Origin: an uncultured Bacteroidales bacterium
GTDB lineage: Bacteria > Bacteroidota > Bacteroidia > Bacteroidales > P3
Assembly (NCBI GenBank): GCA_905233895.1
Contig: CAJOFL010000010.1
Span: forward strand, 4,620 to 53,775
Length of the DNA stretch: 49,156 bases
Reading direction: 5' to 3'
The translations under genes were made by a program, and so were the position numbers. Within the stretch, counting starts at the first letter, position 1; each line of letters opens with the position of its first letter. This document shows, one piece after another, positions 1-49,156 of this stretch. Under the pieces are notes generated by a model. It ran no database searches. It was not told the origin of the DNA and saw only the letters and a program-made list of their open reading frames with translations.

Positions 1-1106
1 CCGGGCAAGAAGCCGGGTACGTCGACGAGGGTGACGAGCGGGATATTGAAAGCGTCGCAGAAACGGACGAAACGGGCACCCTTGCGGCTGGCGTTGCAGT
101 CGAGCACACCTGCCATGGCCTTGGGCTGGTTGGCGACGATACCGACGCTCATGCCACCCATGTGGGCGAAGCCGACCACCAGGTTGGGGGCGAACTTCTC
201 GTGAACCTCGAGGAAGCGGCCGTCGTCGACGATGGAGTTGATAACCTCCTTGACGTCGTATGCCTCGTTGGGGTTCTCGGGGATAAGGTGGTTAAGGTGA
301 TCCTCAAGACGATCGATGGGGTCCTCGGTCGGAACGAAGGGGGCCTCCTCGAAATTATTACTGGGGATGAAACCTACGAGGTCACGGATGAGCTGGATGG
401 TGCTCTCCTCTGTCTCTCCGACAAAGTGGGCAACGCCGCTCTTGGTGGCGTGAACCATGGCGCCGCCAAGTTTGTCGACTGTGACATCCTCGCCAGTGAC
501 GGTCTTGACCACCTTCGGGCCGGTAAGGAACATGTAGCTGTTCTCCTTCGACATGAGAATAAAGTCGGTCAGAGCGGGGCTGTAGACCGAGCCGCCGGCG
601 CAGGGGCCGAAAATGGCGCTGATCTGAGGAACAACACCCGAGGCAAGGATATTGCGCTCGAAAATCTCGGCATATCCGGCCAGGGCATTGCAGCCTTCCT
701 GGATACGGGCTCCGCCCGAGTCGTTAAGACCGATGACGGGGGCACCGACCTTCATGGCCTGATCCATTACCTTGCAAATCTTCAGGGCCATGGTCTCGCT
801 CAGCGAACCGCCGAAGACGGTGAAATCCTGTGCGAACACATAGACGATGCGGCCTCCAATGGTACCGTAGCCTGTGACTACACCGTCGCCAAGGAACGAC
901 TGCTTCTGCATGTCGAAGTTGGTGCAGCGGTGGGTGACGAACATGTCGAATTCTTCGAACGAGCCCTCGTCAAGCAACAGGGCAATACGCTCACGGGCAG
1001 TGAGTTTGCCCGACTCGTGTTGCTTGTCTATGCGCTTCTGGCCTCCGCCAATCTTGGCTTCGCCACGCTTGTCAAGCAACTCTTTTATTTTTTCTTCAAA
1101 AGCCAT
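1..1106 (-). CDS. mmdA: Acyl-CoA carboxyltransferase subunit (methylmalonyl-CoA decarboxylase alpha / propionyl-CoA carboxylase beta), partial
   Basis: About 368 codons are visible; the C-terminal third of the usual roughly 510-aa protein lies beyond base 1. The start is the ATG at 1106 ([20 protein letters not shown]). Carboxyltransferase motifs are clear: [42 protein letters not shown], and DVPGFLPG at the window edge. The family transfers a carboxyl group between biotin and propionyl-CoA/methylmalonyl-CoA. The gene lies 15 bases after methylmalonyl-CoA epimerase, which places it in the succinate-propionate route. Whether it acts as a sodium-pump decarboxylase subunit or as a carboxylase depends on the biotin and membrane subunits, expected just outside the window. 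The family is certain; the direction of the reaction is inferred. Confidence 0.93.
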
Positions 1107-1121
1107 ATTGTTGTGTTTTAT

Positions 1122-1529
1122 TTATTTGCAGCAAAATTCGGTGAGAACGCCCAGAGTGCTTTTGGGGTGCAGGAAGCCGATGTGGAGGCCTTCGGCACCG
1201 GGGCGGCTCTGCTGGTCGATGAGACGGACACCTTTCTCCTTTGCCTCGTTCAGGGCCTGGTCGGTGTTCTCCATAGCGAAGGCGATGTGGTGCATGCCAC
1301 CTTTACCGCCGTTCTTCTCAATAAAACCTGCGATGGTGCTTTCGGGGCAGGTGGGCTCGAGAAGCTCAATCTTGACGTCGCCGCAGCGGAAGAATGCGGT
1401 CTTGACTTTTTGATCAGTAACCTCTTCGATGGCGTAGCACTTTAGGCCCATCACGTCTTCCCAATAACGGATGGCTTCGTCGAGGTTTGTAACGGCAATG
1501 CCGATGTGTTCAATGTGTGAAGGTGTCAT
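1122..1529 (-). CDS. mce: Methylmalonyl-CoA epimerase
   Basis: A 135-aa protein of the vicinal oxygen chelate (glyoxalase) fold, the normal length for this enzyme. It interconverts the 2R and 2S forms of methylmalonyl-CoA between the B12 mutase and the carboxyltransferase. Metal-ligand motifs are seen: SHIEHIGIAV near the N-terminus, GGMHHIAFAM in the middle and GVLTEF at the end. The frame is open further upstream, but MTPSHIEHIGIAV at 1529 is the conserved start. It is followed after 15 bases by the carboxyltransferase and is the first gene of that operon. A TATATTTG promoter box lies about 80 bases upstream and a small hairpin sits in the leader. Confidence 0.95.
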   Translation of the reverse strand: MTPSHIEHIGIAVTNLDEAIRYWEDVMGLKCYAIEEVTDQKVKTAFFRCGDVKIELLEPTCPESTIAGFIEKNGGKGGMHHIAFAMENTDQALNEAKEKGVRLIDQQSRPGAEGLHIGFLHPKSTLGVLTEFCCK

Positions 1530-1572
1530 ATTTTTATATTTTATTGTTTTGCTAAATTCAACCAAATCAATA

Positions 1573-1595
1573 TATTGGGCATATTTTGCCCAATA
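1573..1595. other. Perfect 8-bp inverted repeat in the mce leader
   Basis: TATTGGGC at 1573-1580 and GCCCAATA at 1588-1595 pair perfectly around a 7-base A/T loop. It lies just downstream of the mce promoter box, so it is either an operator or leader hairpin for mce, or a weak terminator for the S41 protease gene that ends at 1667. The sequence does not decide between these. Confidence 0.5.
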
Positions 1596-1605
1596 CTTCG
1601 ATTTG

Positions 1606-1613
1606 CAAATATA
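1606..1613 (-). promoter_or_regulatory. Promoter -7 box for mce
   Basis: CAAATATA on the plus strand reads TATATTTG on the minus strand, matching the Bacteroidota TAnnTTTG -7 element. No good TTTG -33 partner lies 19-21 bases upstream; the region there is A/T rich. It is placed correctly for mce. Confidence 0.5.
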
Positions 1614-1666
1614 CGAATAAATTTTATTTTAACTTAAAATTAACAACCATTGTTGAAAAAAATCAA

Positions 1667-3277
1667 CTACTTGCGTAATTCCTCCACCGCCCGAAGGTAG
1701 CCGTCGTCAAACTCTTTCATCACCTTGTAGTAGTATTCCGTACCGAACAGATTCTTTGCCACTTGAGCCTTGAGCATCAGTGCCAGGTACCGGTCGCTGT
1801 GGGCTGTGCGTTCAGGTTCGGTGGCTTCTTTGGCGGTGTCACGCACCACCCCTTTTTCCAACGCTGCGGCGGCCAGCAGACTGTCGAGGCCAAATGTGTC
1901 GTAGTTTTCTAAGAACGATTCGAAAGACTTAACTTCCTTATCCTTGCGGTGGTTGTCGGCCCACTGCATCGGGAACGAGTTAAGAAGGCCTTTTCCACGT
2001 AGGGATATATAGTAGTCCGAGAGGCGCATGGTGTCCATGGGCACGAATATGTCGGGCATAATTCCGCCGCCGCCGTAGACGGTGCGGCCGCTTGCTGTAC
2101 GGTATTTGAGTGAGTCGGGAAAGTGAATGGAGTCGGCATTGACCAACTCGCCGTGCTTGTATCGGTTGTTAACATCCTGACGGTAAACATCGTCACCCTC
2201 GTCGTATGGGCGTTGGATGCAACGTCCGACTGGGGTGAAATAGCGTGCTGTGGTGAGTCGCATCTGGCTTCCATCCCTTAATGGGAACATGCGTTGAACC
2301 AATCCTTTGCCAAATGAACGGCGACCGATAAGGGTGGCGCGATCCCAATCCTGTACGGCACCGGAGACAATCTCCGAAGCCGAGGCGGAACCTTCGTCAA
2401 TCAGCACTACGAGTTTATTGGCTGTTATATTGCCGCGCTTGTCGCGCACTGCGGTCCAGTTGCCGCGGCCGTTGGCCGTAAAGTTCTGTCGCGGGGTCTT
2501 TCTTCCTTCTTGATAGACAATCAGCTGTCCACGGTCGAGGAATTCATTGCCCAGTTGGCAGGCGATGTCGAGGAAGCCGCCAGTATTGCCGCGGAGGTCT
2601 AGGATGAGTGATTTCATGCCTTCTTTCTTCAAGGCCTTTAGAGCCTTGCGAAATTCGTCGCCAGAAGTGCGGGCAAAGCGGATAAGGCGGATATAGCCAA
2701 TAGAGTCATCGGCCATGAAATAGGTGTCAATGCTGTAGATTGGTACCTTGTCGCGAACTATATGGAAGTTGTATACCGACCCCTGGCGTAGGATGTCGAT
2801 AATCACCGTGGTACCTTTCTTTCCGCGCAAGCGTTTGAATACAAACTGGTTGTCAACGCTGTCGCCTGTAACGGGCTCTCCGTCGACACGCAGTAGTTTG
2901 TCTCCAATCTGGATGCCGACCTTTTCGCTTGGCCCGCCATCGATAACGCTCTGGACTACAATGGTATCGCTGATAATCTGGAACGAGATGCCGACACCTT
3001 CAAAATTTCCTTGCAACCCTTCGTTTGCGCGCTCTACATTGCGGGCTGGAATATACACGCTGTGGGGGTCGAGGGTGCGGAGCATAGCATTGATGGCCGC
3101 CTCGCTAAGGCTCACCATGTCAGGTGTTTCGGTGTAATTGCCGTCAATCAGGCGCATTACCTCTTCGACACGAGCCTGGCCTTCGGTGGTGGTGTCGGGG
3201 ATGAAGGGCTTTTGGGCAATTGAAAATTGAAAACTGAAAATTGAAATTACTGCCAGCAGAAAGAGTTTCTTCAACAT
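1667..3277 (-). CDS. S41 family C-terminal processing peptidase, secreted, PDZ-containing
   Basis: A 536-aa serine protease of the tail-specific (CtpA/Prc) family. Order: signal peptide (MLKKLFLLAVISIFSF..., about 22 aa, ending SIAQ), a helical segment, a PDZ domain around residues 85-165 (GVGISFQIISDTIVV; DKLLRVDGEPV), the S41 core (LILDLRGNTGGFL), the nucleophile region DEGSASASEIVSGA, and the lysine motif RRSFGKGLVQ of the Ser-Lys dyad. The frame opens with a GTG at 3298, but the ATG at 3277 starts the signal peptide directly and is preferred. The hydrophobic core of the signal peptide is encoded by a 7-bp-period repeat (3218-3248). It is last in an aguB-aguA-S41 run, so it probably shares their transcript although its periplasmic role is unrelated. 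Confidence 0.93.
   Translation of the reverse strand: MLKKLFLLAVISIFSFQFSIAQKPFIPDTTTEGQARVEEVMRLIDGNYTETPDMVSLSEAAINAMLRTLDPHSVYIPARNVERANEGLQGNFEGVGISFQIISDTIVVQSVIDGGPSEKVGIQIGDKLLRVDGEPVTGDSVDNQFVFKRLRGKKGTTVIIDILRQGSVYNFHIVRDKVPIYSIDTYFMADDSIGYIRLIRFARTSGDEFRKALKALKKEGMKSLILDLRGNTGGFLDIACQLGNEFLDRGQLIVYQEGRKTPRQNFTANGRGNWTAVRDKRGNITANKLVVLIDEGSASASEIVSGAVQDWDRATLIGRRSFGKGLVQRMFPLRDGSQMRLTTARYFTPVGRCIQRPYDEGDDVYRQDVNNRYKHGELVNADSIHFPDSLKYRTASGRTVYGGGGIMPDIFVPMDTMRLSDYYISLRGKGLLNSFPMQWADNHRKDKEVKSFESFLENYDTFGLDSLLAAAALEKGVVRDTAKEATEPERTAHSDRYLALMLKAQVAKNLFGTEYYYKVMKEFDDGYLRAVEELRK
3218..3248. repeat. 7-bp tandem repeat (AAAATTG type) inside the S41 signal-peptide coding region
   Basis: Four to five units of AAAATTG/AAAACTG lie inside the reading frame and encode the ISIFSFQFSI part of the signal peptide. 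The same kind of sequence occurs in spacers elsewhere in the window (for example 42151-42178). Confidence 0.8.
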
Positions 3278-3304
3278 ACTTATTCTATTATTTTTCACTT
3301 TTCA

Positions 3305-4366
3305 TTATTCACTTTCCAAGGCTGGTTGTTGCTGGCTGAGACAGTGGAATGAACCGAGACCCCAGATGATATCGGTCGAGTCTATTCCTATCACTTCGCG
3401 GTCGGGGAAGCAGGCTTCAAGGATATATGCAGCCTCATTGTCAGTCAGGCAGCGGTAGGTGGGGAATATCACTTTCCCGTTGGCAATGTAAAAGTTAGCG
3501 TATGAGGCTGGCAGTCGCTGGTTGTCGTAGAACACTACGTCTGGCATCGGTAGCTCAACAATTGTTGGCTGCTTACCGTTCGCCAGACGGCAACGCTGGA
3601 GCATCCGGAGGTTTTTTTGTAAGGGTTCGTAGTTTTCGTCCCAACTGTCCTCCTCAACGGCGGTGATAATGGTGTCGGTATCTACGAAACGACTGAGGTC
3701 GTCAACATGTCCATCGGTGTCGTCACCCACTATTCCGTCGCCTAACCAAATAATATTTTCCACACCGTAATAGTCACGAAGATAGCTTTCTATCTGGTCT
3801 TGGTTCAAGTGAGGATTGCGGTTGGGATTAAGCAGACATGAGGTGGTGGTGAGGAGGTCTCCGCAACCGTTTACGTCAATCGAACCGCCTTCCATTATTA
3901 TGTCGGGCGAGAACATCTCGACATCGGGCATCAAATCATGGATACGTACAGGCACTTCTGTATCAAGCTCATATGGATACTTGCCGCCCCAGGCATTATG
4001 ATTCCAGTTCACCATGCCGAACCGCTTGTAATCATTGCGGTTAAGCAGGAACGCAGGCCCATGATCGCGACACCATGCATCGTTGCTCGGAATGATATGT
4101 AATCTGATATTCTGCATGTTTGCATCAATTGCTTCAAGTTCTTCGCGAACATGATGCAACATGGTCTCGTCGTCGACGTTGATATGCACCTCCTCGCACT
4201 CGGCCAATGTCTTGACAAACAGGTGATATGAAGGGTAGATTGTCTCGATTTTACCTGGCCATGAGTCTGGATTCTTTGGGTAGGTGAGCCATGTTGCTTG
4301 ATGGTGAACCCATTCGGCAGGCATGTAGAAACCCTGTTCGCGAGGTGTGAGCTCAGAGTGTGTCAT
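3305..4366 (-). CDS. aguA: Agmatine deiminase
   Basis: A 353-aa member of the agmatine deiminase / Porphyromonas-type peptidyl-arginine deiminase family. It hydrolyses agmatine to N-carbamoylputrescine and ammonia. Family blocks seen: PAEWVHHQATWLTYP at the N-terminus, NDAWCRDHGP with the substrate-binding Trp-Cys-Arg-Asp, EGGSIDVNGCGDLLTT, GDGIVGDDTDGHVDD, and FHCLSQQQP with the catalytic cysteine near the C-terminus. It has no signal peptide, so it is the cytosolic enzyme and not a secreted virulence deiminase. Its start overlaps the aguB end by 14 bases, so the two genes are translationally coupled and give a two-step route to putrescine. Confidence 0.95.
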   Translation of the reverse strand: MTHSELTPREQGFYMPAEWVHHQATWLTYPKNPDSWPGKIETIYPSYHLFVKTLAECEEVHINVDDETMLHHVREELEAIDANMQNIRLHIIPSNDAWCRDHGPAFLLNRNDYKRFGMVNWNHNAWGGKYPYELDTEVPVRIHDLMPDVEMFSPDIIMEGGSIDVNGCGDLLTTTSCLLNPNRNPHLNQDQIESYLRDYYGVENIIWLGDGIVGDDTDGHVDDLSRFVDTDTIITAVEEDSWDENYEPLQKNLRMLQRCRLANGKQPTIVELPMPDVVFYDNQRLPASYANFYIANGKVIFPTYRCLTDNEAAYILEACFPDREVIGIDSTDIIWGLGSFHCLSQQQPALESE

Positions 4367-5231
4367 TATCGATATAGCGTTTGGTTATGTCTGAGTATGA
4401 GTCGATTCGGCGGTCTCGGAGGTAGGGCCAGTGGCGACGGTAATGGTCTGTCTGGTCGAGGTCGAGTTCCTCAATATGTATGGTCTCTTCGAGGTGGGGG
4501 GCTTGATAAAGCACACGGCCGAAGGCGTTGGTGATGAAGCTGCCGCCCCAGAACTGCATTCCGCCCTCGCGACCGGTACGGTTGACGCTTACAACGGGTA
4601 CTCCATTAGCCACTGCATGAGCGCGTTGGATGGTCTGCCAGGCTTCGTACTGCTCACGGTTATCGTGCTCGTTCTGGCGCACATCCCAGCCAATGGCGGT
4701 TGGATAGAACATGATTTGTGCACCTTTGAGGGCGGTGATACGGCTTGCCTCGGGGTACCATTGGTCCCAACAGATGAGAACGCCGATGGTGGCGAACTTG
4801 GTTTTGAACACTTTATAGCCGAGATCACCTGGTGTGAAATAGAATTTTTCGTAATATCCTGGGTCGTCGGGGATGTGCATTTTGCGATATTTCCCGAGGT
4901 ATGAGCCGTCGGCGTCGATGACTGCAGTTGTGTTGTGGTAGAGGCCCTCGGCGCGTTTTTCGAACATCGAGCACACTAGAACCACGCCCAGTTCGCGGGC
5001 CAACGCCATGAAATGCTGGGTAGTGGGGCCATCGGGGATGGGTTCAGCCAGTTTGAAGTTCTCGTAACGCTCCTCGTCGCAAAAATACAGCGAGGCGAAA
5101 AGCTCTTGGAGGCAGACGATCTGGGCACCGCCGGCGGCCAACTCGCGCACCTTATCGGTGTAGCGTTCAATGTTTTGCGCCTTGTCGGCGACGCAACTCA
5201 TCTGGGCTATTCCAACTTTTACTTTACTCAT
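4353..5231 (-). CDS. aguB: N-carbamoylputrescine amidase
   Basis: A 292-aa nitrilase-superfamily amidohydrolase that converts N-carbamoylputrescine to putrescine, CO2 and ammonia. The catalytic triad is visible as Glu43 (VCLQELF), Lys117 (GKYRKMHIP) and Cys154 (LICWDQWYPE). DDPGYYEKFYFTPGDLG and NRTGREGGMQFWGGSF are also typical of this subfamily. It is the first gene of the operon, overlaps aguA, and has a full TTTG-N19-TATTTTTG promoter just upstream. Pairing with aguA makes the substrate assignment firm. Confidence 0.95.
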   Translation of the reverse strand: MSKVKVGIAQMSCVADKAQNIERYTDKVRELAAGGAQIVCLQELFASLYFCDEERYENFKLAEPIPDGPTTQHFMALARELGVVLVCSMFEKRAEGLYHNTTAVIDADGSYLGKYRKMHIPDDPGYYEKFYFTPGDLGYKVFKTKFATIGVLICWDQWYPEASRITALKGAQIMFYPTAIGWDVRQNEHDNREQYEAWQTIQRAHAVANGVPVVSVNRTGREGGMQFWGGSFITNAFGRVLYQAPHLEETIHIEELDLDQTDHYRRHWPYLRDRRIDSYSDITKRYIDNDTL

Positions 5232-5253
5232 TCGGTGTCGGTTTTTGAAAATG

Positions 5254-5284
5254 CAAAAATACGAAATGTGGTGGAACTGGCAAA
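5254..5284 (-). promoter_or_regulatory. Promoter for aguB-aguA-S41
   Basis: On the minus strand TTTG (5281-5284) is followed after 19 bases by TATTTTTG (5254-5261), a full match to the Bacteroidota -33/-7 consensus. The aguB start is 22 bases downstream. Confidence 0.75.
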
Positions 5285-5392
5285 AATTTTTTTTCCACCG
5301 CAGTTCATTTCCGAGGGAACGGTGACGGATTTTGATATTTTGATTAAAAATGCTAACTTGTTGATACTCCGTGTTATATAATGTTAAAATTC

Positions 5393-5485
5393 GTATAACC
5401 GCAACAATGCCAGGCGTTTAGACCCACCTTCGCCTGATCAACGCCTGATCAACGCCTGATCAACGCCTGCCTTTGTACCCCCATC
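5393..5485. repeat. Iteron element, copy 1 (11-bp direct repeats)
   Basis: Three and a half direct repeats of CGCCTGATCAA (5431-5469), each centred on the palindrome TGATCA. The flanks are shared with a second copy at 47570-47668: TATAAC then ACAATG then GTTTA, CCCACCTTCGCC before the iterons, and GCCT..CTTTG..CCATC after. The shared flanks show that this is one dispersed element and not a chance tandem repeat. Confidence 0.8.
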
Positions 5486-5577
5486 CGGTGACAAAAAAAT
5501 ACCGCCGCGCACAATAAAGCGGCAGGCATGTCGTTAATATATCATAATAATATGTATAACAACTTAAACTTCACGTT

Positions 5578-6339
5578 ATGAGAAAACATATCGTTGCCGG
5601 CAACTGGAAGATGAACAAGAGCTTCTCGGAGGCCGATGAACTGATTGACGACCTGATGAGCAAACTGGAGGAGGTGACTCTTCCGCGCGACGAGCAGGTG
5701 ATTATCTGTCCGCCGTTCACTTTCCTCGAGATGGCCAGCGACTACGCTAACGACAGTTATTTCATGGTCGGAGCGCAGAATGTGGCCGACCACGAGAGCG
5801 GTGCCTACACCGGCGAGGTGAGTGCCGAGATGCTTGCCTCGTGCGAGATTGACTACTGCATCGTGGGCCATTCCGAGCGCCGCGCCTATTATGGCGAGAC
5901 CGACGCCACCGTGGCCGCCAAGGTCGACCTGCTCCTGAAGCACGAACTGAAACCCATCGTGTGTGTCGGCGAAGTGCTTGAGGAACGCGAGGCCGGACGC
6001 CAGTTCGACGTGGTGAAGACCCAGGTCGAGGGCGGTCTGTTCCACCTCGACGCCGAGCAAATCAAGAATATCGTGATTGCCTATGAGCCTGTCTGGGCCA
6101 TCGGTACCGGCAAGACCGCCACGCCCGAGCAGGCGCAGGAGATGCATGCCCATATCCGTTCGCTCCTGGCTGGCAAATGGGGCAAGAAGGTGGCCGACGA
6201 GATTAGCATCCTCTATGGCGGAAGCTGCAAGCCCTCGAACGCCAAGGAACTCTTCGCCTGCCCCGACATCGACGGCGGCCTTATCGGAGGTGCCTCGCTC
6301 AAGGCCGACGACTTCGTGGGAATCATCACCGCTTTTTAA
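5578..6339 (+). CDS. tpiA: Triosephosphate isomerase
   Basis: A 253-aa protein of normal length, complete from AGNWKMN to the C-terminal [10 protein letters not shown]. It interconverts dihydroxyacetone phosphate and glyceraldehyde 3-phosphate in glycolysis. Catalytic residues are Lys11 (NWKMN), His98 (IVGHSERR) and Glu170 ([12 protein letters not shown]). [10 protein letters not shown] and GGLIGGASL form the phosphate-binding loops. It heads a plus-strand run with the permease, kinase, truA, prmA and topB; the permease start follows its stop after 13 bases. Confidence 0.97.
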
Positions 6340-6352
6340 TTGTTTGAGCGGT

Positions 6353-7571
6353 ATGCCGCGGAAGGGTGGGGGATTCTCTGGTCCGCTGACCTCCGTGGCC
6401 GTGGTGGGTATCGCGCTGGGTGTGGTGGTCATGGTGATGGCCGTCTGCATCTTGCGCGGATTCCGCGAGGACATCACCGACAAGGTGGTGGGCTTCGGCA
6501 GCCATATCACTGTGCGCTCGTATGCCGCTGGCGCCGAATACGATGCCATACCCATCCCGGCGGAATATTCCTCGCTGAGGCATGATGTGGAGGCGGTGCC
6601 GGGAGTGCGCTGTGTGCAGGCTTTCGCCACCAAAGGGGCAATGGTCAAGACCGACGACCAGATTCACGGCATCATCTTCCGCGGCCTCGAGCCGGGTTAC
6701 GACACAACGTTCTTCGCCTCGTGTCTGGTGGAAGGGCGTTTGCCGGAGTTTTCGGAAGATTCTGATTATTCAGAAAACTCGGAGAATCCCGAGAAGTCTC
6801 CCTCGAACGAGGTGCTTGTCTCGGCCGACATCGCATCCAAGCTGGGTTTACATGTCGGCGACAAGATGCGCACCTATTTTTGGCAGGGCGGCAACTATCG
6901 CGCCCGCGCCTTCACCATTAGCGGGATTTACCGTACCGACCTGGCCGAGATGGACGAACTCTATGTGATGGGCGACCTGCGGCAGCTGGTTCGCATCAAC
7001 GGCTGGGAGGACGGCACCGTGGGCGGATGGGAGGTTCTGGTCGACGACTTCTCGCAACTTGATCAGGTTTGCACCGGCATCCTGCAAGTGCTGCCTTATG
7101 ACCTGACCGCCACCACCGTGCGCGACGCCAATCCGGCCCTCTTCTCGTGGCTCGACCTGCTTTCTCACGCTCATCCTGGCCATCATGTGCATCGTGTGCT
7201 CCGTGGCCATCGTAAGTGCTTTGTTGATAATGATATTCGAGAAGAGCAGCACCATAGGGGTGTTGAAAGCCCTGGGAGCCAGTGACCGTTCGGTGCGCCG
7301 CATCTTTATCATGCGCGCCTCGCGCCTTATCCTTGAGGGCATTGCCGCCGGGGTGGCCGTGGCCGCACTGCTATGCTGGCTGCAGCGTCGTTTCCAACTG
7401 GTGAAACTCGATGCCGAGAGCTATGCCATGAGCCGTGTACCTGTCGACGCCGACTGGCACATATTCCTCTTCGTGAGCCTCGGCACCCTCGTCATCTGCC
7501 TGCTGGCCCTGCTGCTTCCTGCCCGCTATATCAGCAAGATAACCCCTGCCCGCACAATAAGGGTTGAATAA
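6353..7571 (+). pseudogene. FtsX/LolE-type ABC transporter permease, split by a frameshift
   Basis: The gene reads in two frames. The first (6353-7285, about 310 aa if translated alone) carries TM1 (SVAVVGIALGVVVMVMAV), the family block DKVVGFGSHITV and the periplasmic domain. At about 7157-7164 homology passes to the +1 frame, which carries the remaining membrane segments (IMCIVCSVAIVSALLIMIFE, the coupling motif STIGVLKALGAS, and a last helix) to the stop at 7571. Removing one T from the CTTTC at 7160-7164 restores one protein of about 405 aa ending PARTIRVE. The N-terminus is also short: the FIAKRLY-like segment seen in homologues is missing, and a second lesion near the G-rich 6361-6371 is possible. 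Residues about 133-149 are an acidic Ser-Glu-Asn insert also found in TopB. It could be a pseudogene, an assembly indel or +1 recoding. No ATPase partner is adjacent. Confidence 0.72.
6759..6796. repeat. 9-bp-period Ser-Glu-Asn coding repeat in the permease
   Basis: The in-frame run encodes DSDYSENSENPEK. The 13-mer ATTCAGAAAACTC at 6768-6780 is identical to 11951-11963 in topB and is read in the same frame in both genes. Confidence 0.75.
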
Positions 7572-7589
7572 TACGTAATAGAAAGGAAC

Positions 7590-9047
7590 ATGCGAATCAG
7601 GCTGAAATGGATACTCCTTGCGCTCACCACGGCGCTGGCGCTGGTGGCCCTCTGGCAGGTGCACACCATTGCCGAGGCTGTACGCCACGAGGAGGAGGAG
7701 AACGTGCGCCTCTGGGCCAACGCCATAAGCCAACGTGCCCATATCATGGAGGTGCAGCAGCAGTTCTTCGCCGAAGCCACCCTTGACGAGCATCGCAAGA
7801 TGGAGATGTACACCAACATTCTCCAGTCGTTCAACGACCCCGATATGGGTTCCGACCTCCGCTTCAGCCTGGCCTATGTCAACTATATCGTCGACAGTTC
7901 GCACACCCCCATCATCATCACCACCGCCAAGGACTCGATGATTACCGTGCCGCAGGAACTGGCTGGACAGAAACTCGAGGGCGACCTGCTTGAAGAATAC
8001 TCGCAGAATCCGCCCTTCCACTACCGCCTTTGGGGCATGCCCATGACCCTCTACTACAAGGAGTCGCAGTACTACACCTCGCTGCGTCAGATGCTCGACG
8101 GCTTCAATCGTTCGTTCCTGACCGACATCACCCAGAACGCCGTGAAGGTGCCGGTGGTCATTATGGATAGTTCGCGAACCGTTGTCTATGCTTACGGCAA
8201 TATCGACTCCGCACATGTCGGCAGACTTCGTTTCAGCAACGGCCCAATCGAACTCGGTATGCCCGACGGCAGTCATGCCTACGTCTACTACGACCGCAGT
8301 CCGCTGGTGCGTGGTCTGGGATGGTTGCCCATTCTTTATCTTTTCATAGCCTTCGTCATCGTGCTGGTGAGTTACAACCTCTTCCGTACCGCCCGCCGCG
8401 ATGAGCAGAACCGCATCTGGGTGGGCCTGGCCAAGGAGACTGCCCACCAGTTGGGTACCCCCATCTCGTCGCTTTCCGGATGGACCGAGTACTTGCAGGG
8501 CAAGGAATTTTCTCCCCAGTATGCCGCCGAGGTGCAAAAGGACATCCGTCGCCTCGAGACTATCACCCATCGCTTCTCGAAGATTGGCTCGGTACCTGAG
8601 CTTAAGGAAGAGAGTGTCCGTACAGCAATTGAGAACGCCGTTGGCTACCTCCGTGGCCGCCTGCCGCGCAAGGTCCAAATCAACCTCTCGCTCCCTGAAG
8701 ACGACCCTCTTGTTGCACCCCTTAACAGCTACCTCTTCGAGTGGGTGGTGGAGAACCTCTGCAAAAACGCCGTCGACGCGATGGAGGGGGATGGAATAAT
8801 AACTATCGTGGCTTCGCAGGACGCCCGTAAGATATATATCGACATTACCGATACCGGCCGAGGTATGACCCCGTCGGTGCAGCGACATATCTTCGAGAGC
8901 GGTTTCACCACCAAGAGTCGCGGATGGGGTCTCGGTCTTCCGCTGGCCCGCCGCATCGTCAACCAGTATCACCGTGGCCGCCTCTACCTTAAATACAGCA
9001 TCCCCGGGCAAGGTAGCTGCTTCCGCATAGTGCTACGAAAGAAATAA
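7590..9047 (+). CDS. Membrane sensor histidine kinase
   Basis: A 485-aa kinase. Order: TM1 (residues 7-23), a periplasmic sensor region (about 25-243, no recognised domain), TM2 (about 245-263), then the H-box AKETAHQLGTPISSLSGW with phospho-acceptor His286, the N-box ENLCKNAVDAM, G1 DTGRGM, and G2 GWGLGLPLARRI. The AHQLGTP H-box class is common in Bacteroidota. No response regulator is next to it; the neighbours are the broken permease (18 bases upstream) and truA (6 bases downstream). The signal and partner cannot be read from the sequence. Confidence 0.93.
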   Translation: MRIRLKWILLALTTALALVALWQVHTIAEAVRHEEEENVRLWANAISQRAHIMEVQQQFFAEATLDEHRKMEMYTNILQSFNDPDMGSDLRFSLAYVNYIVDSSHTPIIITTAKDSMITVPQELAGQKLEGDLLEEYSQNPPFHYRLWGMPMTLYYKESQYYTSLRQMLDGFNRSFLTDITQNAVKVPVVIMDSSRTVVYAYGNIDSAHVGRLRFSNGPIELGMPDGSHAYVYYDRSPLVRGLGWLPILYLFIAFVIVLVSYNLFRTARRDEQNRIWVGLAKETAHQLGTPISSLSGWTEYLQGKEFSPQYAAEVQKDIRRLETITHRFSKIGSVPELKEESVRTAIENAVGYLRGRLPRKVQINLSLPEDDPLVAPLNSYLFEWVVENLCKNAVDAMEGDGIITIVASQDARKIYIDITDTGRGMTPSVQRHIFESGFTTKSRGWGLGLPLARRIVNQYHRGRLYLKYSIPGQGSCFRIVLRKK

Positions 9048-9053
9048 CCACCG

Positions 9054-9797
9054 ATGGCTCGCTACTTCATACATCTGGCCTACAACGGTGCCGCCTACTG
9101 CGGATGGCAGACCCAACCCGACTTGCCTACCGTGCAGCTGACCCTCGAGCAGACCCTGTCCACTTTGTTGCGTCAGCCGATAGTTGTCGTCGGTTGCGGA
9201 CGCACCGACACCGGTGTTCATGCAGCCGATTTCTATGCCCATTTCGATTATAGTGGCCAGTGGCCAGTGGACGATGGTCAGTTGGTGTTCAAGCTCAACA
9301 ATATGCTGCCGACGGATATAGCAATATTCGATATATTCCCTGTGGCAGACAACGCTCACGCCCGTTTCGACGCTACAGCCCGCACCTACCAGTACCACGT
9401 TAGCAACTGCCGTCTGCCGTTCCGACAAGGGCTCTACACCAGAATATGGTTCAAGCCTGACATCGACCTGATGAACCGTGCAGCCGAAGTGCTTATGGAG
9501 TACGACGACTTTACCTCGTTCGCCAAACTGCACACCCAGGTAAAGACCAATATCTGCCACCTTACCGAAGCCCACTGGAACAGAGTGGGGGAGGAGTGGG
9601 TGTTCACCATACGCAGCAACCGCTTCCTTCGAAATATGGTGCGGTCGGTTACTGGCACCCTGCTTGATGTTGGCCGCGGAAAACTCACAATCGACGGCCT
9701 CCGCGAGATAATAGAACGCAAAGACCGATGTGCCGCCGGTGTCAGTATGCCGGCTTGCGGCCTTTTCCTCACAAAGGTTGAATATCCCTACCTATGA
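9054..9797 (+). CDS. truA: tRNA pseudouridine(38-40) synthase
   Basis: A 247-aa TruA of normal length, modifying uridines 38-40 in the anticodon arm of many tRNAs. The catalytic Asp52 sits in GCGRTDTGVHA, and other family blocks are YNGAAYCGWQTQ, RFDATARTYQYHV, FTSFAKLHTQ and RFLRNMVRSVTGTLLDVG. It starts 6 bases after the kinase stop and overlaps prmA by 4 bases (ATGA). Confidence 0.97.
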   Translation: MARYFIHLAYNGAAYCGWQTQPDLPTVQLTLEQTLSTLLRQPIVVVGCGRTDTGVHAADFYAHFDYSGQWPVDDGQLVFKLNNMLPTDIAIFDIFPVADNAHARFDATARTYQYHVSNCRLPFRQGLYTRIWFKPDIDLMNRAAEVLMEYDDFTSFAKLHTQVKTNICHLTEAHWNRVGEEWVFTIRSNRFLRNMVRSVTGTLLDVGRGKLTIDGLREIIERKDRCAAGVSMPACGLFLTKVEYPYL

Positions 9798-10645
9798 AAT
9801 ATATTGAAGTGACCTTTACTATGGAGTCGACGGATTTGTTCCGCGACTTGCTGATAGATACCTTGGGCAACGAAGGCCCTTACGAGAGTTTCGTTGAGAC
9901 TCCCGACGGGCTCAAAGCCTACGTGCAATCCCCCGAATTCGATTCCCATTGGCTTGCTGCAACCGTAGAGGCTTTCCCGGTTCCCCTGCGCTATGAGGTT
10001 GCCGAGATGGAGGACCGCGACTGGAATGCCGAATGGGAAGCCACTCATGAGGCGGTAACGGTTAAGTACAATGGCGGCTCGATATGGGTGCGCGCCCCGT
10101 TCCATCCTCATCGCACAGATGTCGATTATGAGATAATCATCGAGCCCAAGATGAGTTTCGGTACCGCCCACCATCCGACCACCTACATGATGCTCTCCTA
10201 TGTGGCCGAGTTGCCAATGGTTGGTCGCCGAGTGCTCGATATGGGATGCGGCACCGCCGTGCTTGCTATTCTTGCCAAAATGCGCGGAGCGGCCTATGTG
10301 GCCGGTATCGATGTCGACGAATGGGCATTCCGCAACGCGCAGGAGAACGCTGCTACCAACGGAGTGCAGGTCGACCTCAAGTTGGGCGACGCCACATCCA
10401 TTGACGGTAATTACGATGTGATAATAGCCAATATCAACCGCAATATCCTTTTGGCCGATATGGAACGATATGCGGCAGCCCTCAATCCCGGTGGAACGCT
10501 GCTCCTCAGCGGATTCTACGAGGCCGATGTTCCCGCCCTTGTTGAAAAGGGAACTGCACTGGGAATGAATCTCATATCAAAAAAGAACCGTAACGATTGG
10601 GCCGCAATCCAACTGAATAAAGTGAAAAGTGAAACTAAACACTAA
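9794..10645 (+). CDS. prmA: Ribosomal protein L11 methyltransferase
   Basis: A 283-aa SAM-dependent methyltransferase. An N-terminal substrate domain (residues 1-110) is followed by a Rossmann core with SAM motif I VLDMGCGTAVLAI (the usual GTG is GTA here), SFGTAHHPTTYMML before it, and NINRNILL at the active site. It trimethylates L11 on the ribosome. ATGA overlap with truA and TAATG overlap with topB mark coupled translation. The last residues (NKVKSETKH) are encoded by an AAAGTGA-type spacer repeat and may be a late addition to the tail. Confidence 0.94.
   Translation: MKYIEVTFTMESTDLFRDLLIDTLGNEGPYESFVETPDGLKAYVQSPEFDSHWLAATVEAFPVPLRYEVAEMEDRDWNAEWEATHEAVTVKYNGGSIWVRAPFHPHRTDVDYEIIIEPKMSFGTAHHPTTYMMLSYVAELPMVGRRVLDMGCGTAVLAILAKMRGAAYVAGIDVDEWAFRNAQENAATNGVQVDLKLGDATSIDGNYDVIIANINRNILLADMERYAAALNPGGTLLLSGFYEADVPALVEKGTALGMNLISKKNRNDWAAIQLNKVKSETKH
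10620..10640. repeat. AAAGTGA-type repeat forming the PrmA tail
   Basis: AAAGTGAAAAGTGAAACT is the reverse complement of the TTTTCAC type found at 25970-25997 and in the spacer at 3290-3315. Here it encodes the last residues of PrmA, immediately before the topB start. Confidence 0.6.
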
Positions 10646-12435
10646 TGATTGTTTGCATTGCTGAGAAGCCGAGTGTGGCAAAGGAGATAGCCAAAGTGCT
10701 GGGCGCCAATACCTCGCATGAAGGGTATATGGAGGGTAACGGTTATCAGGTTACTTGGACATTCGGCCATCTCTGTTGCCTCAAGGAGCCGCAGGACTAT
10801 ACCGACCAGTGGCGCCGATGGAGCCTTTCGGCACTCCCCATGATACCGCCTCGATTCGGCATAAAACTCATCCCCAACCAGGGCTACGAAAAGCAGTTCG
10901 CCACCATCGAACGGCTGATGCAGGCTGCCGACAGTATCATCAACTGCGGCGATGCCGGACAGGAGGGAGAACTGATACAGCGGTGGGTGATGCAGAAAGC
11001 ACGTGCCACCTGTCCCGTTCAGCGTCTCTGGGTATCGAGCCTCACTGAGGAGGCCATCAAGGAGGCCTTCTCCAATCTCAAACCGCAGGATGAATACCAG
11101 AGTCTCTACGAGGCCGGTCTCTGTCGCGCAATCGGCGACTGGCTTCTCGGTATGAACGCCACCAGACTCTACACCCTCCTCTTCCGCACCGACCCCAAGC
11201 AGGTCTTCTCAATAGGCCGCGTACAAACCCCGACGTTGGCTATGATTGTACGCCGTCATGAGGAGATAAAGAATTTCAAACCAGAGAAATACTGGGTCTT
11301 GAGTACCGTCTACCGCAATGTCGTTTTCTCCTCTACCAAAGGGAAACTGAAAGACCCCAAGGCTATTGACCTTAATGCCCTAAAGGAGAAAGACTTTACG
11401 GTTACCAAAGTGGAGCAGAAGGCCGGCACTGAGGCACCGCCCCGCCTCTTCGACCTTACGAGCCTCCAGGTGGAGTGCAACAAGCGTTACTCGTTTACCG
11501 CCGACGATACCCTCAAACACATACAGAGCCTCTATGAGAAGAAGCTCACCACCTATCCGCGTGTCGATACCACCTACCTCTCAGACGACGTCTATGCCCG
11601 CTGCCCGCAGATTCTCCAGGGTCTTGTGCCTTATGCACCTCTGGTAGCGCCGCTTATGGGCAAGAAACTAAAGAAAAGCAAGAAGGTGTTCGACAGCTCG
11701 AAGGTGACCGACCACCATGCAATCATCCCCACCGGACAGAACCCACAGAACACGAGCCTCACGCTCGACGAGAAGCGTGTCTACGACCTCGTCGCCCGCC
11801 GATTTATAGCCGTCTTCCACCCGGATTGCAAGTTCTCCACCACCACCGTGCTGGGTGAAGTTGAAAAAACGGCATTCAAGGCTACCGGCAAGCAGATACT
11901 GGACGAAGGTTGGCGAGTGGTATTCGGCGGGAAATCAGAATCCTCAGATAATTCAGAAAACTCAGAAAATTCTGATAAGGAACAGGTGCTTCCAGCTTTC
12001 GAACAGGGAGAGCACGGTCCGCACCAGCCCACTCTCACCGAGAAACAGACCACCCCTCCCAAACCATATACCGAAGCCACACTGCTCCGTGCGATGGAGA
12101 CGGCTGGAAAGACCGTCGAGAATGAGGAACTGCGCGACGCGATGAAGGCCAACGGTATCGGCCGTCCTTCGACCCGCGCAGCCATTATCGAGACCCTTTT
12201 CCGGCGCAACTACATCGTCCGTGTGCGCAAAAACATCGAGCCTACCGCCACCGGGATACAGCTTGTTGGCCTCATCAAGCAGGATCTTCTCAAAAGCGCC
12301 GAACTTACCGGCCAGTGGGAGAAGAAACTGCGCGACATCGAAGCGCATAAATATGATGCCGCGCAGTTTATCCAGGACCTGAAACAGATGGTCAACGAAG
12401 TGGTGGTAAGTACCTTTCAGCAACAGTCGTGCTGA
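10645..12435 (+). CDS. topB: DNA topoisomerase III (type IA)
   Basis: A 596-aa TopB-type enzyme that relaxes and decatenates DNA by single-strand passage. TOPRIM motifs: CIAEKPSVAKEIAKVLGA and INCGDAGQEGELIQRW. The active-site tyrosine is Tyr304 in KLTTYPRVDTTYL. FSIGRVQTPTLAMIVRRH and GIGRPSTRAAIIETL are further family blocks. No C-terminal zinc fingers are seen. Residues about 431-446 are an acidic low-complexity insert (SSDNSENSENSD) in the same repeat family as the permease insert. The 3' end overlaps the convergent CDF gene by 19 bases. Confidence 0.95.
   Translation: MIVCIAEKPSVAKEIAKVLGANTSHEGYMEGNGYQVTWTFGHLCCLKEPQDYTDQWRRWSLSALPMIPPRFGIKLIPNQGYEKQFATIERLMQAADSIINCGDAGQEGELIQRWVMQKARATCPVQRLWVSSLTEEAIKEAFSNLKPQDEYQSLYEAGLCRAIGDWLLGMNATRLYTLLFRTDPKQVFSIGRVQTPTLAMIVRRHEEIKNFKPEKYWVLSTVYRNVVFSSTKGKLKDPKAIDLNALKEKDFTVTKVEQKAGTEAPPRLFDLTSLQVECNKRYSFTADDTLKHIQSLYEKKLTTYPRVDTTYLSDDVYARCPQILQGLVPYAPLVAPLMGKKLKKSKKVFDSSKVTDHHAIIPTGQNPQNTSLTLDEKRVYDLVARRFIAVFHPDCKFSTTTVLGEVEKTAFKATGKQILDEGWRVVFGGKSESSDNSENSENSDKEQVLPAFEQGEHGPHQPTLTEKQTTPPKPYTEATLLRAMETAGKTVENEELRDAMKANGIGRPSTRAAIIETLFRRNYIVRVRKNIEPTATGIQLVGLIKQDLLKSAELTGQWEKKLRDIEAHKYDAAQFIQDLKQMVNEVVVSTFQQQSC
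11938..11976. repeat. 9-bp-period Ser-Glu-Asn coding repeat in topB
   Basis: The in-frame run encodes ESSDNSENSENSDK and shares the 13-mer ATTCAGAAAACTC (11951-11963) with the permease insert at 6768-6780. It lies in a probable surface loop between conserved blocks. Confidence 0.75.
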
Positions 12436-13352
12436 TGACAGTGGGAGCTGTTGGTTTCCAACTCGAGGGTACTGTGGTGTATTCCCATTCCGTCGAGCAG
12501 GTCTTTCACGCGGTCGGTCACCTCTTCGAGCATCTTCGCATCGGGTATCACCACATGGGCGGTAAGGGCTGTCTCGGTGGTGGAGATGGGCCAGATATGG
12601 ATATGGTGCACGTTAAGCACACCTTCCTGCTCCTCGATTTTCTTTGATATCTCGTCCACGTCGAACCCTTCGGGAACGGCATCCGTGCTCATTCGCAGGC
12701 TTTCGGCCAAGAGGTTCCAGGTTGAGACAAGAATCACGACAGCAATCACAAGTCCTATAATCGGGTCGACAACATACCAGCCGGTGAGGTTGATGACCAC
12801 ACCGCTGAGCACCACTCCGATGCTCACGAGGGTATCGGCAAGCATGTGGAGGAAAGCGCCGCGGGTGTTGATGTCGTGCTGCTGCTGACGGCTTAACGCC
12901 CATGCAGTAAGGCCGTTGATGACTATACCGACGGCGGCCGTCCAGATGATAAGCGTACCGTTGACTTCGGCTGGATGGATGAACTTCTCGATACTTTCGA
13001 CGATGATGGCTCCTACTGCAACAAGGAGTATAATGGCGTTGAGCAGCGAGATGAGCACTGATGCTTTCCGGCGGCCGTAGGTGAAGCGCTTTGTCGCGTG
13101 GCTCGAGGCCAGTTTGAGTGCAATCATTGCCAGCAGAAGCGAGAAGACGTCGCTCAGATTGTGACCGGCGTCGGAGAGCAGGCCCAGCGAGTGGCCTATT
13201 GCACCGGCAACAGCTTCGACAATGACAAACAAAAGGTTGAGGACAACGGCCACAATGTAGATGGTCGAAAGCCGCTCTATCGCGTGACTGTGGTGGTGAT
13301 GGTGGTGGTGAGAGTGGCTAGAGTGGTCGTGTTCGTGATGGTGGTGTTCCAT
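12417..13352 (-). CDS. Cation diffusion facilitator, zinc/cadmium/cobalt exporter (CzcD/ZnT type)
   Basis: A 311-aa inner-membrane metal/proton antiporter. A His-rich N-terminus (14 His in the first 23 residues) precedes six transmembrane helices; the transport-site motifs are HSLGLLSDAGHNLSD in TM2 and HMLADTLVSIG in TM5. A cytosolic ferredoxin-like domain follows (HHIHIWPISTTETALTAHV). The tail SSHCHQHDCC adds more metal ligands. It is transcribed divergently from lpdA with its own promoter and converges on topB, overlapping by 19 bases. Zinc is the likeliest substrate for this subfamily, by inference. Confidence 0.94.
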   Translation of the reverse strand: MEHHHHEHDHSSHSHHHHHHHSHAIERLSTIYIVAVVLNLLFVIVEAVAGAIGHSLGLLSDAGHNLSDVFSLLLAMIALKLASSHATKRFTYGRRKASVLISLLNAIILLVAVGAIIVESIEKFIHPAEVNGTLIIWTAAVGIVINGLTAWALSRQQQHDINTRGAFLHMLADTLVSIGVVLSGVVINLTGWYVVDPIIGLVIAVVILVSTWNLLAESLRMSTDAVPEGFDVDEISKKIEEQEGVLNVHHIHIWPISTTETALTAHVVIPDAKMLEEVTDRVKDLLDGMGIHHSTLELETNSSHCHQHDCC

Positions 13353-13408
13353 AATATGTTGATGTTTTGTAGGTTAATACAATGTGTTGTTTTACATTTT
13401 TCTTGCTG

Positions 13409-13439
13409 CAAAGATACACCTTTTCCGCGATATGGCAAA
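13409..13439 (-). promoter_or_regulatory. Promoter for the CDF exporter
   Basis: Minus-strand TTTG (13436-13439), 19-base spacer, TATCTTTG (13409-13416). This is a full Bacteroidota consensus about 57 bases upstream of the start. Confidence 0.8.
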
Positions 13440-13480
13440 ATAACCATTATTGGTGATTTGGAGGTTTGTAAGAAAAAAGA

Positions 13481-13512
13481 TTTGGCTATGTCGAAAAAAA
13501 AACATATCTTTG
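13481..13512 (+). promoter_or_regulatory. Promoter for lpdA
   Basis: TTTG (13481-13484), 20-base spacer, TATCTTTG (13505-13512), giving a leader of about 35 bases before the ATG at 13552. It is divergent from the CDF promoter, with about 40 bases between their -33 boxes. Confidence 0.85.
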
Positions 13513-13551
13513 CACCCAATAAATAAAATAATAAAAATAAGCAAACGCACT

Positions 13552-14931
13552 ATGAAATACGACCTTATCGTCATTGGCAGCGGGCCGGGAGGCTATGTTG
13601 CCGCAGTCAAAGGAGCCCAACTGGGCCTGAAAACCGCCGTTGTGGAACGCGAAAACCTGGGTGGCATCTGCCTCAACTGGGGCTGCATTCCCACCAAAGC
13701 CCTCATGAAGAGCGCACAAGCCTTCAACTATGCCAAGCATGCCGCCGTATACGGCGTGAAAGCCGAAGGGGTGGAGGCCGACCTCAATGCGATGGTCGAC
13801 CGTTCGCGCGGTGTGGCTTCGACGATGAACAAGGGTGTCGAGTTCCTCCTCAAGAAGAACAATGTCGACGTCATTATGGGCACCGCAAAGGTATGTCCCA
13901 ACCATATCGTCAATGTCGACGGAACCGAATACGAGGCCGACCATATCATAATAGCTACCGGCGCCCGCTCAAAGGTGATGCCCGCAATGCCGCAGGACGG
14001 CAAGCATATCATCGGCTACCGTGAGGCGATGACCCTCCGTGAGCAGCCGAAATCGATGCTCGTCTGCGGAAGCGGCGCTATCGGAAGTGAGTTCGCCTAC
14101 TTCTACCAGAGTATCGGCACCCAGGTAATCTTGGTCGAGTTCATGCCCCAGATTCTCCCCAACGAGGATGAGGAGGTGGCCGCCCAGATGAGCCGCTCGT
14201 TCCGCAAGATGGGTATGAAAGTGATGCCGAGTTGCTCGGTAGAGAAGGTCGATATTGAAGGTGACATCTGCCATGTGACCGTAAAGGACCTGAAGAAAAA
14301 CACCGAGACGGTTGTCGATGTCGACATCGTGCTGAGTGCCGTCGGTGTGGTGACCAACCTCGAAAACATCGGCCTTGAAGAGACCGGCATCAAGTTTGAA
14401 CGCGGCAAGATTGAGGTGGACGACTACTACTGCACCAACGTGCCCGGTTACTATGCCATCGGTGATGTGGTTCACGGTCCCGCACTGGCCCATGTGGCCT
14501 CGAAGGAAGCCATCTGCTGCGTGGAGCATATCGTCAAGGGTGAAGCCCAGAAGGTGAACTACAGCAATGTTCCAGGTTGCACATATACCGAACCGGAAGT
14601 GGCTAGCGTGGGCCTCAGTGAGAAGAAAGCCATCGATGCAGGTTATGAAGTCAAAGTTGGCAAGTTCTTCTTCAAAGCCAGCGGAAAAGCTACTGCTGCA
14701 GGTGCCACCGACGGATTCGTCAAGGTGGTGCTCGATGCAAAGACCGACCTCATACTTGGCTGCCACATGTGTGGTGCAGGCGTCACTGAGATGATTGCCG
14801 AGATTGTGGCCGCACGTGAAGCGGGTCTTACTGCCCGTCAGGTGGCTGCCGCCATCCATCCGCACCCCACCATGAGCGAAGCGGTTATGGAAGCCCTTGA
14901 GGCTGCCCACGGCGAAGCAATTCACGGATAG
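13552..14931 (+). CDS. lpdA: Dihydrolipoyl dehydrogenase
   Basis: A 459-aa flavoprotein that reoxidises dihydrolipoamide with NAD+ (the E3 component of 2-oxoacid dehydrogenases and L-protein of glycine cleavage). FAD site IVIGSGPGGYVAAVKGAQLG, redox disulfide GGICLNWGCIPTKAL, NAD site VCGSGAIGSEFAYF, second FAD motif GYYAIGDVV, and the C-terminal His-Glu pair in HPHPTMSEAV. The frame extends upstream, but the ATG at 13552 fits the family start and the promoter. No E1/E2 genes are adjacent; gcvH lies 33 kb away, so a role in glycine cleavage is possible but not shown. Confidence 0.96.
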   Translation: MKYDLIVIGSGPGGYVAAVKGAQLGLKTAVVERENLGGICLNWGCIPTKALMKSAQAFNYAKHAAVYGVKAEGVEADLNAMVDRSRGVASTMNKGVEFLLKKNNVDVIMGTAKVCPNHIVNVDGTEYEADHIIIATGARSKVMPAMPQDGKHIIGYREAMTLREQPKSMLVCGSGAIGSEFAYFYQSIGTQVILVEFMPQILPNEDEEVAAQMSRSFRKMGMKVMPSCSVEKVDIEGDICHVTVKDLKKNTETVVDVDIVLSAVGVVTNLENIGLEETGIKFERGKIEVDDYYCTNVPGYYAIGDVVHGPALAHVASKEAICCVEHIVKGEAQKVNYSNVPGCTYTEPEVASVGLSEKKAIDAGYEVKVGKFFFKASGKATAAGATDGFVKVVLDAKTDLILGCHMCGAGVTEMIAEIVAAREAGLTARQVAAAIHPHPTMSEAVMEALEAAHGEAIHG

Positions 14932-14960
14932 CACGTATCAACGTATAAACGTATAAACGA
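14932..14960. repeat. 8-bp tandem spacer repeat (CGTATAAA type) before the 14961 gene
   Basis: CGTATCAA, CGTATAAA, CGTATAAA, CGA fill the whole lpdA-14961 spacer and end at the ATG. A longer array of the same family precedes rho at 48413-48469. Confidence 0.75.
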
Positions 14961-15932
14961 ATGAGAATATTTCCATACAAACGGGTGAGGGTGACCGAAG
15001 GACTCTATGTCCGGGTGTCAAACCATTATTACCACAACGACTTCGGTGTGCGCGACTCGGGCGAGATGCGATACTACGGCCGTCGTTACATCTGCCCCGC
15101 CACACCTGGTACAGGCTTTATCGAGCACGAAAGCGAGAGCCACAGTTACCATCAGTTTATCAAGACGTTTACCAAGAACGAGAAGTCCAGTTACATTCGC
15201 TTCCTACTTGGCAAGGAACCCAACTATAAGACCGAGCGTGAACTGGCCAAAGTGGCACTCCTCAACGCTGAAGGCAAGATGAAACGCGACATCCTTGACT
15301 GCTACGTCAATGCACTTGCCGTTGGAGAAAACGCTGAGCGCATCGAGCGTGTGATACGTGGCGTGAAGGACAAGATGGGCCACAAGAGCAATAAGTTCAT
15401 GGTGAGCGTCATAAGCCACTACAAGACCAAACTCAGCCAGTTGAACCACGACATGTCAGCAGTGGAGTTCCACCTGAAAGAGCACTACTCGCCCGAAGTT
15501 ATCGATGCCTACAACCGGGTGGTGGAGGCTTTCATCAAGGTGGCCAGCTGCCGCCGTATCTGGCATGAGAACGACCGTCAGAAAGGTGGCTACCACCAGG
15601 TGTTTTTCGACCTCGGTATCTTCGATTTCATCCGTTCCGACAGTTACCTGCCACTGATGCGCGAATCGGAGGGTACGCTCTATTATCTGCTGCCCGACTG
15701 TATCATCGTGGCACGCAGTTCGGTGGATTTCGACATCCATCCTATCAAGAATATGACCATCGTCTGTCAGGAACTGGCAATTGAGGAGACGCAGGGAAAC
15801 CTCAGCAGCCAGCTGGGCGATGCCGCCAGCATGATTCGTATCCCGGAACTCAATCTGACATACTACTTCAACCACTTGCGCCCAATTATGGAATTTGTGC
15901 GCAGTATTGACCAACTTAAGGAACTGCTGTGA
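14961..15932 (+). CDS. Conserved-looking protein of unknown function
   Basis: 323 aa, not recognised. There is no signal peptide or membrane segment, so it is probably cytosolic. The N-terminus is rich in Tyr and Arg (MRIFPYKRVRVTEGLYVRVS); the middle (about residues 70-190) is charged and probably helical; the C-terminal third has mixed strands and ends RSIDQLKELL. It follows lpdA after 29 bases (all repeat) and overlaps the M23 peptidase by 4 bases (GTGA), so a link to envelope growth is possible from context only. Confidence 0.85.
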   Translation: MRIFPYKRVRVTEGLYVRVSNHYYHNDFGVRDSGEMRYYGRRYICPATPGTGFIEHESESHSYHQFIKTFTKNEKSSYIRFLLGKEPNYKTERELAKVALLNAEGKMKRDILDCYVNALAVGENAERIERVIRGVKDKMGHKSNKFMVSVISHYKTKLSQLNHDMSAVEFHLKEHYSPEVIDAYNRVVEAFIKVASCRRIWHENDRQKGGYHQVFFDLGIFDFIRSDSYLPLMRESEGTLYYLLPDCIIVARSSVDFDIHPIKNMTIVCQELAIEETQGNLSSQLGDAASMIRIPELNLTYYFNHLRPIMEFVRSIDQLKELL

Positions 15933-16915
15933 AGCATACCCAGCGCCATACATACCGCTTCAACCCCCATACCCTAAGGTATGAGAAAGTCTTTGTGTCG
16001 CTGCGCGAACGTGTGCGCCGTATCAGCTTCAATGTGCTTTTCGGCGTGGTGCTCGGTGTACTGATTGTCTTTATCGGACTTCAGTTCATGGATTCGCCCA
16101 AGGAACGTTCGATGCAACGCGAACTGACCAAGTACAAGCGGCAGACGCGCCGTCTTCAGGATCGTGTGGAACGTGCCGAAAAGGTGATAGAAAACCTTGA
16201 GGAACGCGACAATGTACTCTACAGGACCATCTTTGAATCGGAACCCATCGGCGACGACAAGCGTCGCAGTGGTATCGGTGGTGTGGAGCGTTACGCTGAC
16301 CTGGAGGATATTGACGACGGAGGTTTGCTCAAGGAGACCTCGATGAAGGTCGACGACCTCACCAAACGCGTGTATATCGAGTCCAAATCACTCGATGAAC
16401 TCTATGAGATGGCTCGTAACAAGAGCGACCGTATGGCTGCAATGCCAGCCATTATGCCCATCGCAAAAAAACATGCAAAGGTTGTCAGCGGTTATGGTAT
16501 GCGTTTCCATCCCATCCTAAAGCACTACCGTCTCCATTCCGGTATCGACATCACAGCCCGTCAAGGTACTCCCATCTACGCCACCGGTGACGGTATTGTC
16601 CGGGTGGCTGGTCGCAATGCACAGGGCTTTGGAGGCTATGGTGTTGTGGTCGTTGTAGATCACGGCTTCGGATTCCAGACCCTATATGCCCACATGCAGA
16701 CAGCCAAAGTGAGGGTGGGGCAAAAGGTGAAACGTGGAGAACAGATTGGCACCGTCGGCAGTACCGGACTTTCAACAGGCTCGCATCTCCACTATGAAGT
16801 AATTCTTGGCGGTAAGAAGGTGAACCCTGTCTATTACTTCTCAGGCGATCTTACACCTGAGGAATACGAGGAGGTAATCGAGGCGGCCAGTCAGGTGAAC
16901 CAAAGCATGAGTTAA
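15929..16915 (+). CDS. M23 family metallopeptidase, membrane-anchored (peptidoglycan hydrolase type)
   Basis: 328 aa with a GTG start overlapping the upstream stop. Order: short cytosolic N-terminus, one membrane anchor (about residues 35-52), a coiled coil (about 57-95), a linker, and a LytM/M23 domain (about 180-310) with zinc ligands His203 and Asp207 (LHSGIDITA) and His288 (SHLHYEV). All ligands are present, so it is likely an active endopeptidase that cuts peptidoglycan cross-links and not a degenerate activator. It is in an operon with ispH and recF. Confidence 0.93.
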   Translation: MKHTQRHTYRFNPHTLRYEKVFVSLRERVRRISFNVLFGVVLGVLIVFIGLQFMDSPKERSMQRELTKYKRQTRRLQDRVERAEKVIENLEERDNVLYRTIFESEPIGDDKRRSGIGGVERYADLEDIDDGGLLKETSMKVDDLTKRVYIESKSLDELYEMARNKSDRMAAMPAIMPIAKKHAKVVSGYGMRFHPILKHYRLHSGIDITARQGTPIYATGDGIVRVAGRNAQGFGGYGVVVVVDHGFGFQTLYAHMQTAKVRVGQKVKRGEQIGTVGSTGLSTGSHLHYEVILGGKKVNPVYYFSGDLTPEEYEEVIEAASQVNQSMS

Positions 16916-16924
16916 TGGTCCGTT

Positions 16925-17776
16925 ATGGAGGTGAGAATCGACGATAATGCAGGCTATTGTTTTGGCGTGGTGAAAGCCATCGGCGCTGCCGAGGAGGCAC
17001 TTCGACGTGACGGTAGGCTCTATTGTTTGGGTGATATTGTCCACAATAGTGCAGAGGTGGACCGATTGCGCAGTAAAGGACTTGAGGTGATAGACCATCG
17101 TCGGTTGGAAACTCTTGGCGGCTGTAAGGTGCTTATTCGAGCCCATGGTGAGCCTCCCGAGACATATCGTACTGCTAGGCGTTTGGGTATTGACCTCATT
17201 GATGCCACTTGTCCGATAGTACTTGCACTCCAGCAACGTATCCGTCGAGGGTACGATGAGATGCGGGCCATTGATGGTCAGGTGGTTATCTTCGGTAAAC
17301 CTGGTCATGCCGAAGTAATTGGCCTTACTGGACAAACTGAAGGCACCGCCATAATAGTAAGCAGTCCGGACGACATCAACGATATTGACTTCAGCAGACC
17401 GATACGGCTCTACTCTCAGACCACCAAGAGTCGCGACGAATATCGCACACTCATCGCCAATATAGAATCCCACCATCCATCCGATTTCATTGCATATGAT
17501 ACCGTATGCAACCGTGTGGCCAACCGTGCACGAGAACTGGAAGAGTTTGCCCGAAGTGTTGATGTGCTGCTATTTGTGGCAGGAGCCAACAGTAGTAATG
17601 GACATTACCTATACGAATACTGCCGTAAAGTTCAACCTGCCACCTATCTGATTGGGAATGTCGGGGAACTACGTCCGGAGTGGGTGTCAAGTGCAACTAT
17701 TGTCGGCATAAGTGGTGCAACATCGACGCCACGTTGGCTGATGGAAGAAGTGAAGGAAAGACTAATAGGAATATGA
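16925..17776 (+). CDS. ispH: 4-hydroxy-3-methylbut-2-enyl diphosphate reductase
   Basis: A 283-aa [4Fe-4S] enzyme of the last step of the MEP isoprenoid pathway, giving IPP and DMAPP. Cluster cysteines are Cys12 (AGYCFGVV), Cys96 (DATCPIV) and Cys195 (DTVCNRV). Substrate-binding histidines are His40 (GDIVHN), His74 (IRAHGEPP) and His128 (KPGHAEVIG). SQTT and GANSSNGHYLY are also present. It starts 9 bases after the M23 gene and overlaps recF by 4 bases. Confidence 0.96.
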   Translation: MEVRIDDNAGYCFGVVKAIGAAEEALRRDGRLYCLGDIVHNSAEVDRLRSKGLEVIDHRRLETLGGCKVLIRAHGEPPETYRTARRLGIDLIDATCPIVLALQQRIRRGYDEMRAIDGQVVIFGKPGHAEVIGLTGQTEGTAIIVSSPDDINDIDFSRPIRLYSQTTKSRDEYRTLIANIESHHPSDFIAYDTVCNRVANRARELEEFARSVDVLLFVAGANSSNGHYLYEYCRKVQPATYLIGNVGELRPEWVSSATIVGISGATSTPRWLMEEVKERLIGI

Positions 17777-18870
17777 CACTCGACAGGCTTATATTAACCA
17801 ACTTTAAGAACTATACAGAGGCCGATATCGTACTTTGCGGCAATGTCAATTGCTTTGTGGGCAATAATGGCGCTGGTAAGACCAATCTGCTCGATGCCGT
17901 ATACTACCTCTCGTTCTGTAAAAGTTATTTCAATCCTGTCGATAGCCAGAATATTCGTCTTGGGGAGGAGTTTTTCGCAATACATGGACATTATGGCGAT
18001 AATCAGGTGAGTTGTATACAGCGGCGTGGACAGAGCAAGCAAATGCGATGGAACAAGAAGACGTACAAGACTCTTGCAGAACATATAGGCAAACTCCCCT
18101 TGGTGATGATTACTCCATCCGACTCGTTGCTTATAACCGGTGGCAGTGATATGCGCCGTAAGTTTATTGATGGGGTTATCTCGCAAACCGACCATGCATA
18201 TCTTGACCATTTGATTCAATATACAAAGGCCCTTGACCAGCGCAACCGCCTGTTGAAACAGATGTGGGATGACCGGCAGTGGGATGCTGCTATGGTTGAG
18301 ATATGGGATGAGCAACTATGTCGACATGGTGATTACCTTTATGAAGCGCGAGCCCGTTTCGTCAAAGAATTCGTGCCATACTTTGAGGAATACTACCATT
18401 GGATTGTCGGCAGCGAAGAACCAGGCAGTGTCGGTTACCAACGTGATGATCGTCCGCTAGAGATTCAATTGGCAGAAAGTCGTCAAGCAGATCGTTATAC
18501 TCTGCACACAACCTGCGGGCCCCATAAAGACGATATTACACTTTGTCTATCTCCCGAAATGCCTGTCAAGCGGTTTGGTTCACAAGGTCAACAGAAGAGT
18601 TTTGCGCTAGCACTTAAATTGGCCCAGTTCCAATACCTCCTTGCTATTACCGGGCAGCACCCAACACTATTGTTGGACGACATATTCGACAAACTTGATA
18701 TGATGCGAGTGGGGCAGCTGATTGCACTTGTGGGCAGTGACCGTTTTGGCCAAGTGCTCCTAACCGACACACAGCCCGGACGAGTGCAGTCTATTTTCGA
18801 ACAACTGCCCAATCTTGAACACAAGATATTCAATGTAGAGAAAGGAACCGTTGCAGATGCAAGAGGATAG
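17773..18870 (+). CDS. recF: DNA replication and repair protein RecF
   Basis: A 365-aa SMC-like ATPase that helps load RecA at gaps. Walker A GNNGAGKTNLLDAVYYLS, signature FGSQGQQKSFALALKLAQF, Walker B TLLLDDIFDKLD. The frame is open further upstream, but the ATG at 17773 overlaps the ispH stop (ATGA) and gives the standard MTLDRLILTNFKNY start. DUF721 begins inside its 3' end, as is usual in Bacteroidota. Confidence 0.96.
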   Translation: MTLDRLILTNFKNYTEADIVLCGNVNCFVGNNGAGKTNLLDAVYYLSFCKSYFNPVDSQNIRLGEEFFAIHGHYGDNQVSCIQRRGQSKQMRWNKKTYKTLAEHIGKLPLVMITPSDSLLITGGSDMRRKFIDGVISQTDHAYLDHLIQYTKALDQRNRLLKQMWDDRQWDAAMVEIWDEQLCRHGDYLYEARARFVKEFVPYFEEYYHWIVGSEEPGSVGYQRDDRPLEIQLAESRQADRYTLHTTCGPHKDDITLCLSPEMPVKRFGSQGQQKSFALALKLAQFQYLLAITGQHPTLLLDDIFDKLDMMRVGQLIALVGSDRFGQVLLTDTQPGRVQSIFEQLPNLEHKIFNVEKGTVADARG

Positions 18871-19141
18871 AACTGTTGACTACTACATGCAGCGGTTTTT
18901 GCACCGCTACGATATGGGCGAGATTGCATCTCAGATGAAGGTGGAACGCATATATCGTGCACTTGTCGGTGACCTTATTAGCCGTCTGACCTCTAGTATT
19001 GTGTACAATCAAGGCAACCTTCGTTTGCGGGTCCTTTCAGCCGCATTGCGTCAGGAACTCACAATGAGACGGGAGAACCTTCGAAATAGAATTAATGACG
19101 AGTTGGGAAGTGAAGTCGTAAAAACAATCACCGTAGTATGA
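18857..19141 (+). CDS. DUF721 family protein (DciA-like)
   Basis: A 94-aa protein of the DUF721 family, related to DciA, which in bacteria lacking DnaC helps load the replicative helicase. Seen: the RIYRALVGDLISRLTS helix and the LRLRVLSAALRQELTMRR block. It starts 14 bases inside recF and overlaps the ABC gene by 4 bases. Position beside recF supports a role in replication; function here is inferred. Confidence 0.85.
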   Translation: MQEDRTVDYYMQRFLHRYDMGEIASQMKVERIYRALVGDLISRLTSSIVYNQGNLRLRVLSAALRQELTMRRENLRNRINDELGSEVVKTITVV

Positions 19142-20739
19142 AACAACTCTGGCAAGCTTTGATGATGTTACGCCGTTGCGATAGAGGTTCGTTCTGGCGT
19201 CGGCTGGTATACGTCATGCTTCAGAGCATATTGCCATTGATTAACCTATACATTCTCAAGATATTGATTGATACTGTACAAGCAGGAGTTGCTGGTACAA
19301 TGTCGTCTGAAAATGTATTGATATGGCTGCTCGCAATGTGTGCCGTATCGTTACTTAACCGTGTCGTTTCAGCCCTTAATGGTGTAAACAACGATGTACT
19401 TTCGCAGCGTCTTATCGACTATATGAGCGACATTGTGCAGCGGCAAGCTGCCACAGTCGACCTTTCGGCATATGATATGCCTGAATACCATGATATCTTC
19501 CATCGTGCGCAGCAGGAATCCGTTTCACGACCGTTGCAGATATTGAACAGTTTCATGTCTCTTATTGGCTCAGTTGTTTCCATTGCAGGTGTGATTGTGA
19601 TGTTAACTAGTGCTTCGTGGTGGGTTGTACCTGTTATGGTGATTGCGGTTATGCCTTCATTTGCTGTCAGACTTTACAAAGCTCAAAGCATTTATAACTT
19701 TCGGCGGTCAAACACCCAACTCTACCGTCGTACTGCATACTACGGTTCATTGCTGACCAGCCGCCAGTCGGCCGCTGAGATGAGAGCCTTCAGGCTTGCG
19801 CCGACTTTCCGCCGCCTTTTTGTTGAGGCACGAGCTCGTCTTTCCTCACAATTATTAGCCATCTCCCGTCGTCTGGGTGCTTTGGATGTGGCGTGTGCAT
19901 TGATTGAAATAGCCGCGATGTTTGTCATAGTATGGTTGCTTGCATCCAAAGCATTCGCTGGTGCGATAACAATAGGCTCGTTTGTAATGCTCTTCGAAGC
20001 ATTTCGACGTGGACAAGGTTATCTCTCGTCGTTTGTTGGAGCCATTGCATCGTTGTATGACAACCGCCTCTTCGTCAGTAACCTTTTCGAGTTTCTGAAC
20101 CTGCAGCCCACAATTTTGTGTCCGGAAAAACCTGTTCCAGTACCCGACACGGTTGAATGTATAGAATTTCGCGATATTACATTCCGCTATCCTGATATGG
20201 ATCATGATGTACTGAGCCATTATAACCTTAATGTCCGACGTGGTGAACTGTGTCGAATCGAAGGGCGCAATGGTTATGGTAAGTCTACTCTTGTGAAACT
20301 TCTTCTTCGCCTATATGATCCTCAGCAAGGGGTTGTGCTTGTCAATGGTGTAGATATTCGTCAGTTTAATCCTGCAGAATGGCGTTCGCATGTGGCAGTC
20401 CTTTTCCAGGATTTTGTGCGCTACGCATGTACTGTCGATGAGAATATTGCATTTGGAAACTCGACTTTAAGTTCAAAACATTCGGCTCTTATAAGTTTCG
20501 TCGATAGATTGCCGCAAGGCACACGGACTCTCTTGGGTCGTGTCTTTGATGGAGGAAGCGAGTTGAGCATGGGTCAATGGCAGCGTATTGCGTTGGAAAG
20601 GGCATTGTCTTCCAATGCACCTGTTGTGATACTCGACGAGCCAATGGCTTGGATGGATATTGCCACACGCCGCATTTTCAATGAAACACTGGAACAAATC
20701 ACTCCAGATCGTATTGTGATAATGATTAACCACCAATAA
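19138..20739 (+). CDS. ABC exporter, fused membrane and ATPase domains, shortened C-terminus
   Basis: 533 aa. The membrane domain covers about residues 20-325, the ATPase about 345-533. Walker A GRNGYGKSTLVKLLLRLY, Q-loop VLFQDF, signature ELSMGQWQRIALERAL (LSMGQ in place of LSGGQ), Walker B VVILDEPMAWMD, H-loop IMINHQ. The protein stops two residues after the H-loop region begins, so the last 40-50 residues of a usual ATPase domain are missing. All catalytic motifs are nonetheless present. Four-base overlap with DUF721; the aminopeptidase starts 8 bases later. Substrate unknown. Confidence 0.9.
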   Translation: MKQLWQALMMLRRCDRGSFWRRLVYVMLQSILPLINLYILKILIDTVQAGVAGTMSSENVLIWLLAMCAVSLLNRVVSALNGVNNDVLSQRLIDYMSDIVQRQAATVDLSAYDMPEYHDIFHRAQQESVSRPLQILNSFMSLIGSVVSIAGVIVMLTSASWWVVPVMVIAVMPSFAVRLYKAQSIYNFRRSNTQLYRRTAYYGSLLTSRQSAAEMRAFRLAPTFRRLFVEARARLSSQLLAISRRLGALDVACALIEIAAMFVIVWLLASKAFAGAITIGSFVMLFEAFRRGQGYLSSFVGAIASLYDNRLFVSNLFEFLNLQPTILCPEKPVPVPDTVECIEFRDITFRYPDMDHDVLSHYNLNVRRGELCRIEGRNGYGKSTLVKLLLRLYDPQQGVVLVNGVDIRQFNPAEWRSHVAVLFQDFVRYACTVDENIAFGNSTLSSKHSALISFVDRLPQGTRTLLGRVFDGGSELSMGQWQRIALERALSSNAPVVILDEPMAWMDIATRRIFNETLEQITPDRIVIMINHQ

Positions 20740-20747
20740 AAAATAAT

Positions 20748-22187
20748 ATGAACCACATACTTGGCACAATAAATGCTAAAACCCACAATGGTAATCTCGT
20801 TTACCTCTATGGCGACGATGCAGCCGTGAGAACTCTTCCGCTTAGTCGTAAAGAGGCTGATGCTGTTCGCGAACGGCGTGAACAGGAACGCGACTTTGTT
20901 ATGGTATTCGATAGGTTGCCTTATCACCTTTATTTCGTGTCTTTCAACAGCGAACGCCCTGCCCCGGATTGTCAAGAGCGTCTGCGTTGTACTGCAGCAA
21001 AAGTACAGCGAATGCTCACTTCCAATGCAGATGCCGATGTCGCCATTACCGCTGGCGGAACGTTGCCAGAAGAAGTGGCGGCTTTTGTCGAGGGTCTGAC
21101 TCTTGCCGACTATAGTTTTGACCGCTATATTTCGAAGACACCGCACCATCTGGGCACTTTAACTGTCGACAACCTGTTTGTGAAGCCAGATGAATTGGAA
21201 GCATCCATTCGCCTTTGGAACCGCATATTCTGGTGCCGTGAATGGGTGAATTTGCCTGTTCAAGATCTCAATGCACCGCAGTTTGCAGAAGAGCTGGCTT
21301 CCATTGCTGCCGATTTGGATGGCGTTACTTGCACCGTTATGGATCGCAAGAAGATAGAAAGTCTCCGGATGGGTGGTTTGCTGGCCGTAAACCGTGGTTC
21401 ACAGGACGAACCTCGCTTTGTGGTACTCGAATATAAAGGAGCTAAAAAAGCCCCTATTTGTCTGGTGGGTAAAGGAATTATGTTTGATACAGGTGGCCTC
21501 AATATCAAACCAGGCGACTATATGAGCGAAATGAAAAGTGATATGGCTGGTGCTGCCACTATGGCTTCCGTCCTTTTCGCCGCTGCCGACAACCATCTTC
21601 CTGTACATCTTGTTGCACTCCTCCCAATGACCGACAACCGTCCATCTGGCAATGCATACGCTCCGGACGACATCATTACCATGTACGATGGAACAACGGT
21701 AGAGGTCGTCAACACGGATGCAGAAGGACGCCTTATTTTGGCCGACGCTATTGCATATGCTGCCAAGAATTATAAGCCCAGCCTCATTGTGGATGCAGCT
21801 ACTCTTACCGGTGCGGCAGTGAGAGCCATTTCCACTTTCGGTATTGCTGCTATGGAGCAGAATGCCGCCGATCCTATGACCATGATGCGCATCGTGGGAG
21901 ACCAGGTATATGAACGTTTGGTACAATTCCCCATGTGGCGCGAATATGACAAGATGATAAAGAGCGACTTCGCTGACCTTCGCAATAGTACTGCCTCTCC
22001 TCAGGCGGGCACCATCACTGCAGGTAAGTTTTTGGCTCATTTTGCTGCCGACGTACCCTTTATTCATCTTGATATCGCTGGAGTGGCTTACTTCACCAAA
22101 GCTCAGCAATACTACCGTGTAGGTGCATCGGGTTACGGTATAAGACTGCTTTATGCTTTCCTTCAAATGCAAGACATGATTAAATAA
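20748..22187 (+). CDS. Leucyl aminopeptidase family protein (M17)
   Basis: 479 aa, a two-domain M17 metallopeptidase. The variable N-terminal domain covers about residues 1-160; the catalytic domain carries LVGKGIMFDTGGLNIKP (metal-binding Lys and Asp), YMSEMKSDMAGAA, and the signature VNTDAEGRLILADA. A DLRNSTASPQAGTITAG block follows. It works in the cytosol as a hexamer, releasing N-terminal residues from peptides. It lies in the recF-polA run, 12 bases before pdxA. Confidence 0.94.
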   Translation: MNHILGTINAKTHNGNLVYLYGDDAAVRTLPLSRKEADAVRERREQERDFVMVFDRLPYHLYFVSFNSERPAPDCQERLRCTAAKVQRMLTSNADADVAITAGGTLPEEVAAFVEGLTLADYSFDRYISKTPHHLGTLTVDNLFVKPDELEASIRLWNRIFWCREWVNLPVQDLNAPQFAEELASIAADLDGVTCTVMDRKKIESLRMGGLLAVNRGSQDEPRFVVLEYKGAKKAPICLVGKGIMFDTGGLNIKPGDYMSEMKSDMAGAATMASVLFAAADNHLPVHLVALLPMTDNRPSGNAYAPDDIITMYDGTTVEVVNTDAEGRLILADAIAYAAKNYKPSLIVDAATLTGAAVRAISTFGIAAMEQNAADPMTMMRIVGDQVYERLVQFPMWREYDKMIKSDFADLRNSTASPQAGTITAGKFLAHFAADVPFIHLDIAGVAYFTKAQQYYRVGASGYGIRLLYAFLQMQDMIK

Positions 22188-22199
22188 TCTCTAAATCAT

Positions 22200-23240
22200 A
22201 TGAACAATAACAATCAAAAAATACGCGTAGCAATTACTCACGGTGATTTGAACGGTGTTGGCTACGAGGTGATTATCAAAACATTTGCCGATACTAGAAT
22301 GTTTGAATTCTGCACTCCGGTGCTTTATGGTTCAACAAAGGTGGCTTCATATCACAAGAAACTGCTCACGTCGGTTCCCCAGGAAATCCAATTCAACGCT
22401 ATACGTGATGCAGCCGATGCGGTACCGGGTAAATACAATGTGATTAACCTTACTCAGGATGAAATCAAGATTGACTTGGGTAAGAGCACTGAAATCGCCG
22501 GTGCGCTTGCACGTGAGAGTCTGAATCGCGCTTGTGCCGACCTTAAGTCGGGTAAGGTGGATGTTTTGGTTACGGCCCCTATCAACAAGCGTAACATACA
22601 GGCACCGGATTTCGACTTCCCGGGTCATACCGAATATCTTTCACACCAGTTCGGTTCCTCGTCGTTGATGCTGATGGTGTGTGACCGCATCCGTATCGGC
22701 ATAGTGACAAACCATTTAGCTCTTAAGGATGTACCCTCTGCATTGACTCATGATCTCCTGTACGAGAAACTCATGCTTCTCAACCAAAGCCTAAAACGCG
22801 ACTTTGGTATTACAACGCCGAAAATTGCCGTCCTTGCTCTTGATCCGCATGCTGGCGACAATGGGGTGATTGGTGATTTCGACCAGCGTGTAATACGCCC
22901 CGTTATTGACGAAGTGCAGGGTAAGGGAGTTCTTGCATACGGACCGTTCCCGTCAGACGGCTTCTTCGGAAGTTCGGAATTTAACAAGTTCGACGGCGTA
23001 CTTGCGCTTTATCATGATCAGGGTCTGATACCATTCAAACTCATGTCATTCACCGAAGGGGTCAACTACACTGCTGGATTGCCGTTTGTTCGCACTTCGC
23101 CCGCTCATGGTACTGGCTATGATATTGCCGGCCACGATTGTGCATCGGAACAGTCGTTCCGCTCCGCTGTATATCTGGCTTGTAATGTTCTACGCAACCG
23201 TCGTGAGTATGATGAACTGACAGCCGACCCGCTGAAATGA
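22200..23240 (+). CDS. pdxA: 4-hydroxythreonine-4-phosphate dehydrogenase
   Basis: 346 aa. PdxA oxidises 4-phosphohydroxythreonine in the DXP-dependent route to pyridoxal phosphate. Seen: ITHGDLNGVGYEVIIK at the N-terminus, VTAPINKRNI, metal-binding histidines in FPGHTEYLSHQF, LDPHAGDNGV and ALYHDQGLIPFK, and TSPAHGTGYDIAG near the end. It overlaps polA by 4 bases (ATGA). No pdxJ or serC is in view. Confidence 0.95.
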   Translation: MNNNNQKIRVAITHGDLNGVGYEVIIKTFADTRMFEFCTPVLYGSTKVASYHKKLLTSVPQEIQFNAIRDAADAVPGKYNVINLTQDEIKIDLGKSTEIAGALARESLNRACADLKSGKVDVLVTAPINKRNIQAPDFDFPGHTEYLSHQFGSSSLMLMVCDRIRIGIVTNHLALKDVPSALTHDLLYEKLMLLNQSLKRDFGITTPKIAVLALDPHAGDNGVIGDFDQRVIRPVIDEVQGKGVLAYGPFPSDGFFGSSEFNKFDGVLALYHDQGLIPFKLMSFTEGVNYTAGLPFVRTSPAHGTGYDIAGHDCASEQSFRSAVYLACNVLRNRREYDELTADPLK

Positions 23241-25921
23241 AGAAACTCGTCCTTATTGACGGAATGGCATCCGTCTATCGTGGCTATTACGCCATGAGTA
23301 ACAATCCGCGCATAAACTCGAAGGGAATGAACACTTCGGCTGCGTTGGGCTTTATCATGGGACTTTACGACATAATCCGCTCGCAGCAGCCGACACATAT
23401 CGGAGTGGCTTTCGATTTGGCAAAACCCACCTTCCGCCACGAGATGTACTCCGAATACAAGGCTCACCGAGACCCAATGCCGGAAGAAATTGAATCTAAT
23501 CTACCGTGGATTTGCCACATCATCGACGCTTTCCGTATTCCCCGACTATCATGTGAAGGTTTTGAGGCCGACGATGTTATCGGCACATTGAGCCATTCAG
23601 CGGAACAGGCAGGCTTCGATCGAGTGGTGATGGTTACTCCAGACAAGGACTTTGCACAATTGGTGACGCCTCATATTTCGATGTATCGCCAGGGGCGAGG
23701 AAAAACTCCAGACGCCATGTTGGGGGTTGATGAGGTGTGTGAGAAGTACAATGTCACCAACTGTCGTCAGATAATAGACCTGCTTGGTCTTTGGGGCGAT
23801 GCTATCGACAATATCCCGGGTATACCTGGAGTGGGGGAGAAGACGGCAAAGAAACTTATTGCCCAGTTCGGCTCCATTGAGGAAATGATAGCCCATTCGG
23901 ACGAAATCAAGAACGACCGTCTGCGTGAGAATGTGCGTGAACATGCTGAGCAGGCTCTTTTCTCCAAACAACTGGCCACAATTCGACTTGATGCTCCTAT
24001 AGATTTCGATGAGGAGGCTCTGCGCTTGGTGCAACCAGACTATCCTTTGCTGCGCCAGATTTGCGACGAACTGGAATTCCGGCAATTCTCACGCCGACTG
24101 TTCAACGATCTCACCATTTCCGACCCTGAAGCAGCCATGAAATGGAACGGGCAAGTAAGTGTTGCTCAAAACCCTGAAGGCGGCAGTACCGCAGTTGAGT
24201 CGGCTAATTCGCAACTCTCGATATTCGGAGATTCATCCACAACCGTTCCTTCGGTCAGTCCTACGTCCATCCAGCCGCTTACTCCCGAAATCCTTCGCTC
24301 CTTAGTGAGTAAAAACATCGCTATAGTGACCTCCGGTCCGGAGGTGGTGCTTGCAACCGATGCCGATAGCGTCTGGAGCGCACAGGTGGGTGATGTTGAT
24401 TTCGGATTATTGACCGCTCTGATGGAGGATAAGTCCACCACCAAGCTTTGTCACGATCTCAAGACTTTGAAATATTATCTCGTTGAACTTGGGATGGGTA
24501 CCGATTGTCCCAAGGGGAATATATTTGATATCCAACTGGCACACTATCTGCTCGATGCCGAGATGCGGCATACATTGGAATTCATCTGTTCCCAGAACCT
24601 CGGATGCGAACCCGAAAGCCCCCAAGAACGCGCTGCTGCATTGTGGCAACTATATCCTATGATGGCAGCCAAACTCAAGGATGCCGGTCAGATGGAGCTA
24701 TACCGCAAGGTTGAGCTGCCGCTAGTCGATGTCCTTATGTCGATGGAACGCGAAGGTGTGCGAATCGACACAGAAGCTTTGCGCGCTTATTCTACCACCC
24801 TCACCGATGAGATGCACTCCATCGAGCAGCGTATCCATACTCTTGCGGGCATTCCGTTCAACATTTCTTCGCCCCGTCAGTTGGGTGAGGTTCTTTATGA
24901 ACGGCTCAAGGTGACCGACAAACCGCCGCGTACAGCTACCAAACAATACTCCACTGCTGAAGATGTGCTGCAGAAACTTGCCGACCGTCACGAAATTATC
25001 CCCTTGATTCTCGAATATCGCTCTATTTCCAAATTGGTTGGCACCTACCTCGACTCGTTCCCTAAACTCATAAGCCCCGTATCTGGTCGGCTCCATACGG
25101 TGTATAACCAGACGGTCACTGCTACAGGCAGGCTCTCCTCATCAAATCCCAATCTCCAGAATATACCAATCCGCACCGAGCGTGGCCGCGAGATAAGACG
25201 GGCTTTTGTTCCTGCCGACAGTGACCACATTATTCTGGCGGCCGACTACTCACAGATAGAACTCCGTATTATTGCCTCCCTGTCCAAGGACCGCCACATG
25301 CTTGACGCTTTTGCCCGTGGGTTGGATATCCATGCAGCCACTGCTGCCAAGATATATCATCTTCCCATAGAAGAAGTGTCGAAGGAGCAGCGCCGCAACG
25401 CAAAGAGCGTCAATTTCGGCATTGTATACGGCATATCGGCCTTTGGGTTGTCGGAACAACTCGCTATTCCCCGAAAGGAAGCCGCCTGTCTTATCGACGA
25501 GTATTTTGCCCAGTATCCAGATATTGCTGCTTTTATTGAACGAAGCAAGGAGGCTGCCCACAGGAATGGATATGCACAAACTCTCCTTGGTCGTCGGCGC
25601 TACCTTCCAGACATCAATTCGCGCAACGCGGCTGCCCGTTCGTTTGCCGAGCGTAACGCCGTCAATATGCCCATTCAAGGCACATCGGCCGACATGATTA
25701 AGCTGGCAATGGTGCGTATACATGAAGAACTCGAGGCCAACCACCTGCGCACAAAGATGATCCTCCAGGTGCACGACGAACTTGTGTTCGACCTTTACCG
25801 GCCTGAGGAGACGGAGGTGCGCACCCTGGTGGAGCATCACATGAAGACCGCCCTCCCGCTTGATGGAATCGACATTGAGGTCGGTATGGGATCGGGCGAT
25901 AACTGGCTCGAAGCACACTAG
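23237..25921 (+). CDS. polA: DNA polymerase I, with a degenerate 3'-5' exonuclease domain
   Basis: 894 aa. The 5' nuclease domain spans about residues 1-290 (VMVTPDKDFAQLV; LWGDAIDNIPGIPGVGEKTA). Residues about 340-490 correspond to the proofreading domain but lack the usual acidic motifs: no DTET-like Exo I, CHDLKTLKYYL in place of an NLKxD Exo II, and no YAxxD Exo III. The polymerase domain (about 495-894) is intact: motif A AADYSQIELRI, motif B RRNAKSVNFGIVYGI, motif C ILQVHDELVFD. It therefore probably polymerises and removes primers without proofreading. Overlaps pdxA by 4 bases. Confidence 0.96.
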   Translation: MKKLVLIDGMASVYRGYYAMSNNPRINSKGMNTSAALGFIMGLYDIIRSQQPTHIGVAFDLAKPTFRHEMYSEYKAHRDPMPEEIESNLPWICHIIDAFRIPRLSCEGFEADDVIGTLSHSAEQAGFDRVVMVTPDKDFAQLVTPHISMYRQGRGKTPDAMLGVDEVCEKYNVTNCRQIIDLLGLWGDAIDNIPGIPGVGEKTAKKLIAQFGSIEEMIAHSDEIKNDRLRENVREHAEQALFSKQLATIRLDAPIDFDEEALRLVQPDYPLLRQICDELEFRQFSRRLFNDLTISDPEAAMKWNGQVSVAQNPEGGSTAVESANSQLSIFGDSSTTVPSVSPTSIQPLTPEILRSLVSKNIAIVTSGPEVVLATDADSVWSAQVGDVDFGLLTALMEDKSTTKLCHDLKTLKYYLVELGMGTDCPKGNIFDIQLAHYLLDAEMRHTLEFICSQNLGCEPESPQERAAALWQLYPMMAAKLKDAGQMELYRKVELPLVDVLMSMEREGVRIDTEALRAYSTTLTDEMHSIEQRIHTLAGIPFNISSPRQLGEVLYERLKVTDKPPRTATKQYSTAEDVLQKLADRHEIIPLILEYRSISKLVGTYLDSFPKLISPVSGRLHTVYNQTVTATGRLSSSNPNLQNIPIRTERGREIRRAFVPADSDHIILAADYSQIELRIIASLSKDRHMLDAFARGLDIHAATAAKIYHLPIEEVSKEQRRNAKSVNFGIVYGISAFGLSEQLAIPRKEAACLIDEYFAQYPDIAAFIERSKEAAHRNGYAQTLLGRRRYLPDINSRNAAARSFAERNAVNMPIQGTSADMIKLAMVRIHEELEANHLRTKMILQVHDELVFDLYRPEETEVRTLVEHHMKTALPLDGIDIEVGMGSGDNWLEAH

Positions 25922-25937
25922 TTAGGAGTTAAGACAG

Positions 25938-27092
25938 ATGAAGAAAACTATCATATATATAGCAATTGCGCTTTTCGCTTTTCACTTTTCACTTTGCCTC
26001 GCGCAGCAGCCGTGGAACTTTGCCACTGTTGAAGAGGCCTGTATGGACGACGCCTTCCTTATCCTGCCGCCCGACAGCATCCGTTCGGCGGTGCTTCGCG
26101 CCAGTGGCGGAAAGGCCGACTTCAATGTTTCGTATCATATCTCAGGCCCGTACAAGTCGCTGGGCCGCCGTACGGTACGTTTCCAGAACGCTGATGCCGA
26201 CTTTCGCCTACCGGTGACTCTAGCCGAGGAGTTGCTGCCTTATTTGGTCTCTCATAGCTATTGGCGCTCACGCTTCGAGACATGGTCGTCGTGGACTTTT
26301 GTCGATATGACGCAAGTGACCACACTTATCGAGGTCGACAGTAACGATCGCAGATACGGCGACTATAGCCCGCTCCTTTGGAAGGGCTATTCCTTCCAGG
26401 CGTCAGAGGAGTGGCCTGTGGTGTTCAACGTGATGACCAACACCGGACGCCAGCAGCCCCTCACCCTTCGCGCTGTTGAGCGGCTTGCCAAATGGGGCGC
26501 CTTCAGCACCTATGCCGAATGGCAGTCGAAGGACCGTCGCGAGCAGGAACGGCGCCGCCGAGAGGCCCTCCGTGCCGACAGTTTGCAACGCCAACTCGAC
26601 TCGCTGGCGGGTATCGGCATCTGGGCCGGCCGGCATGCCGACAGCCTGCTTACCGCCCTCCAGAACGACTCGCTGGCTGCTGTCGCCGAACAAAGCCGTG
26701 CCGAGGTCGAACGCGCAAAGGAACGCATGAACCGCAACGAGATATTCCTCATGAATATCAAGCCCGCACGCAGCGACTATATGTTCGGCTTAGAGTACAA
26801 CTTCTACAACTGCTTCGCTAAGACCATAACAAAGATTGAAATTACGGTCACCCCCTATAACGACCGTGGACGTGTGCAGGAGGACAAGTTCCACCGTTCG
26901 GTACGTACGGTGCGCTGCATGGGCCCCATACGACCCGGCTCGCCGGCCCCTTATCTCTTCGACGAGCTTTTCTGGGATGAACGCGGCCGTATCAAATACA
27001 TGCGGACAACCAGCATCACATTCCACTTCACCGACGGCAGTATACAAAGCTACAACGGTTACAACCAGGTGATGAAGCATGTGCTTAAATAA
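25938..27092 (+). CDS. Secreted protein of unknown function with a central coiled coil
   Basis: 384 aa, not recognised. A signal peptide (MKKTIIYIAIALFAFHFSLC, then LAQQ) directs export. Residues about 20-190 are a mixed region with many aromatics; about 195-270 is a strongly charged helical stretch rich in Arg, Glu and Ala that should form a coiled coil; the C-terminal 110 residues look like beta strands (SDYMFGLEYNFYNCFAKTI). Part of the signal peptide is encoded by a TTTTCAC-type repeat. It is the last gene of the lpdA-to-polA run, before a convergent terminator. Confidence 0.85.
   Translation: MKKTIIYIAIALFAFHFSLCLAQQPWNFATVEEACMDDAFLILPPDSIRSAVLRASGGKADFNVSYHISGPYKSLGRRTVRFQNADADFRLPVTLAEELLPYLVSHSYWRSRFETWSSWTFVDMTQVTTLIEVDSNDRRYGDYSPLLWKGYSFQASEEWPVVFNVMTNTGRQQPLTLRAVERLAKWGAFSTYAEWQSKDRREQERRRREALRADSLQRQLDSLAGIGIWAGRHADSLLTALQNDSLAAVAEQSRAEVERAKERMNRNEIFLMNIKPARSDYMFGLEYNFYNCFAKTITKIEITVTPYNDRGRVQEDKFHRSVRTVRCMGPIRPGSPAPYLFDELFWDERGRIKYMRTTSITFHFTDGSIQSYNGYNQVMKHVLK
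25970..25997. repeat. TTTTCAC-type 7-bp repeat inside a signal-peptide coding region
   Basis: Units TTTTCGC, TTTTCAC, TTTTCAC encode the FAFHFSL part of the signal peptide. The reverse complement forms the prmA tail (10620-10640), and the aguA/S41 boundary (3290-3315) has a related run. Confidence 0.7.
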
Positions 27093-27132
27093 TTTGCTGT
27101 TTGTAGGAGATGACTCCGTGTTAAGTCCGAGA

Positions 27133-27156
27133 TTACTCCCTCTCCAGAGGGAGTAA
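27133..27156. repeat. 24-bp near-perfect palindrome
   Basis: An 11-bp arm TTACTCCCTCT (27133-27143) pairs perfectly with AGAGGGAGTAA (27146-27156) around a 2-base centre. It lies between two convergent genes. Such a tight palindrome may be a protein-binding site or a REP-like element. Confidence 0.7.
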
Positions 27157-27231
27157 CCATGCACCGTGGTGCTAGTTATCCCTATGTTATAAGCCTGTTG
27201 GATGCTGCCTGAGGCTCCTTCATCCCGAGGC

Positions 27232-27255
27232 ACCGGTAAACCGGTAACCGGTAAC
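27232..27255. repeat. TAACCGG-type spacer repeat
   Basis: ACCGGTAA, ACCGGTA, ACCGGTA units with palindromic ACCGGT cores. A related array is at 31641-31668. Confidence 0.6.
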
Positions 27256-27283
27256 TCGCATTGCAATAAGGTCCAAATAAAAC

Positions 27284-27311
27284 AAGGGCGCCTCCTAGTG
27301 GAAGCGCCCTT
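27284..27311. terminator. Bidirectional terminator between convergent genes
   Basis: AAGGGCGC (27284-27291) pairs with GCGCCCTT (27304-27311), extended by TCC/GGA around a TAGT loop. Read on the minus strand it is followed by GTTTTATTT, which suits the T9SS gene ending at 27333; the plus-strand tail is TTTGTCATTT. Confidence 0.8.
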
Positions 27312-27332
27312 TGTCATTTAAGGGAAGGTTGG

Positions 27333-29705
27333 TTACTTCACAACCATCTTTTCGGTGTGGATGCCGTTGGCGGTGGTGACGCGCACCATGTAGATACCGC
27401 TGGCAATGCCGTTGAGGTTGATGTGGCTGGCGGCAGTGGTCAGCACAGTGCGGCCGGCCAGATCCATCATTTCAACCTTCTGGAGGCCCTCAGCCTTCAC
27501 GTTGAGCATCTGGCTGGCGGGGTTGGGATAGACGGCCACGTTGATGTCGCTGGCGTTCTCGATACCAGTCACGGTGCCGCCGGCAACAATCTGGATGTCG
27601 TCGAGGATGATGACATAGCCGTTTTCACTGTTCCAGTGACGGAAGGCCACCTTGAAGTTGCCGTTGATATTGGCGGGGATGGGGGCCACACGCTGGGCGA
27701 AGTTGGTGTTCTGCGGACCAAGGGTCTCTTCATAGATCATAGTTTCGGTGCCGTCCTCGGCAATGATGTAGGCGGCATAGTGGTCGGTGGGATAGTCGGC
27801 CGAGTAGGTCATAACTTTCCAGGTGAGGTCGAAGCTGCCTTCTGCGGGCATGGTGACATTGGGGCTGATGAGCCAGTTGTCGACATCGGCTTGCATATAG
27901 AACATGCCCCAGACGATATCACCCGACATGGAGAGCACCTGGCCGACGGGATTGCTTTCGAACATATCGATGCTGGGGAACCAACCCATTCCTTGGTCGG
28001 CATCGCTGCGGCTGACCCAGCAGTGCAGTCCTTCGCTGAAGTCAGGAGTGTAGGGCAGGGTGATACCGTCGCAGTTGAACACCTCGACAGTCATATCGTC
28101 GGTAGCGGTGCCTACCGAGTTGGTGGCACTCACCTCGACGGTATGTGTACCGGCAGTGGTGAAGGTATAGGTCAGGTCGGCGCCGGTCTCGCTCTGAGCC
28201 ACTCCGTCGACGGTCCAGCTGAAGGTGTTGGCCAGAGTGCTGGCGGCATGGAAGTAGGCGGGATTACCGGTACCCACCGAAGTGGTGCCGCTGACGGTGA
28301 GATCGGGCTCGCTGAGGGTGGTTATGACTAGGCTGTCGATCCAGAGGTAGTAGGCCCAGTCACCATAGTAGTTAATGCAGATGTACTTGGTGCCTTGAGG
28401 CAGCAAGATGCGGGCTTCGACCCACTCGCCGGTGACGCCAACCGTGGGAACATCCAGCAGGGTGGTGAAAGCGGTAGTGTCATTGGTGGTAGTGGAGCCC
28501 ATCACGCGGAAAGCGTCGCCCGAAGCATAGGCGTTGTACCAGAAACTGACCATATAATCGCCAGTGGTGGGTAGATCGATTTCGGGAGTTATGAGGTACT
28601 GGTTGTAGTCGTCGGCCGAGCTGTAGCTGCTGAAACCGAAGCTGGAGAGACCTTGGAAAGCTTCCTCGGAAGTTACACCGAATTCGTCGTCGTTAGTCGG
28701 GTCGTTGCTAATCATAATCCAGCAGGGAACTTCGCTTTCGAAATTCTCGACATAGGGGAAGTCGTCGATGATTTCGCTGCAGTCAACGACATTCAGGTCG
28801 ATAGTGTCGAAAGCACTGCCTGCGGAATTGGTGGCTTCAGCCACAACGGTATGCTGGCCGTCAGTGGTGAAGGTGTAGGTGAGCGAGAGACCAGTCTCCG
28901 TTTCCGTCGAGCCGTCGACATACCAGGTCAGGCTGGTGACATCGGTAGCGGCAGTGAAGGTGGCTGCCTCGTTCATTCTGACGGTAACGGGGCCGCTGAT
29001 ACTGAGTTCGGGGGGCTCGGGGCCGCCGATGCGGATATCGTCGATGTCGAGGAAGAACATATCGGTCACATTGTGGTGACGGAAGGCGATATAGATGGTC
29101 TGGCCGGCATAGGAAGCCAGGCTGACAGTCTTTTTCACCCAATCACCAGTGGCGGTGCTGGTGAGAACTGCGGTGGTGAAATCGCTTACAGTGGAGCCGG
29201 TGGTGCTGATATAGACACTGTAGACCTCGTCGCAATAGTTGGGATCTTGGCCCTTCTCAAACCATCTCAAGGTGAAATCGGTGCCGCTGGCGGGAATTTC
29301 GAAAGCGGGCAGAATCATCCAGTTGTCCGGAGTAAGAGCAGAAGCGCTGTTGTTGTCGTACGAGGCAGAAGCAATCATACCGTTGCTGCCGTTGTGACCG
29401 GCACCTTCGTTGAACAGGTAGGCAGGATCCCAGTTGAAACCGTCGTTGTCGGCATCGATGAAAGTGAAGCCGGCAGGAGCTGTACCAGTCTCGAAGTCCT
29501 CAGTCCATGGGAAACTGGTGATGTTCTTCGGGGTAGGGGTGGGGGTTGTCACAGGGGCAACAACCTTGTTGACGTTGGACTTGAAAATGCTGACGGGCGA
29601 GATATTAGCCATATCTTTCTCCGTCAAGCGGCGGGCATTGCTTTGGGCGAAACCGGCCGATGCGAGCAGCGCGAGAGCTGCGATTATTGTAAATATTTTC
29701 TTCAT
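27333..29705 (-). CDS. T9SS-secreted multidomain adhesin-like protein (choice-of-anchor J / Ig-like)
   Basis: 790 aa. Signal peptide (MKKIFTIIAALALLASAGFA), then three jelly-roll domains of the cleaved-adhesin / choice-of-anchor J type, each opening with a PxxEDF-like motif (FPWTEDFETG, FPYVENFESE, LPYTPDFSEG), separated by two Ig/PKD-like repeats (SLTYTFTTDGQHTVVAEATN and DLTYTFTTAGTHTVEVSATN), and a C-terminal type A sorting domain (VAVYPNPASQMLNVKAEG ... GIYMVRVTT ... KMVVK). The protein should cross the outer membrane by T9SS and be anchored at the surface. The ligand or substrate is unknown. It lies 86 bases after pruA, probably read from the same promoter. Confidence 0.92.
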   Translation of the reverse strand: MKKIFTIIAALALLASAGFAQSNARRLTEKDMANISPVSIFKSNVNKVVAPVTTPTPTPKNITSFPWTEDFETGTAPAGFTFIDADNDGFNWDPAYLFNEGAGHNGSNGMIASASYDNNSASALTPDNWMILPAFEIPASGTDFTLRWFEKGQDPNYCDEVYSVYISTTGSTVSDFTTAVLTSTATGDWVKKTVSLASYAGQTIYIAFRHHNVTDMFFLDIDDIRIGGPEPPELSISGPVTVRMNEAATFTAATDVTSLTWYVDGSTETETGLSLTYTFTTDGQHTVVAEATNSAGSAFDTIDLNVVDCSEIIDDFPYVENFESEVPCWIMISNDPTNDDEFGVTSEEAFQGLSSFGFSSYSSADDYNQYLITPEIDLPTTGDYMVSFWYNAYASGDAFRVMGSTTTNDTTAFTTLLDVPTVGVTGEWVEARILLPQGTKYICINYYGDWAYYLWIDSLVITTLSEPDLTVSGTTSVGTGNPAYFHAASTLANTFSWTVDGVAQSETGADLTYTFTTAGTHTVEVSATNSVGTATDDMTVEVFNCDGITLPYTPDFSEGLHCWVSRSDADQGMGWFPSIDMFESNPVGQVLSMSGDIVWGMFYMQADVDNWLISPNVTMPAEGSFDLTWKVMTYSADYPTDHYAAYIIAEDGTETMIYEETLGPQNTNFAQRVAPIPANINGNFKVAFRHWNSENGYVIILDDIQIVAGGTVTGIENASDINVAVYPNPASQMLNVKAEGLQKVEMMDLAGRTVLTTAASHINLNGIASGIYMVRVTTANGIHTEKMVVK

Positions 29706-29722
29706 GTTTTTTTATTTTTTTT

Positions 29723-29788
29723 GAGACTTCAAGACTTCAGGACATCAAGTCTTCAATACCAAGCTCGAAGCCTTGAAGTCTCGAAGTC
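29723..29788. repeat. Inverted 8-bp-period spacer array (GACTTCA type)
   Basis: A forward arm of GACTTCAA-like units (29723-29755) is followed, after a short centre, by a reverse-complement arm of TTGAAGTC/CGAAGTC units (29766-29788). The array fills the spacer between pruA and the T9SS gene and can fold into a long imperfect hairpin. Confidence 0.7.
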
Positions 29789-29791
29789 AAT

Positions 29792-31426
29792 TTATTTTGC
29801 ACTGCTGATAAACGGATATTTGTAGTCGTGGGCGGGGTCGAAGGTCTCCTTGACGGCCTGCGGGCTGACCCAACGCAGCAGGTTGAGGTACGAACCTGCC
29901 TTATCGTTGGTACCGCTGGCGCGGGCACCGCCGAAGGGCTGCTGGCCTACAACGGCTCCAGTGGGCTTGTCGTTGTAGTAGATGTTGCCGGCGGCATACT
30001 TCAGTATCTCGGCACCAGCGCGCAGAGCCTTGCGGTCGCTAGCGAAGATGGCACCGGTGAGGGCGTAGGGCGAAGTCTCGTCGCACAGGTGGCAGGCCTT
30101 CTCATAGTCCTTGTCCTCATAGACGTAGATGGTTATGATGGGTCCGAAGATTTCTTCGCACATACTCTTGTAATCTGGCTTCTTGGCCAGGATTACGGTA
30201 GGCTCAATGAACCAGCCTTTGCGCTTGTCGCACTTGCCGCCGAAGACGATTTCAGCATCGCGGCTCTTCTTGGCGTGGTCGATATAGCGCTTGCAGTTGT
30301 CGAACGAAGCCTCGTCGATAACGGCGTTGACGAAGGCGCTGAAGTCACGCACATCGCCCATCTTGATTTCCTTGAGCATCTTGCCAACGATGGTCTTAAC
30401 CTTGGGCCACATCGATGCGGGCACATAGGCGCGGCTGGCAGCCGAGCACTTCTGACCCTGGAACTCGAAGGCGCCACGTACGATGGCGGTAGCCACCTGA
30501 TCGGGGCTGGCACTGCGGTGGACCATGATGAAGTCCTTGCCACCGGTCTCGCCGACAATCTTCGGGTAGGTTTTGTAGATGTCGATATTCTGGCCGATAG
30601 ACTTCCAGAAACCTTTGAAGGTGCCTGTCGAACCGGTAAAGTGGACGCCAGCGAGGTTCTCGTTGGCGAATGCCACTTTGCCGATAAGGGCGCCGCTGCC
30701 GGGAAGGAAGTTCACAACGCCGTCGGGAAGGCCGGCTTCCTTGTAGATCTTCATCAGGAGGTAGTTCGAAAGCATAGCGGTGGTCGACGGCTTCCAGATG
30801 CACACATTGCCCATCAGCACGGGGCTCATGCAGAGGTTCGAGGCAATCGATGTAAAGTTGAACGGGGTAATAGCGAACACGAAGCCTTCGAGAGGGCGAT
30901 AGACGTTGTAGTTCAGCGTACCCTTGTCGGAGCAGGGCTGGTTGCTGTAGATCTGGCTGGCATACCAAGTGTTGTAACGCAGGAAGTCAACCAGTTCACA
31001 GGCGGAGTCGATTTCGGCCTGCATTGTGGTCTTTCCTTGACCAAGCATGGTGGCGGCATTGATGAGGTAGCGGTATTTGCCGCTGATGAGAGTGGCAATC
31101 TTCATCATCACGCTGGCGCGGTCAATCCAGGGAGTATCGGCCCATTCTCGCTGTGCCTTCATGGCGGCGGCGATTGCGGCCTTCACCTCTTTCTCGCCCA
31201 CCTTGTAGTAGCGGGCCAGCACGTGGTGGTTTTCAGTGGGCATTACTATCTCGCCCATATCCTTGGTCTTCACCTCTTTGCCTCCGATGATTGCGGGAAT
31301 TTCGGTTACCTTTGCATAGAGCTCGTCGAGGGCCTTGCGGATTTCTTTTCTTTCTTCGCTGCCGGGAGCGTAGCCTTTAACAGGCTCGTTATCTGGCTTT
31401 GGGAACATGAAAATGCTGTTGTTCAT
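29792..31426 (-). CDS. pruA: L-glutamate gamma-semialdehyde (1-pyrroline-5-carboxylate) dehydrogenase
   Basis: 544 aa, the length of stand-alone P5C dehydrogenases. It oxidises glutamate semialdehyde to glutamate with NAD+ in proline and arginine breakdown. NAD-site blocks include VFAITPFNFTSIASNL and HFTGSTGTFKGFW; the general-base Glu is in KIVGETGGKDF and the catalytic Cys in FEFQGQKCSAASR. EEIFGPIITIYVYED and QQPFGGARASGTNDKAG close the fold. There is no proline dehydrogenase domain or adjacent putA. A full promoter lies upstream. Confidence 0.95.
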   Translation of the reverse strand: MNNSIFMFPKPDNEPVKGYAPGSEERKEIRKALDELYAKVTEIPAIIGGKEVKTKDMGEIVMPTENHHVLARYYKVGEKEVKAAIAAAMKAQREWADTPWIDRASVMMKIATLISGKYRYLINAATMLGQGKTTMQAEIDSACELVDFLRYNTWYASQIYSNQPCSDKGTLNYNVYRPLEGFVFAITPFNFTSIASNLCMSPVLMGNVCIWKPSTTAMLSNYLLMKIYKEAGLPDGVVNFLPGSGALIGKVAFANENLAGVHFTGSTGTFKGFWKSIGQNIDIYKTYPKIVGETGGKDFIMVHRSASPDQVATAIVRGAFEFQGQKCSAASRAYVPASMWPKVKTIVGKMLKEIKMGDVRDFSAFVNAVIDEASFDNCKRYIDHAKKSRDAEIVFGGKCDKRKGWFIEPTVILAKKPDYKSMCEEIFGPIITIYVYEDKDYEKACHLCDETSPYALTGAIFASDRKALRAGAEILKYAAGNIYYNDKPTGAVVGQQPFGGARASGTNDKAGSYLNLLRWVSPQAVKETFDPAHDYKYPFISSAK

Positions 31427-31501
31427 AGCGTGTTATTTTATTAAAAGTTAATATTTTGCAATATTATACGTACGCATTGCACACGTGTTCTTTACAAAGT
31501 G

Positions 31502-31533
31502 CAAAGATACAAACTTTCTTCCATCTGTGCAAA
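31502..31533 (-). promoter_or_regulatory. Promoter for pruA
   Basis: Minus-strand TTTG (31530-31533), 20-base spacer, TATCTTTG (31502-31509), with a leader of about 70 bases before the ATG at 31426. Confidence 0.85.
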
Positions 31534-31584
31534 TCTTTTTTTTAACAAAATTCCCCTTCCACATTTGGCCGACAAAGGCCTGTG

Positions 31585-31624
31585 GGAAAAAGAATCGAGA
31601 GCGAGGAATCTCCCCACTCTCGAT
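31585..31624 (-). terminator. Rho-independent terminator after the S9 peptidase gene
   Basis: ATCGAGAG (31594-31601) and CTCTCGAT (31617-31624) form the stem, with GAG/CTC pairing inside the loop. Read on the minus strand it is followed by TCTTTTT. It ends the rprY-to-S9 operon. Confidence 0.8.
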
Positions 31625-31640
31625 ATATATAAATTCTCAA

Positions 31641-31668
31641 CCAGTAACCGGTAACTGGTAACTTGTAA
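31641..31668. repeat. TAACCGG-type 7-bp spacer repeat
   Basis: Units TAACCGG, TAACTGG, TAACTTG, TAA sit directly after the S9 peptidase gene, between its stop and its terminator. Confidence 0.65.
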
Positions 31669-31674
31669 TTTTGA

Positions 31675-33783
31675 TTATTTTTTAAGCCACTGGTCGAACC
31701 AGTCAATAAAGTTGCGGTGCCAGAGGAGGCTGTTCTGCGGACGAAGCACCCAATGGGTCTCGTCGGGGAAATAGAGGTAGCGGCTTGGTATGTGGCGCAT
31801 CTGTGCGGCATTGTAGGCAGCCATACCCTCAGATGCCACTATGCGGAAGTCGAACTCGGAGTGGATGACGCAGATGGGGGTGTTCCACTTATCCACAAAG
31901 AGGTGGGGCGAGTTGGCGTAGGATTTCTTTATCTGAGGGTTGTCCCAATCCCAGTATGGACCGCCGAGATCCCAGTTGTCGAACCACATCTCCTCTGTCT
32001 CGAGGTACTGCTGCTCGAAGTTGAACATACCGTTGTGGGCGAGGAGAGCCTTGAAGCGTCGACCTTCGTTGTAGCCAGCTACATCGTGGTTGTGGCCAGC
32101 GAGCCAGTAGACGCTGTAACCGCCAAATGAGGCGCCGCAGGCACCGATGCGCTCACGGTCAATTTGAGGTATGTTTTCGGCAGCCCAGTCGGTAGCAGTC
32201 ATATAGTCCTGCATGCAGAGTCCGCCGTAGTCGCCAGAAATCTCCTCGAGCCATTCCATACCAAAGCCTGGTACACCGCGACGGTTGGGGGCGATGACGA
32301 AGTATCCGGCACCCGACATAACCTCAAAGTTCCAACGGGTACTCCAGAATTGGCTGACCATTGTTTGGGGGCCGCCCTCACAGAAGAGGAGGGCAGGGTA
32401 GACCTTGGTGGAGTCGTAGTCGTAGGGATAAATAATCCAGGTAAGCATCTGTTGTCCGTCGACGGTGGGAATCCACTGCTCCTTGACTTCGCCCATACGT
32501 ACCTGTGAGAGAACATCGTCGTTGAAGGTAGAAATTTTGGTACCGTGAGCAGCGGTGTCAGTGAGGTTGTAAGTATAGAGGGTTGCAGGATACTGGATAG
32601 AGGCTTGGGTTGCAACGAGTTTGTCGCCAGCTAACTGGACGCCGTTGACATCATGGTAGCCGTGGGAAATTTGGCGTATGGCGCGGGTCTCGCGGTCGAA
32701 AGTGAAGACCTCGTTCATGCCACGATACATAACGATGGCATAGAGTTCGCGGTCGTTGGCGCTCCAGGTGATACCGCTTACACCGTAGTCGAAGTCCTCG
32801 GAGAGATCGGTCATTGCGCCGCTTTCAAGATCCATGACCATTAGGCGCAGTTTGTCGCTCTCATAGCCGTCGCGTTCCATACTCTCCCATGCAATCATGC
32901 GGCCATCGTGGCTGAAGGCGGGATTCTGGTCGTAGCCCATGATACCTTCGGAGATATTGCGTGTCTCGCCGGTTTCAATATTATAGATAAAGATGTCGCT
33001 GTTGGTGGAGTGGGCGTAGTCATAGCCGGTCTTCTTGCGGCAGGTGTAGGCCACCAGTTTGGAGTCGGGGCTGTAGTCGTACTGCTCGGTGCCACCCCAA
33101 GGTCGCATGGGGCTTTCGTAAGGTTCGCCGTTCAGAATATCAACTACTTTGTCCATATCGGCTTTACCATTGGTTAAAGGCACATAATAGATGTGGGGAA
33201 TCTCATCCACCCAGTTGTCCCAATGGCGGTACATAAGATCTTCGTTGATGCGGCCGGTGGTCTTGTCGAGGCCTTTGAAGAGACCTTCAATGTGTTCGGG
33301 GCGCTTGACGGGAATGGTCGAGATGTAGACAAGTGATTTGCCGTCGGGAGCCACCTTGAAACCCTCAAATCCGCGCTCGCACTTGGCGACCACGGTCTCA
33401 CGTTTGCTTTTAAGATTCATGGAAAGGATTTTGTCTCCACGGCAGAACATGACAGTATTGTCGTCGTACCATACGGGGCTGAACTCGCTCTCGGTTGTTT
33501 TAGTCAACTGCTGCGCCTCGCCGCCGGCAACGGGCATTAGATACAGTTCAGTGTTGTTCTTGTTCTGCTCCATGTCGGTGTAGCGCACGGTGTAGAGCAC
33601 CCGGCTTCCGTCGGTACTGACGGCATACTCACTCATTACGCCGAGCCCCCACATCACCTCTGGGGTGAAGCGGCCGTTTTCAACGGTCACCTGTGGCTTC
33701 TCCACGGGCTTGTCATTCTGCTTGGGCTGGCAGGCAACAAGGCATAGCGTAGCTGCCGCCATAAGGAATAATGTTTTCTTCAT
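31675..33783 (-). CDS. S9 family prolyl-oligopeptidase-like lipoprotein (dipeptidyl peptidase type)
   Basis: 702 aa. Lipoprotein signal with lipobox LVAC, Cys18. An N-terminal beta-propeller (about residues 40-420, with WD-like blocks such as SPDSKLVAYTCRKKTG and NPAFSHDGRMIAWES) precedes an alpha/beta hydrolase domain with nucleophile GACGASFGGYSVYW, the acid in HSEFDFRI and the histidine in DETHWVL. The family removes dipeptides or oligopeptides in the periplasm or on the surface, which fits a peptide-using Bacteroidales. It is the last gene of the rprY run, 2 bases after the lipoprotein gene. Confidence 0.94.
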   Translation of the reverse strand: MKKTLFLMAAATLCLVACQPKQNDKPVEKPQVTVENGRFTPEVMWGLGVMSEYAVSTDGSRVLYTVRYTDMEQNKNNTELYLMPVAGGEAQQLTKTTESEFSPVWYDDNTVMFCRGDKILSMNLKSKRETVVAKCERGFEGFKVAPDGKSLVYISTIPVKRPEHIEGLFKGLDKTTGRINEDLMYRHWDNWVDEIPHIYYVPLTNGKADMDKVVDILNGEPYESPMRPWGGTEQYDYSPDSKLVAYTCRKKTGYDYAHSTNSDIFIYNIETGETRNISEGIMGYDQNPAFSHDGRMIAWESMERDGYESDKLRLMVMDLESGAMTDLSEDFDYGVSGITWSANDRELYAIVMYRGMNEVFTFDRETRAIRQISHGYHDVNGVQLAGDKLVATQASIQYPATLYTYNLTDTAAHGTKISTFNDDVLSQVRMGEVKEQWIPTVDGQQMLTWIIYPYDYDSTKVYPALLFCEGGPQTMVSQFWSTRWNFEVMSGAGYFVIAPNRRGVPGFGMEWLEEISGDYGGLCMQDYMTATDWAAENIPQIDRERIGACGASFGGYSVYWLAGHNHDVAGYNEGRRFKALLAHNGMFNFEQQYLETEEMWFDNWDLGGPYWDWDNPQIKKSYANSPHLFVDKWNTPICVIHSEFDFRIVASEGMAAYNAAQMRHIPSRYLYFPDETHWVLRPQNSLLWHRNFIDWFDQWLKK

Positions 33784-33785
33784 GA

Positions 33786-34649
33786 CTATTGTTGGTTTCT
33801 TAATTCTTCTTTAGTGGTGATTGGAGTACGGATGTCGACACCGTAGAAGTTAAATCCGGAATGGCCAGGTTCGACAATGTTGATATACTCGGTGTAGAGT
33901 CCGACTGGCTCGAAAGTGAGGCAGTAGTTGAGTACGTCGAAGCCGCCCTTGTTGTGGGCGAACTGCGAACGATTGGGCCAAAGGGCGATGCCTTCAGCCG
34001 AAACGAGGTTGTAACGCATGCCGTTACTGCAGTCCTCAAGGTATGTCTCGGGAACGATAAAAATGCCCTGATCGTTGAGCGGACGGCGGTCGGGTGTGCG
34101 ATTGCGATACTGGAAGTAGATTTTCACATGCTCGCGGTCAACCTCAACCTTTTCAATGCTAACCACTTCGGCGAAGGGTGAGCAGGACTCGATGTAGGGA
34201 TAGTCAACGGTGCGCGGGATCTTTGGCTTGACGGGGTCGGGCCGGCGAGGGTCGCCTGGCTTAGCGGGCTTCTCGGCCTTAGGTTCTTTGAGACGTTCGC
34301 GCTCAAAGTCGCTGTCTACGGCGTAGCACTTCATCTCCGAATTGAAGGAGAATGTGATGCCGCCCATGGGGGTACCACTGACGTGAGTGGCGCGATTGCG
34401 CATATTGAACTGGCGGTAAAGTGGTGCGGCGGCGGTTCCGGAAAGCGAGACATTGTTGTATGCCGCCCTCGTTCCCTCGCGGCCATCGGTGGCCGTTGCG
34501 TCGGGTTGCCCGAAGTCACGTACAATGTCGTAGTAGGAACGTCCAACATATACGGCTTCAATGTCGGCGTCAGCCGAGACATAACGACTGCCCCAGCACC
34601 CTATTAAAAGAATAAATAAAAAAGAAAAAAAGAAATATTTTATTTTCAT
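33786..34649 (-). CDS. Lipoprotein of unknown function
   Basis: 287 aa. Signal with lipobox LIGC, Cys18. Residues about 30-60 (AVYVGRSYYDIVRDFGQPDA) look like the opening of a BamE/SmpA-type fold, a weak resemblance only. A Pro/Lys/Arg-rich linker (KPAKPGDPRRPDPVKPKIP) divides it from a C-terminal beta-rich domain with YFQYRNRTPDRRPL and HSGFNFYGVDIRTP. Overlaps the MORN gene by 4 bases and precedes the S9 peptidase by 2. Probably an envelope protein; function not assigned. Confidence 0.85.
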   Translation of the reverse strand: MKIKYFFFSFLFILLIGCWGSRYVSADADIEAVYVGRSYYDIVRDFGQPDATATDGREGTRAAYNNVSLSGTAAAPLYRQFNMRNRATHVSGTPMGGITFSFNSEMKCYAVDSDFERERLKEPKAEKPAKPGDPRRPDPVKPKIPRTVDYPYIESCSPFAEVVSIEKVEVDREHVKIYFQYRNRTPDRRPLNDQGIFIVPETYLEDCSNGMRYNLVSAEGIALWPNRSQFAHNKGGFDVLNYCLTFEPVGLYTEYINIVEPGHSGFNFYGVDIRTPITTKEELRNQQ

Positions 34650-35335
34650 TGCTCAACGTATTTTCCGTTGGAAAACTGGCCTTCGAGGGTCGTGCCGTCG
34701 GGAGCGGTATACTTTCCGCGGCCTTCAAACTGGTCGTTACGCCACGAACCTTCATAGTGGCCTCCATCCTTATATCGGCATACACCCTGGCCGTCACGCT
34801 TGTCGTTGACCCAGTTGCCGGTGTAGGTGGTACCGTCGGCGAAAGTGATAGTTCCCTGGCCAGTCATATGGCCCTGTATGAAGCTGCCTTCATATCGGTC
34901 GCCATTGCTCCATACCTTAACACCCTGACCATGGGGGGCACCGTTGATAAAGGGGCCATCGTAGCGGGTACCGTCTGGCCATGTAAGGTAACCGGTGCCA
35001 TTGCCCATCGAGGTCCAGTCGCCTTCCATTATGTTGCCGTTGGGGAATTGGAAAGTGCCGTGACCCTTGATGAGATTCTTGTGCCACTGGCCGGAATAGA
35101 TGAGGCCATTGGCCCAATAGTAAGTGCCTTCTCCCTCTTGGTTGCCCTTGACCCACATGCCGTCGTAGCGGTCGCCGTTGGGCCATGTCATGAGTCCTTT
35201 GCCATTGATTTTGCCTTTACCGTCGCGCTGGCCGGTATAGACACGGCCGTCGTCGTAGGTAGTGGTCTCGACCACCTGCGCCGAAAGCGAAACGACAAGC
35301 ATGAGGCATGCAGCAATAATGATGTGGTGTTTCAT
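34646..35335 (-). CDS. Secreted MORN-repeat protein
   Basis: 229 aa. The frame is open upstream to 35431, but MKHHIIIAACLMLVVSLSAQ at 35335 is a signal peptide and the proper start. The rest is eight full MORN repeats and a partial ninth of about 23 residues (for example RYDGMWVKGNQEGEGTYYW, RYEGSFIQGHMTGQGTITF, HYEGSWRNDQFEGRGKY). These build a beta ladder used for binding partners or as a scaffold. It sits between GT2 (4-base gap) and the lipoprotein (4-base overlap). Confidence 0.92.
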   Translation of the reverse strand: MKHHIIIAACLMLVVSLSAQVVETTTYDDGRVYTGQRDGKGKINGKGLMTWPNGDRYDGMWVKGNQEGEGTYYWANGLIYSGQWHKNLIKGHGTFQFPNGNIMEGDWTSMGNGTGYLTWPDGTRYDGPFINGAPHGQGVKVWSNGDRYEGSFIQGHMTGQGTITFADGTTYTGNWVNDKRDGQGVCRYKDGGHYEGSWRNDQFEGRGKYTAPDGTTLEGQFSNGKYVEQ

Positions 35336-35339
35336 AGTA

Positions 35340-36254
35340 TTAGACGTATTCTGTGTTTTCGAAATGAACCTTCTGTATAAAGATGCCGAGTTTATAAAAA
35401 CTGAACTGGCGCAGCGAAATGCCGGTACCACTGACGAAGTGTGACTCCATGGGGCTTTTCATCAAGCGAAAAATATGGTAGACGACCTTGTGCATACCGA
35501 GGCTGCGGACACGCCCGTAGGCCTTCAGTAGACGCACTGACTGGCAAAAGCGCTGGTCCTCCCACATAAAATTATATATGTATGAAAGGTTCTCAGTGGC
35601 GGTGACGGTCTTGTGTAGGAATTCGGCATTAGTCTCTACCTGTCCGTTAATAACGGGATTGTCTATATGGAGTATAGGTATATGGGCCTCCTCGAGCCGG
35701 TATCCGAAAAGGGTGTCCTCATGTCCGTATTTGGATAACCGCTTGTCAAACTTAATCCGTTCCAGCACGTCACGCCTGATAAGGAAGTTATTGGTCATGA
35801 ACGACTGGTAAGGGTGCTTGCGGCGTTCCTCAACGGAACGGCTCTCTATCTTGGTGCCGTATAGGTAACGCAAGCGGTGCTCCTGGTCGTTACCACGCTC
35901 GTCATAGATACGTCCGCCGACAACCACCTCGGGATTAGCCTCGATAGCCTTGGCGTATTTGCGCAGGAACTTATCTTCTTCAACCAGCGAGTCATCATCG
36001 AGGAAGAGCAGGTATTCGCCAGTGGCGTATTTAAGGAAAAGGTTGCGAATACGGGCACGCCCCACATTCTCGGCCAACTTGATATACTGACCAATCTCTG
36101 TGAGACCTTTATTTTGGTTGAGGTAGTAGCCTGACGAATGGTCGTCAATGCAGATTATCTCCACGTCGACTTTCGATATTTTCGCCTGGTTGGAGAGGCG
36201 TCTCGCCAAGGGGTAGGCGTAGAAGTTGTGTATTGGGATACAAATGGAAATCAT
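35340..36254 (-). CDS. Glycosyltransferase family 2
   Basis: 304 aa with a GT-A fold. N-terminal ISICIPIHNF, nucleotide-binding EIICIDDHSSGYYL, metal-binding triad in LLFLDDDSLVEED, and GHEDTLFGYRLEEA as the acceptor and base region. No membrane segment is obvious, so it works at the inner face of the membrane, probably adding a sugar to a surface glycan. Donor and acceptor cannot be told. Overlaps the PhnP-like gene by 4 bases. Confidence 0.92.
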   Translation of the reverse strand: MISICIPIHNFYAYPLARRLSNQAKISKVDVEIICIDDHSSGYYLNQNKGLTEIGQYIKLAENVGRARIRNLFLKYATGEYLLFLDDDSLVEEDKFLRKYAKAIEANPEVVVGGRIYDERGNDQEHRLRYLYGTKIESRSVEERRKHPYQSFMTNNFLIRRDVLERIKFDKRLSKYGHEDTLFGYRLEEAHIPILHIDNPVINGQVETNAEFLHKTVTATENLSYIYNFMWEDQRFCQSVRLLKAYGRVRSLGMHKVVYHIFRLMKSPMESHFVSGTGISLRQFSFYKLGIFIQKVHFENTEYV

Positions 36255-37015
36255 AATTGTATTTCTAGATTGTCGTATGCTAGTTGTACATTAATAGGGA
36301 GCGCGGCCGACACGGTAGCGTGTAGGCCCATCTCGTGGCTGATATGTGTAAGGAAAGCCTGGCGAGGAGCCACCTCACGGATGACATCAAGGGCTTCAGG
36401 AAGGGAATAATGAGAGAAATGATGCTCCTGTCTTAAAGAATTGAGAACCAAGAGGTCGATGCCGCGTAACTTGTCCAGTTCGGTAGGGGATATATGGTTG
36501 GCGTCAGTGATGTATGCCATTGGCCCGATACGGAATCCCAGTATTGGAAGGTCTTTGTGCATGGCGTTGATGGGGATCACCTCAATACCATCGGCAACAA
36601 CGAATGGAGAACGGCCGACAGTATGTAGTTCGGCTTCTGGTAAGCCTGGGTATTGGTGATGGGTAAATATATAATGATAGTCGCGTTCGATAGTAGTACG
36701 TGCTTCAGCGTTGAGATAGATGTCCATCTTGCGATGCTGGACGTAATTAAACGAGCGTATGTCATCTAGCCCACCAACATGGTCTCGGTGTGCGTGGGTA
36801 ACAAGTATGACGTCAAGATGGTCAACGCGATGTCGCAACATCTGCTGACGGAAGTCCGGACCGATGTCGAAAAGTATGTTTTTAGAGTTGACCTGAAGCA
36901 GGGCTGATGTACGCAAACGGCAATCCCGCACGTCGGACGACGAACAGACATCGCAACGGCAGGCTATGACAGGAACGCCTTGCGAGGTACCGGTACCGAG
37001 GAAGGTAAGCTTCAT
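36251..37015 (-). CDS. MBL-fold metallohydrolase, PhnP-like
   Basis: 254 aa. Starts FLGTGTSQGVPVIACRCDVC, the PhnP-type beginning with extra structural cysteines. The metal site is THAHRDHVGG (His74, His76, Asp78, His79), with further ligands in AYITDANHI and FLTHISHEMG. PhnP is a cyclic phosphodiesterase; the natural substrate here is unknown, and no phn genes are near. 4-base overlaps on both sides couple it to rprY and GT2. Confidence 0.92.
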   Translation of the reverse strand: MKLTFLGTGTSQGVPVIACRCDVCSSSDVRDCRLRTSALLQVNSKNILFDIGPDFRQQMLRHRVDHLDVILVTHAHRDHVGGLDDIRSFNYVQHRKMDIYLNAEARTTIERDYHYIFTHHQYPGLPEAELHTVGRSPFVVADGIEVIPINAMHKDLPILGFRIGPMAYITDANHISPTELDKLRGIDLLVLNSLRQEHHFSHYSLPEALDVIREVAPRQAFLTHISHEMGLHATVSAALPINVQLAYDNLEIQL

Positions 37016-37710
37016 CCGTTCTCCTTGCTGGTCAGTTTGAAACCGACACCATGGACGTTAACGATTTCGACCGTAGGATCGGCCTTTAGATATTTGCGGA
37101 GCTTGGTAATGTAGACGTCCATCGAACGGGCAGCAAAGTAGCTGTCGTCCTTCCAGATTTTTTGGAGGGTGGTGTTACGGTCGACAAGCTGGCCATAGTT
37201 GATTGCGAAGATGCGTAGCAAGTCGCACTCCTTGGCAGTCATACGTTGTATATTGTCGCCGATAGTAAGCGTCTGGTGGACATAGTCGAATTCGAAGCCG
37301 CCAAATCGGAAAACATTTTTGTCGGGGCGATCCTCGTTGAACGAACGCCTCATTGTGGCGCCAATACGTGCGAGGAGTTCCTCCATGCTGAAGGGCTTGG
37401 TGATATAATCATCAGCCCCTACCTCGAATCCTTTAAGTTTGTCCGCTTCTAGATTCTTGGCAGTAAGGAAGATGATGGGTACTTTTTTGTCGAGCCGACG
37501 AATGTCGCGGGCCACGGTAAAGCCGTCCTTGATGGGCATCATAACGTCGAGAATGCAGGCGTCGACATCTTCGCTGTCAAACAGGTGCATTGCCTCTTCG
37601 CCATCCTTTGCCCAGACGACGGTGTAACCTTTCTGTGTGAGGTAGGCTTTGAGGATGGTTCCCAGGTTGGGGTCGTCCTCTGCTACCAATAGTTTAATAC
37701 CGAGGTTCAT
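37012..37710 (-). CDS. rprY: OmpR-family response regulator, RprY-like
   Basis: 232 aa. The receiver domain (1-120) has the acidic pocket AEDD, phospho-acceptor Asp55 (ILDVMMPIKDG) and Lys105 (DYITKPFSMEELL). The C-terminal winged helix (about 130-230) has TAKECDLLRIFA and SMDVYITKLRKYL, ending VHGVGFKLT. It resembles Bacteroides RprY in both domains. No kinase is adjacent. It is the first gene of the rprY-MBL-GT2-MORN-lipoprotein-S9 run, so it may regulate that run. Confidence 0.92.
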   Translation of the reverse strand: MNLGIKLLVAEDDPNLGTILKAYLTQKGYTVVWAKDGEEAMHLFDSEDVDACILDVMMPIKDGFTVARDIRRLDKKVPIIFLTAKNLEADKLKGFEVGADDYITKPFSMEELLARIGATMRRSFNEDRPDKNVFRFGGFEFDYVHQTLTIGDNIQRMTAKECDLLRIFAINYGQLVDRNTTLQKIWKDDSYFAARSMDVYITKLRKYLKADPTVEIVNVHGVGFKLTSKENG

Positions 37711-37745
37711 AATAATTTGTTATTATTCAACAATCGTTGTTTTCA

Positions 37746-37753
37746 CAAAGTTA
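37746..37753 (-). promoter_or_regulatory. Promoter -7 box for the rprY operon
   Basis: CAAAGTTA on the plus strand reads TAACTTTG on the minus strand, 36 bases upstream of the ATG. The -33 box is poor; the region is A/T rich. Confidence 0.55.
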
Positions 37754-37837
37754 TGTACCTGAATAACAAAAAAAATTGCTTTTTATTGTACAAATGTTAA
37801 ATTTTTTTTGTTAATTTGGATAAATATGGCCGAAGGA

Positions 37838-40489
37838 CTACTCGCCTGCCGACTTCAAAACCGACTGGATATAGCCGTCTCGCCAACGTCCATGTGAAGC
37901 GAAAATATCCTCAATTGGACGGCTTAGGCTCTCAATCAACAGGTGAGTGTTGTCTTGATGGTCCATGTTTTCCAGTGCATTGGAAATACGGTTCCAGTCA
38001 CGTCCGGCATAGAGTAGCGGAATAAAATCGGCCAGGTCGAAGTTGCGCAATACCATATTGTCGATACCCTCTGTTTCGATACGGCTGTGGGCACGAGCAA
38101 GTTTTATCTCGCCCACCTCCTGAAGCACTTGTATGTACTTCTCATAGAGGACATATTCGTTCAGTAGGAATGCAACCGTATCGTCGCACAGTTCACTCCA
38201 CATTCTGACCGGCAACGGACGGGCCACGAATCGACCGAGCATAAAACTGCCAGCTGTGAGGCCGGAAATCGAGCGCTCGCGACAGATTGGGTGAACTCGG
38301 CGGAAGAAGTCGATTTTGTTGTTAGTTGAAAGCAGGTTGAAAAGTCTGCTTTGGTCATTATGGTCGCCCATGCGGCTTTGTAGCACACCGCATACGTAGT
38401 CTTCAGGACGAGAAGTGTACCATGTATTAACAATGTCCGAAGCTTTCTTGGGCTTGTCTTGAAGGTCGCAACGGATAAGGCGGGCCAGTTTGTTGATGTC
38501 GGTGATATGCATTGCCTGTTGAGAACCCACGATACGCTGATATTGCAGGTAGGCCACCTTCATCTGTTCGAAGAACACCTTCTCCTCATCACTCAATTCC
38601 ACCGGAGCTCCTTGTAGGTATTTGGTGAATCTGGCCGGACGGAAGTCGGCCTGTCCGCGATAGAGGGTCTGGCGACGCGAACTGACGGTAATAAGGTCGT
38701 CCTCTGCTATTTCAAGTCCGTCTGCGTTAACTATCTTGTTACCGTCAATCTTTATTCCGTAGGCGCCGAGATCCATAAAGGCGGGGATGCCATATCCGCG
38801 GCAGGCGGTTACCACGTGGATGGCCGCCGGCATCATGGAAAGAATCGCATCCACTTCGTTCAGGGTGATGGTGTCCTCCGGCACGAAATGCTGCTGGCAA
38901 AGACATACGTTCTGTCCTTTGGCTTTCCAGTGACGAGCCCGCGCCACAGAAAAACAGAGCCGTGCAGAAATTGCGGTGCGAGGAAGAACCGAAAGGCCGT
39001 GACCAAAGAACTGGAGTTTTGCAAGCGATCGGTCGTCAATTGAGGCGGAAACAATCTGACGCAGATGATATGGCTTTATAATGTCCATCATGGCAGCATC
39101 GTTGATGAGGCCGTCGTTACGCAGATCGGTGGCCGAGATAAGAGCCGCTCTTCCAGTAAGTTCCGAGGCATTCAGTTGCAGTACCGAGAAGAGGCTCAGC
39201 CGGCGGGGGCGCGTCTCCACGGCGAACTCGATAGTTACCGGTGTCTTGTAGCGGAACTCCAGTTTTTTCAACAGCGGGTCGAAGTGGTACACCGCCGGGA
39301 AGGCTCGCCTGATTTCGTTACGATCGCGGTAGGCGAGGTCTTCTGTCGTCACATCCCCGGTCATGATTTCTTCGCCGAAGATATTGCGGTAGCTCTCCAC
39401 CTGTTTGCCGACTCCCGTACGCGAGTGCCGGCTGTAGAGCACTCCCGGGTAGCTCTCGTCGTTGCCTATAGTCCACACCATACGCTGAAGGATAAAGCTG
39501 GGAAATGCCTGTTTGCCCTGCATAAAGGTGAGGATGAGGTCTGAATTTTCAATGTAGAAACGGCGGACATAGAGGGTGAGCTGAAGCGCTTGGTAGCGGG
39601 CATCGGTCACCAGTCGCTCGTCTACTTTTCGGATACGTTGTTCCAGCTGGCTGATACGGCCCAACTGAGCCTCATGGCTGAGACTTATGTCCGAACGCTG
39701 GTAGCGGTGTTCAATACCAAGCATCTCACTGATAGTGTGGAGGGTGCTGAGGTAGACGCGACCGGCCATCGTGCCGTCATACATGTCGCGCAGGGCGTTG
39801 TAGGCCGTACGGGTAACTCCGATGTTGAGCAGCGTGGGCATCAGTCCTGGGATATACTGAGGCATTGCGCAGCGGATGGCGAAGACGAGTGGATTGTGGC
39901 TGTCTCCCAGTCGGCAACGGGTCATCACCTCAAGGTCGTTGATGGCCTGCTCCAGCAGTTCGGGCATCCGCTCCGGTTGGTTGAACGCCTTCGAGGTGAG
40001 GATACAGAAGTCCGGCACCGGGTAACTGTTGCGCGTGAGGTCCATCAGCATGCGCCCCTTGTAGCTTATGTTCTCGTCTGAGAACTCGCCGGGAGTGAGA
40101 GTGGTGATAAGTTCGGCGCAGTCGGTTAGCGGGTGCTGCTCGACATATTCGATGCACTGGCGGCGGAAGTCCTCACGCTGACTCTCCAGTCCGGCGGGCG
40201 CTGTGCCGCTGTCGTGCTCGTCGAGGAGCATCTCGAGGTAGCGGCGCTGCTCGGCTCCGTGGAGTTTGAGCAGGCAATACATGTCGTACCACCGCGGCGG
40301 AAACTCGTGCTCCACACCGCGACCTTCGCCCTCCAGACGGTAAATCACCGTACCGGGCTTGTTGCCCTCCAGGCGGTTTTCGGGGTCCTCGCTGTCGTGG
40401 TTGAAAATCTCACGCCCCTCACGGACATAGAGCTGCACCATATAATAATTGGGGTAGCTCGCACGGATACGGAACGAACTGACCGTCAT
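37838..40489 (-). CDS. PPDK/PEP-synthase-like protein: ATP-grasp and phosphohistidine domains without the PEP/pyruvate barrel
   Basis: 883 aa. Residues 1-135 are a novel N-terminal region. About 136-445 align by eye with the PPDK ATP-grasp: YKGRML (Lys144), VPDFCILTSKAF, DSHNPLVFAIRCAMPQYIPG (Arg206), MPTLLNIGV, PGVLYSRHSRTG, TIEFAVE (Glu421) and VLQLN. About 490-615 match the swivelling phosphohistidine domain: GLSVLPRTAISARLCFS, EDTITLNEVDAILSMMP, and IHVVTACRGYG with His558 in the place of the catalytic His of SHAAVVARGMG. Residues 620-883 are probably helical and unlike the PEP/pyruvate TIM barrel of true PPDK. It may therefore phosphorylate another acceptor, as rifampin phosphotransferase does. 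The usual Asp before IEF is Thr. It is the last gene of the ruvX-def-TPR run, overlapping the TPR lipoprotein by 4 bases. The fold is fairly sure; the reaction is unknown. Confidence 0.82.
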   Translation of the reverse strand: MTVSSFRIRASYPNYYMVQLYVREGREIFNHDSEDPENRLEGNKPGTVIYRLEGEGRGVEHEFPPRWYDMYCLLKLHGAEQRRYLEMLLDEHDSGTAPAGLESQREDFRRQCIEYVEQHPLTDCAELITTLTPGEFSDENISYKGRMLMDLTRNSYPVPDFCILTSKAFNQPERMPELLEQAINDLEVMTRCRLGDSHNPLVFAIRCAMPQYIPGLMPTLLNIGVTRTAYNALRDMYDGTMAGRVYLSTLHTISEMLGIEHRYQRSDISLSHEAQLGRISQLEQRIRKVDERLVTDARYQALQLTLYVRRFYIENSDLILTFMQGKQAFPSFILQRMVWTIGNDESYPGVLYSRHSRTGVGKQVESYRNIFGEEIMTGDVTTEDLAYRDRNEIRRAFPAVYHFDPLLKKLEFRYKTPVTIEFAVETRPRRLSLFSVLQLNASELTGRAALISATDLRNDGLINDAAMMDIIKPYHLRQIVSASIDDRSLAKLQFFGHGLSVLPRTAISARLCFSVARARHWKAKGQNVCLCQQHFVPEDTITLNEVDAILSMMPAAIHVVTACRGYGIPAFMDLGAYGIKIDGNKIVNADGLEIAEDDLITVSSRRQTLYRGQADFRPARFTKYLQGAPVELSDEEKVFFEQMKVAYLQYQRIVGSQQAMHITDINKLARLIRCDLQDKPKKASDIVNTWYTSRPEDYVCGVLQSRMGDHNDQSRLFNLLSTNNKIDFFRRVHPICRERSISGLTAGSFMLGRFVARPLPVRMWSELCDDTVAFLLNEYVLYEKYIQVLQEVGEIKLARAHSRIETEGIDNMVLRNFDLADFIPLLYAGRDWNRISNALENMDHQDNTHLLIESLSRPIEDIFASHGRWRDGYIQSVLKSAGE

Positions 40490-41025
40490 TCCATCACGAG
40501 GTTTTCGTCGGTGGCACCGGCAAGGATTTCAGCCAGCATCTCCTCCGGCGTGAGTTCCAGGTATTGAAGCGTGGTGCGCGTATCCTTGGCAAGGTAATGG
40601 TCGGGGTAGGTGTCGACGAAGTAGGTGTAGGCCACGCGGGCCGAATCGAACTCTTCAGCGTTCTGGTAGGCGAACCCTTTGAGGAACCAGCACCCCGCCA
40701 AATCGGCGAAATCAGGGTCTAGAGTTATGATGCTGTCCAGCACCGCCACCGCCTCGCCGTATCGTCCGGCGGTAATGCACAGGTCGGCCGTCTTCTGCAT
40801 ATACACCGCCGCCAGGCTGTCGGTCGGAAACTGGCCGTAAAACTGGCGGTAAAGGGCAATCATCCCGTCAATGGTGCTGTCGGCGCTCTCGGCGTCGAGA
40901 TAGTTGAAGTCCATCTCCAATTCGCGCTCCTCAATAATCTTCACCATCTCCTCGCGGCTCGCCTTGTGGCCGCATGCCGCCAGGAGCAGAAGGGAAAAGG
41001 CCAAAAAAGGAATCAATCTTTTCAT
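40486..41025 (-). CDS. TPR-containing lipoprotein
   Basis: 179 aa. Lipobox LLAAC, Cys18. The mature part is helical with TPR-like pairs (RYGEAVAVLDSIITLDPDFA; AEEFDSARVAYTYFVDTYPD). It resembles small envelope TPR lipoproteins but is not a clear YfiO/BamD. It overlaps def and the PPDK-like gene by 4 bases each, so it is translated with them. Function not assigned. Confidence 0.85.
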   Translation of the reverse strand: MKRLIPFLAFSLLLLAACGHKASREEMVKIIEERELEMDFNYLDAESADSTIDGMIALYRQFYGQFPTDSLAAVYMQKTADLCITAGRYGEAVAVLDSIITLDPDFADLAGCWFLKGFAYQNAEEFDSARVAYTYFVDTYPDHYLAKDTRTTLQYLELTPEEMLAEILAGATDENLVME

Positions 41026-41573
41026 TTCATCTTATATTTAGTGCGGATTTTCTTCGAAGCGATATCGTTCAGCTTGCGCTTGAGCATAGTGCGGCGCAGG
41101 TTGCTCAGCCGGTCGGTGAACACCTTGCCGTCCAGGTGGTCCACCTCGTGCTGCACCACACGGGCGTAGAGCCCCGTGGCCTCGTCCGTGTGCTCCTGCC
41201 AGTCCTCATCCCAATAGCGGACCCTCACCGTGGTCGGACGCAGCACATCCTCGTGGATGTCGGGCACCGAGAGGCAGCCCTCGTTGAACCAGTCCTTTTC
41301 CGCACCGTACTCCACAATCTCGGGGTTGACGAGGGTGTGCTCCTCGGTGGGTTCGCCGTAAGAATCCGTCTTCTCGTCGTAGGGGCGGAACCCAATGACC
41401 ACCACGCGGATGGGGAGGTCCACCTGCGGCGCCGCCAGGCCCACGCCGTCGGCGTTGTACATCGTGTCGTACATGTTCCTTACAAGCCCCTTCAGGTCGG
41501 GGTAATCCTTGTCAATCGGTTTAGCGACCTTTCTCAAAGTCGGGTGTCCGTAGCCAATAATCGGTAGTATCAT
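41022..41573 (-). CDS. def: Peptide deformylase
   Basis: 183 aa. Removes the formyl group from new proteins. All three motifs are present: GVGLAAPQ, EGCLSVP with metal ligand Cys100, and QHEVDHLDG with His142, Glu143 and His146. The N-terminus MILPIIGYGHPTLRKVA is the usual start. Separated from ruvX by 34 bases that belong to the AGTCTACA-type repeat; overlaps the TPR lipoprotein by 4 bases. Confidence 0.97.
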   Translation of the reverse strand: MILPIIGYGHPTLRKVAKPIDKDYPDLKGLVRNMYDTMYNADGVGLAAPQVDLPIRVVVIGFRPYDEKTDSYGEPTEEHTLVNPEIVEYGAEKDWFNEGCLSVPDIHEDVLRPTTVRVRYWDEDWQEHTDEATGLYARVVQHEVDHLDGKVFTDRLSNLRRTMLKRKLNDIASKKIRTKYKMK

Positions 41574-41588
41574 ATCTCTTTTATTGTT

Positions 41589-41660
41589 GAGTCTATAAGT
41601 CTACGAGTCAACGAGTCCTTGTGCCCCGTCGGCTTGTAGACTTGTCGACTTGTTGACTTC
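41589..41660. repeat. Inverted 8-bp-period array (AGTCTACA type) across the ruvX stop
   Basis: One arm of AGTCTATA/AGTCTACG/AGTCAACG units (41589-41617) and an opposite arm of TTGTAGAC/TTGTCGAC/TTGTTGAC units (41634-41658) flank a G/C-rich centre. It covers the last 17 or so codons of ruvX, its stop (41608-41610) and part of the spacer to def. Same family as the Rho linker. Confidence 0.8.
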
Positions 41661-42060
41661 TCATAAAATCTTGCAGCATGATCGTGGCGGCAATCTGGTC
41701 AACCATGCCCTTGTCGCGGCGCTCCTTCCTGCGCAGGCCGCTGTCAATCATCGTCTGGAAAGCCATCTTCGAAGTGAAACGCTCGTCGATGCGGGCCACC
41801 TCCTTGCCGGGGAACGCCACCCGCAGGGCATCGACAAACGGCTCGATCAGAGCCGCCGACTCGCTCGGCGAGCCGTCGAGCCTCCGCGCCTCGCCCACCA
41901 CGAAAAGGTCCACCTCCTCACGCGCGCAGTAATCGCGTATAAACTGCATCACGCGCGGCGTCTCCACCGTGGCGAGGGCCGTGGCGATAATGCGGACGGG
42001 GTCGGTCACCGCCAACCCCGTCCGTTTCCTTCCATAGTCTATGGCCATCAATCTTCCCAT
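41608..42060 (-). CDS. ruvX: Holliday junction resolvase-like protein / pre-16S rRNA nuclease YqgF
   Basis: 150 aa with an RNase H-like fold. MGRLMAIDYGRKRTGLAVTD carries the first catalytic Asp, FVVGEARRLDG the second strand, RIDERFTSKMA the Glu, and KGMVDQIAATIMLQDF the last Asp. The family matures the 5' end of 16S rRNA. The frame continues upstream to 42090, but that would run into the tRNA; the ATG at 42060 is 6 bases after the tRNA end. The C-terminal tail (about 16 residues, SQQVDKSTSRRGTRTR) is encoded by a spacer repeat and is not part of the conserved fold. Confidence 0.94.
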   Translation of the reverse strand: MGRLMAIDYGRKRTGLAVTDPVRIIATALATVETPRVMQFIRDYCAREEVDLFVVGEARRLDGSPSESAALIEPFVDALRVAFPGKEVARIDERFTSKMAFQTMIDSGLRRKERRDKGMVDQIAATIMLQDFMRSQQVDKSTSRRGTRTR

Positions 42061-42066
42061 ACCCTG

Positions 42067-42140
42067 TGGCCCCTCTCGGGTTCGAACCAAGGACCCGCTG
42101 ATTATGAGTCAGCTGCTCTAACCAACTGAGCTAAGGGGCC
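42067..42140 (-). tRNA. tRNA with anticodon CAT (elongator Met, or Ile2 after lysidine modification)
   Basis: 74 bases. Acceptor GGCCCCT pairs with AGGGGCC, the D-arm is AGCTCAGTTGGTTAGAGC, the anticodon stem is GCTGA/TCAGC with loop CTCATAA (anticodon CAT at 42104-42106), and the T-arm has GGTTCGAACC. Discriminator A; CCA is not encoded. It is not initiator tRNA. The GGCCCCT acceptor is also that of the E. coli Ile2 (CAT) tRNA, so charging with Met or Ile cannot be decided by eye. ruvX starts 6 bases downstream on the same strand. Confidence 0.95.
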
Positions 42141-42150
42141 AATCCAGTGT

Positions 42151-42178
42151 TCAATTTTCAATGTTAAATGTTCAGTGT
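42151..42178. repeat. AAAATTG-type spacer repeat
   Basis: TTCAATTTTCAATGTT and GTTCAGTG units just upstream of the tRNA, in the leader between it and its promoter. Same style as 3218-3248. Confidence 0.5.
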
Positions 42179-42255
42179 TTTGCTCCCACGGAAAAAATTC
42201 TGCGCCAGCCAACTAAACACTGCTCACCGCACACTGCTCACTGAAAAACCGGCTG

Positions 42256-42286
42256 CAAAAATACAACAAAAACTTGACATGGCAAA
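42256..42286 (-). promoter_or_regulatory. Promoter for tRNA(CAT)-ruvX
   Basis: Minus-strand TTTG (42283-42286), 19-base spacer, TATTTTTG (42256-42263). About 110 bases of leader precede the tRNA. It probably drives ruvX, def, the TPR lipoprotein and the PPDK-like gene as well. Confidence 0.75.
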
Positions 42287-42317
42287 ACTTTTTTTTCAAC
42301 AAACCAACTTTTTTACG

Positions 42318-42325
42318 TATCTTTG
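42318..42325 (+). promoter_or_regulatory. Promoter -7 box for ilvE
   Basis: TATCTTTG with a T-rich stretch in the -33 position and a 45-base leader to the ATG at 42371. Divergent from the tRNA promoter. Confidence 0.7.
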
Positions 42326-42370
42326 CCCTAAAATAAAAACAGTAAAAAACAACCCAAAAAACTAACACAC

Positions 42371-43384
42371 ATGAACATAGATTGGCAAAACCTCCCGTTT
42401 GGTTACGTAAAAACGGACTACAACGTACGCTGCTACTACCGTGACGGCAAATGGGGCGAAATCGAAGTATCCAGCTCCGAACACATCGAAATCCACATGG
42501 CCGCCTCCAGCCTCCACTACGGCCAGGAAGCCTTCGAAGGCCTGAAAGCCTACCGCTGCAAAGACGGCAAAATCCGCATCTTCCGCCCCGAAGCCAACGC
42601 CGAGCGCCTCCAGAGCACCTGCCGCGGAATCATGATGCCCGAACTCTCCACCGAGAAATTCGTCGAGATGTGCAAACGCGTCATCAAACTCAACGAGCGC
42701 TTCATCCCGCCCTACGGCACCGGCGCCTCCCTCTACCTCCGCCCACTCCTCATCGGCACCGGCATCACCGTCGGCGTCAAACCCGCCGACGAATACCTCT
42801 TCGTCATCTTCGTCACACCCGTCGGCCCCTACTTCAAAGGCGGATTCAAAGCCAACCCCTACGTCATCACCCGCAAATACGACCGCTCCGCACCCCTCGG
42901 CACCGGCATCTACAAAGTCGGTGGCAACTACGCCGCCAGCCTCAAAGCCCACGTCGAAGCCTGCCACGGCGGCCAGTACGCCTGCGAATTCTACCTCGAC
43001 GCCAAAGAAAAACGCTACGTCGACGAAGCCGGCGCCGCCAACTTCTTCGGCATCAAAGACGGCGCCTACATCACACCCCTCAGCACCTCCATCCTGCCCT
43101 CCATCACCAACAAGAGCCTTATGCAGCTCGCCGAAGACATGGGCATGAAAGTCGAACGCCGCCCCATCGACGTCGAAGAACTCGCCACCTTCCAGGAAGC
43201 CGGCGCCTGCGGCACCGCCGCCGTCATCAGCCCCATCGAACGCCTCGACGACCCCGAGACCGGCCGCAGCTACCACTTCGGCAAAGAACCCGGCCCCTAC
43301 AGCACCAAACTCTACAACGCACTCCGCGCCATCCAACTCGGCGAAGCCGACGACATCCACCACTGGAACACCATCATGGACTAA
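42371..43384 (+). CDS. ilvE: Branched-chain amino acid aminotransferase
   Basis: 337 aa, PLP fold type IV. It transfers the amino group between glutamate and the keto acids of Leu, Ile and Val. The PLP lysine is Lys182 (GTGIYKVGGNYAAS). HYGQEAFEGLKAYR, YLRPLLIGTG, VDEAGAANFFGI and EAGACGTAAVISPI are family blocks. Codon use is strongly biased to C in the third position, unlike most neighbours, which suggests high expression and leaves long open frames on the other strand and in the +1 frame. Single-gene transcript with its own promoter and a strong hairpin after the stop. Confidence 0.97.
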   Translation: MNIDWQNLPFGYVKTDYNVRCYYRDGKWGEIEVSSSEHIEIHMAASSLHYGQEAFEGLKAYRCKDGKIRIFRPEANAERLQSTCRGIMMPELSTEKFVEMCKRVIKLNERFIPPYGTGASLYLRPLLIGTGITVGVKPADEYLFVIFVTPVGPYFKGGFKANPYVITRKYDRSAPLGTGIYKVGGNYAASLKAHVEACHGGQYACEFYLDAKEKRYVDEAGAANFFGIKDGAYITPLSTSILPSITNKSLMQLAEDMGMKVERRPIDVEELATFQEAGACGTAAVISPIERLDDPETGRSYHFGKEPGPYSTKLYNALRAIQLGEADDIHHWNTIMD

Positions 43385-43411
43385 CCCTCCATACCGCACA
43401 CACGCCCACCA

Positions 43412-43448
43412 TTTGAAGGCTGCCCGCTTCCCACGGGCAGCCTTCAAA
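43412..43448. terminator. Hairpin between convergent ilvE and T9SS gene
   Basis: A perfect 15-bp stem (43412-43426 with 43434-43448) around a 7-base loop. There is no long T-run on either side, so termination efficiency is uncertain, but the position between two converging genes fits a bidirectional terminator. Confidence 0.75.
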
Positions 43449-43453
43449 CATAT

Positions 43454-43480
43454 CAACCGTAAACCGTAAACCGTAAACCC
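43454..43480. repeat. AAACCGT-type 7-bp spacer repeat
   Basis: Three to four AAACCGT units directly abut the stop codon of the minus-strand T9SS gene. Confidence 0.65.
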
Positions 43481-46400
43481 TAACGAACAACCAACAACCT
43501 CACCACCGCCCCTCCCGCGCAGAGGAAATACGGCCCCGCCGGCAGCCGGCCGACATCCAGCCGCAGCGTAGGCCCGGCCGAGCGCACATCCATCACACAG
43601 CGCCCCAGCGCATCGTGCACCTCCAGACTCCATTCGCCCTCGGCGTCGCCCAGAGTAACAAAAACCACCCGCTCGGCAGGGTTGGGGTAGAGCGTCAACC
43701 GTGGCGTGTAAAGCACCGGGCCGATACCCTGAGGATCGGGGAGCGTGTCGGCCGTAAGGCCGATATCGTCCAGGCTGAGAACGGCAGTACCGGCAGAAGA
43801 GTCACCCACACGCGTGAACGTGAAAACAAAACGTCCGCCCTCGGCAAGCAAGCCGCCATCAACCGGCACATCCACCGGAGTCCATTCCGCAAAGGCAGTC
43901 TTCGCCGAGAAGAGCAGCCTCTGGCTGTCGCCACGTTGCAACTCAACCTGCAGGTTGACAGGCACAGTGTCGTGCAGCCCCACCGTTTCATACATTCTGG
44001 CCACAAAACGCAAAATGGCAGGTCCGTCATGCGGCGCCATCCACGGAGTGGCAAAGCTGCTGAACGCAGAATCGCGGAGCGAGACCATCATAAGGTTATC
44101 ACCGCTGTAGGATGAGGGGCGCACCCAGCGCACCTGCGGTTCATTCGATGCAGTGTCTGTCAACTCCCAGCAACGCGGCATACGGAACATATCCTGATGC
44201 TCAAAATCCTCGAACCACGGTAGTCTGTAGGCACCGCACGGAGTTGTAAACTGCACCGTTGTGGCCATAGTCAGACCACCTTCGGGGCAGACGGAACGTA
44301 CGCTGACGGTATAGTCGGTTGCAGGGTTGAGCGACGTCAGGATTGTGGAACTGGAAACTATTATTGCGGTATCTGAACCAAAATATGAGGAGAGTACCAC
44401 CTGGAAAGCTACCGCATCACTGTCGGCATCAGTTGCAGGAACTATAACAAGATGCGCCGTCGAGTCGGTAATTCCTTCGACATGGAGGCTGTCGGGCTGA
44501 CTGCACGAGAGGTCGAGCCTTAATTCTATATCATCGAGATAAACTGTGCTGAATGAACTGGAGTCGGCAATTCCAAGCCTGAAAGCAACATAACGGCCAT
44601 CTCCTGTGTAATGGTCCAGTTGCACCTCATGCTCCTCCCATACATCGCGTACGGCTGATATATGAGTGTGGAGCGAAACAAAAGTTGTAGTGTCAGCCGG
44701 GTCTGACATAACGCCCACATCAATTTTCGCACGGCCATCCATGGTGGCATAGGTCAGGAAGCCCACTACAAGATTGGCGAGGCTATCCACCTCGGGCAGC
44801 ACCACGAACATCGGTTGGTTGGGATTACGTACAAGGGTGTAAAGACTGAGCCCTGTATCACCGTAATGCACATTGTCGGATGGCCGATAGAGACCGGTAT
44901 AGTTCGAGGGCGCATAGTTTCGGAATGTCCAACAGGGGCTGAGGGTGGTGAGGTCGTTGTTGATACAATGGTTGAAATCTTCAGTATAGGGCAGATCACT
45001 ATGTGTGATGATACTGCAGGGGGTTGAAAATGCTGCAGATACGTCAGCAGAGAACGAAGTATCGGCGCAGACGGTATAGGCGGTTACCACATAGTTGGTG
45101 GCTGCATCGAGACCTGTGAGGGTGAGAACCGTGTCGGTGCTAAAGATAGTGTCTCGCTGTGCACCGGTGCGAAGCACTATGGCGTAACTTCCGGAAGACA
45201 ATGTATCTGTTATAGCGACTCTCGCGGTGGAGAGGGTGACACTGTCGACAACAACCCCTTGCGGACCAGCACAACTGTAGACGGTTTGGAAACTTTCCCA
45301 CGCCTGATCAGTCCATAAACCGGAACATAACTGACTGACATAAACTATATAATATTTGTTGCCCTCTAGGTCGTTATAGCGCAACGTTGTGTCGCCCACC
45401 ACTGTATCTATGCGAATTGTGTCGAATCCGCGACGGAGGGCCACACGGTAGGTACCCAAGTTGTTCATCTCGGTCCAGTGTACGGTGGCGGCTCGACCGC
45501 TTACATTGTCCACAGTGACTGCGACAGGCTTGATACAAGTGGCGAGTGTGGTGAACTCCACCGTGTCGGCTGGACCGACTGTGACGGAATCGCAGAGGAT
45601 ACTTACAGCCACAGAGTAGGGCGTTTCGGGTTGCAAACCTGTGATTGTACAGTGGTCGACCGTAGTGTAAAGCGTGTCGCGGGTACCAGTAGAGGCCCAA
45701 TAGATAACGCGGTAGGAACCAACGCTGTCGAAATCGCGCCAGGTAATGTCGGCCGAAGTGGCGTTGAAACGGGTGGCGCGGAGGTTGACCGGCTCGATGC
45801 AGCCATGTATGGTTTCGAGCAGCACATCGTCGAGGTTGCAGCTCGCCATACCGTACATGTTGGGCCACGGGCGGAATGCGATATACTGGCCGCTACCTGT
45901 ATATGAGGCAAGTCGCACGGTATAGGTGTACCAATCGTAGCTGTTAGCCCAACATTCCTGCACCGGAGTGAACGTGGAGGTGTCGTAGGGATTGTCCATC
46001 ACGCCCACCATCACCGGTCCCTGCTTTACCTTGAACGTGACCTGCAGGTCGTTCACCCAGTCCATCGGCGGCATGATGGCGAAGGTGTTTCCGTTAAAGA
46101 GATTGCAGAAGCGCACCATGTTGGCTCCGCTTCCGCTCTGGGTGCGCCAACTCAACGACCCCAACTTGCGCCAGCAGGGGGCTATGGTACTATCGAAATC
46201 ATAGGAGTAAGGAAGGTCGGCATGGGTCATCCCGTCGCACATGGTCCATGCGTCGATGCTCTCCCATACCGATGTGTCGGCACCGCAGTCGGAACGCACC
46301 TTGAACCAGTAGTGCATGTCGGGCAGCAGCAGGTTGAGCGTGAAGAATGTATCGGTCACCGTCATTCCCGGATGCCAGCCAACACCTGGAGTGAAGTTCG

Positions 46401-47241
46401 CCGTATCGTACTGCACCAGATATTGCGCACCTGAAACGCTGTTTCCAGTCCACGAAATATTTATCTCGTTTTGGTCGGCGTAATTCACCGTCAGATTGGT
46501 CGGACGGGGGCAGGGCGGGAGCGGACGGATATAGGTGATAAGCTGGCCAGATACCGGACTGCCGGTCATCAGCGGCGTCAAGGGGCTGTTGGACAACTGT
46601 GTGGGGTTGGCCTTAGTGATTGTGCTGTCGGTAGCCCAACTGCCAGTGATGAGCACACGGTCGGTTGTTGAACCCGCCACAGCTGCAAAAGTGAATAGTG
46701 AGTCGGACTCAGAACTGAGGGTGACTTGTCCGAAGAGCACCCCAATGTCGCCGTTCGAATGCAGGTGCAGCTGGTAGTCGACACTCTCGCCGTTGTGCGA
46801 CGCACGGTGCAAGCCCGTCCATTCTACCACCAGTTCCTGACCTCCACGATCGTCGTCGCGCACCAACCAGTAAACCCTTGAGGTGCTCTGGTTCGGGGCC
46901 TCGGCATTCCCCATAAAGAAAGGTATGATGACATACTCTTGACGGGGGTCGTTCCAATGCGTGTAGTTGTAACTGTAGGGGCCGTAAATGCCCAGAATAA
47001 GGGTTCCTCGACCGGTAACTCTAACATTGGTACCCTGTGAGAAGGAATGGTTTCCGAACTCGAGATCGAATGGCAACTGTATTTGCTGCGAGTTGGCGTA
47101 GTACACTTGATTGAGGCGGGTGCCGGTTGAGGCAATCGACTGCCAAGTGCTGTTCTCGATGCTCAGGTCGTAATCCTGGAGGCTTTGCGCCTGTAGCGTC
47201 ACTGCCCAGAAGAGGGCAAGAAGAGTGATGATTCGTTTCAT
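43480..47241 (-). CDS. Large T9SS-secreted fibronectin type III protein
   Basis: 1253 aa. The frame runs back to 47325, but MKRIITLLALFWAVTLQAQ at 47241 is a signal peptide and is taken as the start. A beta-rich N-terminal domain (about 20-240) is followed by several FnIII domains (CPRPTNLTVNYADQNEINIS; NLRATRFNATSADITW; KPVAVTVDNVSGRAATVHW; LHVEGITDSTAHLVIV), with choice-of-anchor J-like jelly rolls between them (DLPYSYDFDS, DLPYTEDFNH, LPWFEDFEHQ). The C-terminus is a sorting domain (LTLYPNPAERVVFVTLGD ... LPAGPYFLC). It should be exported by T9SS to the cell surface; the binding target is unknown. Confidence 0.93.
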   Translation of the reverse strand: MKRIITLLALFWAVTLQAQSLQDYDLSIENSTWQSIASTGTRLNQVYYANSQQIQLPFDLEFGNHSFSQGTNVRVTGRGTLILGIYGPYSYNYTHWNDPRQEYVIIPFFMGNAEAPNQSTSRVYWLVRDDDRGGQELVVEWTGLHRASHNGESVDYQLHLHSNGDIGVLFGQVTLSSESDSLFTFAAVAGSTTDRVLITGSWATDSTITKANPTQLSNSPLTPLMTGSPVSGQLITYIRPLPPCPRPTNLTVNYADQNEINISWTGNSVSGAQYLVQYDTANFTPGVGWHPGMTVTDTFFTLNLLLPDMHYWFKVRSDCGADTSVWESIDAWTMCDGMTHADLPYSYDFDSTIAPCWRKLGSLSWRTQSGSGANMVRFCNLFNGNTFAIMPPMDWVNDLQVTFKVKQGPVMVGVMDNPYDTSTFTPVQECWANSYDWYTYTVRLASYTGSGQYIAFRPWPNMYGMASCNLDDVLLETIHGCIEPVNLRATRFNATSADITWRDFDSVGSYRVIYWASTGTRDTLYTTVDHCTITGLQPETPYSVAVSILCDSVTVGPADTVEFTTLATCIKPVAVTVDNVSGRAATVHWTEMNNLGTYRVALRRGFDTIRIDTVVGDTTLRYNDLEGNKYYIVYVSQLCSGLWTDQAWESFQTVYSCAGPQGVVVDSVTLSTARVAITDTLSSGSYAIVLRTGAQRDTIFSTDTVLTLTGLDAATNYVVTAYTVCADTSFSADVSAAFSTPCSIITHSDLPYTEDFNHCINNDLTTLSPCWTFRNYAPSNYTGLYRPSDNVHYGDTGLSLYTLVRNPNQPMFVVLPEVDSLANLVVGFLTYATMDGRAKIDVGVMSDPADTTTFVSLHTHISAVRDVWEEHEVQLDHYTGDGRYVAFRLGIADSSSFSTVYLDDIELRLDLSCSQPDSLHVEGITDSTAHLVIVPATDADSDAVAFQVVLSSYFGSDTAIIVSSSTILTSLNPATDYTVSVRSVCPEGGLTMATTVQFTTPCGAYRLPWFEDFEHQDMFRMPRCWELTDTASNEPQVRWVRPSSYSGDNLMMVSLRDSAFSSFATPWMAPHDGPAILRFVARMYETVGLHDTVPVNLQVELQRGDSQRLLFSAKTAFAEWTPVDVPVDGGLLAEGGRFVFTFTRVGDSSAGTAVLSLDDIGLTADTLPDPQGIGPVLYTPRLTLYPNPAERVVFVTLGDAEGEWSLEVHDALGRCVMDVRSAGPTLRLDVGRLPAGPYFLCAGGAVVRLLVVR

Positions 47242-47509
47242 AGCGATGCGATTTATTGGTGTTTTTATTCCCTTTCGTTTGCCTATATGACGGCGGCGGG
47301 GGCTGTTTGTTTCACGTTTTAACATTTGCGCTGTCTGCGCGATGCCGTTAAATCTGTCGTAACGGTCGGGGCGACAGTGCGTAAACTATCGTTTTTGTCA
47401 AGTGAAAAAAGTTATCAACACTATTGTTTTTTTAACAAATGCCCTCCAATTGCCAATTTTTTTTTTGTAGAAAATATCCGCCGCACCACCATCAGGTGTC
47501 GCGCTCGAT

Positions 47510-47547
47510 TTAAGATTTATTAACGAAAAAGTGTTAATAAATCTTAA
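47510..47547. repeat. Perfect 15-bp A/T-rich inverted repeat
   Basis: TTAAGATTTATTAAC (47510-47524) and its exact reverse complement (47533-47547) around an 8-base loop GAAAAAGT. It is A/T rich, which suits a protein-binding operator better than a terminator. About 270 bases upstream of the T9SS gene. Confidence 0.75.
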
Positions 47548-47569
47548 CGAGTTTTTAAAAATGGTGCTA

Positions 47570-47668
47570 TAACATCCTAGTTCACAATGTGTTTACCCCA
47601 CCTTCGCCTGATCAACGCCTGATCAACGCCTGATCAACGCCTGATCAACGCCTACTTTGGGATACCAT
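47570..47668. repeat. Iteron element, copy 2 (11-bp direct repeats)
   Basis: Four and a half direct repeats of CGCCTGATCAA (47605-47653) with the same flanks as the copy at 5393-5485: TATAAC, ACAATG, GTTTA, CCCCACCTTCGCC before, and GCCT.CTTTGG.ATACCATC after. One repeat more than copy 1. Confidence 0.8.
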
Positions 47669-47740
47669 CTAAAAATTTTTTTTGCCTTTAATTTTATAAA
47701 AAAAAGAGGCACGAGGTGCAAGGGGAGGAATCAGACATAC

Positions 47741-47777
47741 AAAAAAAGGGAGCCGTCCAGGCGGACGGCTCCCTTTT
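47741..47777 (-). terminator. gcvH terminator
   Basis: A 15-bp stem (47744-47758 with 47763-47777) around the loop AGGC. Read on the minus strand the stem is followed by a run of seven T (47741-47747). It lies 17 bases after the gcvH stop. Confidence 0.9.
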
Positions 47778-47794
47778 GCGGGTGGCGACGGTGG

Positions 47795-48172
47795 TTATGC
47801 GCCTATCTTGGCGGTGTAGGCGGCGGCGTCCATGAGGGCGTCGATGTCGGCGGGGTTCTCGGGGCGGATTTTGATGATCCAACCGGCGCCGTAGGGGTCG
47901 GCGTTGATGGCGCTGGCGTCGTCGAGGGCGGTGTTGAATTCCACTACCTCGCCCTTGACGGGCATGAGCAGGTCGGCCACGGTCTTGACGGCTTCGACGG
48001 AGCCGAAGGGCTCGCCGGCCTCGACGGTGTCGCCTTCGCAGGTGACGTCGACAAAGACGATGTCGCCGAGCTCGTGCTGGGCGTAATCGGTGATACCAAC
48101 AAAGGCGAATTCGCCTTCTACGCGTACCCATTCGTCGTCCTGGGTGTACTTCAGATTTGCGGGAATGTTCAT
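47795..48172 (-). CDS. gcvH: Glycine cleavage system H protein
   Basis: 125 aa, normal length. It carries the lipoyl arm that shuttles the aminomethyl group between the P, T and L proteins. The lipoylated lysine is Lys63 in [37 protein letters not shown] is the usual start, and [16 protein letters not shown] the end. No gcvP or gcvT is near; lpdA (13552) could supply the L component. It is a single-gene unit with its own promoter and terminator. Confidence 0.96.
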
Positions 48173-48180
48173 GGTTTTTA

Positions 48181-48217
48181 TTGTTTGTTGTTAATTGTTA
48201 ATTGTTTGTTGTTTGCG
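48181..48217. repeat. TTGTTAA-type 7-bp spacer repeat
   Basis: Units TTGTTTG, TTGTTAA, TTGTTAA, TTGTTTG, TTGTTTG fill the gcvH leader just before its start. Confidence 0.6.
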
Positions 48218-48249
48218 AAGCGGGAGGGGGCGACTCCGTTTTCGATTTG

Positions 48250-48280
48250 CAAAATTACTATTTTTTTTTCATTCGGCAAT
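48250..48280 (-). promoter_or_regulatory. Promoter for gcvH
   Basis: TAATTTTG (48250-48257, minus strand) with ATTG (48277-48280) in the -33 position and a 19-base spacer, one mismatch from consensus. Confidence 0.6.
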
Positions 48281-48332
48281 AAAAAATGTCGTTTCTATGA
48301 AAAAAAATTTTCTCCGTGTCGGAATTTTTGAG

Positions 48333-48340
48333 TATTTTTG
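48333..48340 (+). promoter_or_regulatory. Promoter -7 box for rho
   Basis: TATTTTTG on the plus strand; the -33 position is a T-run without a clean TTTG. It is divergent from gcvH and leaves a long leader of about 125 bases to the rho ATG, half of it repeat. Confidence 0.55.
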
Positions 48341-48412
48341 CGTCGTCAAAATGTCAGGGGGCTTTCCCGCACGGTTTGCGCTATCTGCCTGACTTTCAAT
48401 CCCAAGGAACCA

Positions 48413-48469
48413 ATGTATCAACATATCAAACGTATCAACTTATAAACGTATTAACGTATAAACGATTTA
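48413..48469. repeat. 8-bp tandem leader repeat (CGTATAAA type) before rho
   Basis: Six or seven units such as TGTATCAA, CATATCAA, CGTATCAA, CTTATAAA, CGTATTAA, CGTATAAA end at the ATG of rho. A shorter array of the same type precedes the 14961 gene. Confidence 0.8.
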
Positions 48470-49156
48470 ATGTACAGCAAATCTGAACTTACCGCCAAGG
48501 CCCATATCGAGCTGATGGATATTGCAGAGAGGATGGGCATTGCGAAGGCCAAGCGCATGGATGCGCAGGAGCTTGTCTACAAGATTCTCGACCACCAGGC
48601 CGCCAACCCCGAGAGCGTCGACAAGTCGACGAGTCTACAAGTCAAAGAGTCTACAAGTCAAAGAGTCAACAAGTCAACAAGTCGACAAGACGATGGGCCG
48701 GACGCCTCGTTGACTCGTAGACCCGTAGACTCGCAGACTTCCACCGAGCCGAAGGGGCGCCGCCAGCACATGAAGCCGCGCCTGTTGGCCGAGTCGGGGA
48801 TGAATAATCCCGAAATCCATCGCCGCAACCCGAAGGAGAAGAGTCTACAAGGCGAAGAGCCAAAGAGTCAACAAGTCAACGAGTCTACAAGTCTACAAGG
48901 CGAGGGGTTCGATATCCGCGATTTTGTGATGCCCGAGGTGCCTACGGTGCCCGATGTCCTGGCCCCCAACGGGAAACTGATTCTTCGTACGAGTCTACAA
49001 GTCAAAGAGTCAAAGAGTCAACAAGTCAACGAGTCGACAAGTCTACAAGCCGAGGGGCCGGACGCCTCGTTGACTCGTGGACCCGTAGACTCGCAGACTC
49101 CTGCGGAGCCGGACGCCTCGTTGACTCGTAGACCCGTAGACTCGCAGACTCCTGAG
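48470..49156 (+). CDS. rho: Transcription termination factor Rho, N-terminal part (runs off the window)
   Basis: 229 codons are open to the window end. Residues 1-47 match the Rho N-terminal helical domain (TAKAHIELMDIAERMGIAKA; ELVYKILDHQA). The rest is a disordered linker rich in Ser, Gln, Glu, Thr and Asp; the RNA-binding and ATPase domains should follow outside. The linker is built from repeat DNA: a 37-aa module starting TSLQVKES and ending PVDSQT occurs at 48629-48739 and, exactly 360 bases on, at 48989-49099, with partial copies at 48840-48900 and 49109-49150. Long linkers in Bacteroidota Rho are known; one made of dispersed spacer repeats is unusual. The Rho call rests on the short N-terminal domain. 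Confidence 0.82.
   Translation, partial: MYSKSELTAKAHIELMDIAERMGIAKAKRMDAQELVYKILDHQAANPESVDKSTSLQVKESTSQRVNKSTSRQDDGPDASLTRRPVDSQTSTEPKGRRQHMKPRLLAESGMNNPEIHRRNPKEKSLQGEEPKSQQVNESTSLQGEGFDIRDFVMPEVPTVPDVLAPNGKLILRTSLQVKESKSQQVNESTSLQAEGPDASLTRGPVDSQTPAEPDASLTRRPVDSQTPE
48629..49150. repeat. Coding repeat modules of the Rho linker (AGTCTACA type)
   Basis: Each module has a forward arm of 8-bp units (AGTCTACA, AGTCAAAG, AGTCAACA, AGTCGACA) and a reverse arm that is roughly its complement (TTGACTCG, TAGACCCG, TAGACTCG). The 42-bp reverse arm starts at 48698, 49058 and 49109; the spacings of 360 and 51 keep the reading frame. Copy two differs from the others by one base. Confidence 0.85.

Follow-up and report, generated by a model that had tools for sequence, protein, structure and literature searches.

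The rho locus

The window analyzed here, a stretch of 49,156 nucleotides from the genome of an uncultured gut-type Bacteroidales bacterium, ends together with contig C10 (53,775 bp), which stops inside repeats. The reading frame at this end (48470-49156, plus strand) is open and continues past the last base of the window; it is the N-terminal part of rho, cut by the end of the contig (Table 1). Beyond the first 47 residues, the linker is encoded in part by octamers of the form AGTCNAMR, which make up both forward and reverse-complement arms. The window contains the double octamer AGTCNAMR-AGTCNAMR at 19 places, 16 of them in rho and 3 at 41598-41658, compared with none in any of 100 dinucleotide shuffles of the window, which confirms the repeat reported in a preliminary description of this DNA. 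The claim that the frame consists largely of such units has to be scaled down: octamers are indeed present but, with 34 units, cover only about half of the linker part that lies in the window (272 of 546 bases). Three further details were reproduced: the recurrence of a 111-bp module (48629-48739) at 48989-49099, 360 bp away and in frame, with identity at 100 of 111 bases; the third occurrence of the 42-bp reverse arm at 49109, where 42 of 42 bases are the same as in element A; and a copy outside rho at an ORF that had been called ruvX, where the repeat forms the C-terminal tail of ORF 41608-42090 and lies 17 bases short of the next ORF (41022-41573). The two conserved linker motifs that sit between the octamer elements had gone unmentioned. 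Directly upstream of the rho start codon (48411-48464), the window contains a degenerate 8-bp repeat of the CAACGTAT type.

Table 1. Features of the rho frame and of the octamer copy outside it (window coordinates).
Feature	Position	Strand	Details
Rho N-terminal domain, 47 residues	48470..48610	+	ORF; 41/47 residues identical in P0242
Octamer element A	48624..48739	+	Forward arm 48624-48687 (8 units), loop 48688-48707, reverse arm 48708-48739 (4 units); fold z -5.3
Conserved linker motif 1 (GRRQHMKPRLLAESGMNNPEIHRRN)	48755..48829	+	Strict pattern in 21/26 parsed Rho linkers, own included
Octamer element B	48842..48897	+	Forward arm only, 7 units; absent from the preliminary description
Conserved linker motif 2 (FDIRDFVMPEVPTVPDVLAPNGKLIL)	48908..48985	+	Strict pattern in 22/26 parsed linkers, own included
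Octamer element C	48992..49099	+	Forward arm 48992-49047 (7 units), loop 49048-49067, reverse arm 49068-49099 (4 units); fold z -3.6
Third copy of 42-bp loop edge and reverse arm	49109..49150	+	Units 49119-49150; contig breaks just behind
Contig end	49151..49156	+	Last codon E, vs A in full-length Rho P0241
Copy outside rho, tail RSQQVDKSTSRRGTRTR	41590..41658	-	In frame in ORF 41608-42090; z -5.0

A protein search with the window residues identified a full-length Rho of 674 residues (P0241), encoded on a separate 93,251-bp contig, that begins exactly as window residues 1-228 do and ends exactly as do the 323 residues encoded from the start of contig C12 of this genome. Motif 3 (KRKRGRPRKN) lies within the 123 residues between these two parts, and the RNA-binding domain of P0241 is preceded by a fourth octamer-type peptide. 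Because the only match to the Rho RNA-binding domain in this genome is on C12, P0241 appears to come from another assembly, perhaps of the same sample. The RuvC protein with its insert (see below) is likewise listed, in identical form, on 7 contigs, the longest of which has the 88,009 bp of contig C8 of this genome.

A dispersed family of octamer hairpins

The octamer repeat is not special to rho: it is found in frame in ten other ORFs. The 11 carriers are rho, ruvC, valS (at 2 sites), folC, rnr, MtaB-like and mazG-like genes, a flippase gene, a DUF349 gene, the gene for a 320-residue protein and, weakly, a GDSL gene. Arms also lie between genes, at about nine of the places examined outside these 11 ORFs, as assigned by ORF layout, with two additional places that have two units only. 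The genome search with the 111-bp module proposed in the preliminary description yielded 47 BLAST matches in the 2.34-Mb genome at E <=10 and 37 at E <=0.001, 4 of the latter in rho (places matching on both strands are counted twice in these numbers). With up to one mismatch allowed, AGTCTACAAGTC has 87 sites, including those in rho, vs 5 for the reversed pattern.

The family is concentrated in this genome (G000), where a strict 20-mer has 48 sites, rho included; the other 119 genomes of the genus that were examined have a single site, in one genome, and the other 392 genomes of a 393-genome sample of the order have none. A related 24-mer, however, retrieved 94 stretches in named genomes, most of them from other Bacteroidales and a single Phycisphaerales genome and the rest scattered. 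Similar arrays thus occur sporadically in other taxa, and the family is not confined to this genus. A literature search, with most subscription journals outside its reach, found no description of octamers of this type in Bacteroidales or in Rho.

The two arms have a fixed order. Wherever opposite arms are adjacent, that is, no more than 60 bases apart, the AGTC-type arm precedes the GACT-type arm. This holds for all 15 such pairs in this genome (19 loci) and for all 21 among 80 loci of other genomes, including five in the one Phycisphaerales genome; none of the 36 is GACT-first. The cases are partly dependent, in that L142 and L159 appear to represent one site in related genomes. Such fixed polarity is consistent with an element that is inherited or copied, and independent slippage would hardly produce it. 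Seven of seven hand-chosen elements, six from this genome and one from Phycisphaerales, are predicted to fold as hairpins (z from -3.6 to -7.8). Long runs of the octamer type were also observed at L103, L113, L130 and L148, in unrelated genomes (Spirochaetia, Saprospiraceae, Pseudomonas and Agromyces); in these, the opposite arm is more than 60 bases away or absent.

Reading frames and constraint

A unit of 8 bp combined with the 3-bp code has a period of 24 bp, or 8 codons, and therefore the common forward units encode the same polar peptide in any frame, a stop-free 8-residue repeat of the STSLQVNE type in all three. The common reverse units (TGTAGACT or TGTTGACT), by contrast, reach TAG or TGA within three units. 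From the sequence of these units, it follows that reverse arms should survive in genes only in a changed form, often with CAG in place of TAG; the variant AGTCTGCG, with CAG on the coding strand, accounts for 8 of the 28 reverse units in genes vs 2 of 114 units outside. These 114 outside units pool both arms and include a few from two weak arms in the window and from the tail at 41590-41658. The 11 ORFs contain 120 units (92 forward and 28 reverse) with no in-frame stop, whereas units redrawn from the outside pool yielded a mean of 11.9 stops and not one stop-free set in 20,000 draws, a deficit that measures constraint rather than rate and is in part due to ascertainment because the ORFs were picked for being open.

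The Rho linker in related bacteria

We fetched 29 Rho loci from genus relatives, one locus each among the matches listed, and parsed 25 of these (all except L079, L091, L092 and L093). The relatives share a layout that consists of the N-terminal domain, the motifs RQHMKPxLLAES, MPxVPxVP and KRGRP, the RNA-binding domain and the ATPase core; by strict patterns, the three linker motifs were detected in 20, 21 and 22 of the 25 parsed relatives. The octamer pair is absent from 27 of the 29 genus loci fetched among the matches listed; L075 has one pair, and L092 has two by a loose pattern. The 13 Rho loci that could be parsed among 23 from other octamer carriers (10 unparsed) have none. The second-ranked database match, P0242, is nearly identical to this Rho in the core (360 of 370 residues) and far less so in the linker (134 of 229 aligned residues), the spacers of which contain octamer-type peptides, as judged by eye from the protein.

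Given that relatives possess a motif-bearing linker mostly free of octamers, the Rho linker is no invader. It is old, the octamer filling is new, and the repeat occupies the variable spacers between the conserved motifs. The earlier proposal that a dispersed spacer repeat entered an essential gene and was kept as a linker is accordingly divided: the family is dispersed, and within rho the frame is open with signs of constraint, but the repeat did not create the linker. The opposite outcome raised there, relatives with the same linker but no such repeat DNA elsewhere, did not appear, as repeat DNA is present elsewhere in the genome.

The Rho of Bacteroides thetaiotaomicron (BtRho) provides a comparison, by sequence layout. 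In PMC13269538, BtRho is described as having variable stretches around short conserved motifs; in Bacteroides Rho, the length and overall sequence of the disordered region are not conserved, with the exception of short stretches, and short specific sequences control condensation; the amino-acid content of its subdomains is conserved, and deletion of a whole subdomain changes condensation. The Rho linker analyzed here is alike in that short conserved motifs lie amid stretches of variable length, with motifs 1 and 2 in the window and motif 3 in P0241; unlike BtRho, it is filled by a genome-wide DNA repeat. By analogy, the lack of conservation in length and overall sequence, together with the short control sequences, would fit the view that the octamers are filler, whereas the conserved amino-acid content would speak against wholly free spacers.

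This comparison bears on the possibility that the filling represents adaptive tuning of Rho condensation, such that Ser/Thr-rich spacers alter the phase behavior of the linker. The composition of the linker part in the window is compatible with such a role, its Ser+Thr fraction (0.21) being above the range of the 25 parsed relatives (0.04-0.17) and its Ala+Pro fraction (0.13) below it (0.15-0.37), and the disordered region of BtRho does control condensation (PMC13269538). However, the charge fractions fall inside the range of the relatives, the same filler is present in unrelated enzymes, and the control sequences mentioned in the abstract of that study are short and specific, so that we consider adaptive tuning unlikely, even if it is the strongest of the alternatives. 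More probably, the conserved motifs do the work in Rho, and the repeats are a tolerated spacer.

Loops of other proteins and the repeat words of relatives

In the folded proteins, the repeats map to loops that could be compared with those of relatives (the comparison leaves out valS of G075, which was unparsed, and ruvC of G015, which had no match). The ruvC loop spans 37 residues vs 10-21 in 7 relatives, and valS loop 2 has 27 residues vs 19 in all 7 relatives compared. Because the sequence common to the relatives is gone, both look like replacements, and no target duplication was seen at the compared sites. The other two loops stand out less in length: valS loop 1 (27 residues) lies within the range of 16-38 in 7 relatives and equals that of G068 (27), whereas rnr loop 1 (18 residues vs 14-19 in 8 relatives) is 3-4 residues longer than in 6 of the 8, the same as in G056 and shorter than in G015. 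At these two loops, gradual divergence is possible given the similar lengths in some relatives. Structure prediction for RuvC from 8 sequences gave a mean pLDDT of 44.7, too low for the model to be of use.

Some of the relatives carry other tandem words at the same loops: the rnr loop contains AGTGGAA units in G056 and AATT(G/A)AA units in G015, and the ruvC loop of G002 contains CACTCAGT units; no tandem word was found at the compared loops of the other relatives. The short-period words (7-11 bp) in seven genomes, each sampled over about 100 kb or more, are largely different. We asked whether each species fills its genes with its own dialect, by comparing 9-mer matches to the words of the same genome with those to six foreign word sets. 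The answer is clear for G000, with 68 own-word matches in rho, 22 in valS, 19 in ruvC and 9 in rnr against foreign maxima of 2, 5, 2 and 5, respectively. In G002, own words exceed all six foreign sets in ruvC (35 matches, many upstream of the start codon) and rnr (33, the highest foreign value being 16). In rho and valS of G068, the own set likewise gives the most matches (4 and 5, respectively), an excess that says little because valS of four other species has 4-8 matches to the G068 set. Other results are contrary to the idea: valS of G002 has 0 own matches and 23 to the G056 set, rho of G056 has 0 own and 13 to the G002 set, rnr of G056 has 25 own vs 27 to the G068 set, and rnr of G015 has 7 own vs 12 to the G002 set. 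Neither G015 nor G036 nor G029 shows an own-word excess in any gene compared. The dialect idea is thus only partly supported, being clear for G000 and for two genes of G002 and weak or contradicted in the other five genomes. We tentatively suggest, at somewhat less than even odds, that loops and spacers of essential proteins in this genus are repeatedly overwritten by whichever word is currently amplifying, species-specific in each case (AGTCAACA here, heptamers or other words in relatives), with the octamer hairpin recurring in distant phyla by transfer or because a shared mechanism generates it.

Several additional repeats were observed in these genomes. In G002, heptamer-like words of the TCATTCATCACTCA type reach the ruvC start codon (L281). 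A second dispersed family of this genome is built from the 11-bp unit CTGATCAACGC, repeated about 3-4 times per array (window 5434-5466 and 47608-47651; L312-L316 on contig C1), and several arrays are preceded by the same leader, CCCACCTTCG. In G029, four near-identical hairpins occur within 100 kb (L307:7500-7592, L308:1418-1510, L308:6614-6706 and L309:18824-18916), with arms of about four 11-bp units (TGTTCTTCGAT / ATCGAAGAACA), loops of roughly five bases and ends that mostly read CCGTC...GACGG; this hairpin looks like a recently copied element.

Origin and spread of the repeat

Taken together, the observations are best accounted for by a multiplied octamer element that replaced or lengthened stretches tolerant of change, a reading to which we assign a probability of roughly 0.75. 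The element would be a dispersed hairpin of tandem octamers, with a 5' arm of the AGTC type, a short loop and a 3' arm of the GACT type, that multiplied in this species and, judging from the Rho peptides of P0242, probably in a near relative. Its copies would have taken over DNA between genes, loops in folded proteins and, in the Rho linker, the spacers that separate the motifs, with slippage altering the number of units afterwards. The route of spread is the weakest part of this scheme: the hairpin may have been copied ectopically during repair, or a trans-acting enzyme may have been involved. We prefer ectopic copying, as a working idea that may well prove wrong.

An alternative with respect to origin holds that the repeats arose within rho by slippage and unequal recombination and were selected as a linker, the copies elsewhere being coincidental or later. 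Tandem units and a 111-bp duplication within rho are what such a process would leave behind, and the linkers of relatives also differ in length and composition. Nevertheless, intergenic DNA and ten other ORFs contain the same hairpins, the two arms have one polarity, and modules A and C are near copies with motifs 1 and 2 and element B lying between them, which favors copying of the element itself; an origin by slippage in rho consequently appears improbable, slightly more so than adaptive tuning.

Enzymes known to mobilize or synthesize repeats were sought as well. No Y1 transposase match was found in this genome; 8 of 17 genomes had matches, 7 of these over the cut-off, and only 1 of 17 Y1 loci (L337, in G103, itself an octamer carrier) has octamer pairs. 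RVT_1 matches were found in 5 of 8 genomes tested, including one in this genome, and there are no octamers within about 1.5 kb of the latter. RAYT/IS200 elements and reverse transcriptases as sources of the repeat are accordingly without support. One reverse transcriptase ORF of this genome (L329, contig C3, ~135354-135905; 376 residues) is located between two other ORFs.

A more specific variant of the enzymatic origin is that a telomerase-like reverse transcriptase of the DRT10 type, with a non-coding RNA template, produces the words and that these are subsequently captured at breaks. As described in PMC12632851, DRT10 consists of a reverse transcriptase, a non-coding RNA template bearing the repeat and a SLATT protein, and makes tandem-repeat cDNA, with a 9-nt period in one studied system; the words of this genus, at 7-11 bp, differ between the sampled species. 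Set against this, G002, the sample of which gave the most tandem arrays, has no RVT_1 match, and the single RVT_1 match of G000 lacks octamers nearby, leaving this proposal with very little credibility.

Finally, that the rho repeats are an assembly artefact is unlikely, and a duplication of the module produced at the contig end is the least credible alternative of all (the preliminary description had raised assembly duplication as a caution): although C10 breaks off within the repeat and the last codon there is not the one expected from P0241, the two 111-bp modules differ at 11 bases, and the separate contig encoding P0241 has the same linker, with agreement at 228 window residues and all 323 residues of C12.

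Comparison with known systems and implications

By description, the closest counterparts in behavior are the Rickettsia palindromic elements (RPE), whereas dispersed heptamers are closest in make-up. RPE are palindromic dispersed repeats that are found in frame in unrelated protein genes, to which they add a peptide (PMC10969869, which cites Ogata 2000 and 2002 for these elements). Like RPE, the octamer element is palindromic, dispersed and in frame inside ORFs. Unlike RPE, which are defined elements, about 150 bp long, that encode a conserved peptide (PMC10969869), the octamer copies vary in unit number and loop, have no fixed ends that we could see, change loops rather than insert cleanly, and occupy several spacers of one disordered linker.

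The dispersed heptamers include TAACTGA in Beggiatoaceae and others, GGGAATC in Xanthomonas and related units in Nostoc; some fall within ORFs, for example in a surface loop of an RNA polymerase beta-prime-like protein, but they are described mainly as direct repeats between genes, and forward TAACTGA closes all frames (PMC4679880, PMC4692102). The octamers resemble them in the short unit, the short arrays scattered over the genome and the scattered taxonomic distribution; they differ in being palindromes of one polarity with many in-frame copies in essential genes. REPINs are associated with RAYT, that is, Y1 (TnpA_REP-like) transposases, for which this genome has no match. The likeness to REPINs is that these, too, are short dispersed hairpins (PMC3116915).

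Rickettsia provides the best-known examples of dispersed palindromes that proteins have captured in frame. What is unusual in the present case is that mobile-looking DNA has become part of core proteins, Rho and other essential ones, without breaking them. A repeat that is stop-free in every frame fills the spacers of Rho while the motifs stay, and this amounts to a natural experiment on what matters in the linker. The analysis offers a testable genus-wide model for the origin of disordered spacer and loop sequences, which predicts that essential proteins would change fast from strain to strain.
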